A stretch of 64,000 nt of DNA, taken from contig WGNA01000015.1 in assembly GCA_016124755.1 (NCBI GenBank), positions 1 to 64,000 on the forward strand. The letters are read 5' to 3'. Positions within the stretch are counted from its first letter, which is position 1, and each line of letters starts with the position of its first letter. The notes under the pieces were generated by a model. The model saw only the letters and a list, made by a program, of their open reading frames with translations, searched no databases and had not been told where the DNA came from. Positions 1 to 64,000 of this stretch are shown in pieces. The DNA is from Bacteroidota bacterium. GTDB taxonomy: Bacteria > Bacteroidota > Bacteroidia > NS11-12g > UBA9320. A program made the translations under genes and the position numbers.

Positions 1-3000
1 CAGAGCAATATTCATCTGATCGGTATTGCCGGAGTTTTTCAGGGTAACGATCACGGGAGCTCCGGCATGAGCAGCCCCGCAGAGGGTATCCGAAGCAACG
101 GAAACCACATTGATATCGGGCAGCAGTTCATTGGCTCCGATTGAAGGTGGGTTAAGACGGGTTTCACCATCGATGTCGTCGGTTAAGCCTAGATTGGTTC
201 CGGCCATATACAAACCGATATTGTTCGCGTGAAGATCTGATGTGGAGGTGTAATACGGATCGAAGTCGTGAGAGTGTCCGCCAAAACCGGTTGAAGATTG
301 ATAGAAACTTAAGTCGGAGAACACACCTGTATTGGATGTTCCGGCTAAATAATCTGCATCGAAGTTATTGTAATCTTCATTTATTCCGGTACTGGAGAAG
401 GATCCGTTGATGTATAAACCAACCGAACCTGAAGGTGACGATCGGAAGATGTTATTCTGGAAATCAACATTTTCATAAATGGTGGAACTGATGTATGTAT
501 AACATGCCATTCCTCCGGTGCTCAATGACGGACCTCCGTCATTATTTAGATTGTTATAGTAAACCCCTGTGTACGGAGAGTTATATAAATACAGCGTATT
601 GCAGGTTGGTGTTGATCTGGATTCTTCCACCGCCAACATGTTGTTGTAAATCAAATTCGGAGAAGAAAGCGACGCACGATCGTACTGCATAATGATGGCG
701 TAATTGGTCGATGAACCACCGCCGACATTAATTCGGTTTGAATGCACAACTACACCAGAATCAGAGTAGTTCATCAATATGCCATAGACAGTGGCAATGC
801 CTGCAGAAGCAGGAGAAATCATGTTTATGGTGTTACCGGTAAAGGATGCATTTTTAGAGTAATAAATATACGAACCATACATGGTCGAATACCCCGAATT
901 GTAACGAATTGTATTATTAGAAATGGAAACAGAATCTCCGTAATAATTGTAAATCCCCATGTAATACATGTCGTTTAATGTGTTGCCGGATATGGCATTT
1001 CCAACGTTTGGCATTGCTGAAGAACCATACAGATAAATTCCATAACCACCATTGAGAAGTGTGTTATTCTTAATGGTTATGTGATTTGAAACCGCATCCG
1101 TATAAAAACGGATCAATGCAGAATAATTGGAAGTAGTGGTGGTAGACAAACCGATTAGTTTGCAACTATCAATTGTGATGTACTCAACAAGGCCTCCACT
1201 ATTAATAAGCAGGCTTGTATACGTTACGTTACTTCCGGTATTCTGAAGGGTTAATCCTTTCAGGGTGATATGGCTTGAACCATTAAATTTAAATACAAAA
1301 TTATCTGCGGTCGAAACATTTGCATGCTGCAGAACAACAGGTGAAGTATTCGAAGGATCCGGCATTATGCTAACCATTGCGGATGGGCCTGTTCCGTTGA
1401 TATTATTTACAACATAATTTCCAATGTAGGTTCCCTGACGTATGTACAGCGCGACATCACCGCAAATACCGATATTTTCTAAATCGCGAAGCGCATCTCC
1501 AAGGGTTGCGTAATCCGGACTTGTTCCTCCAACTGTGAATGTGCCGGCAAGACCCGGACTTATTATTCTTGATGAAGTATCGTTACCGGTTCTCAAATCT
1601 GTAACACTGTTGGGACTGGTGGTCCATACAACAATATTTGCCGATGATGCAGAACTGGTAAAGGTTCCGATAACCACATCTGTACTCGAACCGGAAGCAA
1701 TGTTTCCGGAGAAGTTATATGCCGTTTGGGCTGTTCCGTTTACCGACCAGTTGATTGTAGCCGAATACAGTGTGGCCTCTCCGGTATTTTTAATGGTAAC
1801 TTTTACTTCGTTCGACGAGCACAAAGTAGACGGACTCAGTATCGCTGAAATTCCCGCATCATCATCAATTGCAGTGTATTCATCTGCACCAATTGAAGGA
1901 TAAGGATTTCTGCGTGTTTCGCCATCAATGTCTGTTGTTACTACAGAAACGTATGAACCTGCAGAATCCAAAGTGCTGGTAATACAATGCAGATCATTGT
2001 ATGCATAAAATTTCGGGTCGAAGTTTACAGAGTTAGATTCGAGTCCGGTTGCAGATGTAAAACCTGCAATGTTGTTATAAGTGTTTCCATTGTACGAGTC
2101 GTACAAATAATAAGTTCCGGAAACACTTGCATAAAGATCATTATAATCGGAAGTGATGTAATTGGAAGGATTGTAAACATAAAGCGCATATCCCTGCTTG
2201 GTTACGAAAATGTTGTTCTTCACATCATTGTTAGAATAACTGGAGGAAGAATAATAGAAATAACCTGCGTAACCGGAAGTGCTGGTGATGTTCACCGAAT
2301 TGTGGTAGAATCGCTGATAAGACGAGTAATTAGAATATATACCGTAACCGGTTGATGTATTTCCGATTTGAATAAAGTTGTTGGCTATGAGTGAAGGAGC
2401 GGAAGAGCTTCCGTAATTATAATATTGATAGATTCCATATCCGCCGTTGATATCGTGAATGCGATTGGAAGTAATAGTCAAACCATTATAGCCATAGTAA
2501 GTGTAAATATTATATGGTGAAGAGGTGTAACTGTTAGAAGTCGTGAGATCGTTGCCACTTACAATTGCACCGTCGGTATAATACAGGTACATGCCATAAT
2601 AGGCATAATCCTTAATTCGATTGTTCTTTATTACCCAACCCGATTGCAACGCGGAAGAGCTGTATCCGTAACAGTAAATTGCCATACTTCCATTGATCAG
2701 ATCGTTGTTGTCGATGGTGATGTTGTTACTGATATTCGTGTTACCGGTGTTGTCAAAAATCAAAGCCATCAGGTTTGATGAGGTTGAAGCAAGTGCCGAT
2801 TCAATCCGGTTATTTTTAATTGTTATTGCACTGTTCGAATTGATGAATTCAATTACCCGTCCGTTGGTGGCATCTTTCGATATCAGATTTAAACCATCCA
2901 GAATGTAATTCGAGGCATTGTCGAAACGAATAACATAATTGTCGATACTTCCGGTTGCAGAATATTGAATTACCGGTTTTGCAGATGAACCGGAGTTGGC

Positions 3001-6000
3001 TTTAAACGTAACGGTGTTGGTTGAGGACATTCCGGATACGTTGTTCAGAACTACGTTGCCATCGTAGGTGCCGGGATTGATATTAATAACCACCGGACCG
3101 GAAACACCGGCACAATTGAGCCCATCAACTGCAGACTTGAAATCTGGGAAGTTAGCACCCGATCCTCCAACCGTATATGATCCGCTCATTGGTAAACCGA
3201 AACTGGCAGATGCTGTGTCGTTCTGAATTATATCGTCTGAAGAAGTGTTTGGAGCGGATGTCCAGACCCGGATCTGATTGCAACCTTGAGTGTGATTAAA
3301 AGTCGTGCTAAAGGAATAAGTTCCTTCGGAGCAGGTACTGAGTGAAGAGGAAGGTGTGTACGTTTCGGTAACTACAGATGAACTACCCACCTGATAATGT
3401 ACCTTAACCGTGCTCAGAGAAGCACTTCCGAAATTTTTAACTTTTACCTGAACAGTCTGGGTTCCGGTTGAAACCACTCCGTTCGGTGAGGTAACCTCAG
3501 AAATACCTGCATCGTTGGTCCCGGTTGGAACTTCATCGGCACCAATTTGTGGAGATGAAGAATTTCTCGTATCGCCATCGATATCTGTTGTTACGCCTAC
3601 CGAGGCACCTTTGGGAGCACACGCGTCGCTGAGGTGGAAATCGGTACTGCTTTTAAAACCTGAAGCCTGATTATATGAATGTGTGTCAAATGAACTCAGT
3701 GAATTAAGATTCGATGATGTCACGGTTGTTCCACCCTGATAAACCAGTGAACTGCTGGAGGCATTGTAATAAATATTGTAGTCCGAAATATTATTAGATC
3801 CGTTTGCGCCGTATGTTGGGTTATACCAGCAATAACTTGCTCCTCCATTCATGTGGAAGATGTTGTTGCGCATATCAAAATTGTTGAAGTAATACGAGTA
3901 GATACCGTACGACACAGAATTCTCAGTATAGATGGTATTGTGGTAAACCTTCCAGTTCGTATTTGGATAAGAAGAGCTACCGTACCAGTAAATTCCATAG
4001 GTGGAGTTACGTGAATAAATTATGTTATTAATGAATTTACCCGGGTCGGATGATGGGTTTTCGGCATAATACAAATACACATAACCAATAGAGTTTAATG
4101 TGTTATTCATAATGGTGTGAGGGCCGTCTACAAAACCACTTATCGGGCATGACTGGTAGTATGCAATAGCACTTGAAGTATTGCGACCGAAGTTTACCGT
4201 GTTGTTTACGAAATAATTTCTGGCCGCGTAATACTGGTAGATCCCATAATAATAGTAATCCGAAATCGTAGAATTTTTAACTGTAATTTCTTCCTGTATA
4301 TACGAGGAGCTTCCGTAACCTACTATCCCGAAATAACCTCCTGAAACCAGACAACTATCAACTGTAGCCCCTTTTACTGTTGTGGTAGGTGTAGAATAAC
4401 TGGTTCCGTTTCCTCCAACAACCACAGAATTAATACTGGAAGAAGTGGTTGTTGTACTCGATTGAATTCTGCAATTACTTATACTGTTGTAGTCGCCCGA
4501 CAGGAAGTTAACTGCCCATCCGTAACTGGTTCCTTTCGCTTCAATGGTCATGTCCCGGAATTCTACATACGAACAACCATTGAAAGTGAGAGTGGCGTAT
4601 GAAGATGAAGATGATGTCTGGTTGTAGGTGAGCAAAGTCTTGTCTTTACCCATCCCTTTTATCACCAAACGATTTGAGGAACTGGTTCCGCTAAAGGAAT
4701 TTATTACCCATTGGGCATTGAATGTATCAGCCGGTAACTGGAGGATAGTTGTTCCGCCAAGTCCTGAGCAGTTAATTACATCAATCGCATCCTGAATGGT
4801 GTTGAAATCAGCACCGGAACCTCCTACTGTGTATGTTCCACTTAACCCGATTCCGAATGAGGAACTCATCGTATCGTTTTGTGTATTCCCGTCTGCGGAA
4901 GAATTTGGTTCACTGGTCCACACCCGAATGGATTTACATCCGGAGGTAAAGTTGAATGTGGTGGTGAACGTAATCGTATCGGTTGTACAAGTTGCGACAG
5001 AAGACGATGGAGTGTAACTTTCCGTAACAACAGATGAACCGGCTACCTGATAGTTAATCTTCACACTTCCCAGGCTGTTACTTCCCAGATTTTTAATTAC
5101 CGCTTTTACTGTTTGTGCTCCTGAAGTTGTGGCACCGTTCGGTGAAAGAATTTCTACAAGTCCGACATCATTAGCACCGGATGGAACTTCATCGGCACCC
5201 AGCAACGGTGGATTATTACGCGAATCTCCGTCAACATCCGTGGTTACGCCGACATTGGTGCCGCGGTTTGAGCAGGCGTCTGATAAATGGTAATCGCCTG
5301 AGCCAATAAAGGGTGATGTTGCAGAAATAGAATGCGTGTCATAACCCGACATTGAAGTCAGGTTTGATGTAGTTACCGTCGTACCAGCCTGATAACAGAG
5401 ATTCGATCCTCCGTTGTTGTAGAAATTATTGTAGTCGCTAAGGTTGTTGGAACCGTTTGCGGCATAGGTTGAATTGTACCAGCAATACGATCCGCCACTG
5501 TTCAGATTAATGATGTTATTTCTAAAATCGAAATTGTTGGTATAGTACATATACAAGCCATAGGAAACACTGTTCTCACAAACTATGGTGTTGTTGTAAA
5601 TATCCCAATTCTGATTCGGGTAGGATGAACTTCCATACCAGTAAATGGCATACGAACTACTCTTGGATGTAACGATATTATTGATGAATTGCCCGTGATT
5701 CGTCGATGGGTTGTCGGCATAATACAGATACATATACCCATTGTTTCTCAGAATATTTCCTGTGATATAATGCGGCCCGTCGGTTAATCCGGATACCGGA
5801 CATGATTGATAATAGGCGATTCCTGAGGAAGTGTTTCGTCCGTATTCTGTCCGGTTATTCGTATAAGAAATATGCTGACAGTAATAGTGATAAATGCCGT
5901 AATAGTAATAATCGGAGAACGAGCAACTATTTGTGAAAACAGAATCGTGTGGAGCGGTGCTGCTTCCATAGGCAACAATCCCAAAATATCCTCCAATGAT

Positions 6001-8169
6001 TTCGCAACTGTCAATAAAGGTTGCCGTTACTTGTCCGCCGGCGGAATATGATGTGCCACCAACTCCTCCAATCACTACCGGATTGTTTACCGATGAAGTA
6101 GTGGAAGAGCTTGACATCACTTTGCAATTGCTTATGGTGTTGTGATGACCCGAACGGAAGTTGACCGACCATCCGTAAGTTGATCCCGCAGCTTCAATCG
6201 TCATTTCCCGGAATTCTACATACGAGCAGCCATCGAAAGCCAGTGTTGCATAGTCTGCCGTGGAAGAAGATTGGCTGAAGGTCAGTTTTGTTGAACTAAT
6301 ACCCGCACCTTTAAAGATGATTGTATTGGAAGGTGATGTGCCAAGAATGTTCGGTATGTTAACCTGTCCGGAGTAGGTTCCTGAAGCAATTTTGAAAATC
6401 ACAGGTCCGGAAACTCCTCCGCATGACAAATCGGATAATGCTGCATCAATTGAAGCATAATCGGCACCGCTTCCGCCGATGGTGAACGTACCGGATTTGC
6501 CGAGTCCGATCTGCGTACTCAACGTGTCGTTTGAGCTGATCGGATCTGATGAGCTGTTGGGAGAACTGGTCCATGTTTTAACATTAACACAACCGGAGGT
6601 AAGGGTAAATCCTGTTGTTAAAGTGAAAGTGTCAACATCGCAGGGAGAGATCGGATTGGTTAAAGTAAGGTTTTCATTAACCGGTGTGGCTGAAGCAACC
6701 TGATAATTGGCTTCAAGAGACGAAATGTTGTTGCCACCGTAATTCTTTATAGCTAAGGTGACAGTTTGAGTACCTGCCGTAATCGGTGCAACTGGAGACA
6801 GTATTTCAAATACCCCGGCATCATTGTTTCCGGAGGCCGCTTCGTACGCACCCATGTCTGGCGGAGAATTTCTGGTATTTCCTTCAATGTCTGTTGAAAC
6901 TCCGACTGAGGTTCCGTTTACGCAACCATCGGTGATAGACAAATCTTTTAGTGTAGTCCAACCTTGTGATGCACTCACAGAATTGGAACCGGCTCCGGAG
7001 GCAGCATACGGTGCGGTACTTCCGCTCCAGTTGTAATAATTGTTGTAATCAATTGTATTTCCTGTTGAGCTGGAAAAGTATATCGGGTAGTTTCCGCTTG
7101 AAATGAAGACATTATTTTTTACGTCGTTGTATGATCCTGAATTATACAAACTCGCATAGGTAGATGATGCAGATGTGTATGTTGAAGCAAATGAATTGTG
7201 ATAAATATTCCAGTTACTGCAACTCGACATGTAACACACATAAGGTGTGCTGTAGGTCTGATCACCCAGAATCACATTGTTATACATTTCATTCCGTCCC
7301 AAGGTTGAACTATAGCCGTTACTTGAAACGACATACAGCGCCCTCGATCCATTTTTGGCGAACATGTTTCCGCTAATCCTTGCCTTAGTTGTTGAGGATG
7401 AAGCGTCCATGTAATATATATAGCATGAATAGACGGTTCCGGTGGATGTTCCGCCTTCGAAATAGTTGTTCAGGATGCTTCCATTGTGGGAATAATAGAA
7501 GTACAATCCCATGTAATAATAGTTGGTAATTGAACTATTCGATAAAGTAAAGTTTACGCTTCTCGTTGAACTTCCTCCATAAACCTCAACACAATAATAT
7601 CCGCCCTGAATATCACAACTGTCGATGGTAAGGTTGGTTGGTTTGTTATTGTAAGAGTACATCGCACTGTAAGCTGAAGAAGTTGACGAGCTGGTTGTGA
7701 TCTTACAATTTCTGAAGGAACAATTATCTGAAGGGTCAGAAGTATTCACCATCTGAACGGTTCTGCCTCCTGTTCCGGCAATCGTCATATCGCGAAACGT
7801 AACCCTGTCGCAACCATCCAGAATAATAGTTCCGGAACCCGAATACGTAATGGTGGTGCTGGAGATGCCGGCACCTTTAAAAACTACATCATACGTTGAA
7901 CCTCCCGTGTACGAAGAAATCGTGATGTTGTTGCTAAAGGACGTGGCGGCAACGTTGAAAATTACATTGCCATTTACTCCATTTGAGTTCAGTGAGGATA
8001 CCGCTGCTGTGAACGATGTGAAGTTTGTTCCGCCTGATCCGGATGGATCGATGGTGTACGTTCCACTGAGCTGAGCATAGATTTTCGCCGGATTGAAGAA
8101 CAAGCCAAGGGCAAAAAAAAGGCACCAAAATACCCGTGCCTTACATTGGGTAATGAAGGATAGTTTCAT
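1..8169 (-). CDS. Giant secreted modular beta-helix protein (C-terminus outside window)
   Basis: An open frame of 2,723 codons runs off the window edge, so the stop and any T9SS sorting domain are not seen. I checked the frame at many points along its length. It begins with a signal peptide (basic start, hydrophobic core, YA|Q cut near residue 32). After this come repeating modules of about 550 residues. Each has a head like GTYTIGGSGADY, a Tyr/Ser/Asn-rich region typical of right-handed parallel beta-helices, a junction like GTNVGVTTDIDGDTR, and a CARDB-like Ig domain ending near WTSxPNS. Junctions lie near residues 426, 978, 1528, 2080 and 2663. By family it is a cell-surface adhesin or surface-layer protein of Bacteroidota; adhesion is inferred. 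ATG 8169 is the only start that gives a proper signal peptide. The long ORFs on the other strand here are shadows. Confidence 0.93.
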   Translation of the reverse strand, partial: MKLSFITQCKARVFWCLFFALGLFFNPAKIYAQLSGTYTIDPSGSGGTNFTSFTAAVSSLNSNGVNGNVIFNVAATSFSNNITISSYTGGSTYDVVFKGAGISSTTITYSGSGTIILDGCDRVTFRDMTIAGTGGRTVQMVNTSDPSDNCSFRNCKITTSSSTSSAYSAMYSYNNKPTNLTIDSCDIQGGYYCVEVYGGSSTRSVNFTLSNSSITNYYYMGLYFYYSHNGSILNNYFEGGTSTGTVYSCYIYYMDASSSTTKARISGNMFAKNGSRALYVVSSNGYSSTLGRNEMYNNVILGDQTYSTPYVCYMSSCSNWNIYHNSFASTYTSASSTYASLYNSGSYNDVKNNVFISSGNYPIYFSSSTGNTIDYNNYYNWSGSTAPYAASGAGSNSVSASQGWTTLKDLSITDGCVNGTSVGVSTDIEGNTRNSPPDMGAYEAASGNNDAGVFEILSPVAPITAGTQTVTLAIKNYGGNNISSLEANYQVASATPVNENLTLTNPISPCDVDTFTLTTGFTLTSGCVNVKTWTSSPNSSSDPISSNDTLSTQIGLGKSGTFTIGGSGADYASIDAALSDLSCGGVSGPVIFKIASGTYSGQVNIPNILGTSPSNTIIFKGAGISSTKLTFSQSSSTADYATLAFDGCSYVEFREMTIEAAGSTYGWSVNFRSGHHNTISNCKVMSSSSTTSSVNNPVVIGGVGGTSYSAGGQVTATFIDSCEIIGGYFGIVAYGSSTAPHDSVFTNSCSFSDYYYYGIYHYYCQHISYTNNRTEYGRNTSSGIAYYQSCPVSGLTDGPHYITGNILRNNGYMYLYYADNPSTNHGQFINNIVTSKSSSYAIYWYGSSSYPNQNWDIYNNTIVCENSVSYGLYMYYTNNFDFRNNIINLNSGGSYCWYNSTYAANGSNNLSDYNNFYNNGGSNLCYQAGTTVTTSNLTSMSGYDTHSISATSPFIGSGDYHLSDACSNRGTNVGVTTDVDGDSRNNPPLLGADEVPSGANDVGLVEILSPNGATTSGAQTVKAVIKNLGSNSLGSVKINYQVAGSSVVTESYTPSSSVATCTTDTITFTTTFNFTSGCKSIRVWTSEPNSSADGNTQNDTMSSSFGIGLSGTYTVGGSGADFNTIQDAIDVINCSGLGGTTILQLPADTFNAQWVINSFSGTSSSNRLVIKGMGKDKTLLTYNQTSSSSSYATLTFNGCSYVEFRDMTIEAKGTSYGWAVNFLSGDYNSISNCRIQSSTTTTSSSINSVVVGGNGTSYSTPTTTVKGATVDSCLVSGGYFGIVGYGSSSYIQEEITVKNSTISDYYYYGIYQYYAARNYFVNNTVNFGRNTSSAIAYYQSCPISGFVDGPHTIMNNTLNSIGYVYLYYAENPSSDPGKFINNIIYSRNSTYGIYWYGSSSYPNTNWKVYHNTIYTENSVSYGIYSYYFNNFDMRNNIFHMNGGASYCWYNPTYGANGSNNISDYNIYYNASSSSLVYQGGTTVTSSNLNSLSSFDTHSYNQASGFKSSTDFHLSDACAPKGASVGVTTDIDGDTRNSSSPQIGADEVPTGTNDAGISEVTSPNGVVSTGTQTVQVKVKNFGSASLSTVKVHYQVGSSSVVTETYTPSSSLSTCSEGTYSFSTTFNHTQGCNQIRVWTSAPNTSSDDIIQNDTASASFGLPMSGSYTVGGSGANFPDFKSAVDGLNCAGVSGPVVININPGTYDGNVVLNNVSGMSSTNTVTFKANSGSSAKPVIQYSATGSIDNYVIRFDNASNYILDGLNLISKDATNGRVIEFINSNSAITIKNNRIESALASTSSNLMALIFDNTGNTNISNNITIDNNDLINGSMAIYCYGYSSSALQSGWVIKNNRIKDYAYYGMYLYYTDGAIVSGNDLTTSNSYTSSPYNIYTYYGYNGLTITSNRIHDINGGYGIYQYYNYGSSSAPSLIANNFIQIGNTSTGYGIYSNYSSYQRFYHNSVNITSTSGYAGYFYYSSSSYSNNDVKNNIFVTKQGYALYVYNPSNYITSDYNDLYASVSGTYYLYDSYNGNTYNNIAGFTSATGLESNSVNFDPKFYAYNDLHCITSTLDSAGSYVSVVTTDIDGETRRNPYPSIGADEYTAIDDDAGISAILSPSTLCSSNEVKVTIKNTGEATLYSATINWSVNGTAQTAYNFSGNIASGSSTDVVIGTFTSSASSANIVVWTTSPNSVTDLRTGNDTSSRIISPGLAGTFTVGGTSPDYATLGDALRDLENIGICGDVALYIRQGTYIGNYVVNNINGTGPSAMVSIMPDPSNTSPVVLQHANVSTADNFVFKFNGSSHITLKGLTLQNTGSNVTYTSLLINSGGLVEYITIDSCKLIGLSTTTTSNYSALIRFYTDAVSNHITIKNNTLLNGGYGIYLYGSSAMPNVGNAISGNTLNDMYYMGIYNYYGDSVSISNNTIRYNSGYSTMYGSYIYYSKNASFTGNTINMISPASAGIATVYGILMNYSDSGVVVHSNRINVGGGSSTNYAIIMQYDRASLSSPNLIYNNMLAVEESRSTPTCNTLYLYNSPYTGVYYNNLNNDGGPSLSTGGMACYTYISSTIYENVDFQNNIFRSSPSGSVGLYINGSFSSTGINEDYNNFDADYLAGTSNTGVFSDLSFYQSSTGFGGHSHDFDPYYTSTSDLHANNIGLYMAGTNLGLTDDIDGETRLNPPSIGANELLPDINVVSVASDTLCGAAHAGAPVIVTLKNSGNTDQMNIAL
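3180..6490 (-). repeat. Two highly similar adjacent 1653-bp modules inside the giant gene
   Basis: Modules 2 and 3 of the giant protein are clearly more alike than the rest. The same landmark (cccggaattctacatacga) occurs at 4554 and again at 6207, an offset of 1653 bp or exactly 551 codons, and the order of beta-helix rungs and the Ig domain is conserved around it. The other modules keep only the head, the DIDG junction and the Ig domain. The spacing suggests in-frame tandem duplication. Boundaries are approximate. Confidence 0.75.
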
Positions 8170-8228
8170 ACAAGAAGATTTCGAATTGTGCTGCTTAAAA
8201 AAACGCTACCTATTTTCTCGCGTTTACC

Positions 8229-8260
8229 CAAAGTTAAATGCTAAGTTTTGAGATATGCAA
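8229..8260 (-). promoter_or_regulatory. Putative promoter of the giant gene
   Basis: On the minus strand there is TTG (8258-8260), a 21-bp spacer and TAACTTTG (8229-8236), matching the Bacteroidota -33/-7 consensus (TTG, 19-21 bp, TAnnTTTG). Transcription would start near 8224 and give a leader of about 55 nt before ATG 8169. Rest of 8170-8599: I see no gene in it; it is AT-rich and holds this promoter and the -7 box of the next gene. Confidence 0.55.
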
Positions 8261-8588
8261 GAATTTGATGACGCAATCTTGAATCTTAAGTGACTGATGT
8301 TTAGAGGGGTGTGAAGGGAGTGGGAATACTTTTAAGTCCTTTTGTTACAATTAAAAATTATTTGGTTTGATAGAAATGCCACAGAAAATCTCCAATATGA
8401 TTTCAAAATCCAATTAATATTTTAAAAATGGGAAATGAAAAAATTTTGCAAAAACTTTTAATAATGACAGGATTTATTTGAGAAATGCGATGCAGTTCAT
8501 GTTTAATGATGTTTAACCGGATGCATGAAAAAGGATAAATTGATCATAGAAGCATTTGAATTTCCATGAGACCTCTTTCAAATTATTA

Positions 8589-8596
8589 TACTTTTG
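8589..8596 (+). promoter_or_regulatory. -7 box (TACTTTTG) abutting the symporter start codon
   Basis: TACTTTTG fits TAnnTTTG exactly and ends 3 bp before ATG 8600, so the mRNA would be leaderless. No TTG at the usual -33 distance is visible. The in-frame TTG at 8594 lies inside this box, which argues against it as the start. Confidence 0.5.
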
Positions 8597-8599
8597 GCC

Positions 8600-10279
8600 A
8601 TGCATTGGATCGACTGGCTCGTCCTGATTTTAACATTAGCCGGAATCACGCTTTATGGTATCTGGAAGACAAAAGGATCCAACAGTGCGGATGATTATTT
8701 ACGAGGAAATCAACAAACTCCCTGGTGGGTAATCGGTCTGTCTATAATGGCAACGCAGGCAAGTGCCATTACATTTATTTCAACCCCCGGAATGGGTTAC
8801 GAGTCGGGGTTGGGTTTCGTTCAGTTTTACTTTGGCTTGCCGATCGCAATGGTAATAATTGCCGTCGCGTTTGTGCCGGTTTATCACAGGTTAAAGGTCG
8901 TTACTGCTTTTGAATTTCTGGAAAACCGTTTCGATCTGAAAACACGCTTACTCACTGCGTTTTTGTTCCTGCTTCAACGAGGCCTTGCCGCCGGTATCAC
9001 CATTTATGCCCCGTCCATCATCCTGTCTAAAATTCTGGGAATCCCGCTTTACGTCAACATACTGATTATCGGAATTCTTGTGATTTTATATACTGTATCA
9101 GGAGGTACGGAGGCGGTGACTCAAACCCATAAACAGCAGATGGCCGTGATCTTTATCGGACTCTTTGTTGCGATGATCTGGATTTTAAAGCTGCTGTTAG
9201 AAGATACCAGTGTGCATCAAATATTTCAATTGGCCCGCTGGCAAAATAAGTTGAATGTAGTTGATACACGATTCAGACTCGATACGAAATACAACCTTTG
9301 GTCGGGACTAATTGCCGGAACATTTTTGATGCTTTCGTATTTCGGAACAGATCAGAGTCAGGTGCAGCGATATCTTTCCGGTAAATCATTAAAAGAAATA
9401 CGCACCGGTCTTTATTTTAATGCTGTTCTAAAAATACCCATGCAGCTATTTATATTATTTCTTGGTGTATTGGTTTTTATCTTTTATCAGTTCAACCAAC
9501 CACCGGTTCACTTCGATCAGTTGGCGATTCAACATTTGGAAAAAAGTGAATTTAACGATCAATTTCAAAAATTAAAACAATCGAAAACGGAAGTTTTTAA
9601 CGCAAGAAAAGAGATACTTAATTCGTCAGATGAGTCCTCTGAATCGGAATTAAACCAATTAAATAAAAAGGAGCTTGAACTCAACAGGGAAATTGAAGAT
9701 CTGTTGGAGAAAAGCAAATATCAATCACCAGTTAAAAAACAATCGGATTATGTTTTTATCACATTTGTTTTGAATTATTGGCCCGTTGGTTTAATCGGGT
9801 TATTAATGGCTGTAATTTTTTCTGCAGCCATGTCTTCCACCGCCGCAGAACTAAATGCTTTAGGCACCACTTCATTAGTTGATTTTCATCAAAGGCTCGG
9901 AGGTAAGAGTAGCATTTCCGCCGGTAGGTGGTACACAGCAATCTGGGGAATTATTGCTATTGTATTTGCCTTAATTGCTCAATTCATGAACAATCTTGTC
10001 GAGGCCGTAAATGTTCTCGGATCCCTTTTTTACGGAACCGTTCTCGGTATATTTCTCGTCGCCCTTTATTTCAAAAACATTAAAGGAACTCCGGTTGTTT
10101 GGGGTGCTTTTGTGGGAGAATTAACGGTTTTAATTTTATTCTTTTTTGATAAGCAAATTGTGGAATTAACCGGAATACGAATTGAGTTTTTATGGTATAA
10201 TCTTATTGGTTGCCTTCTGGTAATCGGGGTGTCTCTTCTGATTCAGAAGCTGTTTTATTCCAGGGTACAATTGCGTTAA
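8600..10279 (+). CDS. Sodium:solute symporter (SSS family)
   Basis: Integral membrane protein of 559 residues, probably Na+-coupled uptake of an organic solute; the substrate cannot be read from sequence. The start MHWIDWLVL, the early SADDYLRGN and PWWVIGLSIMATQ segments and the many hydrophobic helices are characteristic of bacterial SSS transporters. Residues about 306-382 form an unusual charged, Lys/Glu-rich insert with heptad character between two helices, probably a cytoplasmic coiled coil. ATG 8600 is chosen because the alternative TTG 8594 sits in the -7 box. The 3' end overlaps the convergent trmB by 77 bp. Confidence 0.92.
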   Translation: MHWIDWLVLILTLAGITLYGIWKTKGSNSADDYLRGNQQTPWWVIGLSIMATQASAITFISTPGMGYESGLGFVQFYFGLPIAMVIIAVAFVPVYHRLKVVTAFEFLENRFDLKTRLLTAFLFLLQRGLAAGITIYAPSIILSKILGIPLYVNILIIGILVILYTVSGGTEAVTQTHKQQMAVIFIGLFVAMIWILKLLLEDTSVHQIFQLARWQNKLNVVDTRFRLDTKYNLWSGLIAGTFLMLSYFGTDQSQVQRYLSGKSLKEIRTGLYFNAVLKIPMQLFILFLGVLVFIFYQFNQPPVHFDQLAIQHLEKSEFNDQFQKLKQSKTEVFNARKEILNSSDESSESELNQLNKKELELNREIEDLLEKSKYQSPVKKQSDYVFITFVLNYWPVGLIGLLMAVIFSAAMSSTAAELNALGTTSLVDFHQRLGGKSSISAGRWYTAIWGIIAIVFALIAQFMNNLVEAVNVLGSLFYGTVLGIFLVALYFKNIKGTPVVWGAFVGELTVLILFFFDKQIVELTGIRIEFLWYNLIGCLLVIGVSLLIQKLFYSRVQLR

Positions 10280-10919
10280 TCTGAAATCGAATATATTTAG
10301 ATTTAATTCCCTTCTCCTGCCACATGTTTTCATAGAAGGTTTTAATGTTCAATTCTTTAGGTCGCTCGTCCCAATTGTAAATATCATTATTGCTAATGAG
10401 TAATTGTAGATCTGAATATTCTGCAATGGTTTCCAACGTGAATTGGTAAAGCAAATCACTGTCGGTTTTTAGATTTATTATAATGGGTTTTCCGGCTAAT
10501 GAAAAATAGCGATTGAGGAACATCGGATGGGTGAGTCGCTTTTTTGCTTTCCCTTCGCGTGGTTGGGGATCCGGAAATGTGATCCAGATTTCGTTCACTT
10601 CTCCCGGTTCAAAATAATCGTTGATCCGCGCAATCTGGCAACGCAGAAAAGCAACATTTTTCATTTCATTTTCAAGAGCCGTCGTTGCTCCTCTCCAGAT
10701 TCGATTGCCTTTTATATCAACTCCAACATAATTGCGATCCGGATATAAACCGGCAAGTCCGATGGTGTATTCGCCTTTTCCGCAAGCCAGTTCTAAAACA
10801 AGGGGTTGCTTTTTCTCAAAGGCTGTTTCCCATTTTCCTTTCGGTGCCTGCCCGTGCTCAAATACATTCGGGTATGACGTGATCGCCGCAAACTTTTCCA
10901 GTTTTTTCTTCTTTCCCAT
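10203..10919 (-). CDS. trmB: tRNA (guanine-N7-)-methyltransferase TrmB
   Basis: Cytoplasmic SAM-dependent enzyme that forms m7G in tRNA, commonly at position 46. It has 238 residues. The Rossmann motif ELACGKGEY near residue 43 binds SAM, YVGVDIKGNRIWRGA follows, and WITFPDPQPR near residue 112 is the TrmB signature (PDPW-like). A Lys/Arg-rich N-terminus (MGKKKKLEKF) is usual in Bacteroidota versions. The last roughly 25 residues (from VPWNK onward) run past the usual end of the family and lie inside the 3' end of the convergent symporter gene. A near-consensus -7 (TATTTTCG) lies just upstream at 10936-10943. Confidence 0.94.
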   Translation of the reverse strand: MGKKKKLEKFAAITSYPNVFEHGQAPKGKWETAFEKKQPLVLELACGKGEYTIGLAGLYPDRNYVGVDIKGNRIWRGATTALENEMKNVAFLRCQIARINDYFEPGEVNEIWITFPDPQPREGKAKKRLTHPMFLNRYFSLAGKPIIINLKTDSDLLYQFTLETIAEYSDLQLLISNNDIYNWDERPKELNIKTFYENMWQEKGIKSKYIRFQINAIVPWNKTASESEETPRLPEGNQ

Positions 10920-10963
10920 TCCGCTAAAAGCCTGCGAAAATATAAATACAGTTTCTGTATTCT

Positions 10964-11527
10964 TTAATCCGAAATGGTATAGGTAATCTGAAGAGTGGCC
11001 TGATCATCCGCATCAACATCGCCAATGTTGTCTATTTCCAGATGGTAGATTAACCGGTGCCCCTTTCCATTTCCTTTATCGGTGTATCCAGTGCGTATGT
11101 TTTCAATAATTTTCTGATCAGATGAGGTAAGCGTTATCCAGCCAATGGATGTTCCAACGTTTCCATTCCCGTTTCCGTTATTGGGCGCTGCTTTCACACT
11201 CAATGTAAATCCACCCGGAAGATTTCCCGATGAAATACTCACATACACGTCTTTTTTAGGTTTGGAAGTTCCGACAACAGAAGAATAATTTAACCAAAGT
11301 GTACTGTCGAACTGGTTGCCGCCTTCAAACCCGAGTCCGGCTTCTGTTGGTCCGGTGAGGCCAAAATAAACCGTTGTCCCGGAGACACCTTGCACCGAAA
11401 TAAGTGCAACCTCTGGAATTGTTACCGAAGTATTGTGTTGAGCGGTCGTGTTAGAAGAATTGAAAATAAACAGAAATAGCGCAAACGAATACAGGCGACT
11501 TGCCCGTCGAAATGAATGTAGTAACAC
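10964..11527 (-). CDS. Secreted hypothetical protein
   Basis: 187 residues. The N-terminus has arginines, a hydrophobic stretch and TAQ, giving a plausible signal peptide cut near residue 29. The mature part is rich in Gly, Ser, Thr and Asn with alternating hydrophobic residues, suggesting an all-beta domain; it has an NGNGNGN run near residue 120 and ends in ATLQITYTISD, an edge-strand-like tail seen in many Bacteroidota secreted proteins. I recognise no named family; a pilin- or WxL-like beta sandwich is possible. It has its own good promoter, so it is probably expressed alone. Confidence 0.75.
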   Translation of the reverse strand: MLLHSFRRASRLYSFALFLFIFNSSNTTAQHNTSVTIPEVALISVQGVSGTTVYFGLTGPTEAGLGFEGGNQFDSTLWLNYSSVVGTSKPKKDVYVSISSGNLPGGFTLSVKAAPNNGNGNGNVGTSIGWITLTSSDQKIIENIRTGYTDKGNGKGHRLIYHLEIDNIGDVDADDQATLQITYTISD

Positions 11528-11548
11528 AGTAGTAGTAATTTAGCGGAT

Positions 11549-11579
11549 CAAATGTAATTTCATTCTGGGAAGAAATCAA
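11549..11579 (-). promoter_or_regulatory. Promoter of the secreted hypothetical gene
   Basis: TTG (11577-11579), a 20-bp spacer and TACATTTG (11549-11556) on the minus strand fit the Bacteroidota consensus in both boxes and in spacing. The start site would be near 11544, leaving a leader of about 17 nt. Confidence 0.65.
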
Positions 11580-11644
11580 ACCGTCCGATAAAATTCTTAA
11601 ACAGATTAAAACATTATCTGCTCACAGGCACCGATCGACGATGT

Positions 11645-11652
11645 TAAATTTG
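11645..11652 (+). promoter_or_regulatory. -7 box (TAAATTTG) abutting rarA
   Basis: Perfect TAnnTTTG ending 4 bp before the rarA ATG, so the transcript would begin at or next to the start codon. No -33 TTG is seen at the right distance. Confidence 0.5.
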
Positions 11653-11656
11653 AAAC

Positions 11657-12940
11657 ATGATCTCGAATATTCCTTTGGCTGAAAGGGTAAGACCAAAAAA
11701 TATTGATGAATACATCGGGCAGGAACATATAATCGGGGAGGGCACACCACTTCGTATTTCGATGCAACGGGGATTACTTCCGTCGATGATTCTCTGGGGA
11801 CCTCCGGGTGTTGGTAAAACAACGTTAGCAGGTGTGTTTGCCTCCACACTTGATCGTCCGTTTTATGTTTTAAGTGCAACTGAATCCGGAGTGAAACAGG
11901 TGCGTGAAGTGATCGAAAAAGCGGAGCGTCATTCTTTCATGGGCCAGCCTTCTGCCATTTTATTTATTGATGAAATTCACCGGTTCAACAAATCGCAACA
12001 AGACAGCCTGTTAAAAGCAGTAGAAAAAGGAATCATTACATTGATCGGTGCAACAACCGAAAATCCTTCTTTCGAAGTGAATACCGCTTTGCTGTCGAGA
12101 TGCGAGGTTTATGTATTGAATCAACTCGGCGCAGATGATTTATTAAAAATTCTGGATCAGGCGATTCATAAGGATGAATGGTTGAAGTCCCTTAAAATAG
12201 CTTTAACCGAAACTACATTTCTTCTGCTTGCTTCGGGTGGAGATGCCCGGCGATTGCTCAACACGTTCGAACTCGTTGTACATAATCTTGAATTAAACGG
12301 AGATGTGGTGATTACTGATGAGGCGGTGAAACGCGTGGTTCAGCAGAAACGACTGGGTTACGATAAATCAGGCGATCAGCATTACGATGTGATTTCAGCT
12401 TTTATCAAATCGGTTCGGGGAAGCGACCCCAATGCAGCGGTTTATTATCTGGCGCGTATGATTGAAGGAGGAGAAGATCCGCTCTTTATAGCACGGCGAA
12501 TGATTATTCTGGCCAGCGAAGATATCGGCAACGCAAACCCCACTGCACTCGTGATGGCGGTAAACGGATTTCAGGCATCACAATCCATTGGATATCCCGA
12601 ATGCCGGATTGTTTTATCGCAGGTTGCTATATATCTGGCAACTTCACCAAAGAGTAATTCGGGTTATCAGGCGATAAACGAGGCTCAGGAACTGGTGCGA
12701 AGAACCGGAAATCTGGAAGTGCCGCTTCATTTGCGAAATGCTCCAACCCGATTAATGAAAGATTTAAATTATGGTTTGGGGTATAAATACGCACACAGTT
12801 ATCCGGGGCATTTTGTAGAACAGGAGTTTTTACCGGATGAAATCGCCGGAACCGTTCTTTATCAACCGGCAGACAATGCCCGGGAACGGGAAAGCCGCCA
12901 AAGAATGCAGGCGTACTGGAAAGAAAAATACGGGTATTAG
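11657..12940 (+). CDS. rarA: Replication-associated recombination protein A (AAA+ ATPase)
   Basis: 427 residues, MgsA/RarA/WRNIP1 family, acting at stalled replication forks. Order: N-terminal RPKNIDEYIGQEHI, Walker A GPPGVGKTT near residue 50, Walker B FIDEIHRF near residue 104, sensor GATTENPSF, then the clamp-loader-like C-terminal tetramerisation region with LAGVF-type helices and YLARMIEGGEDP, ASEDIGNA and RNAPTRLMKDL, all conserved. Length is normal. It is transcribed alone; its stop lies 1 bp from the end of the convergent thyA. Confidence 0.96.
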   Translation: MISNIPLAERVRPKNIDEYIGQEHIIGEGTPLRISMQRGLLPSMILWGPPGVGKTTLAGVFASTLDRPFYVLSATESGVKQVREVIEKAERHSFMGQPSAILFIDEIHRFNKSQQDSLLKAVEKGIITLIGATTENPSFEVNTALLSRCEVYVLNQLGADDLLKILDQAIHKDEWLKSLKIALTETTFLLLASGGDARRLLNTFELVVHNLELNGDVVITDEAVKRVVQQKRLGYDKSGDQHYDVISAFIKSVRGSDPNAAVYYLARMIEGGEDPLFIARRMIILASEDIGNANPTALVMAVNGFQASQSIGYPECRIVLSQVAIYLATSPKSNSGYQAINEAQELVRRTGNLEVPLHLRNAPTRLMKDLNYGLGYKYAHSYPGHFVEQEFLPDEIAGTVLYQPADNARERESRQRMQAYWKEKYGY

Positions 12941-12941
12941 G

Positions 12942-13736
12942 TTAAACCGAAACGATCCCTTTGATGGCAGGATGTGGGTTGTAATTCTCCAATTCAAAAT
13001 CGTCGTAGTCGAATTCGAAAAGGTCGTTCACAACCGGGTTGAGTTTCATCACCGGATAAGGTCGCGGATCACGGGAAAGCTGAAGCTGAACCTGTTCAAA
13101 ATGGTTTGTATAAATATGCGTATCACCAAAAGTGTGAACATATTCGCCGGGTTCCAATCCGCTTACCTGAGCAATCATTAAAGTTAAAAGTGCATACGAT
13201 GCAATGTTGAAAGGCACTCCCAAAAACATATCGGCACTTCTCTGGTACAACTGACAACTCAGTTTTCCATCGGCAACATAAAACTGAAATAGACAGTGAC
13301 ATGGACTTAGCGCCATCTTCGGGAGGTCTCCTACATTCCAGGCATTAACAATAATTCTTCGGCTGTCGGGCTGGTCACGAATTAATCGCAGAACTTCCGA
13401 AATCTGATCTACAGTTCCACCGTCATCAGTGCTCCAGCTTCTCCATTGTTTGCCGTAAACCGGGCCGAGATTTCCGTTTTCATCCGCCCATTCATTCCAG
13501 ATACGAACACCATTTTCGGTGAGGTAATGAATGTTTGTGTCGCCTTTCAGAAACCACAATAGTTCGTAAATGATGGATTTGAGATGAACCTTTTTAGAAG
13601 TAATTAAAGGGAAACCTTCGCTGAGATCGAATCTCAATTGCCCTCCGAAAACGCTGCGTGTTCCGGTTCCCGTGCGGTCGGTTTTATCCGTTCCGTTCTC
13701 GAAAACATAGCGTAAAAAATTTTCGTACTGATTCAT
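12942..13736 (-). CDS. thyA: Thymidylate synthase
   Basis: Makes dTMP from dUMP with methylene-tetrahydrofolate. The catalytic cysteine is in [18 protein letters not shown] near the N-terminus (the folate/phosphate loop), [24 protein letters not shown] and HIYTNH are all present. The frame is open to 13823, but ATG 13736 gives [11 protein letters not shown] and a 264-residue protein, the standard length, so I choose it; the 29 extra upstream residues do not look like the family. No dihydrofolate reductase gene lies nearby. Confidence 0.96.
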
Positions 13737-13839
13737 CCTGCCGGTTGGTTGCGAATTCAACGATTCAAAAGTGAAATCATTAATGACCAAAGTGCGAGGT
13801 AAGGGGTTGATTCTTTTCAACATTATTTAAACTAAATAT

Positions 13840-13847
13840 TAGCTTTG
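13840..13847 (+). promoter_or_regulatory. -7 box (TAGCTTTG) upstream of the E2 gene
   Basis: Exact TAnnTTTG; predicted start site near 13852, leaving about a 15-nt leader before ATG 13867. No clear -33. Confidence 0.45.
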
Positions 13848-13866
13848 CCGCGACTTTTAACACACT

Positions 13867-15087
13867 ATGGCAGTAGCAGTAAAGTTACCGAAAATGAGCG
13901 ATACCATGGAAGAAGGGGTAATCGTATCGTGGCAGGTAAAGGTTGGAGATGAATTAAAGCCGGGTGATATTCTTGCCGAGGTTGAAACCGACAAGGCAAC
14001 AATGGATCTCGAGAATTACGAAAAAGGAACCGTTTTGCATCTTAATGTTGATGAAGGTGCAACTGTTCCTGTCGATGGAATAATTGCTGTAATCGGCGCA
14101 AAAGGGGAAGACTTTCAGAGTGTATTAAAGTCGGAACCAGCTGCCGAAAAATCAACAGACGCACCGGAAATTCAAACCTCAAAAAATGAGGTTTCTCCAT
14201 CTGTTCAGGCGCCATCTCAAATTGAAGTTCCCGCCTCACCCGACAATCGGGTTAAAGCCTCTCCGTTGGCTAAAATGCTGGCGAAAGAAAAGGGAATTGA
14301 TATTTCGAGAGTGTCCGGATCCGGTGAAGGTGGTCGTGTTGTGAAACGCGATGTTGAAGAATTTACACCTGCCGCAGCTGCATCAGTTTCCTCGGTTTCT
14401 GCAACTGAATCGTATACCGAAGTTCCGGTTAGCCAGATGCGAAAAACCATTGCTCGACGACTGGGTGAAAGCAAATTCACCGCTCCGCATTTTTATCTCA
14501 CTATGGAGATCAGAATGGATAAGGCGATCGAGGCACGCAAGCAAATCAATGAATTTGTGGAAACACGCATTTCGATGAACGATCTTATTGTAAAAGCGGT
14601 TGCTATTGGTTTGAGAAAACATCCAAAAGTGAATTCATCCTGGCTGGGAGATAAAATCCGGTTTAACCAGCACATCCACATCGGAGTAGCTATGGCCGTT
14701 GAAGAAGGTTTGCTCGTTCCGGTTGTAAAACACGCCGACTACAAGTCGTTAACTGAGATTAGTTCTGAAGTGAAAGTGTTCTCGGCAAAGGCAAAAGAAA
14801 AGAAACTTCAACCATCCGACTGGGAAGGAAATACATTTACAATTTCGAATCTCGGCATGTACGGAATCGAAGAGTTTACCGCCATCATTAATCCGCCGGA
14901 TGCATGTATTCTGGCAGTTGGTGCGGCGAAAGAAACCGTAGTTGTTGAAAACGGAGAGATGAAAGTTGCGTCGGTTATGAAAGTGACGTTGAGTTGTGAT
15001 CACCGCGTTGTGGATGGCGTAGTTGGTTCAGAGTTTTTGCTCACGCTGAAAGCGCTTCTTGAGAATCCCGTCAAACTTCTTGCATGA
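13867..15087 (+). CDS. 2-oxoacid dehydrogenase E2, probably pyruvate dehydrogenase acetyltransferase
   Basis: 406 residues. One lipoyl domain (residues 1-77) has the lipoylated Lys42 in ETDKATM. An Ala/Pro/Glu-rich linker follows, then the peripheral subunit-binding domain (about 128-165, ASPLAKMLAKEKGID through GGRVVKRDV), a second linker, and the catalytic domain ending in SCDHRVVDG (HxxxDG active site). The start MAVAVKLPKMSDTMEEG is typical of the PDH E2 of Bacteroidota and alpha-proteobacteria. E1 and E3 genes are not adjacent. It is followed by rho; the rho -33 box overlaps its last codons, and no terminator separates them. Confidence 0.92.
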   Translation: MAVAVKLPKMSDTMEEGVIVSWQVKVGDELKPGDILAEVETDKATMDLENYEKGTVLHLNVDEGATVPVDGIIAVIGAKGEDFQSVLKSEPAAEKSTDAPEIQTSKNEVSPSVQAPSQIEVPASPDNRVKASPLAKMLAKEKGIDISRVSGSGEGGRVVKRDVEEFTPAAAASVSSVSATESYTEVPVSQMRKTIARRLGESKFTAPHFYLTMEIRMDKAIEARKQINEFVETRISMNDLIVKAVAIGLRKHPKVNSSWLGDKIRFNQHIHIGVAMAVEEGLLVPVVKHADYKSLTEISSEVKVFSAKAKEKKLQPSDWEGNTFTISNLGMYGIEEFTAIINPPDACILAVGAAKETVVVENGEMKVASVMKVTLSCDHRVVDGVVGSEFLLTLKALLENPVKLLA

Positions 15088-15111
15088 TTCTTTTGCAGTA
15101 AAATATTTTTG
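15080..15111 (+). promoter_or_regulatory. Promoter of rho
   Basis: TTG (15080-15082, in the end of the E2 gene), a 21-bp spacer and TATTTTTG (15104-15111). Predicted start near 15116, giving an untranslated leader of about 93 nt, the longest supported leader in this window. Confidence 0.6.
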
Positions 15112-15129
15112 CTATCATTGCCCCCGAAA

Positions 15130-15145
15130 TCGACCGTTCGGTCGA
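15130..15145 (+). promoter_or_regulatory. Perfect hairpin in the rho leader
   Basis: The sequence TCGACC-GTTC-GGTCGA is a perfect 6-bp stem with a 4-nt loop, placed about 15 nt into the predicted rho mRNA and 64 nt before the ATG. No U-run follows it directly (a T6 run comes at 15160), so it is not a plain terminator. rho is autoregulated in other bacteria; a role here is inference. Confidence 0.4.
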
Positions 15146-15208
15146 CCTCAACTCCCGATTTTTTCCGGAATTCTCCCGAATAAACTCGAGCGATTTAAAT
15201 AACATTTC

Positions 15209-16966
15209 ATGTACGATATTATTACGCTTAACGACATGCTTGTGTCAGAGCTCAAAGAGGTTGCGACCGAGCTTGATATCAATGCAAAGTCTCTGAAAAA
15301 ACAAGAACTTATTTATAAGATTCTTGAAAAACAGGCAGTGATGCCTCAAAAGGAAACACCCAAACCAAAGAATACAAACAAAAAGCAAGACGCACCTGCG
15401 CCAAAAGCTGCCAAGAATAAAAAGGAAGATTCAAAGCCGGAACCTAAAGTAGAAAAAGAGGTTGTGGCGGAGAAGCCTGCTGCCGAATCAAAACCGCAGA
15501 ATCAAAGACAGCGCAAAACCCGCAATCAGACCAGACCCGACACGAAACCGGTAAATAAACCTGAATCGAAACCCGCCGTTGAAGAAGTTGAAGAAGACGA
15601 TTCTCAGGTGATCGAAGTATTCAGAAAACCGGAAGTTCAGGAGAATGATAGGAGGGATAGGAACGGTAACGGTAACAGTAACAGTAACAGTAACGGGAAC
15701 GGGAACAGAAATAACAATAATGATCATCGCGGTCATCATCACCAGCATTCCAACAATCAGGATAATAATGGCCCGCGACAGAAATCGGAGAGGGATATTG
15801 AACGCGAGCGACGAAAAGAAGTTCGCGACAGTCTGCTAAACTTTCTGGAAAACGAAGGTGTGGTTAGCACACAGGGAGTTCTGGAAATTATTCAGGATGG
15901 ATACGGCTTCCTTCGCTCAGCCGATTACAACTATCAGCCTTCTCCTGATGACGTTTATCTCGCGCCGGCTCAGGTTAAATCTTTCGGACTCAAAACCGGA
16001 GATGTGGTTCAGGGAACAATCCGTCCGCCGAAAGAAGGTGAAAAATATTTCGCCTTAATCAATGTGGAGATGATCAATGGAAGAAAACCGGAGCAGGTTC
16101 GTGACCGGGTTTCTTTCGAACATTTAACTCCGCTTTTCCCGGACGAGAAATTCAATCTCGAATACAAATCAAATAATTACAGCACCCGAATTATCGATCT
16201 CATCACACCAATCGGTAAAGGTCAGCGGGGATTGATCGTTGCGCAGCCAAAGACCGGTAAAACCAATTTGCTGAAAGATGTTGCAAATGCGATTTCGGCG
16301 AATCACCCGGAAGTTTACATGATCATTTTGCTGATTGATGAACGTCCGGAGGAAGTGACAGATATGGCGCGTTCGGTTAAAGCAGAAGTTGTTGCATCTA
16401 CGTTCGACGAGCCGGCCGACAAACATGTGAAACTCGCAAACATTGTTCTTGAAAAGGCAAAACGACTCACAGAATGCGGCCATGATGTGGTGATTCTGTT
16501 AGATTCTATTACCCGATTAGCACGCGCATACAACACGGTTCAACCGGCTTCCGGAAAAATTCTTTCTGGTGGTGTGGATGCCAATGCCCTGCACAAGCCA
16601 AAACGATTCTTTGGCGCCGCCCGAAATATTGAAAATGGCGGTTCGCTCACCATTATCGCAACTGCTTTGATCGATACAGGTTCTAAAATGGATGAGGTGA
16701 TCTTTGAGGAATTCAAAGGAACCGGTAACATGGAACTTCAACTCGACAGAAAATTGTCGAACCGAAGAATATTCCCGGCTATCGACATTATCGCTTCTTC
16801 AACAAGAAGAGAGGATTTGTTATTAGAAAAACCGGTGATGCAGCGTTTGTGGGTTCTCCGAAATTATCTCGCAGATATGAATTCGGAAGAAGCCATGAAT
16901 ATGATGCTCAAACAAATGCAGGGTACACGCGACAACAACGAGTTCCTCATTTCGATGAACGGTTAA
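15209..16966 (+). CDS. rho: Transcription termination factor Rho with long N-terminal insert
   Basis: Hexameric RNA-dependent ATPase/helicase, 585 residues. The Rho_N domain ([14 protein letters not shown], residues about 9-45) is followed by an extended disordered insert (about 46-195), first Lys/Pro/Glu-rich and then an Asn/Gly/Ser/His tract at about 149-187. The cold-shock RNA-binding domain follows ([21 protein letters not shown]). Walker A AQPKTGKT lies near residue 345, Walker [17 protein letters not shown] near 430, and [20 protein letters not shown] is the Q/R-loop region. Long N-terminal insertions are common in Bacteroidota Rho; E. coli Rho is 419 residues. Confidence 0.97.
15661..15717 (+). 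repeat. Imperfect 6-bp tandem repeat (ggtaac/agtaac) in rho
   Basis: About nine 6-bp units of the type GGTAAC, AGTAAC or GGGAAC encode alternating Gly/Ser-Asn in the disordered insert of Rho. Because the unit is a multiple of three, slippage would change the length without breaking the frame. Confidence 0.8.
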
Positions 16967-16990
16967 GAATTCAGTTATCGCTGCATTTGC

Positions 16991-16998
16991 TATTTTTG
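16991..16998 (+). promoter_or_regulatory. -7 box (TATTTTTG) abutting the next start codon
   Basis: Exact TAnnTTTG ending 4 bp before ATG 17003, again predicting a leaderless mRNA for the gene that follows rho. Confidence 0.45.
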
Positions 16999-17002
16999 GT
17001 AA

Positions 17003-17443
17003 ATGCAAAGGATTCTCAAAACCGCTTTCCCGACTCTGTTTCTTTTAATTGGTTTTGCCGGTATTTCAGTTGCCGGACCACCCAATTATGATGTCACTTT
17101 TCACTCTGCCAGATACAAAGATGAAAGTCTTAAAAAGGTGGAAGGGAAACATTATTCCAATAAACTTAAAGGTAATTCCGGTAAGCTTCTAGTTGGAGAA
17201 TTGAGTAATGGCAATTTGCTTTATGCCGAAATAGTAAAGGAAACTCAGGGCGTTAATTCCAGTAAAATAGAGGTGATTTATTTTAAATATTATCTAAAGG
17301 AAAAGGGGAAATGGAGACTGCTTTGTGATTCCCGACGTGTTCGCTACAACGGGAATTATTCGGAATCCACAACTTTTGATTACACCGATCCGACAACGGG
17401 TGAAAGCCTGTCGGTCAGTTACACACTAAAGGTGAATAAATAG
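17003..17443 (+). CDS. Small secreted hypothetical protein
   Basis: 146 residues: a clear signal peptide (MQRILKTAFPTLFLLIGFAG, cut after VAG near residue 25), then a basic, beta-rich domain with KYYLKEKGKWRLLCDSRRVRYNG. There is one cysteine. I recognise no family. A leaderless-type promoter box precedes it and a strong bidirectional terminator follows, so it is a one-gene unit. Confidence 0.75.
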   Translation: MQRILKTAFPTLFLLIGFAGISVAGPPNYDVTFHSARYKDESLKKVEGKHYSNKLKGNSGKLLVGELSNGNLLYAEIVKETQGVNSSKIEVIYFKYYLKEKGKWRLLCDSRRVRYNGNYSESTTFDYTDPTTGESLSVSYTLKVNK

Positions 17444-17444
17444 C

Positions 17445-17478
17445 AAAAAAAAAGTCCGGTTCGTCCGGACTTTTTTTT
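17445..17478. terminator. Bidirectional intrinsic terminator
   Basis: A9 - GTCCGG - TTCGT - CCGGAC - T8: a GC stem of 6 bp extended by A/T pairing, with a T-run on both strands. It sits between the convergent genes ending at 17443 (+) and 17495 (-) and can serve both. Confidence 0.9.
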
Positions 17479-17494
17479 GAAATGAAATTTCAAA

Positions 17495-18385
17495 TTACTT
17501 TTTCGATTTCGTGTTTTTGCTCTTTTTACCGGTATCAGCCGGAACGAGTGGAGTCCATTCTCCAATCGATTTGTCGTTCATTCGAACATAGTCTTTGTTG
17601 CCTTCCTGCTCTGCTAGTTTTTTGGATTCTTCAGCAGATGCAATTGCTTCCTGATATCGTCCGAGTTTGGCAAGGATCAACGCTTTCTGACGATGAACCC
17701 AGAACATATTATTTTCTTCCAGCGCTTTATTTATCCAGATCAACGCCTGATTCATATCCTTGTCGTTGTCGAGATAATATCGGGCTGCCTGATAATAGGT
17801 CGCCGAGGTAACACCTTTCATTTTCTTTTCAATTTCCGCCATTACCTGTTCGTCGGTTCGGGTTTTAACGCCAATTACAACTTTGGTTTTTTCCCAGGTG
17901 AAAATAATAGAACAACTGTCGTTGGAAATGTTTCCGATATCGAAAGTCATACTCTCCACTTTATCGGTTAAAGTAGAAGTTGGAATTTCAATTCGAACCA
18001 AATCTTCAGCTGGAGTGTACTTATCACCAATTCCCCAATAGGTAGTGTTTTTATGAATTACGAGTGTCCAGCTTCCGGGTTGTGGAATTGCATAAAGAGC
18101 ATACTCTCCGGCAGGCACATCATGACCTTCAATTTTGATGTCATCGCTGGTTTTAAATTTAGTGCTTGCATTTGCACCGAGTCGCCACATTTCGCCAAAC
18201 GGAACCAGTTCACCGAAGATGGCTCTGCCTTTAACTCCGGGTCTTGAATAGGTAATTGTGAGATCTGTGAGTCCGACTTTTTGCGTAACGCTTCCCAACG
18301 GACTTGGTTGCGGAACATCGATTTGTGCATTAACCGAAGTTGCTGCAAACAAAATAGCCAACCACAAGGATGATTTAAGTTTCAT
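17495..18385 (-). CDS. Secreted DUF2911 protein with TPR-like tail
   Basis: 296 residues from ATG 18385 (MKLKSSLWLAILFAATSVNAQ, a good signal peptide). The frame is open to a start at 18445, but the extra 20 residues would spoil the signal peptide. Residues about 25-165 match DUF2911: PSPLGSVTQKVGLTDL, ITYSRPGVKGR and GELVPFGEMWRLGAN are hallmark segments. The C-terminal half has helical repeats (YYQAARYYLDNDKDMNQAL, ALILAKLGRYQEAI) that look like two TPRs, and it ends in a Lys/Ser tail. Function unknown; probably periplasmic. Confidence 0.9.
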   Translation of the reverse strand: MKLKSSLWLAILFAATSVNAQIDVPQPSPLGSVTQKVGLTDLTITYSRPGVKGRAIFGELVPFGEMWRLGANASTKFKTSDDIKIEGHDVPAGEYALYAIPQPGSWTLVIHKNTTYWGIGDKYTPAEDLVRIEIPTSTLTDKVESMTFDIGNISNDSCSIIFTWEKTKVVIGVKTRTDEQVMAEIEKKMKGVTSATYYQAARYYLDNDKDMNQALIWINKALEENNMFWVHRQKALILAKLGRYQEAIASAEESKKLAEQEGNKDYVRMNDKSIGEWTPLVPADTGKKSKNTKSKK

Positions 18386-18412
18386 GTCTTTTTTCTTGTT
18401 TCTTGAGTGTAA

Positions 18413-18420
18413 CAAAAGTA
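18413..18420 (-). promoter_or_regulatory. -7 box (TACTTTTG) of the DUF2911 gene
   Basis: Exact TAnnTTTG on the minus strand, 27 bp before ATG 18385. It lies downstream of the alternative start at 18445, which supports the shorter protein. Confidence 0.45.
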
Positions 18421-18445
18421 ACCGAAATGACTCCGGAAAGTTCAC

Positions 18446-19459
18446 TCAGAACTTGAAGGAAAATCCAACGCCAAATAGCTCTTTGAATTGAAGTCGTGGC
18501 CCGACAACTCCGGGTTTGTTAATCGGGTCGTATTCGATTTTGGTGTCGTTATCATACAGAACATGAGTAAATATGTTTGCACCAATGTATTTACTCACCT
18601 TCATGTTTACAAAAACCTGCCAGTCGACGTCGATGTTTTTTCGGTTCGGTTTATTCGGATCAGTGAAGTTGTTGAAGAGTTCGAGCGTAGATTTTAAACC
18701 AACATTTTTGAAAATTTCTTTGTCCTGATAAAGAAAGGAGGCCAATGCTCCGAACTCACCTCTGAAATTAGCATTTTTATGAGTTGCCGGAATATACAGG
18801 TGTTTTGCTGCGATAGAATCGTCGGTTACAAAAGTCCATTTGCCCGCAGCCGGTGACAGGTAGATCGAAAGTTTGTCATTCGGTTTATAATCGATACCGA
18901 GAGATGCTTTTAAATAGGCCGGAGCTAAAAATTTGGAAATAACCGGTGGGTTCACGTTTTCTGTATTGAAATCATATCCTTTGGCAAACTGACTTTCAAA
19001 ACGGGTTAATGCGGCCCAACTAAATTTTTCGGATGCCTTACGACCTACCTTGGTCATGAAATCAATTTTGTCTTCGTTTTTCCGCAATCCCTGACCGTGA
19101 TTTTTAATTACTCCGTAGGATAGATCCAGATTGTTGTCCCATGTCCATTTCTTAAATTTATAATTCGCGAACATGTTGTTGAGTGTGGTTACTGAAACAG
19201 AATTCACACCCCCTTTAGCCCAATTGGTAAAACTTCCCTGATTGAAATTAATGGCGAAAAATCCTCCCGTTTTCCATTTAACAATCGGCTTCAGTTTTTC
19301 GATGGCAGACTGAATTTCGTTCACCTTTGCCTGTGCCGCAGCGAGTTGTGCTTTCGCCGCATCGAGTTCTTTTGTTTTTTGTTGAATTTCAGTTTCGTTC
19401 TGACCAAAAGCCAGCATCGACGAGCACAAAGCAATCGCCGCAATTACAGTTTTCTTCAT
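18446..19459 (-). CDS. DUF3078 outer-membrane barrel protein
   Basis: 337 residues. Signal peptide MKKTVIAAIALCSSMLAFGQ, then an Ala/Lys/Glu coiled coil (about 25-55), then the DUF3078 domain beginning WKTGGFFAINFNQGSFTNW (family hallmark). Alternating amphipathic strands and the terminal GVGFSFKF with final Phe fit an outer-membrane beta-barrel. Family function is unknown. The DUF2911 gene lies 60 bp downstream on the same strand. Confidence 0.9.
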   Translation of the reverse strand: MKKTVIAAIALCSSMLAFGQNETEIQQKTKELDAAKAQLAAAQAKVNEIQSAIEKLKPIVKWKTGGFFAINFNQGSFTNWAKGGVNSVSVTTLNNMFANYKFKKWTWDNNLDLSYGVIKNHGQGLRKNEDKIDFMTKVGRKASEKFSWAALTRFESQFAKGYDFNTENVNPPVISKFLAPAYLKASLGIDYKPNDKLSIYLSPAAGKWTFVTDDSIAAKHLYIPATHKNANFRGEFGALASFLYQDKEIFKNVGLKSTLELFNNFTDPNKPNRKNIDVDWQVFVNMKVSKYIGANIFTHVLYDNDTKIEYDPINKPGVVGPRLQFKELFGVGFSFKF

Positions 19460-19493
19460 TGGTTTTAGAGATTAGTAAATAGTTGAAATGTGG

Positions 19494-19997
19494 TTATTCG
19501 AAAACAATCAGCGTTTGGTTTTTGTCAACCTTATCGCCGGGTTTTACTTTAATTTCTTTTATAACAACATCTGATGGAGAAGTGAGAACATTTTCCATTT
19601 TCATTGCTTCCAGAATTAATAATGCACTTCCTTCCTCAACCGTATCACCTTCTGAAACCGCTACTGAAAGCACGAGTCCCGGCATCGGAGCTTTAATCTC
19701 ACTCACTTTTTGTTTAGCTCCTTTGTCAATTCCCATACTTACCAAAAGCCGGTCGAAAGCATCTTCAACCTGAATGGAAATTTTTCGGTTTTCAATCATC
19801 AGATCCACAACTTTTTTATTGTAATCAATCGAAATTAATTCGGCTTCCAAAGACCGGTTATCAACCAAAAGATGATATCTGTTGTCGCTGATTTTAATGC
19901 AATCGAATTCCACATTTTTACCGTCTATCGAATAATGGTTTTCCGTTTGATCGATGTTAAAAGTAAAGTGTCCGGATTTCGTGGTGAATTGATTCAT
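19494..19997 (-). CDS. Biotin carboxyl carrier protein
   Basis: 167 residues. The C-terminal biotinyl domain (about 100-167) has the canonical EAMKMEN with biotinylated Lys133, preceded by KAPMPGLVLSV. The N-terminal half is a beta-rich region like the biotin-carrier subunits of acyl-CoA carboxylases or decarboxylases in Bacteroidota. No carboxylase subunit is adjacent, so the partner (propionyl- or acetyl-CoA carboxylase) is unknown. It starts 9 bp after queD and is probably co-transcribed with it. Confidence 0.9.
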   Translation of the reverse strand: MNQFTTKSGHFTFNIDQTENHYSIDGKNVEFDCIKISDNRYHLLVDNRSLEAELISIDYNKKVVDLMIENRKISIQVEDAFDRLLVSMGIDKGAKQKVSEIKAPMPGLVLSVAVSEGDTVEEGSALLILEAMKMENVLTSPSDVVIKEIKVKPGDKVDKNQTLIVFE

Positions 19998-20006
19998 TTC
20001 CTGAAA

Positions 20007-20441
20007 TTAGTGTTCTGTGTTTTCTTCCCCGAAGTACTCAACATAATTGTTATGAGTTTCCCAAAGTCTTATGCTGTGGAGCTTTCCGTTTTCAATATGT
20101 GGTTCCAATTGTTCCCAGATTCCCACTGCAAGATTTTCAATTGAAGCCATTTTGCCCTTCATAAATGGAACATCCAGATTTATGTTTTTGTGATCTAATT
20201 GTTCGATTACCTCAGCCTGAATTACATCCCGGAGTTTTTTTAAATCCATAATAAAACCCGTGTCTTCGTTCGGAGTTCCTTTTATGGTTACGTATAAATC
20301 AAAGTTGTGTCCGTGCCAGTTTTTGTTTGCGCATTTGCCAAACACGGCATCATTTTCTTCGGCGCTCCAATTCGGATTATAGAGTTTGTGAGCCGCGTTG
20401 AAATGCTCTTTTCGGGTGATATAAATTAGTTTCTTTTTCAA
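20007..20441 (-). CDS. queD: 6-carboxy-tetrahydropterin synthase / PTPS family
   Basis: Zn-dependent pterin synthase, the second step of queuosine/7-deazapurine synthesis (PTPS in some contexts). The zinc histidines are in HFNAAHKL and in WHGHNF, the catalytic Cys is in GKCANKNWHGHN, and the Glu is in LWETHNNYVEY. The frame is open to 20504, but family members begin near MKKKLIYITRKEHFNAAH; TTG 20441 gives exactly that (144 residues), and the promoter box lies just upstream of it. Divergent from the MazG-like gene. The symbol is a family call; queD versus a biopterin PTPS is not proven. Confidence 0.88.
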   Translation of the reverse strand: MKKKLIYITRKEHFNAAHKLYNPNWSAEENDAVFGKCANKNWHGHNFDLYVTIKGTPNEDTGFIMDLKKLRDVIQAEVIEQLDHKNINLDVPFMKGKMASIENLAVGIWEQLEPHIENGKLHSIRLWETHNNYVEYFGEENTEH

Positions 20442-20457
20442 GTGCTGAAAGCGGTCG

Positions 20458-20465
20458 CAAATATA
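20458..20465 (-). promoter_or_regulatory. -7 box (TATATTTG) of queD
   Basis: Exact TAnnTTTG on the minus strand, 16 bp before TTG 20441. It lies inside the longer reading frame, which is one reason to reject the start at 20504. Confidence 0.5.
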
Positions 20466-20483
20466 CAATGTGCGGCAGTAGTG

Positions 20484-20491
20484 TACTTTTG
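20484..20491 (+). promoter_or_regulatory. -7 box (TACTTTTG) of the MazG-like gene
   Basis: Exact TAnnTTTG ending 6 bp before ATG 20498. It is back to back with the queD box in a 56-bp divergent intergenic space. Confidence 0.5.
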
Positions 20492-20497
20492 TCTGCA

Positions 20498-20827
20498 ATG
20501 ACAATAAAAGAAGCTCAACAACAGGTTGATCTCTGGATTAACACGATAGGAGTAAGATACTTTAATGAACTTACCAACACTGCCATTCTCATGGAAGAGG
20601 TGGGAGAGGTGGCCAGAATAATGGCGCGGGTTTATGGTGAGCAATCATCGAAAGAATCGGATTTACAGAAAAGCCTTCCGGATGAAATGGCCGATGTACT
20701 TTTTGTTCTGATCTGTCTGGCAAACCAAACCGGAATTGATCTGGAAGAAGCTTTAAAACAAAATCTTCTGAAAAAAACAAATCGGGATGCGCAGCGGCAT
20801 CAGAACAATCAAAAGCTGAAAGGCTGA
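20498..20827 (+). CDS. MazG-like nucleotide pyrophosphohydrolase
   Basis: 109 residues, all-alpha NTP pyrophosphatase fold. The metal-binding EEVGEVAR (ExxE) near residue 34 and DEMADVLFVLICLAN (ExxxD-type) near residue 63 are the MazG motifs. By family it hydrolyses (d)NTPs to monophosphates, probably as house-cleaning. The frame has earlier codons (from 20468), but those lie across the promoter box; ATG 20498 gives the typical MTIKEAQQQVDLWI start. Confidence 0.9.
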   Translation: MTIKEAQQQVDLWINTIGVRYFNELTNTAILMEEVGEVARIMARVYGEQSSKESDLQKSLPDEMADVLFVLICLANQTGIDLEEALKQNLLKKTNRDAQRHQNNQKLKG

Positions 20828-20830
20828 GAA

Positions 20831-22117
20831 TTATCTCAATGCTCTGGCAGTCCAGTCGCGTTTTGTATAACCGGTATAGATCTGTCTCGGACGCCCGATC
20901 GGTTGCCCCTGATCACGCATTTCTTTCCACTGAGCAATCCAGCCCGGGAGTCTTCCAAGCGCAAACAAAACGGTAAACATTTCAACCGGGAAGCCCATCG
21001 CACGGTAAATGATTCCTGAATAGAAATCGACATTCGGGAAGAGTTTTCTTTCGATAAAGTATTCATCGGCAAGAGCTGTTTCTTCCAATTGTTTTGCGAT
21101 GTCGAGAACCGGATCTTTAACTCCGAGTTTATTCAGAATATCGTCGCACGATTTTTTGATGATCAATGCACGGGGATCGTAGTTTTTGTAAACGCGGTGA
21201 CCAAATCCCATCAAACGGAAAGGATCGTTTTTGTCTTTTGCTTTGGCAATATATTTTTTAGCATCACCACCATCTTGTTTAATTGCTTCGAGCATTTCAA
21301 TCACTTTCTGGTTTGCTCCGCCATGAAGCGGTCCCCAAAGTGCGGCAATACCTGCGGCGATACATGCGTACAAATTAGAATGAGCGGAACCCACAATTCT
21401 CACTGTTGAAGCGGAACAATTCTGCTCGTGATCGGCATGAAGAATCAGAAGTTTATTCATCGCCTCAACGAAAATCGGATCGATTTCGTAATCCTCTGTT
21501 ACCTGTTTGAAGGTCATGTTGAGGAAGTTCGAAACATAGTCCAGTTTGTTTTTCGGATAGATGATCGGATGACCTGCATTTTTCTTGTGCAGCATCGCAA
21601 CAATCGTCGGCATTTTGGCAATCAACCGGCGAATGGTTCTGAACTGCTCTTCTTCAGAAGGATTCGGGTTGAGCGACTCAGGATAAAAAGAAGAAAGAGA
21701 AGAAATCATCGCTGTGAGCTGACCCATCGGGTGAGAACCGGTTGGCCATGCTTTGAAGATGTTTTCCATATCTTCATTCACTAATGTATGATGACGGATC
21801 TGGTAATCCCATTCTTCGTATTCTTTTGAATTCGGAAGTTCACCGTTGATCAGCAAATAAGCCACTTCCAGAAAAGTTGCGTTTTCTGCGAGGTCTTCAA
21901 TAGAATAACCACGGTGTCTCAAAATTCCGGCTTCGCCATCGAGATACGTGATGGCGCTCGTTGTACTCCCCGTATTCTTATAGCCGACATCTACCGTCAC
22001 CGCTCCCGTATCATTCCGGAGATTGGAAATATCAATTCCAACTTCGTTTTCAGAACCAATGATGAGAGGGAGTTCAACTTCTTTTCCCTGTAGAGAAAGC
22101 TTTGCGGTTTCAGACAT
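20831..22117 (-). CDS. gltA: Citrate synthase
   Basis: 428 residues, TCA-cycle entry enzyme of the long hexameric bacterial type. Motifs: LHADHEQNCSAST, WGPLHGGANQ (catalytic His), GFGHRVYKNYDPRA (second active-site His) and the catalytic Asp in FPNVDFYSG. The N-terminal beta domain (about 1-50) is typical of this type. It is convergent with the MazG-like gene (3-bp gap). Monocistronic by its surroundings. Confidence 0.97.
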   Translation of the reverse strand: MSETAKLSLQGKEVELPLIIGSENEVGIDISNLRNDTGAVTVDVGYKNTGSTTSAITYLDGEAGILRHRGYSIEDLAENATFLEVAYLLINGELPNSKEYEEWDYQIRHHTLVNEDMENIFKAWPTGSHPMGQLTAMISSLSSFYPESLNPNPSEEEQFRTIRRLIAKMPTIVAMLHKKNAGHPIIYPKNKLDYVSNFLNMTFKQVTEDYEIDPIFVEAMNKLLILHADHEQNCSASTVRIVGSAHSNLYACIAAGIAALWGPLHGGANQKVIEMLEAIKQDGGDAKKYIAKAKDKNDPFRLMGFGHRVYKNYDPRALIIKKSCDDILNKLGVKDPVLDIAKQLEETALADEYFIERKLFPNVDFYSGIIYRAMGFPVEMFTVLFALGRLPGWIAQWKEMRDQGQPIGRPRQIYTGYTKRDWTARALR

Positions 22118-22139
22118 GACTGTGCTATAAAAATTTGTG

Positions 22140-22147
22140 CAAAATTA
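22140..22147 (-). promoter_or_regulatory. -7 box (TAATTTTG) of citrate synthase
   Basis: Exact TAnnTTTG on the minus strand, 22 bp before the ATG. No TTG at 19-21 bp; one lies at 13 bp, which is too close. Confidence 0.45.
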
Positions 22148-22296
22148 GATTTTATTGATCCAAAAAAAAGGAAGGCTTCTGTCTTTTGAATGTTTTGTTT
22201 TAACGTTCCAAATCAGCGACTTAGAAAATGGAAAATAGACTTCCCACGCACATCTTAACAGATATACTTTCCTCTTTCTCAAGAACCGATTTTGGG

Positions 22297-22304
22297 TAAT
22301 TTTG
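22297..22304 (+). promoter_or_regulatory. -7 box (TAATTTTG) of the 22323 gene
   Basis: Exact TAnnTTTG, 18 bp before ATG 22323. It overlaps the alternative start at 22302, so that start cannot be on this transcript. Confidence 0.5.
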
Positions 22305-22322
22305 TTCATCACAGTTTTGCTT

Positions 22323-23009
22323 ATGTCTGATCGCATTCCCGGAATATTAAAGAGACTTCAACACAAAGCGGTTCTCAAACAATCGGTTTACCGAACCACA
22401 TTGGAAGTTTTTGATGAGATGAGAGATTGTGCAAGTGAAATAATCGATGCACTTGCACCGGAGTTTCGCGACAACGACAATGGGGTGGAAATAATGCTGA
22501 ACGATTACGGAACGTTCGAATTTCACATGAAGTTTTCGGGTGATACATTAGTCTTTATCATGCACACGAATGTCTTTACCTTTCCCCCGAATCATCCGGT
22601 AAGCAAAAGTGATTATTTGAGAAAGAAACCGGAAATGGGGTATTTCGGAATGATCCAGATTTATAATTTTCTGAGTGACTCCATCCGGTACAACCGATTG
22701 GCAGATGAAGGATATCAATTGTCCCGGATTTTTATAAATGAGGAAAGACACTTCTGCACGGAAGGGAAAAGGAAGCTCGGATTTTTGTTTAGCGATGTTT
22801 CAAAATTCAGCATTAACCGAGAGCACGTACGAACCATTATTGAAGAATGCATGCTGTATTGTCTCGATTTTGATCTCTATGTTCCTCCCGGAAAGCTCTT
22901 CGATATGATCACGGTTGAACAAAAAAATTACTTCAATAATCCGTCGGGAATTTCAACAGGAAAAAGACTGGGATTTACGGTTGTTGATCAGACGAAAGTG
23001 AAACACTGA
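22323..23009 (+). CDS. Hypothetical cytoplasmic protein
   Basis: 228 residues, no signal peptide or membrane helix, mixed alpha/beta, with FRDNDNGVEIMLNDYGTFEF, FHMKFSGDTLVFIMHTNVF and a KRLGFTV segment near the end. It looks like a conserved Bacteroidota protein of unknown function; I do not recognise a named domain. It overlaps the next gene by one base (TGATG), so the two are translationally coupled and probably work together. Confidence 0.8.
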   Translation: MSDRIPGILKRLQHKAVLKQSVYRTTLEVFDEMRDCASEIIDALAPEFRDNDNGVEIMLNDYGTFEFHMKFSGDTLVFIMHTNVFTFPPNHPVSKSDYLRKKPEMGYFGMIQIYNFLSDSIRYNRLADEGYQLSRIFINEERHFCTEGKRKLGFLFSDVSKFSINREHVRTIIEECMLYCLDFDLYVPPGKLFDMITVEQKNYFNNPSGISTGKRLGFTVVDQTKVKH

Positions 23010-23806
23010 TGCCGGGCCAAACCAAACTCCGACCCTTATTTTTATTTCTGAGTCTTTTGTTTTTTTCGTCGTGCGGATTGCGATACGGTTATATTCCGAG
23101 ATCAGGTGGAGGACATCCTCCGTCAAAAAAAACGGGAATCGCGGAAAATCATAAAGCCCGACTTAAATATTCTGATAACGCCAGGATAAAGATTGATTCA
23201 ACATTAAGCACTTTAGAAAAGCATATTGATTCAGGTAATCGGGATTCTGTTCAGATCCGTTTTATAAAGTCAGGATCCAAAGAATTAAATTTAAAACCAG
23301 TACTTAAACTAAAACCAACAACCACTTTAAAATCCCTAAAAGAGAAAACCGTAACGCCGCAGGAAATTAAAACAAGTACGTTTTCTAAACCACCCGGGGA
23401 GAATGCCGCAGACGAAGAAGACGAATCAGACCTCACATGGATCATGATTCCATTAATTATATTAAATGCATTGCTGGTTTTTGTTTCCGGAGCTTCTGTC
23501 TTTGCTTTTATTGTACTCTCAACATTAATTTTAGCCGTAATAATTTATCTGATCTCCAGAGTGATCAAGGGAATGGAAGTCCCGCGATTTCCGGGTAAAA
23601 ACATTGGTAAGGAGCGCAATTATGCTCAGATAAAAAATTTGAAAAGTATTGGATGGGGTTTGTTTGCAACAGGCTTATTCAGTGGGTTGCTTGCATTACT
23701 TCTAATCGACTCGCTGATTTCAATCTTCTTTGCCTTTCTCGCATTTCTGCTTGTTGTTCCCGGAATTATTTTAGTGCTGATCGGATTTGTACTGAGTACA
23801 ACCTGA
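23009..23806 (+). CDS. Lipoprotein with C-terminal membrane helices
   Basis: 265 residues. The N-terminus is a lipoprotein signal (LLFFSSC, Cys22). Residues about 25-140 are Lys/Thr/Ser/Pro-rich and probably disordered. Two helices at about 145-188 and two or three at about 212-263 are strongly hydrophobic. A lipidated N-terminus combined with several membrane helices is uncommon; it may be anchored in the inner membrane. No recognised family. ATG overlaps the TGA of the preceding gene. Confidence 0.75.
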   Translation: MPGQTKLRPLFLFLSLLFFSSCGLRYGYIPRSGGGHPPSKKTGIAENHKARLKYSDNARIKIDSTLSTLEKHIDSGNRDSVQIRFIKSGSKELNLKPVLKLKPTTTLKSLKEKTVTPQEIKTSTFSKPPGENAADEEDESDLTWIMIPLIILNALLVFVSGASVFAFIVLSTLILAVIIYLISRVIKGMEVPRFPGKNIGKERNYAQIKNLKSIGWGLFATGLFSGLLALLLIDSLISIFFAFLAFLLVVPGIILVLIGFVLSTT

Positions 23807-23807
23807 A

Positions 23808-24074
23808 CTAAGTTCTGTTTTCAAGTCTGCGGATTCCTTTGGCTGTTATCTGATAGATATAAGCTCCCATGGCATCACTGTCGTAACCAAGGCTTCTTTT
23901 AAAATTGCCTTTTTCATCATTAAATCCCGGAGAGACTAATTCGTCGTGGATCAGTTTTTTGAGAACATCACTAATAATATGTTTTGAAGATTCAATTTCA
24001 CATTCTTCAACGATGCTGTCAAATGTTTCCGGAAATATTAAAAGACGCAGAATTGTAATTGATAGCTCATCCAT
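23808..24074 (-). CDS. Small winged-helix-like protein
   Basis: 88 residues. LRLLIFPETFDSIVEEC, SKHIISDVLKKLIHDELVSPG and a following beta hairpin (YIYQITAKGIRRLE) have the pattern of a PadR/MarR-type winged helix. By family such a protein could bind DNA or act as a wHTH module on its own; the target is unknown. It is the last gene of a flippase/GT2/wHTH operon and overlaps the GT2 gene by 8 bp. Convergent with the lipoprotein gene (1-bp gap). Confidence 0.75.
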   Translation of the reverse strand: MDELSITILRLLIFPETFDSIVEECEIESSKHIISDVLKKLIHDELVSPGFNDEKGNFKRSLGYDSDAMGAYIYQITAKGIRRLENRT

Positions 24075-25191
24075 GTCCGAGTCGTCGTCCTTTCCAGGTG
24101 TAGGGTAAAAATAAGCTGAGAATAGCCACGGGTACGATGTAGATTAAATGCAGAATTTCAGCAACAATTAAAAATCGCATTAGGTGTTTTCGGTTAAAGA
24201 AATCCAGAACCGGCGCAAAATACATTCTGTCGAACATGAATTTAATGAAAAGGATTGCAATCCAAGTCCAGAGTAAAAGCGGAGAATAATTAAAGATCAG
24301 CACGAAAGGAGTGAAGAACAGACTCATGTAAAACAGCATGAGAATTAATGAAATGTCGGCTCCTTTGGTGAGCAGATCAAAGCGGGTTTTTCCGGCCCAG
24401 CGAATTCGTTGTTGAAAGAATTCTTTAAGGCTTGTCGGCATATAGGTTTCTACGATTGCATCCGCATTTTTAACATATCGGATGTTGGAATGTGAAAACC
24501 GATCTACTTGTCGCATAAAATCTATGTCGTCGCCACTGGGTGCCTGTGCACCTTTTAATGTGTGATATCCTCCGGTTTCCCAAAAGAGATTGCGACTGTA
24601 TGCCATATTTGCTCCGTTCGACAGTATGGGTTTGCGCATGGCAATCGTACTTGCCGCCATGGCACTCAGACTAATCATTTCCAATTCGAGTGCGCGGTTC
24701 CAAAGCGATTTTCCGCCGATGAAACACACCGGTCCGCAACGCAACTGGAATTTTTCAGTAGTGATCATGCACCGAATCCATTTTCTGGGTAGCCGGCAAT
24801 CGGCATCGGTTAACAATACGTGATTGTAGTGTGCGTGTGCCAGTCCGAGTTCGATGCCTTCTTTTTTGTGTGCATCCGTTCGGGCATACAGGTCGATAAT
24901 TTCAATTCGCAACGAATGTCTCGATTGCCAGCGTTTGATTACGTTCACCGAGTTGTCGGTTGAATCATCGTTTATCAGCAGAATTTCTACTTCAGACATG
25001 TTGAAATCCTGATTGGCAATATCATCCAATAAGGTTTCTAGATGATCTTTTTCATTTCGGAAAACGATTACGATGGTAACTCCATGGGTATAATCCGCTG
25101 GAAGAGTTGCCGGTGTTCTCAACCAGGCTCCTCGCATTCTCATGAGTAAAATTACATAAAGAAGCAGTGAAATCAGCAGAACATATATCAT
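24067..25191 (-). CDS. Glycosyltransferase family 2, membrane-anchored
   Basis: 374 residues. An N-terminal helix ([16 protein letters not shown]) is followed by a GT-A domain: VTIVIVFRNEKDHLE, INDDSTDNS (first acidic motif), TDADCRLP (DxD-like) and QQRIRWAGK (QxxRW), then C-terminal membrane helices (about 280-365). It fits processive or polyprenyl-linked sugar transferases; donor and acceptor are unknown. Its start overlaps the flippase gene by 4 bp (ATGA), so the pair probably acts on one lipid-linked product. Confidence 0.9.
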   Translation of the reverse strand: MIYVLLISLLLYVILLMRMRGAWLRTPATLPADYTHGVTIVIVFRNEKDHLETLLDDIANQDFNMSEVEILLINDDSTDNSVNVIKRWQSRHSLRIEIIDLYARTDAHKKEGIELGLAHAHYNHVLLTDADCRLPRKWIRCMITTEKFQLRCGPVCFIGGKSLWNRALELEMISLSAMAASTIAMRKPILSNGANMAYSRNLFWETGGYHTLKGAQAPSGDDIDFMRQVDRFSHSNIRYVKNADAIVETYMPTSLKEFFQQRIRWAGKTRFDLLTKGADISLILMLFYMSLFFTPFVLIFNYSPLLLWTWIAILFIKFMFDRMYFAPVLDFFNRKHLMRFLIVAEILHLIYIVPVAILSLFLPYTWKGRRLGHG

Positions 25192-26132
25192 GGGGAGTTC
25201 TTGTCAATATTGGTGAAGAACGAGAGAATTAATCCGACCACTGCCGGTAAAACAATGTTTGTAAGCCAGATGAGAGTAGTGGTCATTACAATTGGAATCG
25301 GACTAAGCGCACCGTCGAGTAAAAATGTAAGAACGGCACCCCGAATACCTATTTCTCCCAAAGCAACCGTCGGCACAAGTGTTTGGATGTAAAAATATAC
25401 CGGCATCAGAAAGAAGAGATTTTCAGGTGTGTTTCCGCTTTCAAAAGTAACAGTGAAGCGCACAAGTACAAACATCTGAAAGCAAAAGACGAGGTAGCGA
25501 ACGAGACTTAAAACGTAGGCTACAGAAAGAGCTATGAACCCGTATGAGTTGAAGGTATCTACAAACTGCTGGTGTTTTTTAAACCATGAAAACCGGCGAA
25601 AAAGCCAGTTCGCGATTTCGGGCATCCGGAAATAGAGAATGAAACCAATGATTACTGTTAAAACGGAAAGCACATTAATCAGAATCTGATATCCGGGAAG
25701 CAGAAAACGGGTTGAAAAAAAAACGATGCAGGCACCTCCAAAAGTAATTGTGATGGCAAGTTGAGACATGTTGCCTGCGATGGATGAACCAATAGAAGCT
25801 TCGCGTTTGTCGGCTTCTACAACCCACATTCTTCCAACGAATTCGCCGATACCGTTGGGCGTAAACAAACTCACAAATACTCCCATCAAAACACCTTTTA
25901 AAGTAGTGAGATAAGAAATGCGGCAAAGTGGTCGAAGCATATACTGCCACTTCCATGTTTCGAGCATCCAGTTCACGGGTGTGAGACAAAGTACAATTAT
26001 GAGCGGCCACGGGTTTTGAGAAAATACCTTTTTGGTGTACCGGATGATTTCTCCGGAATTGTGGTGAACCGTTAATTCGTAGATAAGATAGGCCAGGGCA
26101 ACGATGGCTATGATCCAGCGGGCAATTCGCAT
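25188..26132 (-). CDS. Flippase-like / LPG synthase transmembrane-domain protein
   Basis: 314 residues with about eight membrane helices. [38 protein letters not shown] and the later [13 protein letters not shown] are hallmarks of the UPF0104/lysylphosphatidylglycerol-synthase TM family. No aminoacyl-transfer domain follows, so it is the flippase-like stand-alone form. The frame also has a TTG 36 bp further upstream (26168); ATG 26132 ([13 protein letters not shown]) is preferred. It heads the operon, divergent from ruvC. Confidence 0.88.
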
Positions 26133-26178
26133 ATTCCGCTGTGGATTTTCCCTGGTCTCTTTATTCAAGTATTGAAAT

Positions 26179-26186
26179 TACTTTTG
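26179..26186 (+). promoter_or_regulatory. -7 box (TACTTTTG) of ruvC
   Basis: Exact TAnnTTTG ending 5 bp before GTG 26192. Confidence 0.5.
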
Positions 26187-26191
26187 ATCGC

Positions 26192-26773
26192 GTGGGGACA
26201 CGAACGATAGACGAAGATTTTGAGCGTATCATACTGGGTATAGACCCGGGAACAAATATAATGGGATACGGAGTTCTCGGTTGTAATGGCAAGACGTTCA
26301 CTATGATCAGCATGGGGGTAATAACGCTCGGTAAAGTGGACGATCACGCTTTAAAACTCAAGAAAATTTTTGAGCGGACACTGGGCCTGATCGACAGTTA
26401 CCATCCGGATGAAGTCGCATTGGAAGCACCCTTTTACGGAAAAAATGTTCAATCGATGTTAAAACTGGGGAGAGCCCAGGGAGTGGCAATGGCTTCCGCA
26501 CTTTACCGCAACCTTCCGATATTCGAGTACGCACCCAAACGCATCAAACAAAGTATTACCGGAAATGGAAATGCCAGCAAAGAACAAGTGGCCTTAATGC
26601 TAAAGAGTTTGTTGAGGTTTGAAGAGATTCCGGGAAATCTGGATGCAACAGACGGAATGGCTGCTGCGATGTGTCATTTCTTTCAGGGAGGCACCGGGAA
26701 TTCTGGTTTGAGTAAAAAGAACTACGGAAGCTGGAAATCTTTTTTATCGGAAAATCCGGATCGAATTAAATAA
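26192..26773 (+). CDS. ruvC: Holliday junction resolvase RuvC
   Basis: Endonuclease that resolves Holliday junctions with RuvAB; 193 residues. The active-site acidic residues are visible: [14 protein letters not shown] (first Asp), [10 protein letters not shown] (Glu) and [14 protein letters not shown] (C-terminal Asp pair). The frame is open to a GTG at 26141, but there is no ATG in the upstream part and those codons run through the promoter. GTG 26192 ([19 protein letters not shown]) sits right after the -7 box and gives close to the usual length. It overlaps the convergent HIT gene by 8 bp. Confidence 0.93.
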
Positions 26774-27161
26774 GATGTGCCCGGATGGCTGCCGCAGTTT
26801 CTTCCATTTCTGCATCTGAGAATTTTAGTTTTTCTCTTTCGAAGTTGATGTCGGAAACATTATTAATCGGGATGAGGTGAATGTGGGTATGCGGAACTTC
26901 CAAACCGATTACTGCGGTACCAATTCGTTTACAGGGGACTGCTTTTTCAATAGCTTTTGCAACAATTTTAGCGAAGATGTGCAGACCGGCAAGTGTTTCA
27001 TCATCCAGATCAAAAATGTAATCAACCTCTTTTTTAGGAATAATAAGAGTATGACCTCTTTTTAGCGGGAATACATCCAGAAATGCAAGGAAGTCTTCGG
27101 TTTCGGCTACCTTATACGAAGGAATTTCACCGGAAATTATTTTGCTGAAAATCGAAGCCAT
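26766..27161 (-). CDS. HIT-family hydrolase
   Basis: 131 residues, HinT/Fhit-like nucleoside phosphoramidase or phosphohydrolase. The catalytic triad is in [11 protein letters not shown] (HxHxH), and [22 protein letters not shown] and [12 protein letters not shown] are typical N-terminal strands. It follows greA by 2 bp and is probably in one operon with it; this order (greA-HIT) is common in Bacteroidota. Confidence 0.95.
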
Positions 27162-27163
27162 AT

Positions 27164-27637
27164 TCAGGCGGTTATTTCTAAAATTTCAAAAGGAACGATT
27201 CCGGCCGGGACCTGAACGTCAACAATTTCACCTACTTTTTTCCCCATTAGTCCTTTGCCGATGGGTGATTTAATGGAGATTTTACCTTCCTTAAGATTGG
27301 CTTCTTTTTCGGCAACAATGGTGTAAATCACTTCCTTGTTCACCTTTTTATTCATGAGTCTAACCTTACTCAGAATTCCGACTTTGCTGAGATCCAGAGT
27401 AGAAGAATCGAGAATCCTTGAATTTGCTAAAGACTCCTCCAACTGAGAAATCTTTAGTTCCATTAAACTTTGTGCTTCCTTGGCCGCGTCGTATTCGGCA
27501 TTTTCGGAAAGGTCGCCTTTGTCCCGGGCGTCGGCTATTTGTTGCGATATTCTCGGTCGCTCAACCGATTTTAATCTTTCAATTTCTTTTTTGAGATTGT
27601 CGAAACCTTCTTTCGACAGGTAATTTAATTCAGCCAT
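27164..27637 (-). CDS. greA: Transcription elongation factor GreA
   Basis: 157 residues. The N-terminal coiled coil runs from about residue 8 to 75; the acidic tip in DLSENAEYDAAKE enters the RNA polymerase channel and stimulates transcript cleavage. The C-terminal FKBP-like domain has ISIKSPIGKGLMGKKVGE. Normal length; start MAELNYLSKEGFD is typical. Confidence 0.97.
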   Translation of the reverse strand: MAELNYLSKEGFDNLKKEIERLKSVERPRISQQIADARDKGDLSENAEYDAAKEAQSLMELKISQLEESLANSRILDSSTLDLSKVGILSKVRLMNKKVNKEVIYTIVAEKEANLKEGKISIKSPIGKGLMGKKVGEIVDVQVPAGIVPFEILEITA

Positions 27638-27662
27638 TGTTCAATAAATCTATTTGTATGGC

Positions 27663-27689
27663 GGTCTGATAGTTTAAAATGTTCAGACC
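27663..27689. promoter_or_regulatory. Inverted repeat upstream of greA
   Basis: GGTCTGA (27663-27669) and TCAGACC (27683-27689) form a perfect 7-bp inverted repeat with a 13-bp A/T-rich spacer, 26 bp before the greA start. It may be an operator or a leader hairpin; no TAnnTTTG box is visible for greA in this gap. Confidence 0.35.
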
Positions 27690-27701
27690 TGTATAAAACA
27701 A

Positions 27702-27744
27702 CATTGCATCAGCTCACCGGGAAACCCCGTCGAGTGATGCAATG
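27702..27744 (-). terminator. Hairpin terminator after the PorV/PorQ-like gene
   Basis: CATTGCATCA (27702-27711) pairs perfectly with TGATGCAATG (27735-27744). Inside it CTC/GAG and CGGG/CCCG pair with small bulges, closing on an AAA loop. On the minus strand a T-rich TTGTTTTA follows. It ends the receptor/1304-residue/barrel operon before greA. Confidence 0.7.
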
Positions 27745-27772
27745 CACAAAAATAAAAATTTCTTAATCCGTA

Positions 27773-28873
27773 TCAGTCAATCAGTATGCGAACCCCAACT
27801 GCGTGAGTTCCGCTAAAGGGATTGCTATGACGGTATGAGTAGTCTACTGCGAAAATGTTATCGCTGGTTTTTCCCATTGGGAGCTCAATCGAAAATCCTC
27901 CGGTTAAACCATTGTAGGCGGTGGTTCTTTCACTAGAGTTGGTGATGCCTTTTTCGTAAGCATATCCGCCTCTCAGCATAAAGATCTTTTTGTAACCGTA
28001 TTCAAGTCCGAACGTAAACTGATTCCGGGAATATGCATTTGATGTAAAGTTCAATGCAGTTGTGAGTCGGTTGTTATAGGTCTCTTTAGTTTTATCCAAT
28101 CGAAAATCATAAGAACCACCAATATTGATGAGCGTAGGCAAACCGTAGCTTGCAGTTCTCCACAAATAAGATTGCTGAACATCATTGTTCGGATTGTTGG
28201 CTTTAAAGGTTAAACCGTCTCCTCCGTATTTGGAATCGGGGCCAACGTTTTTCATGCTGATTCCGAATTTGATGTCGTTCTTTTTGAGTTTGTCTTTTTT
28301 GTTACTGGTTTCTGTGTACTGAATACCTCCGTCGATAGCAATACCCGATGATTTCGCATTGGGAATACTTTCTGAATGAATCCGTACCAAAACACCACCG
28401 GAAATACTCGTGGTGAATTTTTTAGCGAAACCAATTCCGATGTTGTTCAGTCGTGGAGAAACAGTTCCGAGTCCGCCTTCTGGTTGTTCAACCGTGGTGA
28501 TATCGATGTCTCCGAGATTGGTAGTCATTACAGACAGAGATAAAACACCTTCTCCGCCAAGAGACTGGGCGAATCCGAACGAGTTAATTGAGATCCCGCT
28601 TCCAACAAGCCAGTTGGTGTTTGAGAATCCGAGTTCCGTTTTGTGGGCATGAGCCAAACCTCCGATGTTCACAAAAGTTGCTTCCAAACCACGAACACTG
28701 CTCACAGAAGCCCATCCCATTCCACTGGTTTGTGCCCATGGATTAATGAGTAACTGTGTAGCTCCTGCCTGACCAATCCGATCCGGGTTACCGGCGTAAG
28801 TTGCGACAGACAGTGCGGCAACAGATGCCAGAGTGAGGATGGATTTTTTGGTCTTAAATATATTTCTCTTCAT
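27773..28873 (-). CDS. PorV/PorQ-family outer-membrane barrel protein
   Basis: 366 residues. ATG 28873 (MKRNIFKTKKS) is chosen over the TTG three codons earlier. A signal peptide cut after TYA (near residue 27) is followed by the family hallmark AGATQLLINPWAQTSGMGWASV and a FadL-like barrel of alternating strands; the C-terminus is AVGVRILID. In T9SS, PorV shuttles cargo between the translocon and the attachment complex; PorQ has a related role. This copy is next to a secreted 1304-residue protein and a TonB-dependent receptor, suggesting a role in exporting or anchoring that protein (inference). Confidence 0.87.
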   Translation of the reverse strand: MKRNIFKTKKSILTLASVAALSVATYAGNPDRIGQAGATQLLINPWAQTSGMGWASVSSVRGLEATFVNIGGLAHAHKTELGFSNTNWLVGSGISINSFGFAQSLGGEGVLSLSVMTTNLGDIDITTVEQPEGGLGTVSPRLNNIGIGFAKKFTTSISGGVLVRIHSESIPNAKSSGIAIDGGIQYTETSNKKDKLKKNDIKFGISMKNVGPDSKYGGDGLTFKANNPNNDVQQSYLWRTASYGLPTLINIGGSYDFRLDKTKETYNNRLTTALNFTSNAYSRNQFTFGLEYGYKKIFMLRGGYAYEKGITNSSERTTAYNGLTGGFSIELPMGKTSDNIFAVDYSYRHSNPFSGTHAVGVRILID

Positions 28874-28897
28874 TTTTATCAACTTCAGGTTTTCAGA

Positions 28898-31800
28898 TTA
28901 GAAGGAATCGAGATCAAGTTCACGCATTATTCCCATCCATTTAAACACATATTCACCGAGTTCACCGGCATCAACGTGAATAATGTATGTTCCGCTTGCT
29001 ATCGGTACACGTGCACTGTTTTTAAGATCCCACGTGATTTCAGTAGACTCACTGTCTTTAATAATTCTTCGAACTAAACTTCCGTCGACTGTATAAATGC
29101 TGATTTTACAGGTCTTGGGCAAGTTGGTGAATTTCACCTTGTTTTCAACCGGGTTGTTTTCGTATTGTGAATATGCGAAGTAAGGGTTCGGTACCGCCCG
29201 AATGTTACTCAGCCAGTTTTTACCGAATTCAGCACTTTGCTCTGTGTAAACAGCTTTTGTATTGAATGTATAAACCGGATTATTTCGGTTGGTGTTTGAA
29301 GAAGTTACATAGTACTGATATGGTTTTTTAACACGCAATTTGAAAGTTACTTCCGTCACCGGCATCGGCATTCCGTTGGCATCTTCTTCCATTTTATAAC
29401 CGGAAGACAAGAAGGTAGGAATAGCCCACATTGCGTGTACTAGCACTTTTGTGTTCAAATCAGAAAAGTACTTAGTCTGATTAACAGCAGCGGCATCGTT
29501 CAATGTGTTTAAATAATAATTCCCTTCATCGTATCTAGGACCACTTGGATACTGTGGCTTATATGATGAATCGGTGTCCATGATATAAACATAATGACGG
29601 CCTCCAAACGCTGGGTAAGAATTGCTGTATGTTCCGGCATCGTCTGTTGGATTCCACTTCATATCCCGGCCGTTGTTGGCGCCCTGATAGGAATCTTCTC
29701 CCAAAATAATGTTGAGTCTTTGACCGGTCTCAACATTAATCGCATAACCCGGGAACCAGCTTCTGCCTTGTTCCGCAGAGTTTTCGGTACCATCAATGTT
29801 TAATGAATTGTGTTTTCGGATTTCAAATTTCTTAGCCCCGCCTTCGTTCAATTCTTCACTTTCACCCATTTCCAGAACCAAACATTTAGACCATTTTGAT
29901 TTATCGGGTGTGATAACAATGTCAACGCTCGACAGGTTCGATAAGTCGTGCCACGGGTTTTCCGGATGAGCGCCGTTGTATGCGATTCCGTGAACTAATG
30001 TAAAAGGTCGTTCAATTGGCGGATCATTCTGATCTGCCGGATAGATATCTCTGGACGCAAGACGGTAAGGTGCTATTCTGCCATTCCAGATCTTCTCATA
30101 AATTTCAAACTGGTCGATAGACACGGAGTTCAGCACATAATCATCGACCGAATAATCCTTCTTGGTTTTATTGGAACCGCTTCTTCCGGAACGGATCCAA
30201 TCGTACCACACTCCGTTGTCAATATCCGGGATGGCAGTTAACCATTGTTTGCTGTTGTTCGGCCAGATAACTTCCCAACTGATGAGTCCGTTTGTCTGAT
30301 CTTCATGATCCCCGGGTTGTGAAACTTGATTAATGGTAATGGCAATTCCCCAATCTTTTAGCGGATCGCCGGTGGTTGCTTCGGTAACGAGTTGTTCGTT
30401 TGTATAATCGATACTGTAAATTGAATAGATGGTATCGTTCGTTAATGTATTAACTAAAATCCAGGTTGTATTTGCGGCGTTGAGTCCCTTAAGTCTTTCT
30501 ATCACACTTGATGTCGGCGGGTTTTCCAAAAGAACTAATTTGAATTCTCCCTGAGGAACTTTCAAAGGATCCACGATTTTAATATTCACCGGACCTGCAC
30601 CGATTTCGTATTCAGGGAAATCCATGTAGCCGTTTTTCATGATTTCAGCTTTGCTTTCTTCGGTAAGTTCCAAAGCAACGCCTCCGTTTCCTCGACCTTC
30701 AACCCGAACGATTTTTGGGCCGTCACCATATTTACCGTTCAGTTTCAAACCTCCGTCGCGTGGTTCCGGACTATTTGGAGTTGCATTAAACTGTTGGATT
30801 TTTCTACCTGCGAGGTATTCCTGAGTCGGGTGACCCGGAAGAGCAGCATAAGAAATTACCATGTAGTAATATGTCTTGTTGTTAACTAAAGTCTTGTTGT
30901 TACCGGTTGCAAAAGCATCTTCGGTAAGCGATAATGAATGAACAAGTCCGGTGTTAGGGCCTTCCACCATCAGTTTTGGAAGAGGTTCTCCCAACACTTC
31001 ATCAAACGGAGTGTTCACTAATCTTACAATACTGTCTTTAAGGTCACAGGTGAAAACTTCACGAGCCTTATCAATGTTGGCCAGATCGCCTGTACCAACG
31101 GTAGAATTCGCTAATTGGTAAACACGGTATCCCTGAAAGTGATAGATGTTCGGAACCCCGTCTGTATAGGTAATTTCTTCATAGCTCTCAATTCGCTTGG
31201 TGTCGGAGAACATTAAAACCAACTGGTTGCTCAATTCTCTGACTTCGATAAGCGGAGCATCCGGACCGTCGAGGATGTCGAAACAGTTGTCAAACAATTC
31301 CTGCGCTTTACGGCTTGATGATTTCAGGAGATCAAGAGAGCCGGTTGCTCCACCGGAACTGGTTCTTGCCCACACAACGCCAACAGTGACCTTATTTACA
31401 GCTCCGGGCTTTAAAGTAAATGGACCGGAAGACTGAATAAATCGTCTGTCTTGTGGTGTGTTGCCGGCAGTTTTTTCTGTCCAGTTGGTCGGATGTTCCG
31501 GGTCGGAAGTTCCGGGGAACATGTAGTTGGCACATTCTGAACCGGATCGTCCGTCTGCACCATATTTAATACAAGCTCCGTCTTTCCAGAGACCGCGTAA
31601 ATAGTTGTAATAGTGAACCGGTGATTGTGGGTTACCGGTGAGATAGAAGTCGTTATTAAAGTAAACGAACTTGCTCATCCCCAGTTCCACCATTGTGTCG
31701 GTACCGTTAATTGTTGTATCTGCTTTCGGGCCTTCAAAGAAGTCAACACCAACCGACGGAGGGTTCAATCCGTAACCCAAAATTCCTTCGTCGTTATCGT

Positions 31801-32812
31801 CGCCGTTATAACAGAATCCGAGACTCAGTTCCACGTCGCAACCCACGTAGTCATCGGAGTAGTTACCCAAATCCGGGTCAACCCATTGCCCGAAATATGT
31901 GTCAGACAATTTGGTATTACCCCGGTTGATAATTCGGGTGGTATAGAAGGTCATGTTGTTGATCTCATCGTTTGTGGCGTAGGCAAAAGCGGTGGTCTGC
32001 AATTCGAGACCGATTGCTTGTCCCTGAGTTTCGGAGTGAATGTTACCCCGGTCGTTATAAACAAACCAAAGCATTTGATCCGGTTGTTGGTCTGGGCCGT
32101 TTTTATCACGTGCGATAGGTGTTCCCCGACATTCTGTTTGGAGTACCGGATAATCACCCTGCTCAGGTTCGTACAGTCCGTTCTGATCCTCATCGAAGAA
32201 AGGAGCTAGAAATTCCGGGTCATTTGCCTGCTTTCCATTGCCGGGCCAATTCTGAATACTGGCACCGATTGAAACCAAAGTTCCGTTGTCGAAAGCATTT
32301 CTGTGTTTTTCAATTTCTTCACGGGTTACCTCGTAAATCTCGTCGTAATTATCGCATCGACTTGAATTTGTGGTCGATGTTACCCTGTCGAGTGGACCCG
32401 GCCAAAAGTCTGAACCACTTTGACGATAGGTCATCGCCGCAAGTTTTAATACTCCTTCGTCTTCTCCACCAATCCAGAGTGCTCCGGCGAAGATGGAATT
32501 TTTACGAACTGAGTTTAAGTCAAGAACTTTCGGAATTTCATAACGTGCATTCGACAAATCCCACCACATGTCACCACCGTTTAGAATTCGCGTTCGAACG
32601 TTATTGATGTCGAGGTCGGCTTGTGCGGAGGCAGGGTCACAATCTGATGCGTATTTCATCAAACGGTTTGATGTTCCGCTTGACTGGTTTTTATCAGGAG
32701 ACTTGCTTGCCGAAGGATTCGGTACATTTTCCCGGGCGGAAACACTCAGTCCCAGAGAAATGATTAGGGTTAAAATTCCTGTCTTTTTCATTATGCTCTT
32801 TCTCATTTTCAT
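28898..32812 (-). CDS. Large secreted surface protein of the receptor locus
   Basis: 1304 residues with a signal peptide (MKMRKSIMKKTGILTLIISL, cut after VSA near residue 26). The mature part begins with LDINNVRTRILNGGDMWWD, a segment I associate with large Bacteroidota surface proteins. Several beta-rich domains follow, with DQNGLYEPEQGDYP (Ca2+-type loop) and long loops. The C-terminal 90 residues (from RAVPNPYFAYS) have the Ig-like pattern ISIYTVDGSLVRRI followed by WDLKNSARVPIASGTYIIHV, resembling T9SS type A/FlgD-like sorting domains, then a 20-residue extension. Secretion by T9SS is likely but not shown. It is the middle gene of the operon: the receptor stop lies 10 bp before its start, and the barrel gene follows after 24 bp. 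Confidence 0.85.
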   Translation of the reverse strand: MKMRKSIMKKTGILTLIISLGLSVSARENVPNPSASKSPDKNQSSGTSNRLMKYASDCDPASAQADLDINNVRTRILNGGDMWWDLSNARYEIPKVLDLNSVRKNSIFAGALWIGGEDEGVLKLAAMTYRQSGSDFWPGPLDRVTSTTNSSRCDNYDEIYEVTREEIEKHRNAFDNGTLVSIGASIQNWPGNGKQANDPEFLAPFFDEDQNGLYEPEQGDYPVLQTECRGTPIARDKNGPDQQPDQMLWFVYNDRGNIHSETQGQAIGLELQTTAFAYATNDEINNMTFYTTRIINRGNTKLSDTYFGQWVDPDLGNYSDDYVGCDVELSLGFCYNGDDNDEGILGYGLNPPSVGVDFFEGPKADTTINGTDTMVELGMSKFVYFNNDFYLTGNPQSPVHYYNYLRGLWKDGACIKYGADGRSGSECANYMFPGTSDPEHPTNWTEKTAGNTPQDRRFIQSSGPFTLKPGAVNKVTVGVVWARTSSGGATGSLDLLKSSSRKAQELFDNCFDILDGPDAPLIEVRELSNQLVLMFSDTKRIESYEEITYTDGVPNIYHFQGYRVYQLANSTVGTGDLANIDKAREVFTCDLKDSIVRLVNTPFDEVLGEPLPKLMVEGPNTGLVHSLSLTEDAFATGNNKTLVNNKTYYYMVISYAALPGHPTQEYLAGRKIQQFNATPNSPEPRDGGLKLNGKYGDGPKIVRVEGRGNGGVALELTEESKAEIMKNGYMDFPEYEIGAGPVNIKIVDPLKVPQGEFKLVLLENPPTSSVIERLKGLNAANTTWILVNTLTNDTIYSIYSIDYTNEQLVTEATTGDPLKDWGIAITINQVSQPGDHEDQTNGLISWEVIWPNNSKQWLTAIPDIDNGVWYDWIRSGRSGSNKTKKDYSVDDYVLNSVSIDQFEIYEKIWNGRIAPYRLASRDIYPADQNDPPIERPFTLVHGIAYNGAHPENPWHDLSNLSSVDIVITPDKSKWSKCLVLEMGESEELNEGGAKKFEIRKHNSLNIDGTENSAEQGRSWFPGYAINVETGQRLNIILGEDSYQGANNGRDMKWNPTDDAGTYSNSYPAFGGRHYVYIMDTDSSYKPQYPSGPRYDEGNYYLNTLNDAAAVNQTKYFSDLNTKVLVHAMWAIPTFLSSGYKMEEDANGMPMPVTEVTFKLRVKKPYQYYVTSSNTNRNNPVYTFNTKAVYTEQSAEFGKNWLSNIRAVPNPYFAYSQYENNPVENKVKFTNLPKTCKISIYTVDGSLVRRIIKDSESTEITWDLKNSARVPIASGTYIIHVDAGELGEYVFKWMGIMRELDLDSF

Positions 32813-32822
32813 TGTCGGTTAG

Positions 32823-35800
32823 TTAGAATGTTAAACGAACACCAAGTCTTGCAAGACGCGGAGTTGCGTAATTAGTCTGATCGTTCATCTTGATAGAATA
32901 CAGATCGATGAAAGACTGCTGATTAACCTGTTCCTGAATGTAGGTCTGACCTGCAGGGGAGTTGAGGTAACCGTCGTCGTTCGGCAAACCGGTATATCCA
33001 TACACGCTTTGAATAATTCGGTTATTAAGAAGGTTTTGAATCCAAAGGAATACTGTGATTTCGTAGTGATCAGACCGGTAAGATTTCGGGTCGGTTTTAC
33101 GAACCACAAAAGATTTCTGAGCGTTCATATCCACTTTAAACTGCCAGGGGAGACGGCTTCCAAAAGGGTTACCGCTGAGGAATGATCGCTGAACACGTCC
33201 AAGATCGGCCTGAGCTGTTGAGGTTGGGATCGCATCACGTGAATAAGGTGCTCCGGACTTGGTTGTTGCGATAAAGTTAACACCGGAGTTTGCGAAGATC
33301 TTTTTACCAAACCAGATCGGGCCTTTGTATTCTCTTTCGTTTTCGAAACGATAATCGAGGATCGCAACGAGTTTGTGACGGATGTCAACGTCAAGCGGGT
33401 AAAGAGAACGAAGGTTCGGTTGGTTGGCCTGAATCAATGCCTGTTGTGAGTTTACGTTTGAACCGGTTCCGTCTGCGAAGAGGAGAGCATAGTTCGCGGT
33501 AAGTGAAACCCTTCCGTTTCCTCTGAGCTCGTATTCAACACGGAAAGACTTGGTAGTTGAAAAGTCGATGTTTGAATACGTGTTGTACGTAACCGGGTAC
33601 GCCTGATAAAGTCTGATAAGTCCGAAGTCGTTTCGGGTTTCAGCATACGAAGCGATGATGCTTACCGCTGAGTTATCAGAAAGTTTTTGTTTGAATCCTA
33701 ATTCGTAGTTGGTACGAATACGTGGAAGCATATTGGAGTTTGCAATGGTTCTTGACTGAGAAGCCTGCAGATAATAGTACTGGTTGATTGGAGCGAAGGT
33801 CACTCCATCTGCAGGTCGCTGAGCAAGAACATCGTAGTTAGCAAAAAACTGAGCTTCTGTATTGATCGGGAAAGAGAACCAAACCCTTGGGAGAACGTTC
33901 ACCTGTGGATCGTAATCTTTGAATGACTCACGTACAATTTCCTGATGCTGTCCGTCAACGAGGAATGGCTGAACTTGTCCGCCGGTTTCGTTGGCGATAA
34001 GGTCAGGTGTAGAAATCTGATTTCCGTTGGCATCGTACCAGGTATTGTCTTTTCGGTAACCGAGAATTTCGGATGGAGATTCTGAGTTGTTCACGTAAAC
34101 CGCGTAATCGTCGCCGATGCTGGCAGGGTGATGAATGGTTCTTCCCTGAATTTCGGTTACTTCTCCGGCTGTTTTTATCGGGAACAACGAATACGGATCT
34201 TTCAGAACGAATTGGTTCGCATCGTATCGTTCGATACGAACTCCCAATCGGAAGATGAGATCTTTAAACGCAAATTTATCCTGGAACCAAACTGCAGAAT
34301 AAATCGGAGCAAACGATCCGATTGACCGGTTTTGCTGATCGTACAGGAAGTTGGCAAGACTGGGTCTGTTTCGAACCCGGTTTCCTTTGTAATCGTAACC
34401 ATAGTATGAAACATAACTGTTACCATTATTCCAGAGATCATTAGCACTAAACATGTCCATCGAGAAAACACTCGGTGACAAAGAATTGATGTCGATATAA
34501 GATGTTTCGGTAATCGGATTTCCGTAAACGTCTTTGTAGCCTTCAGAAATTAGTTTTTCTCTGAGGTTTTTGTCAAAAGTTTTTTGGGCGGCGTAATCAA
34601 CTTTAGTGTTGTAATAAATGGTGTCGAGGAATCTTCCGTTTTCGTCGTAGGCATGAATACCACCAATGGTGTAATCGCCATTCTGATATTTGTCTAGGTT
34701 GGCGAGGTGACCATTTGCCAACTGGTTCATGAGCACCCAAAGTCCGTTTGCATTCAAGCCGTAACCGCTGGCGAGGTTTTGCTCGTAGCGAACCCCGAAC
34801 TGAAGATCATGTTTGTTTTTGAGATTCAAACTGGCTTCTCCCATCGCATAAGCACTGAATCGCTCGTATTGGGATTTGGAATAATTGGATGTAATCATTC
34901 CAGGGTTGTAGAATAAAGAGTAAGTGTTTGGAATTGTCCATCCGTTCAAAACACCCTGACCAAGTTGAATAGCTCCGTCGCTGGTTACTTTCTGGTCCAG
35001 GTTGCTTGCGTTGTTGAAGAAGTTGGTTGTGTAATTAGCTCTTGCTGTGTTCTTATTACTCGGAGTGAATGTTACCAGAGTATCCGTGTAACCGGCAAGC
35101 TCCCAGTAACCTCTTCTTAACACAGAATCACCGTTCTGGTCAATGAAGAGTTTTTCTTTATCGGAATAAGTGTAATAAGGAGTTCTGTAGTGGTTGAACT
35201 GACCAATGTAGCCATAGTCAAAAATGTTCGAACCGTGATTCGGATCGTATGAGGTACTGTTTACCGTTTGATAGTCGATACGAACTGTGTAGAAAGCGTC
35301 TGAGATGAGAGATTTCTTTTCACCTTCCTTGTCGTTTTCATCAGTCGACCTCAATCGTTGTGTGAACTTGATATAGGTAAGATAATTATATTGTTCGGAA
35401 ACAGAATTGTTCCGGTAATTCAGAAGGTATTGAGACTGACTGTAGTTATGCCCGTTGGTGTAACGACCACTGCCGAAAAGGGTAATCGTGGTGTTTTTGT
35501 TGGGCTGAAATTCGAGTTTAGCCTGAAGGGATCCTGCATAGTAATCCATATTTCTTCTGGCTTTTTCTTTCACCATATCGTCTTTGGTGATGAAAGATGC
35601 ACTGGGCACAAAACCACTTCCGTTGGGATCTGCAACCAATGGATTTTGTTCGATGTTGTTTAGAACATCATCCTTAACTACGTATACTCCGCCGTAATAC
35701 GGGGATGGATCATTGGCAAAGTTGAAATCACCTGAAAGCTGGAAACCGAGAGCTACGTATTCTTTGTCCCCTCCTCCTTTATTCTTAACCCAAAGCGGTC

Positions 35801-36572
35801 CGGAAAGGTAACCCTGAGCATAGTTGTATTGATACGGATCAAAAAGAGAAGATGTAATTAATTCTAATGACTTTCTAACATAGCGTGTCGGACCTTTGGT
35901 GGTAATACTGATCGCTCCACCGGTAAAGTCACCGTATTGTGCCGGAATACCAGATTGGATAATGTCTACCTGACCCTGTGCCTGCTGTGGAACGTTTGCA
36001 CTTCCAACCACAGCTACCCCGTCGATGAAATAACGTGTGGCATCAGTTCGCTGCCCGAGGAAAGATACGTTACCGTTTTTGTCCTGGTTCGCTGCTGAAG
36101 ATGTTGATGCAATTGCACCCATACTTCTGGTCGGCAGTTTTACCAGGTCTTTATCTGTGAACGATTTCTGGTTTTTATCTTTCTCGATAAGACTTGTTTT
36201 GTAGGCTGTTACCGTTGCCGTTTTCAAAACTTCACCTTCTTCGGTTGCGGTAAGTTCAATGTTGAGATAGGTGATGTTGTTCGCCGAAACAATTACACCG
36301 GTAAACTCTCTGGCCTGATATCCGATTGAAGAGGCAGTTACAGAATACTCACCCGGTTCCAGCGCTTTGATATTGTAGTTACCTGATTCGTCAGAGAATC
36401 CACCACCTTTTCCGATTCCGTCTCTTTTTACGATGATGTCGACATAATCGAGTGGCGATTTAGTTTTACTGTCTATGATCTTTCCGCGGATCTCCCCGAA
36501 ATTCGACTGGGCGAAACCTGCGGAACTACATAACCAAATGCTTAGTACTACGAGGTAAAGCTTTCTTATCAT
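32823..36572 (-). CDS. TonB-dependent receptor (carboxypeptidase-like domain)
   Basis: 1249 residues, outer membrane. Signal peptide MIRKLYLVVLSIWLCSSAGF; carboxypeptidase-regulatory-like domain at about 25-110 (GEIRGKIIDSKTKSPLDYV, GNYNIKALEPGEYSV); plug at about 135-240 with FIDGVAVVG and GIPAQYGDFTGGAI; then a 22-strand-type barrel ending in LGVRLTF with terminal Phe. Substrate not readable. It is the first gene of the operon with the large secreted protein and the PorV/PorQ-like barrel. The gene ending at 37750 is its paralog. Confidence 0.93.
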   Translation of the reverse strand: MIRKLYLVVLSIWLCSSAGFAQSNFGEIRGKIIDSKTKSPLDYVDIIVKRDGIGKGGGFSDESGNYNIKALEPGEYSVTASSIGYQAREFTGVIVSANNITYLNIELTATEEGEVLKTATVTAYKTSLIEKDKNQKSFTDKDLVKLPTRSMGAIASTSSAANQDKNGNVSFLGQRTDATRYFIDGVAVVGSANVPQQAQGQVDIIQSGIPAQYGDFTGGAISITTKGPTRYVRKSLELITSSLFDPYQYNYAQGYLSGPLWVKNKGGGDKEYVALGFQLSGDFNFANDPSPYYGGVYVVKDDVLNNIEQNPLVADPNGSGFVPSASFITKDDMVKEKARRNMDYYAGSLQAKLEFQPNKNTTITLFGSGRYTNGHNYSQSQYLLNYRNNSVSEQYNYLTYIKFTQRLRSTDENDKEGEKKSLISDAFYTVRIDYQTVNSTSYDPNHGSNIFDYGYIGQFNHYRTPYYTYSDKEKLFIDQNGDSVLRRGYWELAGYTDTLVTFTPSNKNTARANYTTNFFNNASNLDQKVTSDGAIQLGQGVLNGWTIPNTYSLFYNPGMITSNYSKSQYERFSAYAMGEASLNLKNKHDLQFGVRYEQNLASGYGLNANGLWVLMNQLANGHLANLDKYQNGDYTIGGIHAYDENGRFLDTIYYNTKVDYAAQKTFDKNLREKLISEGYKDVYGNPITETSYIDINSLSPSVFSMDMFSANDLWNNGNSYVSYYGYDYKGNRVRNRPSLANFLYDQQNRSIGSFAPIYSAVWFQDKFAFKDLIFRLGVRIERYDANQFVLKDPYSLFPIKTAGEVTEIQGRTIHHPASIGDDYAVYVNNSESPSEILGYRKDNTWYDANGNQISTPDLIANETGGQVQPFLVDGQHQEIVRESFKDYDPQVNVLPRVWFSFPINTEAQFFANYDVLAQRPADGVTFAPINQYYYLQASQSRTIANSNMLPRIRTNYELGFKQKLSDNSAVSIIASYAETRNDFGLIRLYQAYPVTYNTYSNIDFSTTKSFRVEYELRGNGRVSLTANYALLFADGTGSNVNSQQALIQANQPNLRSLYPLDVDIRHKLVAILDYRFENEREYKGPIWFGKKIFANSGVNFIATTKSGAPYSRDAIPTSTAQADLGRVQRSFLSGNPFGSRLPWQFKVDMNAQKSFVVRKTDPKSYRSDHYEITVFLWIQNLLNNRIIQSVYGYTGLPNDDGYLNSPAGQTYIQEQVNQQSFIDLYSIKMNDQTNYATPRLARLGVRLTF

Positions 36573-36654
36573 TGGTCTTCTTTTATACGTTATTTACAAG
36601 TCAGTATATCGGCGAAAGCTACTTAACTTTCTATTAAACTGCAAAAAAAGTAAA

Positions 36655-37647
36655 TTATCCCACAAAAAGCCCTGCATCGTTAAAATGTTCATTCTGTGGG
36701 CTTTCAACTCCAGACAGGTATAAAATACCCGCCAAAAGCACTTTGGAAATCTTCTCATACGACTCAATAGTCCAACCTCCTACATGAGGAGTCAGCAAAA
36801 CATTGTCGCGTTGAGCTAAATTTTCTAAGGTTTTATTTTCATCAACACTATAGGTGCTGAGATTTTCATTTTCTAATACATCAGAGCCAAAGCCTGTGAT
36901 TTTTCCGGAATCCAATCCTCTTAAAATGGCTTTGGTATCCATAATTCCGCCTCTCGATAAATTGAGCAACGTGAATGGATTCTGAACCGAACGGATAAAA
37001 TCATCATTGATCCAATGTCGGGTTTCAAACGTGAGCGGCACATGAAACGAAATCACATCTGCCCGATTCAAAAGGGTTTGCAAATCGGTTTCAATAACCC
37101 CATGAGAGGCGAAACCGGATTTGTATTTATCATAAGCGAGAATGCGGCAGCCAAACCCGGAGAGCTTTTCTGCAACCGCAGAACCTGTATTCCCAAAACC
37201 GATCAGGCCAATGGTCATGGAGCCAATTTCCCGCCCGCGATTTCCTTCGCGATCCCATATTTTTTGAGCGATTTCCCGATTGCCTTTCACAATTTTATGC
37301 GTGAGTGAAAGCAGCATTCCAACAGTTTGTTCACCAACAGCATCCCGGTTTCCCAAACCTGCGTTCATTACTTCAATGTCGAGATCTGCCGCGGTTCTCA
37401 GGTCGATAGTCTCCATCCCGGCACCGGCTCGGGCTATAAGTTTTAATCCTTCTAAACTTCTCAGGCGTTTGGAGTCGAGATTAATTTTACTTCGAACGAC
37501 CAGAGCATTGAATTCGGGGAAAGATCTTTCTATCTCTTCTGCCGAAATATCCGGCCGGTAACTGAAATCAATTCCTGCTTTTTGCAGTCCGTGCATGAGA
37601 GACTCGTGCACATCGTCGGCAATCAGGATGTTGAACATTGATTTCAT
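36655..37647 (-). CDS. D-2-hydroxyacid dehydrogenase (SerA-like)
   Basis: 330 residues from ATG 37647 (MKSMFNILIADDVHES); the frame is open to 37716, but a near-consensus -7 box (TACTTTCG, 37662-37669) lies between. NAD-binding GxGxxG is in GLIGFGNTGSAV near residue 148; RAGAGMETID, NLSRGGIMDTKAI and TPHVGGWTIES are family motifs with the catalytic Arg, Glu and His in the usual places. By family it oxidises or reduces 2-hydroxyacids; 3-phosphoglycerate dehydrogenase without the ACT domain is one option. It lies between two paralogous receptors and probably has no link to them. Confidence 0.9.
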   Translation of the reverse strand: MKSMFNILIADDVHESLMHGLQKAGIDFSYRPDISAEEIERSFPEFNALVVRSKINLDSKRLRSLEGLKLIARAGAGMETIDLRTAADLDIEVMNAGLGNRDAVGEQTVGMLLSLTHKIVKGNREIAQKIWDREGNRGREIGSMTIGLIGFGNTGSAVAEKLSGFGCRILAYDKYKSGFASHGVIETDLQTLLNRADVISFHVPLTFETRHWINDDFIRSVQNPFTLLNLSRGGIMDTKAILRGLDSGKITGFGSDVLENENLSTYSVDENKTLENLAQRDNVLLTPHVGGWTIESYEKISKVLLAGILYLSGVESPQNEHFNDAGLFVG

Positions 37648-37749
37648 TTTGGGTCTGAATTCGAAAGTATTTCTAATTGTGCTGCTCTTAAAACCTCGCT
37701 TTACGAGTGTCTGCAATGATTTGAGAAACGGTAATGCATGATGATAATC

Positions 37750-40700
37750 TTACCATTTGAATGTCAAACCGAGTTGCAGGTTTCTTGGGGCTCCAAAGTT
37801 ATTGGGATTGTTCATACGAAGTCTGTATAACTGCACAAAAGTTTCGGAATCCACCTGATTTCTTATTGCTTGTTGTCCTTGGGGTGAGTTGAGGTAGCCG
37901 TCATCGTCGGCTAAGCCAGTGTAACTATATACCGATTGTATTGCCTTGAAATTGAAAATGTTCGAAGCAGTAACATACACCGACATGTTGTAATGTTTGT
38001 TTATTGAAAAGGCCTTTTCGAACCGTACATCAACATTATGTCTCCAACTAATTCTGCTTCCGCTCGGGTTGCCTTTGATCTGCGCCCGCTGAACAACTCC
38101 ATTGTCGGCCTGAGCTTCGGAAACCGGAGATACCGTTGCCGTATAAGGTTCACCTGAAATAGACTGTGCGGTCATCGAGAAAAATGCGTTCTGAAGAATT
38201 CTTCGGCCGCCTACAACCGGGCCGCTATAGTTTTTACCCATGCCAAAGCTGTACACAAAAAATCCTTTTAAGGTGTGTCGGTTGTCGAACGAAAGCGGAA
38301 AGAAACTTCTCAGATTCGGCTGACCGCTTTGAATGAGAGACGCGGCAGAATTTACGTTTGATCCGGTTCCGTCGGCGAACTGCAAAGCATAACTTGCATT
38401 AATGGAGATGTGCCCTGATTGGTATTCATATTCCAGAAAATATCGCTTGATCACTGAAAAATCGATGTTCGAATAAGTGGTGTACGAGTAGGGATATGCA
38501 TCAAGCATCCTGTATTGATTGAAATCGTTTCGGATTGTGGCGTAAGCTGCGGAAATGTTCAGGCTGGCAAATTGTCCGATGTTTTGTTTAAAACCGATGT
38601 TGTATTCGGTTTTGATCCTGGCTTTCAAATTCGCATTGGCAATAAGCGACGCCGTATTGTTTTTCAAACCGTAATACGCTGTGTATGGAGCATAAATCAA
38701 AGAAGCATCCGGGTTTTGAGCAAGTTTGTCGTAACTCACATAGAACATCTGATAGGTCGAAAGCGGGAAGGAAACTGAGATTCTGGGCAGAACTAAATTC
38801 TGGGGTGTATATGATGTGAATGCGTGCGTGGTTAATTCCTGATGTTCGGGATCAATCAAAAAAGGCTGTATCCTGCCGGAACTGCTGGAGTTCGCCAAAA
38901 GCGCCGGATCAGAAATTTTTTGTCCGCTTGCATCATACCACTGATCGCCGTCGCGATACCCGACGATCTTGTTCGGGTTGTTCGCATTGTCGACGTACAC
39001 TGCGAAGTTTTCACCGATCCCATCCGGATGATGAATTTCTTTTCCGTGAAGGTCTTGAACTTCACCTACGGTTTTTACCGGAAACAGGTTGTACGGATCT
39101 TTCATTACCATCTGGTTGGCATCGAAGCGTTCGAAGCGGAATCCGGCCCGCACGATCAGTTGTCTGAAAACGAATTTATCCTGTAACCACGCCGCAGACA
39201 TTATCGGATTGTACGCGTCAACCGGACGATGGAGCGGATCATTCAAAAAAGAAGAAAAACCCTTTTTGCCCCGAACTTTATTCCCGGTATGATCGAAGCC
39301 AGACCACGACGCGAAACTGTTTCCGTTGTTCAGCAACTCATCCGCAGAAAACATATCCATCGAGAAAGTTGATGGCGCCAGAGCGTTGATGTCAATCCAG
39401 GTTGTTTCATCAGCGGTTTTTCCATTGGCATCCACGTAGCCGGAAGAAATGAGTTTGTCTCGCAGGCTCTTATCGAAATGTGTTTGCAGATTAGGATCAA
39501 TGGTGGTGTTGTAATAAATGGTGTCGAGGAATCGTCCGTTTTCATCAAATACACCGGAAACGGATTTCGGATCGGCAGCAGTAATCTGTCGGTTAACTAA
39601 AAGAGGCATGAGTTGCCACAGTGCCATTGCATTCAGGTTGTAATAACCGCTTCGATCCTGTTGATAATACATGCCGAATTCAAAGTCGTGCTGAACTTCC
39701 CGGTTTCTTCCCGGGTGAACAGATGCTTCACCGTACGCAGTAATTCCCAATCGCTCCTGATACGATTTATTGTAGTTGGGATACACAGTTCCCGGATTGG
39801 CATACAAAGAATAAATCAGCGGGATGTTCCGCCCGTTTACCAAACCACCGGCCTGCACAAGATTCTGCATCGACGGATTTCCAAGTAGACTGTACATGAA
39901 ATTGGTGTAGTTCGCCAGTTCCGGATTTTGTGTTCCCGGAACGAATGAAATTAGCGAGTCTCGGTATCCGGTTAACGCCCTGTAATTGGTTACCCAGACT
40001 TTTGATCCGTCGGCTTTGGTAACTTCAACCGGCTTGTCACTAATGTAGTTGTACACCGGAACCCTCAAGGTGTTAAACTGTCCGACATAGCCATACGAGA
40101 AAACGTCGTCTCCGTGAAATGCACTTCCGGTTTTTGAATTTGCGTATTGATGGGAGATTTCAATTGCGTAATACATCGAACTAATCACATCGGAAGAATC
40201 GCCAATGAATTTACCAAGAGTTGAGTATGGAGCTTTTACCTGATGCCGGAAATTTACCTGAGTGCTGATTCCGCTAAAAGTATATTCCGGATTGTTGTCG
40301 GAGTTGAAAAGGGTATTATTCAACAGCGGAATCCTTCTGTTTATGTAGTTGTAGTTTTCTATTAAATCGAGAGAAATTCTTGTCGTCGGGTTCCAGGTGA
40401 GTTTTCCTTGTATGGAAACATCGTGTCTTGCAGCGTTCGGCTGAACAGCAGAATTTTTTAGTGAACCCGTCTCTACGAAAGATGCAGATGGCAGATATCC
40501 TCCCACCGTTTCACTTGAGGCTAAAGGCTGTTCTCTTAATTGTTGAATGGCTTCCCGGGTGCCGGTCATGTATCCGGTTGGCGACGGAAATGGATCTGAC
40601 TGAAATCTGTAACTTCCCTGCAAGCTTACTCCTAAAACCAATTTTTTATAGGTCTCACTCAGGTATTGGGTTTTCAGTGCTTTAGTGAAATAGGTAGAAA

Positions 40701-41421
40701 CCAAATTGTGGTTGTAGGCATTAAACAAACTCGAAGAAGTGATTTGAACCGTGCGCTCATTCACCAACGGAATTGCGGCTGTTTTGAAAAATGTAGCACC
40801 TCCGGTAAATCCTCCGTACCGCGCTGAAACTCCCCGGTCGATTACTTCAACACCTTCTAAACCGAGGTTCGAAATCGGAAGCGGACCGATCTGCGGAGTA
40901 TTGCCTTCACGAAGAAAAGCCGTAGATCCCGATTTGCCTTTTCCAATGCTGAGCTGACCGTTTCCGTCGACCTGCGCACCTGAAAGTAAAGAAAGACTTG
41001 CGACCGGATTGGTGGATGGAAGCACGTTAATTACATCTCCGATTCCTTCTTTTTGCTCCGAATCGACCGGACGCCGAATGTCGATGGTTCCGATTTGATA
41101 GGCGTTGGAGAGAATGATTGAATCACGGAGCTGAACCTGCTCCGAAGTGAAGTGAATTTCTTCCCGGTACACTTCAGGGGAGTTAAGACTGCTCACCTTT
41201 AGAACATAAACACCGGCCATAATTAATTTAATCTGGAAACCTCCGTTCTGATCGGTCTCAACGAGATAGCGGGTAAAACTATCTTGCTGTAATTCGATGA
41301 TCGCGACATTGTCGGGATTTCTCGATTCATCATAAACATGTCCCCGCAATTCGGATCGCTGGGCAAAAAGTTTTGGAATTAATAAAAGAGTAAAGGCGGT
41401 TAGGGTTAGCGCTTTTTTCAT
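37750..41421 (-). CDS. TonB-dependent receptor, paralog of the 32823-36572 protein
   Basis: 1223 residues. Signal peptide (MKKALTLTAFTLLLIPKLFAQ), carboxypeptidase-like domain to about residue 115, plug with ARYGGFTGGATFFKT, and a long barrel. Long stretches match the other receptor: FSMDMFSAxxLxNNGNS, RFxRFDANQ-type segments, DPYxLFPxKTxGEV and, near the C-terminus, SVYxYTGLxxDDGYLNSP. The N-terminal domain and plug have diverged much more than the barrel and loops. It ends in LGLTFKW and has no secreted-protein partner next to it. Own transcription unit. Confidence 0.92.
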   Translation of the reverse strand: MKKALTLTAFTLLLIPKLFAQRSELRGHVYDESRNPDNVAIIELQQDSFTRYLVETDQNGGFQIKLIMAGVYVLKVSSLNSPEVYREEIHFTSEQVQLRDSIILSNAYQIGTIDIRRPVDSEQKEGIGDVINVLPSTNPVASLSLLSGAQVDGNGQLSIGKGKSGSTAFLREGNTPQIGPLPISNLGLEGVEVIDRGVSARYGGFTGGATFFKTAAIPLVNERTVQITSSSLFNAYNHNLVSTYFTKALKTQYLSETYKKLVLGVSLQGSYRFQSDPFPSPTGYMTGTREAIQQLREQPLASSETVGGYLPSASFVETGSLKNSAVQPNAARHDVSIQGKLTWNPTTRISLDLIENYNYINRRIPLLNNTLFNSDNNPEYTFSGISTQVNFRHQVKAPYSTLGKFIGDSSDVISSMYYAIEISHQYANSKTGSAFHGDDVFSYGYVGQFNTLRVPVYNYISDKPVEVTKADGSKVWVTNYRALTGYRDSLISFVPGTQNPELANYTNFMYSLLGNPSMQNLVQAGGLVNGRNIPLIYSLYANPGTVYPNYNKSYQERLGITAYGEASVHPGRNREVQHDFEFGMYYQQDRSGYYNLNAMALWQLMPLLVNRQITAADPKSVSGVFDENGRFLDTIYYNTTIDPNLQTHFDKSLRDKLISSGYVDANGKTADETTWIDINALAPSTFSMDMFSADELLNNGNSFASWSGFDHTGNKVRGKKGFSSFLNDPLHRPVDAYNPIMSAAWLQDKFVFRQLIVRAGFRFERFDANQMVMKDPYNLFPVKTVGEVQDLHGKEIHHPDGIGENFAVYVDNANNPNKIVGYRDGDQWYDASGQKISDPALLANSSSSGRIQPFLIDPEHQELTTHAFTSYTPQNLVLPRISVSFPLSTYQMFYVSYDKLAQNPDASLIYAPYTAYYGLKNNTASLIANANLKARIKTEYNIGFKQNIGQFASLNISAAYATIRNDFNQYRMLDAYPYSYTTYSNIDFSVIKRYFLEYEYQSGHISINASYALQFADGTGSNVNSAASLIQSGQPNLRSFFPLSFDNRHTLKGFFVYSFGMGKNYSGPVVGGRRILQNAFFSMTAQSISGEPYTATVSPVSEAQADNGVVQRAQIKGNPSGSRISWRHNVDVRFEKAFSINKHYNMSVYVTASNIFNFKAIQSVYSYTGLADDDGYLNSPQGQQAIRNQVDSETFVQLYRLRMNNPNNFGAPRNLQLGLTFKW

Positions 41422-41514
41422 ACGGTTTACATTAGTGGTAATCCGAATGTCTTTCTGAAAAAGATTTTATTAAAGCGACTTTTAACGATGTGGGAGCTTT
41501 AACTCACCAACGGA

Positions 41515-42303
41515 TTAAAACAGAAGTTTTTCTTCTAAATGAATGATTTCTCCGAAGAAGAGTTTGGCAGTTTCCTCAAAAGACTGTGTGTAGTCGGAAA
41601 CATAAAAGTGATTGGTGCCAATGGAAACGGTTTGATGCGACAGTTCAGAAACGCCGGCCAGATTTTCAGCGATCAATTCCGGCGCATCAAAAAGCAAAAC
41701 GGATCCTTGATAATACGATTCGATCTGAGGTTTTATGAGAGGGTAATGCGTGCAACCCAAAATGAGCGCATCAATTTTCCCGAGTTGATCGAGATACGTG
41801 TGAATTACTGTTTCGGCGATGGAGTTTTTAATAAAACCCTCTTCGATCATGGGAGCGAGAAGAGGCGTTGCCAGTTCAACTACTTCCAGATCCTCCCGCA
41901 GTTTGAGTAATCTCTTTTTATAAATATGGCTTTGTATAGTTCTCCGGGTTCCGATTACTCCAACCTTCTTAATATGAAGGTCAGAAGCAACACATGCAGC
42001 CACCGGATCAATCACGTTGAGAACTTCGGTAAAGCCGGGAACTACCGTATCTTTTTGTAAAACCGAAGATGCACTATTACAGGCAACCACTAACCGGGAG
42101 CAATTTTGCCCCAACAGAAAGCTGCTGATTTCTTTAATGTAGCCGCGAATGCTGTGAACCGATTTGTCACCGTATGGAAGATGTACGGTATCCCCAAAAT
42201 AAATGATGGGTTGACCGGGAAGCCTCTTTCTGATCGCTGAGGCTACGGTCAACCCACCAATACCGGAGTCAAAAACACCAATGGGTCGGGTGTCTCCGGT
42301 CAT
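41515..42303 (-). CDS. murI: Glutamate racemase
   Basis: 262 residues; converts L- to D-glutamate for peptidoglycan. The two catalytic cysteines are in VVACNSASS and ALILGCTHYPLI; FDSGIGGLTVA at the N-terminus and FGDTVHLPYGDKS are family signatures. It starts 3 bp after the second ompH gene and is the last gene of an ompH-ompH-murI operon, an order usual in Bacteroidota. Confidence 0.96.
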   Translation of the reverse strand: MTGDTRPIGVFDSGIGGLTVASAIRKRLPGQPIIYFGDTVHLPYGDKSVHSIRGYIKEISSFLLGQNCSRLVVACNSASSVLQKDTVVPGFTEVLNVIDPVAACVASDLHIKKVGVIGTRRTIQSHIYKKRLLKLREDLEVVELATPLLAPMIEEGFIKNSIAETVIHTYLDQLGKIDALILGCTHYPLIKPQIESYYQGSVLLFDAPELIAENLAGVSELSHQTVSIGTNHFYVSDYTQSFEETAKLFFGEIIHLEEKLLF

Positions 42304-42306
42304 AAA

Positions 42307-42816
42307 TTATTTAACGCCGAGTTTGGCTTTAACAGCGGCTATCAGATCGTGGTTCGGATCGCCATAAATGACACTCAATCCTTCCGACGAATCGAGTACA
42401 TAGGTATATCCTTTTTCTTTGGCGACTGTTTGAATAACGCCTTTCACTTTATCGATGACCGGCTGAATGAGTTCGTCTTGTTTTGCGGAAATTGCCTGTT
42501 GTGCTTCTTGTTGAATCTGCTGGTATCGATTCACCAGATCCTGATATTCCTGCTGACGAATTTCGAGAATGTCCGGATCGTTTGTCGGATTCATCTTCCA
42601 GTAATCCTGTTTGTTTTTCAATTCGGTTTCGATGGCGGTGAGTTTCTTTTCATAGGAAGCCTGCATAATTTCAAGCTTCGCTTTTATAGAGTCAACTTCC
42701 GGAAGGCCTTCCACCAATTTTTGAAAGTCGATGTGGGCAATTTTCGTTTGAGCTGTGCTGAAACTGCTGAAGGCAATCATCAGCATGGAAAGAATCAATG
42801 AATGTTTGAATCTCAT
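42307..42816 (-). CDS. OmpH/Skp periplasmic chaperone (second copy)
   Basis: 169 residues. Signal peptide cut after STA (near residue 22), then IAHIDFQKLVEGLPEV, a long Lys/Glu/Gln coiled-coil (tentacles), and the conserved YTYVLDSSEGLSVIYG near the C-terminus. By family it is a holdase for unfolded OM proteins on their way to BAM. Confidence 0.93.
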   Translation of the reverse strand: MRFKHSLILSMLMIAFSSFSTAQTKIAHIDFQKLVEGLPEVDSIKAKLEIMQASYEKKLTAIETELKNKQDYWKMNPTNDPDILEIRQQEYQDLVNRYQQIQQEAQQAISAKQDELIQPVIDKVKGVIQTVAKEKGYTYVLDSSEGLSVIYGDPNHDLIAAVKAKLGVK

Positions 42817-42869
42817 CTTGAATGTTTTGTTATAAGGGTTGTGGATGGATTTGTCGATCAGTTATACAA

Positions 42870-43478
42870 TCAGTTACCGGGTGGTAAATCGTCGTCAGAC
42901 GGAGGTGTGTCTCCGTTGGTTTTTTTGTTGTCTCGAATAGTTGTGATACCCAATTCTTCCAGAACTTCATCGCTCTTATCAAAGCGGTTGTTGCTGAACA
43001 GCATTACTAAGTCGCCGGATTTGTCGAAAATGAAATCGAGTTTATTTTTATTGGCAATTTTCTGAATGGCTTCATAAACACGATCCTGAATCGGCTTGAT
43101 GAGTTCTTCCCGCTTTTTAAATAACTCGCCTTCAAATCCGAATTTATCCTGCTGGTATTTTTTGGCTTCTTTTTCTTTGGTTACGATATCGGCTTCGCGT
43201 TGCTTTTGTTGTTCAGAATTTAAGAGGACCTTTTCAACATTATAGGCCTTGTACATTTTATCAATGTCGTCGTATTTCTTGTCTAATTCTTTCTGCCACG
43301 TTTCGGCGAGCTCGTTTATTTTCTTTTGAGCGGATTTGTATTCCGGTATCTGATTCAGTATGTAATCCGTATCGACATAGGCGAAGTTCTGGGCTGTTGA
43401 CTTGCCGATTCCCATCATTGCGAGAAGAATCAAAACGATGGCGTTGCGGAAGAAAGTGGTTTTGATGAAGTTTTTCAT
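42870..43478 (-). CDS. OmpH/Skp periplasmic chaperone (first copy)
   Basis: 202 residues. Signal peptide cut after STA|Q near residue 29, FAYVDTDYILNQIPEYKSA at the start of the coiled coil, and LDFIFDKSGDLVMLF in the head domain. It differs from the next copy by a longer, acidic Asp/Pro-rich tail (DTPPSDDDLPPGN). In many Bacteroidota bamA lies directly upstream; here it does not (217 bp without a full gene). Confidence 0.93.
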   Translation of the reverse strand: MKNFIKTTFFRNAIVLILLAMMGIGKSTAQNFAYVDTDYILNQIPEYKSAQKKINELAETWQKELDKKYDDIDKMYKAYNVEKVLLNSEQQKQREADIVTKEKEAKKYQQDKFGFEGELFKKREELIKPIQDRVYEAIQKIANKNKLDFIFDKSGDLVMLFSNNRFDKSDEVLEELGITTIRDNKKTNGDTPPSDDDLPPGN

Positions 43479-43524
43479 AGTGCTTTTAATTACGTACGGT
43501 TGGGCAACGTGTTACAATAAGCAA

Positions 43525-43673
43525 TCAAATTTTACCTGACGAAGTTAATTCACGCATTACCAAATCACCGGCCGTTGAAAGCGCTGCAAACATAATTAAA
43601 TTTTCAGGTCGGCCTCTTCCGTTGGCCAAATCAAAGGGTTGTATGGTTCATTGTTCATCGTGGCTTTTAGCAT
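43525..43673 (-). pseudogene. Possible small gene with a frameshift
   Basis: Two short frames join into a coherent small protein if one base is added in the CCCTTT run near 43636. The first frame starts at ATG 43673 (MLKATMNNEPYN), 22 bp after the lipoprotein stop; the second continues PFDLANGRGRPENL ... MFAALSTAGDLVMRELTSSG and stops at 43525. Unjoined, the first frame stops after 25 codons; the second alone could start at TTG 43629 (34 codons). Protein-like composition supports coding, but no family is recognised. It may be a real frameshift, an assembly indel or chance. The rest of the 43479-43695 gap holds nothing I can name. Confidence 0.3.
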
Positions 43674-43695
43674 AGACAAACGAACCTTTGATCTG

Positions 43696-44226
43696 TTAAT
43701 GTTGAAGTGCGATTCGCTCCGATTCTAAAACATTGCTTTTGTGTAAAGCCCGGTCCGCAATCTGAATACTGCATTCAATTGTGTCGGGATAAAGATAGTT
43801 TTTTGATGCGTCTAGCCGGATGTCGATGGTTCCGTAAATTTCACGGTTTCTTCCGGTGGGAGTGATGTTCGGAATTCGCTGAAAAAAGATTTCCGGATCT
43901 GAAGTGCCCGGCTGGTGTATCGCAATTTTATTCGAGCCACTCACTTGCCAGACATCTAAAAAGAGGTTGTATTGAAATTCACTGCCGCTGTTAAAAGGAG
44001 GAAATGTGTCTGAAGCTTCCAATCCGATATCTCCGTCTTTGTCTATATAGTCGAAGGACAAAATGAGAAGTGAATCGCTCCCGGCAACACTTTTAATAAT
44101 TTGTGATCTCAGTTTGCTGATTTCCGGAATTGAGCTACCGGTTTCGTGGTTGTCTTTACATGCGGAAAGGATCAATGCAATCGCAAGCAAGGTATGGAAG
44201 TGATATGGTTTAATTTTGAAGGCCAT
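43696..44226 (-). CDS. Hypothetical lipoprotein
   Basis: 176 residues with lipobox LILSAC (Cys23), then a beta-rich domain with SFDYIDKDGDIGLEAS (a Ca2+-loop-like DKDGD) and IQIADRALHKSN. A Bacteroidota lipoprotein of unknown function. Its ATG (44226-44224) overlaps the ATG of the divergent LuxE-like gene in one CATG; no other start in its first 23 residues keeps the lipobox. Confidence 0.8.
   Translation of the reverse strand: MAFKIKPYHFHTLLAIALILSACKDNHETGSSIPEISKLRSQIIKSVAGSDSLLILSFDYIDKDGDIGLEASDTFPPFNSGSEFQYNLFLDVWQVSGSNKIAIHQPGTSDPEIFFQRIPNITPTGRNREIYGTIDIRLDASKNYLYPDTIECSIQIADRALHKSNVLESERIALQH
44211..44218 (+). promoter_or_regulatory. -7 box (TAATTTTG) of the LuxE-like gene
   Basis: Exact TAnnTTTG ending 6 bp before ATG 44225, inside the first codons of the divergent lipoprotein gene. 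It overlaps the alternative TTG start at 44216, which is therefore rejected. Confidence 0.5.
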
Positions 44227-45199
44227 GCCGGTTCCTTTTTCGAAAGAGGAAATATTCTCAGTAAAAAAACAAAACTTTAACGAGCTTGCCCTTGAAATCT
44301 TTCAATTTCAGGCGAGGGAAAATGAGGTCTATAACAGGTTTATTCGTTACACAACCCGAAAGCCGGAGAAAATAAACCGGGTTGAAGATATCCCTTTTTT
44401 ACCGGTTGAGATTTATAAAAACCACATTGTTAATTCAACGGGTGAACCGGTTTCCGATTTGTATTTTGCCAGTAGTGCCACGACCGGACAGAAATCAAGC
44501 CGCCACTATTTGTTCGACCGGGATTGGTATGAATTGGCTTTTAGAAGCGGGTTTGAAAAATTTTATGGCGATCCGGAAAGCTGGAATATCCTCGCACTGC
44601 TGCCGGGTTATATTGAAAATCCCCATTCGTCATTAATCTCAATGGTTCGAATTCTGGGTGCAGGTGACAACGATTTTTATCTTTCTGATTTTGATGCGTT
44701 GTTTCAAAATCTGGAAAACCGAACTCAAGGCAAATACCTGTTAATTGGGGTGAGTCATGCGCTGGTGGATTTTGCAGAACGTTTTCAACTCAGTTCCGGA
44801 GATAATCTGGTTATTATGGAAACAGGCGGGATGAAAGGCCGTAAAAAGGAAATTACCCGGGAAGAATTACACCGTCAATTAATGAGCTCTTTCGGCGTTC
44901 AGGAAATTCATTCGGAATACGGAATGGCCGAACTCTTTTCTCAGGCTTACAGTTCCGGAGGAGGATATTTTTCTACTCCGCCGTGGATGAAAGTTTTTAT
45001 CCGATCTGCTGATGATCCTTTTTCAATGGAGCCTCCCAATATTCGCGGTGGAATCTGCGTAGCCGATCTGGCGAATGTCGAAACTTGCTCTTTCGTGGCA
45101 ACTTCAGATATCGGGCGTATGCTTCCGGATAATACTTTTGAAGTTCTCGGACGATTCGACCACAGTGAAGTCCGTGGTTGTAACGTAATGATTGCATGA
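44225..45199 (+). CDS. LuxE-like acyltransferase/acyl-protein synthetase
   Basis: 324 residues. The segments DLYFASSATTGQKSSRHYLF, NILALLPGYIENPHSSL, GVSHALVDFAE and EIHSEYGMAELFSQAYSSG match the LuxE/acyl-protein synthetase superfamily of adenylate-forming enzymes: the SSATTGQ loop is the phosphate-binding loop and YGMAE the A5 motif. It lacks the small C-terminal domain of full AMP ligases. By family it would activate a carboxylic acid as acyl-AMP; the substrate is unknown, and no fatty-acid reductase is nearby, so it is not a lux operon. It overlaps the next gene by 4 bp. Confidence 0.87.
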   Translation: MPVPFSKEEIFSVKKQNFNELALEIFQFQARENEVYNRFIRYTTRKPEKINRVEDIPFLPVEIYKNHIVNSTGEPVSDLYFASSATTGQKSSRHYLFDRDWYELAFRSGFEKFYGDPESWNILALLPGYIENPHSSLISMVRILGAGDNDFYLSDFDALFQNLENRTQGKYLLIGVSHALVDFAERFQLSSGDNLVIMETGGMKGRKKEITREELHRQLMSSFGVQEIHSEYGMAELFSQAYSSGGGYFSTPPWMKVFIRSADDPFSMEPPNIRGGICVADLANVETCSFVATSDIGRMLPDNTFEVLGRFDHSEVRGCNVMIA

Positions 45200-46038
45200 T
45201 TAAACTATTCGGTTCTCTTTCTTTGGTTCTGCTAATCTGTTCGTTGACCGGTAACGCTTTCGGTCAGGAGGAAGAACCGTTTACAACCCAGAGGATTTTC
45301 ATGGAAAAACGCGCTCCGATTTTTATTAATGCAGGCGTTATTACCCGTTCGTTCAAACCGGCTGAACTTGAGCCCAAACAGCCCGGTGGTGAGATAAACT
45401 TTCAAAGATCTGCCGGAATCGGAGTTTATCTCGGATTGGAAATGGCCATCAATCAAACTCCGGATTATGATCGAATGGTTACCATCGAATTGGGATTTAA
45501 CCGCACTCAATACGATCTGGTGGGGAACGGCAAATTAAATGCACAGAAATTCAGTCTTGATCACGACATTAATTTCAATTTCCAGATTCCACTGTCGGCC
45601 ACAGAAGGAGCCATGAAACTCAATTACACCCGGAGAATTTCGAAACTGTATTTGTTGCGTTTCGGCACCGGATTTAACATTGTTCAGGTTCCGTTGAATT
45701 CGCGGGAGGTGAATGCAAGAGTTCAGGTTTTAAAAGACGGATTGAGCTCGAGCTCGGTTATTTTCAAGAATGATCAGGGATCTTTTCCGAGATTTCAAAA
45801 CAATTCAGATCAATCCCTTTCAATGGGCTTTTTGTGTTCGGCAGGTATTGATTTGAAATTGTCGGATTACTCACTTTTAGAACTCCAATTGCGATCTTCC
45901 TTTAGTAAATCGAGAGAACTGAAAACCGCGGTGACTTCTGATTTCGATTATGCCGGTAATCTCGTTTGCCCGAAAACCTATTTTGCATTCAGTATCGGAT
46001 GGACCGGCACCCTTAACCACAGATTAGTCAAAAAATAA
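45196..46038 (+). CDS. Outer-membrane beta-barrel hypothetical protein
   Basis: 280 residues. Signal peptide MIKLFGSLSLVLLICSLTG, cut after AFG|Q near residue 23. The rest alternates short amphipathic strands and Gly/Asn turns (IELGFNRTQYDL, RFGTGFNIVQV, YFAFSIGWTG), typical of a small barrel. It is translationally coupled to the LuxE-like gene (ATGA overlap), which suggests a shared role. It ends 4 bp before the convergent copper-monooxygenase gene. Confidence 0.82.
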   Translation: MIKLFGSLSLVLLICSLTGNAFGQEEEPFTTQRIFMEKRAPIFINAGVITRSFKPAELEPKQPGGEINFQRSAGIGVYLGLEMAINQTPDYDRMVTIELGFNRTQYDLVGNGKLNAQKFSLDHDINFNFQIPLSATEGAMKLNYTRRISKLYLLRFGTGFNIVQVPLNSREVNARVQVLKDGLSSSSVIFKNDQGSFPRFQNNSDQSLSMGFLCSAGIDLKLSDYSLLELQLRSSFSKSRELKTAVTSDFDYAGNLVCPKTYFAFSIGWTGTLNHRLVKK

Positions 46039-46042
46039 TATC

Positions 46043-47479
46043 TCATTTCAACGGCTTGGTTGATTGACCGAGTGAAATGTTTTCATCCCCTTTTTTATAC
46101 GGGAGATAAGTAATAATGAACTGAAACATTTCATCGGTTGTACGCATACTTCCCCCTTCATTTTCGTAACGCTCTTTAATTTCCTGCGGTGGGTCGTACG
46201 GATTATTCGGGTTCTCCGACGTGTTGTCAAAAGTCGCTTCTGCAACAATCAGCGTCCCTTTTGGCAGGTGAACCGGATTTTTAAACGTGTAGAAATATTG
46301 CCAGCGGAAATCCCAGCGATTGATCCGGATTAATGGAATAGTGTCGCCTTGTAGTGTAACTCCGTACGCCAGAAATTTCGATCCGAGCAAATGCATGTGC
46401 GGATTGATGGTGAGAACAGATGCATCCCAGTTAAGTCTGTACTTTGTTGTGCAGGTAATTATAGTATCCGGTGGAATTACAAGAGGAGGTGAAATAGCAC
46501 TAAGTCCGTTCGTTCCGAGCATAAGTTCCTGTGTGGGTCTTCCCGGAGGGGATTTGCTGTAAAAAATATTAAAGTGCGAACGGTCCCACATATCTTCCTG
46601 AGTGGGAGCATAGTGAAGACTCTGAACAAAAATGGTTGACTTACGACTCACCGGAAATCCGCCGATTCCCTCCGGATACATGGTTCCTTCCACGCCAGGC
46701 AGGTAGTTGATAGCACTTTCGAATTTCTGAACATTTCGAAAATCACCATCGTCGTGAGTGAGTTGCATTTCCAGCATTTCCGTATCGTATGTTGATCCAT
46801 CGGTTTCAACATTTACAACATGCCGGCCGGCAAAGACATTCTTCTTTCGGTTAAAGTCGTAATTGAGAAGATGTCCGTTTAGGTGGTGAACGATGTTGTG
46901 CTCACCGGTTACGAACTCAATGGCTCTGATAAACGTGTCACGGTCAATTTCGAACGGAACCTTTACCGATAAAAACAAATCGCGGTTTTTCCCGGGTACA
47001 AAAATCGAATCCATATAAATGGTCTTGTCGGGTTTCCCCAACATAGAAACCGGATTGAATTCGGGAAGTTCCGGCATTTGCGACATGTTGCCTTTTGGCT
47101 GATCGCCGTCAATCCATTTAAAGATTTTGTTTTTTTCTTCCTGAGTAAGGTAGTTCTCCCCGACAAAGTGGGTGTACTCCGGATCGGCAGGCCACGGCGG
47201 CATTATACCGTTTGCAATTGCCTTTCGGATCGTTCTCTTTTTTCTGAGAACTTCCTCATAAGTTGTTAGTGGAAAAGGCCCGATACCTCCTTTGTGATGA
47301 CACCGAACGCAGTGATCATAAAGTATAGGTGCAACATCTTCCGCAAATGTGATCTCCGTGCGATTTTTATTTTGAGTTTTGCCGAGAATTAAATCTCTAA
47401 CCCAGCCGAAAACAAGTGATGTCATTAATAACGACAATCCGAAAAGCAGAAGAAATCTTTGGGTTTTAGGTGAACTCAT
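46043..47479 (-). CDS. Cytochrome c / copper type II monooxygenase-like protein
   Basis: 478 residues. N-terminal membrane anchor (about 9-30); a haem-binding CVRCH at 57-61 in a short c-type domain (DVAPILYDHCVRCHHKGG); then the PHM/DBH-like fold with histidines in HNIVHHLNGH (194-203, CuH-type site), INPHMHLLG (HMH at 361-363, CuM-type site), and the family tail DNTSENPNNPYDPP. By family, copper-dependent hydroxylation or a related reaction in the periplasm; the substrate is unknown. The redoxin gene lies upstream by 26 bp on the same strand, so the two are probably one operon. Confidence 0.85.
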   Translation of the reverse strand: MSSPKTQRFLLLFGLSLLMTSLVFGWVRDLILGKTQNKNRTEITFAEDVAPILYDHCVRCHHKGGIGPFPLTTYEEVLRKKRTIRKAIANGIMPPWPADPEYTHFVGENYLTQEEKNKIFKWIDGDQPKGNMSQMPELPEFNPVSMLGKPDKTIYMDSIFVPGKNRDLFLSVKVPFEIDRDTFIRAIEFVTGEHNIVHHLNGHLLNYDFNRKKNVFAGRHVVNVETDGSTYDTEMLEMQLTHDDGDFRNVQKFESAINYLPGVEGTMYPEGIGGFPVSRKSTIFVQSLHYAPTQEDMWDRSHFNIFYSKSPPGRPTQELMLGTNGLSAISPPLVIPPDTIITCTTKYRLNWDASVLTINPHMHLLGSKFLAYGVTLQGDTIPLIRINRWDFRWQYFYTFKNPVHLPKGTLIVAEATFDNTSENPNNPYDPPQEIKERYENEGGSMRTTDEMFQFIITYLPYKKGDENISLGQSTKPLK

Positions 47480-47505
47480 TCGGTTGGCAAATTTAGCAGT
47501 GCGAT

Positions 47506-48048
47506 TTATTCAATCACGCATCCCACCGCTTCGGTTTTGGAAATAACAATTGTGCTGTCTTTCGAAAATTGCCGAACTGCATTTTTCAACCAAAACCGAT
47601 TGGGCTTAATTCTTTTTCGTGCTAAGGTTATGGCCCAATTATCAAAGGCACCCTGATATTTAATGTTCCCTGAATTATCCAATAAAAAGAATTCGGGCGT
47701 GATGGTAGCTTTTAAATTATGCGTTAACTCATATTTTTTATCGAGTAAAATCGGAATGTTGAAATGAAAGGAATCTGCAAAATGCCGGAGTTCATTTTTA
47801 CTATAATGCTCTCCGGGTAAGACAGCATAATATGCATAATTTGGAAAGTCATTGGCTAATTCTTTAAAATTAAAAGTATAAGCGTGAGATAAAGGGCAAT
47901 CCGGAGTGATAAACATTAAAACAGTTCCCTTTGATTCGGATGACGGAATTTGATGAGAATTTTCTTGTGTGTCTTGTAGAATTATTGATTTCGAACAGGA
48001 AGAAAAAAGAATCGCAATTGCAAAAAGGGTTGTTGAAAACAGTTTCAT
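47506..48048 (-). CDS. Redoxin-domain lipoprotein
   Basis: 180 residues from ATG 48048 with lipobox FSSC (Cys17-18 region). Thioredoxin fold with FITPDCPLSHAYTFNF (CPLS: one active-site Cys and no resolving Cys in the loop), PEFFLLDNSGNIKYQG, and a C-terminal TEAVGCVIE whose Cys is conserved in this redoxin group. The frame is open to 48108, but the promoter box lies between. Proteins that fuse such a redoxin to a haem and copper-monooxygenase part are known; here the parts are separate genes. Confidence 0.87.
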   Translation of the reverse strand: MKLFSTTLFAIAILFSSCSKSIILQDTQENSHQIPSSESKGTVLMFITPDCPLSHAYTFNFKELANDFPNYAYYAVLPGEHYSKNELRHFADSFHFNIPILLDKKYELTHNLKATITPEFFLLDNSGNIKYQGAFDNWAITLARKRIKPNRFWLKNAVRQFSKDSTIVISKTEAVGCVIE

Positions 48049-48053
48049 CTCAA

Positions 48054-48061
48054 CAAAGTTA
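48054..48061 (-). promoter_or_regulatory. -7 box (TAACTTTG) of the redoxin gene
   Basis: Exact TAnnTTTG ending 5 bp before ATG 48048 on the minus strand; another leaderless-type start. Confidence 0.5.
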
Positions 48062-48090
48062 TAATACTTGCTTAAGGTGCGGGAATCCGG

Positions 48091-48098
48091 CATATTTG
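48091..48098 (+). promoter_or_regulatory. Near-consensus -7 box (CATATTTG) of the alkB-like gene
   Basis: CATATTTG differs from TAnnTTTG at its first base only and ends 4 bp before TTG 48103. It lies in the 54-bp space shared with the divergent redoxin promoter. Confidence 0.35.
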
Positions 48099-48102
48099 AG
48101 TG

Positions 48103-49161
48103 TTGCAAGTTAAAGATCTGAAATATCTCATGGGCTATTCTCTGCCGGCTTTGGCCATAGCCGGAATGATATTAAAAGGATTTTTTATCTGGTTGTTGCC
48201 GGTGTATGCTTTTCTTCTTGTTCCTATTGCTGAACAATTGATTCCGCTTAATTCTATAAACCTGAGTACATCTGAAAAACAACGAAAAAGAGTGCATCCG
48301 ATTTTCGACTGGATGCTCTACCTCAATGTTCCGATAATTTTTACATGCATCATTTTAATGTGTTTTCAAATTCGAAATCCCGAGGTAAGTCTGCTCGAAA
48401 AAATTGTAATGAATATTTCGGTTGGAGTGGTTCTGGGTGCAAACGGAATTAATGTAGCACACGAACTCGGTCACCGAAACCGTAAATATGAAAAGTGGCT
48501 AGCCGAAATTATACTGGTTCCTGTTTTCTATTCACACTTCACAACCGAGCATAACATTGGTCATCATAATTATGTGGGAACTCATCGGGATCCGGCGACA
48601 GCCAAACGAAATCAGCATGTTTTTTCCTTTTGGTGGCAGTCGGTAACCGGTTGTTTTGCCAGTGCAATTCAACACCAATTTAAAATTTCAAAAAAGAAAA
48701 ATGAGGGTTTTATCTCTCTTAAAAATCCGATTGTACGGGGTTGGATTCTTCAAATGATTTATCTGGGATTGATATACCTGTTTTTTGGAACCGAGTCACT
48801 TCTTTATTGTATTAATGCCGGAATAATTGGATTTCTGTTATTAGAGACAATCAATTATATCGAGCATTATGGTTTGAGCAGAAAATTAACCGGGGCAAAT
48901 ACATACGAAAGAATATCTGCTCGTCATTCCTGGAATTCGGATCACACATTCGGACGAATTATTTTATACGAACTAACCCGACATTCGGATCATCATTATC
49001 ACACCGGAAAAAAATATCAGATTCTGGATCATATCGATCCGTCACCACAATTGCCTTGTGGCTACCCGGCTGCAATTCTCATTAGTTTTATACCGCCTGT
49101 CTGGTATAAAATGGTGCATCCCGTTTTAGATAAATTTCAAGCAGATCATGCCGCGATCTGA
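48103..49161 (+). CDS. AlkB-type integral-membrane di-iron hydroxylase
   Basis: 352 residues with four or more membrane helices and all AlkB histidine motifs: HELGHR near 119, EHNIGHHNYVGTHRDPATA near 148, NYIEHYGL near 249 (the hydrocarbon-hydroxylase signature that separates AlkB from plain desaturases) and LTRHSDHHYHTGKKYQ near 294. By family it inserts oxygen into a terminal CH3 of alkanes or related chains, with electrons from rubredoxin or ferredoxin; no rubredoxin gene is nearby. TTG 48103 (MQVKDLKYLMGYSLPA) is chosen for its match to AlkB N-termini; GTG 48100 or ATG 48130 are alternatives. Confidence 0.88.
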   Translation: MQVKDLKYLMGYSLPALAIAGMILKGFFIWLLPVYAFLLVPIAEQLIPLNSINLSTSEKQRKRVHPIFDWMLYLNVPIIFTCIILMCFQIRNPEVSLLEKIVMNISVGVVLGANGINVAHELGHRNRKYEKWLAEIILVPVFYSHFTTEHNIGHHNYVGTHRDPATAKRNQHVFSFWWQSVTGCFASAIQHQFKISKKKNEGFISLKNPIVRGWILQMIYLGLIYLFFGTESLLYCINAGIIGFLLLETINYIEHYGLSRKLTGANTYERISARHSWNSDHTFGRIILYELTRHSDHHYHTGKKYQILDHIDPSPQLPCGYPAAILISFIPPVWYKMVHPVLDKFQADHAAI

Positions 49162-49176
49162 AAATAAGAATACCGC

Positions 49177-49383
49177 TCAGTCCTTTTTTTTGCGTGTGCT
49201 TATTCCAAACGGTAAATAAAGCGGACAGAAATTCATGAATGCTGTTGCCAGAAAAATGGCACCAACAATTAAAAGAACCGTTGCTGTAGTGCCTTCAACT
49301 GTTTTGGTGAAATAGAGAATCGAAATTACAACCGCAACGATAATCCGTACGATGCGATCTGTTGAACCCATGTTTTTAATCAT
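49177..49383 (-). CDS. DUF2892 small membrane protein
   Basis: 68 residues with two membrane helices (about 12-30 and 34-52). MGSTDRIVRIIVAVV at the start and FCPLYLPFGIST near the end are the DUF2892 signature (related to the membrane part of YgaP). Function unknown. A -7 box (TAGATTTG, 49436-49443) with TTG at 17 bp lies upstream but is weak. Confidence 0.85.
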   Translation of the reverse strand: MIKNMGSTDRIVRIIVAVVISILYFTKTVEGTTATVLLIVGAIFLATAFMNFCPLYLPFGISTRKKKD

Positions 49384-49535
49384 AATGATTGCTTTTTAAC
49401 GACCGATTAAATAAGATCTCAATCATGTCGGTTCCCAAATCTAATAGCAGAAATTAAAAGCAAATGGTAACCTGAGTAACGAAATGCCTGTTAATGGTGA
49501 ATTCGTAAATGAATCATACGAAATACTGCGGTTCG

Positions 49536-50954
49536 TCAGACCTGCACCGTCTTCCATTTACCCCTTCGGAAAACAATTACCGAAGTAATTGCCATAAGTG
49601 TTTCCGCGACCGGAATGGCAACGATTACTCCTCCAACTCCAATTTGTGTATAATGATGAAGTATGTATGCAAATGGAATCTGGAATAACCAGAAACCGGC
49701 AAAGTGAATCCACGTTGGAGTTTTGGTGTCGCCCGCGCCATTAAATGCTTGAGTTACAACCATGCCTGCACCGTAAAAAATATAGCCGGCACTGATGATT
49801 CTGAGTGACAATACAGCGACTTCGATTTGAGCAATTTCATTTTCCGGAATAAAAAACAAGACCAGATCTTTTGCCATAAATAGGAATAAAACAGAAACTC
49901 CGGCCATAAATGAAATATTGATCTTCGCTGTTAGCGAAACACTTTTCTCGGCGCGTTCAACCATTCCTGCTCCAAGATTTTGTCCGACTAATGTTGCCAC
50001 CGCATTGCTCAATCCCCATGCAGGCAGAATAAAAAATACGACGAGCCTGATAGCGGTTTGATATCCGGCAGATGCAGAACTTCCGTATTTAGCCACCATC
50101 GATGCGAGAAAAATCCAACTGGCAGATGCAATAATAAATTGGAATGCTGCGGGCCATGCAACCTCCAAAATTTTTTTAATGGCATCAAAATCCGGAATCA
50201 GTTGTTCGCGATAATATTTGAGTTTGCCGGATGAATTCATCAGGTGATAAATCTGATAAAGTACACCAATAGATCTTCCGGTAACGGTGGCAATTGCGGC
50301 ACCTTTAATTCCCATTGCCGGTATAAATGCAAAACCAAAAATGAACAGCGGGTCGAGGATGATGTTAAATAAATTTCCGATCCAGAGACTTTTCATTGCG
50401 ATTGCTGGATTTCCTGCACCGCGAAAAATGCCGTTTATCAGAAACAATAAAATAACGGTACAATTCCCCGCAAAAATCCATTTGGTGTACGATGAGCAAC
50501 TTTTTATTGCTTCGGGTTCTGCTCCCATCCATGTTAAAACCGTTTCAGAAAAAATAAGTCCCGGTATGCCCAAAACGATAGAAACAACTACGCCGATAAT
50601 AATAGCCTGTACACCGGCAGCGGCTGCTTTGTCCAATTGTTTTTCTCCGACCCGGCGTGAAACGATAGCCGTTGCAGCCGAACTCAATCCTATTCCAATA
50701 GAATAGACTATTGTAATTACAGACTCGGTTAAACCAACAACTGAAACAGCGTGAACACCGAGTTTATTTACAAAATATATATCAACCAGAGCAAAAACAG
50801 ATTCGAGACACAATTCAAGCATCATGGGAATTGCTAAAAGAATAACAGCAACTTTTAGATTGATCGCAGTATAATCGTGTTCTTCCCCATTCAGGGAGGA
50901 AATAATTAGTTTCCAATAATCACGAAAAGAAGAAGGAGTGGCAGATGCTGTCAA
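49536..50954 (-). CDS. MATE-family efflux transporter
   Basis: 472 residues, 12 membrane helices in two related halves; cation-coupled drug or metabolite export by family. ESVFALVDIYFVNKLGV and the repeat GAAIATVTGRS-type segments are typical, and the late AFNGAGDTKTPTWIH is a MATE hallmark. No ATG, GTG or TTG other than TTG 50954 is available before the first helix, so I use it; a near-consensus -7 (AAACTTTG) overlaps this TTG, so the real start is uncertain. Confidence 0.9.
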   Translation of the reverse strand: MTASATPSSFRDYWKLIISSLNGEEHDYTAINLKVAVILLAIPMMLELCLESVFALVDIYFVNKLGVHAVSVVGLTESVITIVYSIGIGLSSAATAIVSRRVGEKQLDKAAAAGVQAIIIGVVVSIVLGIPGLIFSETVLTWMGAEPEAIKSCSSYTKWIFAGNCTVILLFLINGIFRGAGNPAIAMKSLWIGNLFNIILDPLFIFGFAFIPAMGIKGAAIATVTGRSIGVLYQIYHLMNSSGKLKYYREQLIPDFDAIKKILEVAWPAAFQFIIASASWIFLASMVAKYGSSASAGYQTAIRLVVFFILPAWGLSNAVATLVGQNLGAGMVERAEKSVSLTAKINISFMAGVSVLFLFMAKDLVLFFIPENEIAQIEVAVLSLRIISAGYIFYGAGMVVTQAFNGAGDTKTPTWIHFAGFWLFQIPFAYILHHYTQIGVGGVIVAIPVAETLMAITSVIVFRRGKWKTVQV

Positions 50955-51047
50955 AGTTTTTCAGTTGGGCGGCAAATATCGGTTTGTCTGTTGCATTCAA
51001 CTGTTTCGGATTATCATGGTAAAATGAAATTTTGGGTGACAAATGGC

Positions 51048-51079
51048 AAAAAAAAAGTCCGCCTCACAGGGCGGACTTT
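51048..51079 (-). terminator. Intrinsic terminator of the H1-like gene
   Basis: AAAGTCCGCC (51054-51063) pairs with GGCGGACTTT (51070-51079) around a 6-nt loop; on the minus strand a run of nine T follows (51048-51056). It lies 30 bp past the H1-like stop codon. Confidence 0.9.
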
Positions 51080-51108
51080 CAAATCTAAATTATTGAACAA
51101 CGGGCTGA

Positions 51109-52275
51109 TTAGCTCTTTGATTCTGATGAATTGTTGTTTGAGTTCTGAGGAGCTGAAGGAACCGCAGCAGTTGTTTTTACTTTTTTAACTGTTTTGGTTG
51201 CTTTTTTAGCGGTTGCCTTTTTAGCGACAACCGGTTTAGCTGTGGCCGTTTTCTTTGGTCGGCCGGCTCTGCGAACTGGCTTGGCTGCTGGTGTTGCCGG
51301 AGTTGCAGCAGGAGCAGCGGCAGCAGTAGTTTTTACATTTTTACTGCCTGGCTTTCTGCCTCTTTTTTTAGGAGCAGCAGCCGTTGTTTTTGCAGTAGCA
51401 GCAGTTTTAACATTTTTGCTACCTGGCTTTCTACCTCTTTTCTTAGGAGCAGCCGTCGTTGCTTTTACTGTTGCGGTTGCAGCTGTTTTTACATTTTTGC
51501 TTCCGGGTTTTCTGCCACGTTTTTTAGGAGCAGCAGCAGTTGTAGTTGCCGGTGCAGAAGCCGCAGTTTTAACATTTTTACTACCGGGTTTTCTGCCGCG
51601 TTTTTTAGGAGCAGTTGCCGTAGTAGCAGCAGGAGCAGCAGCAGATTTAACATTTTTGCTTCCGGGTTTTCTACCTCTTCTTTTTGGAGCCGCAGCTGGA
51701 GTAGCAGTTTTGGCCGGTGTAGCGGCAGGAGCTGCATCAATTTTGGCTGCATATTCTGGTTTAATGCTGCCGGGTTTCGCAAACCAGGATGTAAGTGCAA
51801 GATATTTTTCACGTTGTCCGATTGAGAAAGTATCGAGTTTTTTATCTCTCGTTCTCAAACGAAAAACTACGTTCATAACTGCTTGTTTAGTGCTCGTTCT
51901 TTTAGAAGCCGGAAGTTTTGAAAAAGAAAGAATTTCATCTGTCAACTCATCATACGTGAGTGGTTTATTAACTTCCTGAAGTCTGTTAACAATAAGCGTT
52001 TCCCATAAGGATTTTCTTCCCGGTCTTTTTTTAGAACCTCTTGTTTTTGCAGCAGGAGCAGATGTGGTTTTGGCACTGGAAGAAGCAGAAGTTTCAGCAG
52101 GAGCACCTGTCGATACTGTTTTAATTTTAATGTCGATTGAAGTAGAACTGTCATCACCAAGTTGTGCAAGTACTTCTTTGATGTGTTGAAGTCGCTTCAC
52201 AGCTTTTTCAAGTTCTTCTCCATAGAATCTTCGCATTTCCGATGCTTCTGATTCTGAAATTTTAATTTTAGCCAT
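51109..52275 (-). CDS. Histone H1-like DNA-binding protein: coiled coil, winged helix and five RGRKPGSKN repeats
   Basis: 388 residues, very Lys/Ala/Pro-rich. In order: a helical N-terminus (about 1-45); a Ser/Ala linker; a winged-helix (HARE-HTH-like) domain at about 85-165 (SLWETLIVNRLQEVNKP, LTYDELTDEILSFSK, STKQAVMNVVFRLRTR); five copies of (K/R)RGRKPGSKNVK between about 200 and 320, spaced 24-27 residues by Ala/Thr/Pro linkers; a single RRAGRPKK AT-hook; an H1-like KKATAKKATKTVKK tail; and an Asn/Ser-rich end. RGRKP and RGRP-type hooks bind the minor groove of A/T-rich DNA. The domains suggest a nucleoid-associated protein; compaction or gene regulation are both possible. Not a recombinase. 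No adjacent partner. Confidence 0.85.
   Translation of the reverse strand: MAKIKISESEASEMRRFYGEELEKAVKRLQHIKEVLAQLGDDSSTSIDIKIKTVSTGAPAETSASSSAKTTSAPAAKTRGSKKRPGRKSLWETLIVNRLQEVNKPLTYDELTDEILSFSKLPASKRTSTKQAVMNVVFRLRTRDKKLDTFSIGQREKYLALTSWFAKPGSIKPEYAAKIDAAPAATPAKTATPAAAPKRRGRKPGSKNVKSAAAPAATTATAPKKRGRKPGSKNVKTAASAPATTTAAAPKKRGRKPGSKNVKTAATATVKATTAAPKKRGRKPGSKNVKTAATAKTTAAAPKKRGRKPGSKNVKTTAAAAPAATPATPAAKPVRRAGRPKKTATAKPVVAKKATAKKATKTVKKVKTTAAVPSAPQNSNNNSSESKS
51337..51690 (-). repeat. Five imperfect tandem repeats of about 72-81 bp in the H1-like gene
   Basis: A conserved block of about 35 bp encodes RGRKPGSKNVK five times; starts are near 51337, 51409, 51490, 51571 and 51649 (spacings about 72, 81, 81 and 78 bp, all multiples of three). 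The blocks differ mainly at third codon positions. It is coding DNA, not a CRISPR array. Confidence 0.85.
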
Positions 52276-52307
52276 TTGCTTTTAAAAAATCGATTTTGTT
52301 GAGTGGG

Positions 52308-52337
52308 CAAAGTTATTATCAAAAAACAAATATTCAA
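52308..52337 (-). promoter_or_regulatory. Promoter of the H1-like gene
   Basis: TTG (52335-52337), 19-bp spacer and TAACTTTG (52308-52315) on the minus strand, both boxes and spacing at consensus. Start near 52303, leader about 27 nt. Confidence 0.65.
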
Positions 52338-52934
52338 GACAATTAATGTTGATAACCCTCTTTGTTGTGTTTTATACTTAACGCTACCCACTAAAATTAC
52401 CAGTCAATTTTAAAAAACTATCAAGACCTGGTTGTCTGTATCCCTTGCTGTGTATGGATTTAAGAATTTTATTAAATGCGTTCTTTATTTTCGATCCGCT
52501 AAGACAGCTTTCAGTTCTTGCTTGAAAAATAAATGATAAAAAGTATAAGAATCTGACTTTGTAACCCCCGGTTCAGATTAAAAATCTCAAACCTAAAAAC
52601 CAAAATAAACAAGTTGGCTGGTGCGGATTGATGAATAGTAACATTAAAAATTATGAATGGTATCCGAATAAAAGTCTTTTAAATCAAAGCCGGTAAGGTA
52701 TGCGGTTTACGGCATTAAAAGCGACTTCGTTACACATCAGCGCATTTGGCATAATTAAGTTGCGGGCAGGTAATACCCTGAACAAATTGTGGTTCTAATC
52801 ATTCTTTTTACAGAATTTCATATCACGTCAAACTCCCTGGCGATATAATTTTTGTGATTATCTACGATGTCGAATGTTTTTTGATTCCCGAAATCCAAAC
52901 GACGTTCGGATAATTACGGAAAGGCTTTGTTTTA
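52338..52934. other. Non-coding spacer between the H1-like gene and yqeY
   Basis: About 600 bp without a gene I can support on either strand. It contains an isolated minus-strand -7 match (TAGGTTTG, 52588-52595) with no good -33 and an inverted repeat AATCTGA (52550-52556) / TCAGATT (52573-52579) with a 16-nt loop. No tRNA-like or riboswitch-like fold was evident by eye. Confidence 0.6.
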
Positions 52935-52942
52935 TACTTTTG
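52935..52942 (+). promoter_or_regulatory. -7 box (TACTTTTG) of the yqeY-like gene
   Basis: Exact TAnnTTTG, 20 bp before ATG 52963. It lies between that ATG and the alternative start at 52927, which it rules out. Confidence 0.5.
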
Positions 52943-52962
52943 ACCCGATCAAAAATGTGGTT

Positions 52963-53415
52963 ATGAGTTTAACAGAGAAAATAAACAAGGCACTTACTGA
53001 GGCCATGAAGAACAAAGACGAAGCGGCCAAACGCGGACTCAGAGCAATTAAAGCCGAGTTGCTTTTGCTTAAAACTAAAGAAGGTGCAGGCGAAATTTCG
53101 GAATCGGATGAGATATCTGCATTGGCGAGAATGGCAAAACAACGAAGAGATTCCATTCAAATCTTTTCTGATCAAAACCGAAATGACCTGGCTCAAAAAG
53201 AAGAAGAGGAACTGTCAATAATCGAATCTTTTCTTCCAAAGCAATTATCTTCTGATGAATTGGAGGCGGCTGTTCGAAATATAATTAATGAAATGGGTGC
53301 GAGCGGAATGGCTGCAATGGGCAAGGTTATGGGAACTGCGAATTCTCAATTAAAAGGACAGGCAGATGGAAAAGCAATTGCAGATGTTGTTAAAAAACTC
53401 TTAACCGGGGCTTAA
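52963..53415 (+). CDS. GatB/YqeY-domain protein
   Basis: 150 residues, all helical. MSLTEKINKALTEAMKNKDEA, RGLRAIKAELLLLKTKEGAG, RRDSIQIFSDQNRNDLAQKE and the C-terminal GMAAMGKVMGTANSQLKGQADGK define the family (tail domain of GatB). By family it may act in tRNA amidotransferase-related or general RNA binding; function is not settled. It overlaps the convergent SRPBCC gene by 4 bp. Confidence 0.92.
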   Translation: MSLTEKINKALTEAMKNKDEAAKRGLRAIKAELLLLKTKEGAGEISESDEISALARMAKQRRDSIQIFSDQNRNDLAQKEEEELSIIESFLPKQLSSDELEAAVRNIINEMGASGMAAMGKVMGTANSQLKGQADGKAIADVVKKLLTGA

Positions 53416-53879
53416 ACCTGAGGGTTTTCATTGAACAACTTATGCAGCATTTCATAACGATAATTGAAAATAGTGTTGAGTTGTCTTTTAACAAAAAGGA
53501 AGTTTGCAATCCTTCCAATGAAACCAAATGGCGGTTTGTAACTCACAATATCCGTCATTTCAAAACCACCCGTAATTGGTTTTAGGTGATGTTCGTGATG
53601 CCATAAAGCAAACGGCCCGATTCTCTGTTCGTCTACGAAATATTCACCTTCCTTAATGTGTGTGATTTCGGTAGCCCATTGAACCGGGATTCCCAATACA
53701 GGTCTCACCGTATAATGTATCATCATGCCTTCGTACATTTTTTCAGGAAGCGGAGCATTGAGGATTTTAAACTTCATGTACGACGGAGTGATTTTATTCA
53801 GATTCAGAGGTGTCGAAATAAAATTCCACATGTCTTCGGATGAACAGGAGAATTTTTGAGATTGCACCAATTGATACAT
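53412..53879 (-). CDS. SRPBCC-family (START-like) protein
   Basis: 155 residues from ATG 53879 (MYQLVQSQKF); a TTG 48 bp upstream (53927) is possible. VQSQKFSCSSEDMWNFISTPLNLNKI and the later HHLKPITGGFEMTDIVSYKPPFG with FVKRQLNTIFNYR match the polyketide-cyclase/CDP-paratose-epimerase-linked SRPBCC group. It binds hydrophobic ligands by fold; ligand unknown. Confidence 0.85.
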   Translation of the reverse strand: MYQLVQSQKFSCSSEDMWNFISTPLNLNKITPSYMKFKILNAPLPEKMYEGMMIHYTVRPVLGIPVQWATEITHIKEGEYFVDEQRIGPFALWHHEHHLKPITGGFEMTDIVSYKPPFGFIGRIANFLFVKRQLNTIFNYRYEMLHKLFNENPQV

Positions 53880-53954
53880 AGACCGGATTTTTTCATCCAA
53901 CAATTCAAACTGCGAAAAGTTGTACAAAATTTATTTTCGGCTTGCCGGATTATT

Positions 53955-56900
53955 CTATTCCGCAACCTTAATCAAGGTGCCATCCGTACGAAAATATCCC
54001 ATGTGGTTATTCCTTCTGTAGCGGAAGACTTTCTGGCTGCTTTCAAAATAAATATCCTGACATTCCGGAGGTACGATAAATCTCCCGGTTGAATCTGCAA
54101 CACCGTTTAATGTATGATTAGAAACCGTACAAATATTCTCGGCGGGCTTTGAAATCCAGTCGAAAAATGGCGGAATAACCATAAATCCGTTCGTGTCGAT
54201 AATGCCGAATTGATTATTAATCTGAACTAATGCGAAACCGTTTTCGAAAGGTTCGGCAAACTGAAAAGTGGCATTAAAAAGATTCTGACCTTTTTCGTTT
54301 AAAAACTCTACTCCGGATGTGGTTCGCATTAAAACAAAGCCATTCCGGAACCCCGACAGAGGTTTGCCCGCAAATGAATTTAAGGTGTCGCAGTTTTTAT
54401 TTAATACGTAGGTTGTATTCTTATTATAACTCACAGTAAGATCGTTTTCAAAGGGTTCGATGTGCGAAAATTCGATCTTGTTAACCGGAAGTCCCTGTGT
54501 GTTGTACAAATAGTGTTTTCCATTGCGGCTTACAATTAGCACCCCGTTTAAAAAGCCCTGACTCACATGTCCTTTAATTTTTTTTACTTTTTCTCCCATC
54601 CGGTCGTAAATAAAAACAGAGCGGCTTTTTCGGGCTACGAAGCGATCTTCACCAAACCAGATTTTTTGAAATTTAACCGGAACAACATGTTTGCCCTGCG
54701 TATTTAAAATACCGCGAGAAGAGCCTTTCCGAACTTCAGCAAACCCTTCTTTATTAAAAGGCTCACCCCGTGAATACATAAATTTTGAAATGACTCGTCC
54801 GTTGGTTGTAATGTAACCGTACCGGGAGTTTTTACCCTGAGGACGAACTAATGCATATCCGTTACTGAATGGTTGAACCCGTGCGTAAATCGGTGAAATA
54901 ACAATAGCTCCGTCTGAATCCATATAACCGTAGTATTTCTCACCCATGGGTCGAACGGGTATCAGACCATCGCTAAACACATCCAGCTTTCTGTAAAGGG
55001 TTTTACCCAATTGTTTGTAGTTCGAATCGATCATCGCATATCCACGGCCCAAACGAACGGCAGCAATTCCATCTGAATACGGCACAGCGTAACGCAACCG
55101 ATAATTATCATCGGTCTGCAAACCGGAATCTGCCACCATTACTTTTCCTTGCTGATCAACCATTACCAGATGATTGTTAATTACAGCCCAGGCTCTTCCG
55201 TTTTTAAAAGTTTGTGTTTCCTCAAACATCGGAGAACAAATCATCTTTCCGTTTAGAGAGGCAAATCCGAATAAAGACTGAGAAGATGTGACCTTGTAGA
55301 GTTTATAATTGGTATGCGGCAGGTAAACTATTTTTTTATAAACCGGAGGAATCAGAAAATTATCTTTAAACGACCACACTCCATAAGTAGAGTCCAGCGT
55401 GCGAATGATCATTGAATTGTTTCTGATATCACCGAGCTCTGCAATTCGAAGGTGTTTAAATTCTTCCCGGGTTTTAATAAAGTTGCCATTAATATCAATG
55501 AATGCCCAATAACCATCTCCGAAAATTGTATAGCCCCGGGCTGATTTTCCGTACCGGGAACATTGCGCCTTTAGCTGTGAAGTGAGTTCTGTAGGACTAA
55601 TAACCACGCATTTCCGGTAATACGGATTCTTACTTACGTATTCGTTTTTTTCTTCGGGTAGTGAAGTCATTCGTTCACCGACAAATACTGCCGCGTAACC
55701 TCCCGAATAAGGTGTTATGTACTTGCTGCCATACCATTTTACCATTCCGTTCGATTTGTTAACTGTGGCAAAGAATCCATTCGTAAACAAAACACGGATG
55801 GAAGGCATGTCGGCATCCCGAATATTTTTAACGTCGATGTAAAGTGCTTTGGGTTGAATTAAAGTTCGAAAACGCACTTCGTCTATTAATGCGTAAACGC
55901 CGTAGAAATGAGCGTCGACGTCTCCGTACATAATGTCTCTTCGAACATTTACTTTCCCGATTACATATTCGGTTCCGGCAACTTTTTCCAGTTCATCAAA
56001 AACCGGTTGAATAATGGTTCGTCCGCTCGAGTCTTTAAGTCCCCACTTCTTTTTGCTGTCGCGAAACCAAAGTTCGTTGGGTGTAACATTGTTTATCGAA
56101 GTTCTGCGAATCGGTGATGCGCCACCGTTTGAAACCATTTCGGAAGAGCCGATAACTCCGGTAAGCGCAATAGAACTTACATTTGAAAAAACGAGCGAAT
56201 CTGTAATGGTAAGGGTTGAATTGAATTCGTATAAAATGGCTGTAGAATCGGTGCGGGCTTTAACAACCCGGTCGTCTCCGGATGTTATATCATTATACCG
56301 GCAGGGCAAAAGCTGTTTTCCGTTAGAATCGATTAAACCCCAAAATCCATTTTTTCGGACCGGTATGGAACCCCAGGAATATTCGGGTCGCGCCCAGTCG
56401 AATTCATTATTTGTGATCCGTTTTCCATCGGTATTAAAAATCGCGTAACCGGATTGATTTAGTACGGCAACAAACCGGCTTGAATCTTCCAGCAAGCGTA
56501 TCGCTGAAAATTCAATCGGAATGATAAAACGCTTTTTAATCGTGGAGAAGATACCGAATGTGCTGTCGTGTCCGACTAAAAACCAATCGGTTCCTGATGG
56601 TTGAATCGTGCCTTTTGATTCATAAATTATGCGACGGCTTCCTGCATCGTAGATCGTAACTGAATCATGGTTGTGTATGCTGTAAAATCCTCTTCCAAGA
56701 TAATTGGAATATTGCATTCTAACGGAGGTTAATGAGTCGCCATTCGGTGCATACAGATCCGTTTGAATGCCATCTTTTTGTTTAGCAAAAATGATTTCAG
56801 ACCCGATATCATATTCAACATGCCGGGTTTTAATAATCAATTCTCCGGTTCTGGAATAAACGACGCAATTCCCGGATTTGCAGGCTTCGAAGTATTTCCC

Positions 56901-57371
56901 GACTTGTTTGATGCCATGATAAAGAGTGGGAACAATTATCACATTGTTTACATCTGCCATTCCGAAAAGTGAATCCTTAATGATCAGGATTTCCGGATCC
57001 GGGGAGAATGACACTGCGTCGTACACCGCGTCGATCGTCGATTTCTGAGCAATGTTGTACCAGCCGTAGAAACCTTCTTTCCGGTAAATGATAATATCGT
57101 TTTGTAAATCGGCTACTTCATTAAACTGAAGCGGAGCGACAACATTTCCTAGCGTGTCGATGAGAAAACTTCCGGTTCCGTTTGAAGCCCAGGTGTATGG
57201 AGAAGAATTAAACGGAAGGCATAAATCAAACTTCGGATTTATCTTCCACACACCTTCTGAATTAATATAACCCCATTTCCCATCTTTATCGGCGGGTAAG
57301 AGATTGAATCTGGATTGGGCAAAAACCGAATTAAGAGAAAGAAAAAAGATGACGGTGGAGATCCATCTCAT
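53955..57371 (-). CDS. WG-repeat protein, secreted
   Basis: 1138 residues. Signal peptide (MRWISTVIFFLSLNSVFA|Q, residue 18/19). The rest is built from WG repeats (KWGYINSEGVW, GFWGLIDSNGKQLLPCRY, KKWGLKDSSGRTII, YYGYMDSDGAIVISP, RYGYITTNGRVIS, QFGIIDTNGFMVIPP and others); I count at least fifteen readable units, often followed by PFxNGYALV. WG repeats form beta-propeller-like structures; function unknown. It is the second gene of an operon with the lipoprotein, whose stop lies 14 bp upstream of its ATG. Confidence 0.9.
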   Translation of the reverse strand: MRWISTVIFFLSLNSVFAQSRFNLLPADKDGKWGYINSEGVWKINPKFDLCLPFNSSPYTWASNGTGSFLIDTLGNVVAPLQFNEVADLQNDIIIYRKEGFYGWYNIAQKSTIDAVYDAVSFSPDPEILIIKDSLFGMADVNNVIIVPTLYHGIKQVGKYFEACKSGNCVVYSRTGELIIKTRHVEYDIGSEIIFAKQKDGIQTDLYAPNGDSLTSVRMQYSNYLGRGFYSIHNHDSVTIYDAGSRRIIYESKGTIQPSGTDWFLVGHDSTFGIFSTIKKRFIIPIEFSAIRLLEDSSRFVAVLNQSGYAIFNTDGKRITNNEFDWARPEYSWGSIPVRKNGFWGLIDSNGKQLLPCRYNDITSGDDRVVKARTDSTAILYEFNSTLTITDSLVFSNVSSIALTGVIGSSEMVSNGGASPIRRTSINNVTPNELWFRDSKKKWGLKDSSGRTIIQPVFDELEKVAGTEYVIGKVNVRRDIMYGDVDAHFYGVYALIDEVRFRTLIQPKALYIDVKNIRDADMPSIRVLFTNGFFATVNKSNGMVKWYGSKYITPYSGGYAAVFVGERMTSLPEEKNEYVSKNPYYRKCVVISPTELTSQLKAQCSRYGKSARGYTIFGDGYWAFIDINGNFIKTREEFKHLRIAELGDIRNNSMIIRTLDSTYGVWSFKDNFLIPPVYKKIVYLPHTNYKLYKVTSSQSLFGFASLNGKMICSPMFEETQTFKNGRAWAVINNHLVMVDQQGKVMVADSGLQTDDNYRLRYAVPYSDGIAAVRLGRGYAMIDSNYKQLGKTLYRKLDVFSDGLIPVRPMGEKYYGYMDSDGAIVISPIYARVQPFSNGYALVRPQGKNSRYGYITTNGRVISKFMYSRGEPFNKEGFAEVRKGSSRGILNTQGKHVVPVKFQKIWFGEDRFVARKSRSVFIYDRMGEKVKKIKGHVSQGFLNGVLIVSRNGKHYLYNTQGLPVNKIEFSHIEPFENDLTVSYNKNTTYVLNKNCDTLNSFAGKPLSGFRNGFVLMRTTSGVEFLNEKGQNLFNATFQFAEPFENGFALVQINNQFGIIDTNGFMVIPPFFDWISKPAENICTVSNHTLNGVADSTGRFIVPPECQDIYFESSQKVFRYRRNNHMGYFRTDGTLIKVAE

Positions 57372-57385
57372 GTTCTTTCAAAAAA

Positions 57386-58750
57386 TTAAAGTGATTCAAT
57401 ATAATGTCGCAAATCTGCTGAACTGGAAATCACCACATCGGTATTTCGCATACTAAAGGAGAATTCTTTTTCGGGATCAACCGAATCCCAATCGCCGTTC
57501 TCAAAATCAGATGTTGTAAATTCATATAAATGGCCGTCGCTGTCTAATGAAATAAGTACGTTGTCTTCTTTGGGGTCAAACATGAAATTCCAACCTGAAT
57601 TAGATGTGTACGGAATGGCGCCTTTGTTTTTTCTTTCAAGGAGATACGCTTTGTTAAATACCTTTTTTAAGAGGGGAATGAAAAATACTGCGGATTTAAA
57701 AGAGACCTTTCTTTTCAGATGATAAATGCGATCGAAGTTGTAAACACCAAGTCCGGAAATCACAAAAGATCTGGATAGATCCGCCATCATATCAATTCGC
57801 TTTTTTTCATCTTCACGCGATTTCACTTTTGACAAATAGGTAGTCATTTTGGAGCTGAAATTTTTATTCGCTTTCTCATAATTGCTTCCAAACAGAACGG
57901 GAGTTACGTCAACAGAAAAACTATTTTTTTGAGAATTATAGCCGCTGAGATGGTAAACTGACCGATCTGCATCAACGCAGGTGAGCCGAGGATTTCGGAT
58001 GTCTCCCTGCATGGCCGCTTCCGGAATTGCAGAATTGTCGGCTGTTTTCCAAAGCACATTATCGAGATCGGCAAATTCCGGATTTTCTTCTTTGTTAACC
58101 GACAATTCAAAAACCTGATCGGTGCTTTTTGCTTTTTGAATGGCAACCGGTTTAATCGGGTCGGGACCAAGAAATTCGAGTGCTTCTTTTTTAACCGGAT
58201 TCGGCATTGGGTCGGTGCGGCCTTTTTCAATCCAGTTTCCGGCTGTTTCATCAAATGCATAAAAATTGAAATCGTTTCCTTCCTTAAAAGAGGCGAGCTG
58301 AATTTCGATTTCTTTATTGTCGGCAATCTTTACTTTTTGGTCTCCGGCTTTTCCGTCGATTTTAAACATACCGGCGGTTTCGAGTGAGGCCATTTCTCCG
58401 TTTTCTGCATTAATGTTCATAGGAATTCCGCTGAGAATTACATCGGTTGCGTCGTGAAATTCCTGAAATTCAATTTTAACTTCTCCGGTTATTTTTTCTC
58501 CACTTTCACTCACAAAAGCATTTGCCGGAATTATAATTCGCGAGCCGGTTGGCGTTTCCAAAACCGATTCTTCCAAGGCATTTACAGCAAAACTGTAGAG
58601 GTTCGGTTTAATGTCGGGAAGCGGAGGAGTGATTTCTTGTCTGGATGCTTTTTGGGTTGAAGATGTGGATTCTGAGTTTGATGTTTTAGAATCTTTTTGA
58701 CAAGAAATAACGAATAAAGCTGCAATAGCGATTGCGAAAAGTTTTTTCAT
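57386..58750 (-). CDS. Lipoprotein upstream of the WG-repeat protein
   Basis: 454 residues from ATG 58750 (MKKLFAIAIAALFVISCQKD, lipobox Cys17); a start 42 bp earlier would give a poorer signal. A Ser/Thr linker is followed by SRIIIPANAFVSESGEKITGEVKIEFQEFHDATD, then SGIPMNINAENGEMASLETAGMF. This segment recurs in Bacteroidota lipoproteins; the fold may be ZU5-like. The C-terminal half is mixed with no named domain. Likely partner of the WG-repeat protein in the cell envelope (inference from the operon). Confidence 0.85.
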   Translation of the reverse strand: MKKLFAIAIAALFVISCQKDSKTSNSESTSSTQKASRQEITPPLPDIKPNLYSFAVNALEESVLETPTGSRIIIPANAFVSESGEKITGEVKIEFQEFHDATDVILSGIPMNINAENGEMASLETAGMFKIDGKAGDQKVKIADNKEIEIQLASFKEGNDFNFYAFDETAGNWIEKGRTDPMPNPVKKEALEFLGPDPIKPVAIQKAKSTDQVFELSVNKEENPEFADLDNVLWKTADNSAIPEAAMQGDIRNPRLTCVDADRSVYHLSGYNSQKNSFSVDVTPVLFGSNYEKANKNFSSKMTTYLSKVKSREDEKKRIDMMADLSRSFVISGLGVYNFDRIYHLKRKVSFKSAVFFIPLLKKVFNKAYLLERKNKGAIPYTSNSGWNFMFDPKEDNVLISLDSDGHLYEFTTSDFENGDWDSVDPEKEFSFSMRNTDVVISSSADLRHYIESL

Positions 58751-58889
58751 AATTGTGCTGTTGTGTTTGGGTAATGGTTGTGGCAGTTTCAAATTGCCGA
58801 TAAGTTAACACATACACGATTAGATTTTAAAAAAGGTTGGAAGAGAATTTTTGAAGGGGATACTCTTTAGATCAAAATTGCGCCAATAT

Positions 58890-60125
58890 CTAATTCAAAA
58901 TCTCCAACGGTCGGGATGCTTCCGAGTCTCTGATCAATATCGCGACATCAAAATAATGGGCAGTTGCCATTTTGTTTTCGGGCTTCCACAGTGACGGTCG
59001 AAGCAGTCTTTTAATTTTTATCAGATGGCCGTTGTGATTCATAATAAACGGTGATCCGGTTTGGGTGAGATGAAATAAGGTGAGATCCGAAAGTGTGTTT
59101 CGTTTCAGATATTTTATGCCCTTAAAGTGTTCTAAAAAATGATCCGAAATGCCGAATCTGCCTTTGGTCGTGTATTTCAAAAACTTCCCGTTCTCATCTT
59201 TTCTTACATCCCACAAAACCCGGCTGTTTGCCAAAAATCCCTGAATGGTTAAAATCTGATTCGTTTTGTACAATTCGTTTTGAGCGATTCTGTGAAACAA
59301 AGGAGAACCGCCGTTTATCCGGTTTTTCAAAATGTGAAATACTCCCATCCGGAAGAATTGTATTTTGTTTTTATGTTCTAAAGTCGGGGAAATTTCACGG
59401 TAGTTATTCAGCATTTCTGCCTCCCGACTTGAATAGCTGAAAGTGGATTTAATGTTCCTCAGTATGTGATAAAATGCTCCGGTATCGGAAACCAGTTCGT
59501 TGTACACTGTTTTATTATTTTCGACGTAGGCAACAAAGCGCTTCAACATTTTCTGGAGCGAAGAATTCCCGAAGGCCGACCAGTTTTCAGATGTATTTGT
59601 AAGCTGGTTAAGCGAATCGAGATAATGGTTTGTTTGATCAGGATGTAACAATCGCACGAGATGTAGAACGCTGAATTTGTAGGAAGCGGGTTTATCGATT
59701 CCGATCACCTGAATGTGGTTTTTCCGAAACAGTACCCTCAACGTTTTCCATTTTTCATACACTTCAATCGTGCGTTCCTGCGGAATTCGTTCGCCGTATT
59801 CATAGATCAACGACTTCAGTAAATTCGTGTCACCGGATGAGATATACTCATTGAAAAAATACGCGGTTGAAAAATCGGTTTCCGGGAAGTAGTATTTGAG
59901 TCGGTTGTGTTTGATGAGATCTTTTAAAAGTTTGATTTCGGTGATTTCTGTTTTTGCACTTCCGTGTACAGCCCCAAATCCTACAATCCGAATTTCCTCC
60001 GCCGGATTAAAATCTGTGGAGTGTAAATCACTTTTGTTGTTTTTGAGATAAAGCTTTTCCGGATTCACCCCTTTTGTTAAGGAAAAGGTTGCCATCAGCA
60101 TTATAAGAAAAACCGTTTTTTTCAC
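58890..60125 (-). CDS. Erythromycin-esterase-like fold protein
   Basis: 411 residues from GTG 60125 (VKKTVFLIMLMATFSL, signal peptide); the frame is open upstream, but those codons overlap the previous gene. VGFGAVHGSAKTEITEIKLLKDLI followed by YFPETDFSTAYFFNEYISSGD has the order GxGxxHGxxE...ExDxxxxxxxNxY of the EreA/ChaN-like superfamily; His and Glu in these motifs are catalytic in erythromycin esterases. Resistance is not implied: the family is broad and the substrate unknown. It is downstream of the DUF998-like gene with a 2-bp gap. Confidence 0.75.
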   Translation of the reverse strand: MKKTVFLIMLMATFSLTKGVNPEKLYLKNNKSDLHSTDFNPAEEIRIVGFGAVHGSAKTEITEIKLLKDLIKHNRLKYYFPETDFSTAYFFNEYISSGDTNLLKSLIYEYGERIPQERTIEVYEKWKTLRVLFRKNHIQVIGIDKPASYKFSVLHLVRLLHPDQTNHYLDSLNQLTNTSENWSAFGNSSLQKMLKRFVAYVENNKTVYNELVSDTGAFYHILRNIKSTFSYSSREAEMLNNYREISPTLEHKNKIQFFRMGVFHILKNRINGGSPLFHRIAQNELYKTNQILTIQGFLANSRVLWDVRKDENGKFLKYTTKGRFGISDHFLEHFKGIKYLKRNTLSDLTLFHLTQTGSPFIMNHNGHLIKIKRLLRPSLWKPENKMATAHYFDVAILIRDSEASRPLEILN

Positions 60126-60127
60126 AA

Positions 60128-60751
60128 TTACTCTGAAGGAATATGAATTAATCGGTTGAATAAAAAATGAATCAACATCCACCCAAAAGTACAGAAGAAC
60201 ATGACTCGCTGGTAAATTCCACTGTAATTGGGTACGTCGATAATGAAATGTTTTCCGGCATTGGCCATTAATACGGAAGCAATAATGGAAATGAGAAAAG
60301 CCAGACATGCGAGAATTTTAAAGAGAATTTGCTTTGTTTTAAGCACGGAAATCAATGCAAATGAGGTGAAGAATATTCCGGTTGTAGTAGCAAAAATGCT
60401 GTGGAGATCATCCATCCATTTCAGATATTCCACATCGGGGTCAACCGGTTTGTGATGAAAGATGGCAACTCCAATCAGTGATAATCCGAAACCCGCTAAT
60501 AAACCAAAACTGAGTTTGTCTTTTTGTTTCAGAAGATACGATCCGGATAAAACCGCAGAGATTCCCAGTGCGGCAAAAACCAGATTCATGATCCATGCAT
60601 TTTTGGTGTGTTGAGCGCCGAGTTCGCTGGTGGTGTTGCAAACAATACAATATCCGGGTGAAGTGTGCCTTGGTAGAATATACATTACAATCCAAAGAGC
60701 AATACAGGAAATTAAAAAGAGAAACCAGAAAAGTGTGTATTTGGATTTCAT
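60128..60751 (-). CDS. DUF998-like six-helix membrane protein
   Basis: 207 residues, about six membrane helices. ATG 60751 (MKSKYTLFWF) is preferred over a TTG 21 bp upstream that overlaps the promoter. The helix pattern and a GYCIVCNTTSELGAQHTKN loop plus LHSIFATTTGIFFTSFAL resemble DUF998/YwiC-like proteins; assignment is tentative. First gene of a two-gene operon with the EreA-like gene. Confidence 0.72.
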   Translation of the reverse strand: MKSKYTLFWFLFLISCIALWIVMYILPRHTSPGYCIVCNTTSELGAQHTKNAWIMNLVFAALGISAVLSGSYLLKQKDKLSFGLLAGFGLSLIGVAIFHHKPVDPDVEYLKWMDDLHSIFATTTGIFFTSFALISVLKTKQILFKILACLAFLISIIASVLMANAGKHFIIDVPNYSGIYQRVMFFCTFGWMLIHFLFNRLIHIPSE

Positions 60752-60769
60752 TACCGTTTGCTGTCTGTT

Positions 60770-60777
60770 CAAAAATA
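60770..60777 (-). promoter_or_regulatory. -7 box (TATTTTTG) of the DUF998-like gene
   Basis: Exact TAnnTTTG on the minus strand, 18 bp before ATG 60751 and overlapping the alternative TTG 60772. Confidence 0.45.
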
Positions 60778-60833
60778 ATTTTAATCCGACAGTAAATCGA
60801 AATCAATCCGGTTTAAGAATTTCGTTGATATAT

Positions 60834-61139
60834 TCAGCCGGGAAATTTATCTCCGATGATTCCCAGTATTGAAATCAGGTAATACATAATTATTAAAGTG
60901 ATTATTCCCGACACGAACCATGACCAAAAGGTTATTGTCCGTTCTCGTTTTACATCCTTTTTTATTTGTTCCCAGATTCGTCGTTTTTCTTCTGTTGTTC
61001 TTTTTTTGTCTTTGAGCGATGGTTTGTTGAGATCCTTTAAATATCTCTTCCGAATTTCATAAACCTGCCCCCGGCGATAGTTGCGTATGCGGGTATTTTC
61101 TTTCAGAACAGTGTTTATGGATGAAACGAAAAAGCTCAT
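60834..61139 (-). CDS. Small basic membrane protein
   Basis: 101 residues: a Lys/Arg/Glu-rich cytoplasmic part (YRRGQVYEIRKRYL, LKDKKRTTEEKRRIWEQIKK) and one hydrophobic C-terminal helix of about 24 residues (about 73-96). No family recognised. Its coding quality is fair; it is flanked by gaps of 61-82 bp. Confidence 0.6.
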   Translation of the reverse strand: MSFFVSSINTVLKENTRIRNYRRGQVYEIRKRYLKDLNKPSLKDKKRTTEEKRRIWEQIKKDVKRERTITFWSWFVSGIITLIIMYYLISILGIIGDKFPG

Positions 61140-61206
61140 TATACTTCAAATACGAAGTGAACTGTATTAGGTTACGAAACAACAGAAATTAAAATATGAT
61201 AACCCC

Positions 61207-61959
61207 CTAGACTTTCTTCTTCCACACCAATGCCACTGCAATAAAGACAAAACCCACACTTAACACCGCAGCAATAAATTCTTTGTCCATGTCGGAGCAG
61301 AGATTATTTAAAAAATGAAATGCCATACACCAAAGAACGGAACCTCTGCTATTATTAAAAATGGCAGTAAGAATAAGGGCTCCGACAGATAAACCGAAAA
61401 AGAAACCGATGGAAATTCCAAGTGAAAAATCAAACCTATAAAAGAAAAAGGGGAAATGCCAGATAGCCCAGATCGGAATAAGAATAAAGGTTGATTTTAA
61501 TGCAGTAAACCTTGATTGCAAATGTGGAAGTAAATATCCCCGCCATCCGATTTCCTCAAATACTGCGTATGTAATTAACGGAAGAAACCAGATAAAAAAA
61601 GTCCGATTGTCTGTTGTGATTCCCGAAATATATTTATTGAAATCCGGCCACTCACCTTTTGAAATTGCAGAGATAAATACACCCAAAGCAAAAAGAATTA
61701 ACGGACTCAACACCACCCAGATAAACAGATTCGGAATTTTAGTCAGCCGGATTCTCTCGCCTGAAATCGGATCACGAGATATTCGGGAGACCACAACAGC
61801 ACCGATAGCAGGACCCAATGCTCCAAAAGCATGAAGGAAGTTAATAGCCATCGAATTGTCTCCATATAATTTTAGTGCAGTGAAAATGAAAATCCACGTA
61901 AATCCGTAAGAAATAATGATGTACAAAACAACGCTTCGCCAAAATGACTTCATGTCCAT
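61207..61959 (-). CDS. CPBP intramembrane metalloprotease
   Basis: 250 residues, about seven membrane helices. The family motifs are present: FEEIGWRGYLLP (EExxxR), IWAIWHFPFFFY (HxxxF) and a late HFLNNLC (HxxxN). By family these are glutamate/His intramembrane proteases (Rce1-like); many act in prenyl-protein processing or self-immunity, but the substrate here is unknown. It is next to the pst operon but separated by 33 bp; a link is not evident. Confidence 0.88.
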   Translation of the reverse strand: MDMKSFWRSVVLYIIISYGFTWIFIFTALKLYGDNSMAINFLHAFGALGPAIGAVVVSRISRDPISGERIRLTKIPNLFIWVVLSPLILFALGVFISAISKGEWPDFNKYISGITTDNRTFFIWFLPLITYAVFEEIGWRGYLLPHLQSRFTALKSTFILIPIWAIWHFPFFFYRFDFSLGISIGFFFGLSVGALILTAIFNNSRGSVLWCMAFHFLNNLCSDMDKEFIAAVLSVGFVFIAVALVWKKKV

Positions 61960-61992
61960 TGAAATTTAATACGAAGCTATTTTCTGAAAATG

Positions 61993-62751
61993 TCAACCGA
62001 AATGACCGCTGATATAATTGCGGGTGAGTTCTTTCTTTGCATTATTAAAAATTACATCGGTGGTGTCGTATTCGATGAGTTCACCCAGATACATAAAAGC
62101 AACTTTATCTGAAATTCGTTGTGCCTGTTGCATGTTGTGCGTTACAATTACAATGGTGTAATCGCTTCGCAGTTTCAAAATCAAATCTTCTATTTTGTGC
62201 GTGCTGATCGGGTCGAGTGCGGAACAGGGTTCGTCCATCAGAATTACCTCCGGCCTTAAAATAACCGTTCTGGCAATGCACAATCGCTGTTGTTGTCCGC
62301 CCGAAAGTTTGGTCGCGGGTTTCTTTAAATCATCTTTAACCTCATCCCACAGATAACTTTCTTTCAGTGCATTTTCCACCAAATCCTCCATTTCTGATTT
62401 CGGGTATTTGTGAATTTTTAATGCGTAGGCCAGATTATCGAAAATGCTTTTGGGAAGCGGATTCGGTTTTTGAAACACCATTCCGATTCGCTTTCTCAAT
62501 TGAGTTAAAGGCTGTGAAGGATGATAAATATCCTGATCGTCGATGGTTAACTTCCCCTGAATTTTAGCTTCCGGTGTTAAGTCGTGCATCCGGTTGAACG
62601 AACGGAGCAAGGTCGATTTGCCACACCCGGAAGGACCGATCAAAGAAGTAACTTCCTTCTCCGGAAAATCAATATTGATGTTTTTCAAAATCTGCTTTTC
62701 GCCGAAAAACAAATTCATATCATGTGCGGCAAGTTTTGCGTGGTTTTCCAT
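61993..62751 (-). CDS. pstB: Phosphate ABC transporter ATP-binding protein
   Basis: 252 residues. Walker A GPSGCGKST, Q-loop GMVFQKPNPLP, signature LSGGQQQR, Walker B VILMDEPCSALDP and the H-loop VIVTHNMQQ. LRSFNRMHDLTP is a PstB hallmark. Inner-membrane associated; energises phosphate uptake. Last visible gene of pstC-pstA-pstB; no phoU follows here. Confidence 0.96.
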   Translation of the reverse strand: MENHAKLAAHDMNLFFGEKQILKNINIDFPEKEVTSLIGPSGCGKSTLLRSFNRMHDLTPEAKIQGKLTIDDQDIYHPSQPLTQLRKRIGMVFQKPNPLPKSIFDNLAYALKIHKYPKSEMEDLVENALKESYLWDEVKDDLKKPATKLSGGQQQRLCIARTVILRPEVILMDEPCSALDPISTHKIEDLILKLRSDYTIVIVTHNMQQAQRISDKVAFMYLGELIEYDTTDVIFNNAKKELTRNYISGHFG

Positions 62752-62753
62752 AT

Positions 62754-63596
62754 TCAGGCTTTTTCGCGGTTTTTATATCGCACGTAAAAGGCGACCAGAT
62801 TCAGAATAAAGACGAGTGATATCAAAACGACGGCAGTGCCATACGCAAGTGGACGAACCTGCTCAATCGACGTGTGTTGTGTGGAAAGCATATACAGGTG
62901 ATACGGCAGTGCCATAAACTCCTGATTCACCGACATCGTTAGTCCGTTTATATAAAATGCCGCACCGGTGAACAAGATGGGTGCGGTTTCCCCGGCGGCT
63001 CTGGAAAGCGTTAGAATAACACCCGTTAAAATACCGGGAAGTGCTTTGGGAACAACAACATCCCGAATAGTTTCAAATTGAGTACATCCGAGCGCAAGTG
63101 TAGCTTCCCGCATCGAATTCGGAATTGTTTTTAATGCCTCTTCTGTGGTTGTAATGATGTATGGAAGCGATAACAAACCGAGTGTTAATCCGGCAGATAA
63201 TACGGAGGTACCTAGATTTAATGTCTGAACAAAAAGGGCTAATCCGAACAAACCATAAATGATGGAAGGAATGCCGGCAAGGTTGCGGATGGAAGCACGG
63301 ATCAAACCTGTAACCCAATTCGAGGGTGCGTATTCGTTGAGGTAAACAGCACAGGCAATGCCGAACGGAACAGCGAAAACGGTTGTGATCAGTGTTAAGA
63401 GAACGGTTCCGATTACCGCCGGAATAATGCCACCCTCGGTCATTCCGTTTCTCGGGAAATCCACCACAAAATGCCAGGTAACAGACGACCAACCCTGAGA
63501 AAAAATATCGATCAGAATAATGCCGAGAAACAGGCAAACGACAACCGCGCTTCCTACCGTTGCGGTCCAGTTGAGAATATGCCGGATCTTTTTCAT
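62754..63596 (-). CDS. pstA: Phosphate ABC transporter permease PstA
   Basis: 280 residues, six membrane helices. RNLAGIPSIIYGLFGLALFV and the EAA loop REATLALGCTQFETIRDVVVPKALPGI, followed by AAGETAPILFTGAA, are PstA signatures. The ATG overlaps the pstC stop by 4 bp, and pstB starts 2 bp after its stop. Confidence 0.95.
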   Translation of the reverse strand: MKKIRHILNWTATVGSAVVVCLFLGIILIDIFSQGWSSVTWHFVVDFPRNGMTEGGIIPAVIGTVLLTLITTVFAVPFGIACAVYLNEYAPSNWVTGLIRASIRNLAGIPSIIYGLFGLALFVQTLNLGTSVLSAGLTLGLLSLPYIITTTEEALKTIPNSMREATLALGCTQFETIRDVVVPKALPGILTGVILTLSRAAGETAPILFTGAAFYINGLTMSVNQEFMALPYHLYMLSTQHTSIEQVRPLAYGTAVVLISLVFILNLVAFYVRYKNREKA

Positions 63597-64000
63597 GCGT
63601 GAAATCGTCTTCTTCGGTTGGCGAAATATTCTCCGATCAGATTGATCACGAGGGTGATGATGAACAACACAGCGGCAATGGCAAACAGAGCAAAATAATG
63701 TGTGGTTTTGTAGGGAACTTCACCCATTTCAATAGCGATAGTTGCGGTGATGGTTCGCACCGAATCCAGAAATCCGCAGGGAATTGCCGAGGCGTTACCC
63801 GTTGCCATCAACACCGTCATGGTTTCTCCTAAAGCGCGACCAAGTCCGAGCATTACGGCTGCAATAATTCCCGGTGCGGCTGCCGGAACAATTACTTTAA
63901 AAAGCGTTTTCCACGTGTCGGCGCCTAATGCTAATGAAGCTTCTTTATAGGTTTTAGGAACGGCATTAATTGCATCTTCACAAATTGTGATAATGGTGGG
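63593..64000 (-). CDS. pstC: Phosphate ABC transporter permease PstC (5' end outside window)
   Basis: 136 codons of the C-terminal part are visible, open to the window edge. The EAA loop YKEASLALGADTWKTLFKVI, then VMLGLGRALGETMTVLMATGNA, which is the PstC hallmark, and a last membrane helix ending RRRRFHA. The 5' part and any pstS lie outside. Methionine 63853 is internal, not the start. Confidence 0.95.
   Translation of the reverse strand, partial: PTIITICEDAINAVPKTYKEASLALGADTWKTLFKVIVPAAAPGIIAAVMLGLGRALGETMTVLMATGNASAIPCGFLDSVRTITATIAIEMGEVPYKTTHYFALFAIAAVLFIITLVINLIGEYFANRRRRFHA

Follow-up and report, generated by a model that had tools for sequence, protein, structure and literature searches.

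H-NS, MvaT, Lsr2 and Rok, described in Proteobacteria, Mycobacterium and Bacillus, combine an N-terminal oligomerisation region with a linker and a C-terminal DNA-binding domain (PMC6936261). In Rok, residues 1-45 are conserved and residues 46-95 variable; an RRRRGT arm that lies in the minor groove comes next, and then a winged helix, which reads the minor groove via helix a3 and the wing residues R174 and K171 (PMC6212790). RGR hooks occur in Lsr2, Bv3F and the H-NS homologue Sfx, in which the hook contributes to repression (PMC11796372), and in plant AHL proteins the type-I AT-hook, an RGR core with Gly-Ser-Lys-Asn-Lys, uses RGR to bind A/T DNA in the minor groove (PMC4209074). The Lys/Ala tail of the H1-like protein Hc2 is built of repeats and variable in length (PMC2848022). 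In the open-access literature on Bacteroidetes and Flavobacteria, we found no xenogeneic silencer, AT-hook protein or H1-type nucleoid protein of the layout described here.

The window (the whole stretch analysed, 64,000 nucleotides from the start of contig WGNA01000015.1 of a Bacteroidota bacterium) carries a gene of this layout on the minus strand. It starts with an ATG at 52275 and ends with a stop at 51109, in agreement with the coordinates and the 388 residues given in an earlier reading made from the sequence only. The features of the locus are listed below from upstream to downstream.

52308..52337, minus strand: Bacteroidota-type promoter, TTG-N19-TAACTTTG (pattern scan and dinucleotide shuffles)
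51109..52275, minus strand: whole gene, 388 aa, pI 11.1, 40.7 kDa (ORF, translation, composition)
52162..52254, minus strand: conserved amphipathic helix, residues 8-38 (AlphaFold2 helix, pLDDT about 90)
52030..52149, minus strand: disordered linker, residues 43-82 (pLDDT <50 at 52-74; family lengths)
52006..52029, minus strand: basic arm KRPGRKSL, residues 83-90, abutting helix 1 of the winged helix (conserved columns)
51748..52017, minus strand: winged helix with basic wing, residues 87-176 (AlphaFold2 in two constructs, Foldseek, VIA-align, conserved basic columns)
51646..51687, minus strand: AT-hook block 1, PKRRGRKPGSKNVK, residues 197-210 (sequence)
51568..51609, minus strand: AT-hook block 2, PKKRGRKPGSKNVK, residues 223-236 (sequence)
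51487..51528, minus strand: AT-hook block 3, residues 250-263 (sequence)
51406..51447, minus strand: AT-hook block 4, residues 277-290 (sequence)
51331..51372, minus strand: AT-hook block 5, residues 302-315 (sequence)
51250..51273, minus strand: RRAGRPKK, GRP-type AT-hook, residues 335-342 (sequence)
51112..51249, minus strand: Lys/Ala/Thr H1-type tail, residues 343-388 (sequence, charge)
51053..51080, minus strand: strong intrinsic terminator downstream of the gene, 11-bp stem followed by a T run

The sequence-only reading had credited the gene with its own consensus promoter and terminator. The terminator stands, and so does a promoter in the form TTG-N19-TAACTTTG, which is the form of Bacteroidota promoters and turned up in 2.1% of the shuffles when the dinucleotides of the 200 bp upstream were randomised; a sigma-70 scan was uninformative here. 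The gene is probably a single-gene transcription unit. An antisense ORF (51194..51979, plus strand) was set aside as the mirror of the AT-hook repeats on the other strand.

The N-terminus is helical, as had been proposed, and in a profile of 30 homologues the hydrophobic columns 11, 14, 18, 25, 29, 32, 36 and 39 follow the 3-4 spacing of heptads. This pattern, together with the conservation of the helix, makes it a probable dimerisation or oligomerisation module. The linker varies between 11 and 57 aa across the family and leads into the basic arm, which has the family consensus KKRGPKSI. Twelve positions (K83, G86, K88, S89, W91, I95, P105, Y108, L140, R141, G153 and W164) are invariant in 24 sequences. 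The net charge of residues 80-90 is +3 to +8 across the family, and the N-terminal module is slightly acidic whereas the winged helix carries +7 to +15.

The winged-helix prediction, which the sequence-only reading had itself named as a point at which it could fail, held. AlphaFold2 predictions of residues 1-180 with 24 sequences and of the winged-helix domain alone returned the same canonical winged helix (residues 87-161, pLDDT about 88-94), with a1 at 87-102, b1 at about 106-107, a2 at 108-119, a3 at 123-144, b2 at 147-152 and b3 at 156-161. Wing positions 155 and 157 are Lys or Arg in 30/30 homologues. The structural neighbours retrieved with Foldseek and VIA-align are winged helices of every kind (among them Hop2, Fur, MarR, PadR, Zalpha, TFIIIC, H1x and RNAP delta) and have similar scores; as a prediction this generic fold can be relied on, whereas its subfamily cannot. 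Among viral structures, the 180-residue core has as its nearest neighbour a protein of a Bacillus phage with a Rok winged-helix domain, a match that spans nearly the whole core but is weak (E 4e-3, large rmsd). The winged helix had no match in phage records or viral contigs, so that a phage origin is not indicated. A separate small family of Bacteroidia proteins (L037, L038) has a different N-terminus and a winged helix related to the one studied here (hhalign 93-94% for L038).

The label HARE-HTH-like, also given to this domain earlier, is weakly supported. The window protein does not match Pfam HARE-HTH (PF05066), and the label draws on two relatives, L042 and L043, the second winged helix of which reaches 21.5 and 22.9 bits, just below the cut-off of 25.9; hhalign identifies their duplicated winged helix as a homologue of the family domain (97-99%). 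Chain 8x6g_E of S. aureus RNAP, which we take to be delta, aligned with Z 9.4 (76 residues, rmsd 2.8), tied with unrelated winged helices. The delta sequence used for comparison matches the HARE-HTH profile, and by this match RNAP delta is a HARE-HTH protein. HARE-HTH proteins (RNAP delta, ASXL, restriction fusions) resemble the family in having a winged helix and then a conserved W after the wing, and RNAP delta is in addition a structural neighbour; unlike them, the window protein lacks the profile match. HARE-HTH is a plausible relative of the family winged helix.

Beyond the folded core lie five PK[KR]RGRKPGSKNVK blocks with RGR at residues 200, 226, 253, 280 and 305 (spacing 26, 27, 27 and 25), RAGRPKK at residue 336 and the Lys/Ala tail, so that the array described in the sequence-only reading is present as described. 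RGRKP arose in 14/20,000 shuffles of the tail, once each and never twice, and when the 4.05-Mb genome was scanned with a degenerate DNA pattern for RGR-x-PGSKN, these five sites were the only ones to match. Residues 181-388 contain 54 Lys/Arg and one acidic residue (net charge +53). By motif, the five KKRGRKPGSKNVK-type blocks and RRAGRPKK are AT-hooks, having an RGR or GRP core flanked by basic residues, and the RGR core with GSKN agrees with the earlier view of the repeats as minor-groove-type motifs. The RGRKPGSKN repeats would thus be expected to bind the A/T minor groove. The plant AHL type-I AT-hook likewise has Gly-Ser-Lys-Asn after its RGR core, and one member of the family (L023) carries RGRPAGSKNK. 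In contrast to the plant proteins, the window protein has no PPC domain and has five hook copies instead of one, with K in place of P after RGR (RGRKP) and a Val before the last Lys. A likeness of the hook to MeCP2 was set aside, as no confirmation of it was found in the open-access literature.

Among the five 14-codon blocks, pS is 0.60 versus a pN of 0.03 (ten pairs, which are not independent), and the sole amino-acid change is K to R in block 1. Since the synonymous sites have diverged and the peptide has not, the array is no fresh product of slippage and the peptide is being kept. Gene conversion among the five blocks may have taken place. The AT-hook repeats (51331-51687, minus strand) also match the Pfam entry RBR, 'RNA binding Region' (PF17208), with 38 bits at a cut-off of 24; relatives with RGRKPA or RGRKPK arrays gave no RBR match, for which reason RBR did not inform the functional reading, and the match probably reflects low-complexity basic sequence. 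It is worth flagging for annotation pipelines.

A profile of two sequences found relatives of the N-terminal 180 residues in 28/395 Bacteroidia genomes, and a profile of 30 sequences found them in 41/395 genomes and 24/196 genera, normally as one copy; the gene in the window is single copy as well. In GTDB species genomes 25 loci were detected, most of them in Flavobacteriales MAGs and others in Nonlabens and in one MAG labelled Chlorobiota, and the same parts were present in two genomes from another class of Bacteroidota. The core family matched no Pfam or NCBIfam family, and searches with PHROGs and PADLOC gave no consistent match (one weak PADLOC match among 24 members). Most matches with E 0.003-0.006 in the first phylum search were dropped as chance, a first match in G014 was dropped for stops inside it, and G206 (L008) was kept as a doubtful distant relative. 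The gene is found in 6/35 genomes of one family, and in the window's order no relative turned up in 107 further genomes except for one chance-level match. With the order otherwise empty the distribution is patchy, which indicates that the gene is dispensable over evolution. In 14 loci its neighbour, encoded on the other strand, is a P5C dehydrogenase gene, and the Nonlabens copy is surrounded by housekeeping genes; these conserved chromosomal neighbours rule out cargo of a mobile element for the compared loci. At the scale of these loci the gene is chromosomal and vertically inherited.

The core is under purifying selection (pN 0.029 and pS 0.33 for the pair L068/L070), whereas the tails of the same pair differ with a pN of 0.34 and 30 gap columns, making the tail the evolving part. 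The in-frame length change between close relatives that had been anticipated is therefore seen, in a pair other than the window's own array. The conserved unit of the family is the N-terminal heptad helix with the basic arm and the winged helix, and the tail is dispensable and fast-evolving. On a tree of 44 cores the tail hooks and the Lys/Ala tail each changed at least eight times, and more than half of the sampled members have no tail. The tree rows nearest to the window are L017, with a 34-aa tail containing one GRPRK, and L015, which is tail-less like the form carried by Nonlabens antarcticus (L047); elsewhere the tail has three RGPGRPRK (L016), six RGRKPA and two GRPRK (L018) or Lys/Ala sequence only (L019, L020). 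An HMM of the N-terminal module alone retrieved seven proteins (L031, L032, L033, L035, L036, L039 and L040) with E 1e-6 to 1e-13 and none among shuffled ORFs; these proteins, from other Bacteroidia, join the module to 3-11 AT-hooks, the winged helix being absent or unrecognised.

Further arrangements were observed. Four of these proteins (L031, L032, L033 and L040, family f59) have the N-terminal helix, 6-11 AT-hooks and a winged-helix-like segment at the C-terminus, i.e. the domain order is reversed. In L042:6589-6879 and L043:6586-6894 the winged helix is tandemly duplicated within one protein, the second copy being nearest to Pfam HARE-HTH. A divergent subfamily without tail (L085-L095) occurs in several genomes of one genus (g202, family f65) and has the N-terminal helix, GRPRK hooks in the linker of some members and a winged helix ending in RRGYHYGLKDWF. 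At L103 (G112) the gene is split or decayed: stops separate a short ORF for the N-terminal module from a neighbouring one for the winged helix.

The family shares with Rok, the xenogeneic silencer of Bacillus subtilis, the order and size of its parts: an N-terminal conserved region (1-42), a linker of 11-57 aa, a basic arm and a C-terminal winged helix with a basic wing. The C-terminal part of the Rok query sequence agrees with PDB 5zux/5zuz. WH_Rok (PF23159) matched none of 24 members at E<=1 and Rok itself at 1.7e-24, and hhalign of the family with Rok gave a probability of 0.2-2%, i.e. no homology. For the N-T-R base contacts of Rok in the minor groove and its A/T (TACTA) preference, the alignment gave no reliable correspondence of single residues. 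Given this lack of sequence kinship, the family may be said to work like Rok and not to be a Rok. Unlike the window protein, Rok has a neutral Q linker and neither an AT-hook-like motif nor a Lys/Ala tail. H-NS, Lsr2 and MvaT share the layout of oligomerisation domain, linker and minor-groove reader but have other DNA-binding folds and no sequence match, and the basic tail of the window protein lies beyond its folded domain. The sequence-only reading had proposed that an H1-like protein with a winged helix, repeats and a tail could be a nucleoid protein. The parts are there, but the conserved unit is Rok-like and the tail optional, and with the tail dispensable and the core conserved, Rok is a closer working model than an H1-tail protein with an added domain.

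With modest confidence, we favour an architectural protein of the nucleoid that acts in the manner of Rok and H-NS and to which a tail of the HMGA/H1 type has been added. The N-terminal heptad helix would pair or oligomerise. The KKRG-K-S arm, which is basic, and the winged helix with its basic wing would bind DNA, as their layout, charge and fold suggest, probably within or across a minor groove biased to A/T, as Rok does; such binding by the winged helix appears as likely as the recognition of a site. In the window's lineage the five type-I-like hooks, the one GRP hook and the +53 tail would contact additional A/T minor grooves as well as the backbone, and the higher avidity would lead to bridging and coating of A/T-rich DNA. 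As a result, A/T-rich DNA, which is often foreign, would be compacted and probably silenced.

An ordinary local transcription regulator, in which a dimeric winged helix recognises its operator specifically and the basic tail does no more than raise affinity, would account for the fold matches, which are mostly to Fur, MarR, PadR and other local regulators, and for a single-copy gene that is probably transcribed alone. We consider it unlikely, as no ligand or sensor domain was seen in the protein, no conserved neighbouring target gene was found outside clades with general synteny, and the +53 tail, the six hooks and the relatives made of an N-terminal helix and an AT-hook array fit broad binding better. 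Less likely still is a bacterial condenser that resembles eukaryotic linker histones, the tail compacting DNA by charge and the winged helix being a minor anchor. Eukaryotic H1 likewise has a winged helix and then a Lys/Ala tail at its C-terminus, tails of this kind occur repeatedly in the family, and the globular domain of H1x aligns over 78/83 residues (Z 8.8, rmsd 3.3). GH1 gave hhalign values of 17-30% over 26 columns; the GH5 sequence used in comparisons is presumed correct. The Z of H1x is tied with those of many unrelated winged helices, and the tail is the part that most sampled members lack and that diverges fast while the core is conserved. The bacterial H1-like proteins Hc2 (Chlamydia), BpH1 (Bordetella) and AlgP (Pseudomonas) have tails that are likewise Lys/Ala-rich, repeat-built and of variable length, and to our knowledge they have neither a folded winged helix nor RGRKPGSKN hooks. 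The window protein, with a conserved core of 180 aa containing a folded domain and with an optional tail, is not mainly a Lys/Ala tail as Hc1, Hc2 and AlgP are.

We give little weight to an action on RNA, polyphosphate or RNA polymerase instead of chromosome structure. The RBR match of the repeats and the structural likeness to the HARE-HTH protein RNAP delta would fit it, but RBR is absent from the relatives with similar arrays and may track low-complexity basic sequence, and the tail of RNAP delta is acidic, not basic. A reported effect of the H1-like AlgP on the spacing of polyphosphate granules (PMC9239181) would also fit such an action. Scarcely any credence is due to a winged helix that reads N6-methyladenine, as in type IV restriction enzymes fused to winged helices: prokaryotic winged helices of DpnI and HhiV4I are reported to sense 6mA (PMC11037411), but the protein has no nuclease domain, no restriction genes adjoin it within the window, and the single PADLOC match was weak.

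For the family as a whole, it is tentatively possible that it represents a xenogeneic silencer of Bacteroidota, a counterpart of Rok and H-NS that evolved independently and whose strength the lineages tune by gaining and losing arrays of plant-type AT-hooks and tails of the H1 type, in some cases with the winged helix replaced or duplicated. If this is true, it would be the first xenogeneic silencer of the Rok/H-NS type known to us in Bacteroidota. What is new here is an unnamed Bacteroidota family; the H-NS/Rok-type layout and the HMGA/H1-type tail are known kinds of parts, and together in this family they show that an H1/HMGA-like protein has been put together convergently in bacteria. The family provides a concrete single-copy silencer candidate with natural variants (tail-less, hook-rich, Lys/Ala-only and with a double winged helix), and the natural variation of the tail makes the contribution of the AT-hooks to DNA coating testable by comparison.

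Elsewhere in the window, 53955-57371 (minus strand) encodes a 1138-residue protein of WG beta repeats (Pfam PF14903), and 48100-49161 (plus strand) a membrane protein of the fatty-acid-desaturase family resembling alkane 1-monooxygenase. The latter gene is divergent from a redoxin-like gene (47506-48108) and from the gene at 46043-47479, which encodes a copper-monooxygenase/cytochrome-like protein.
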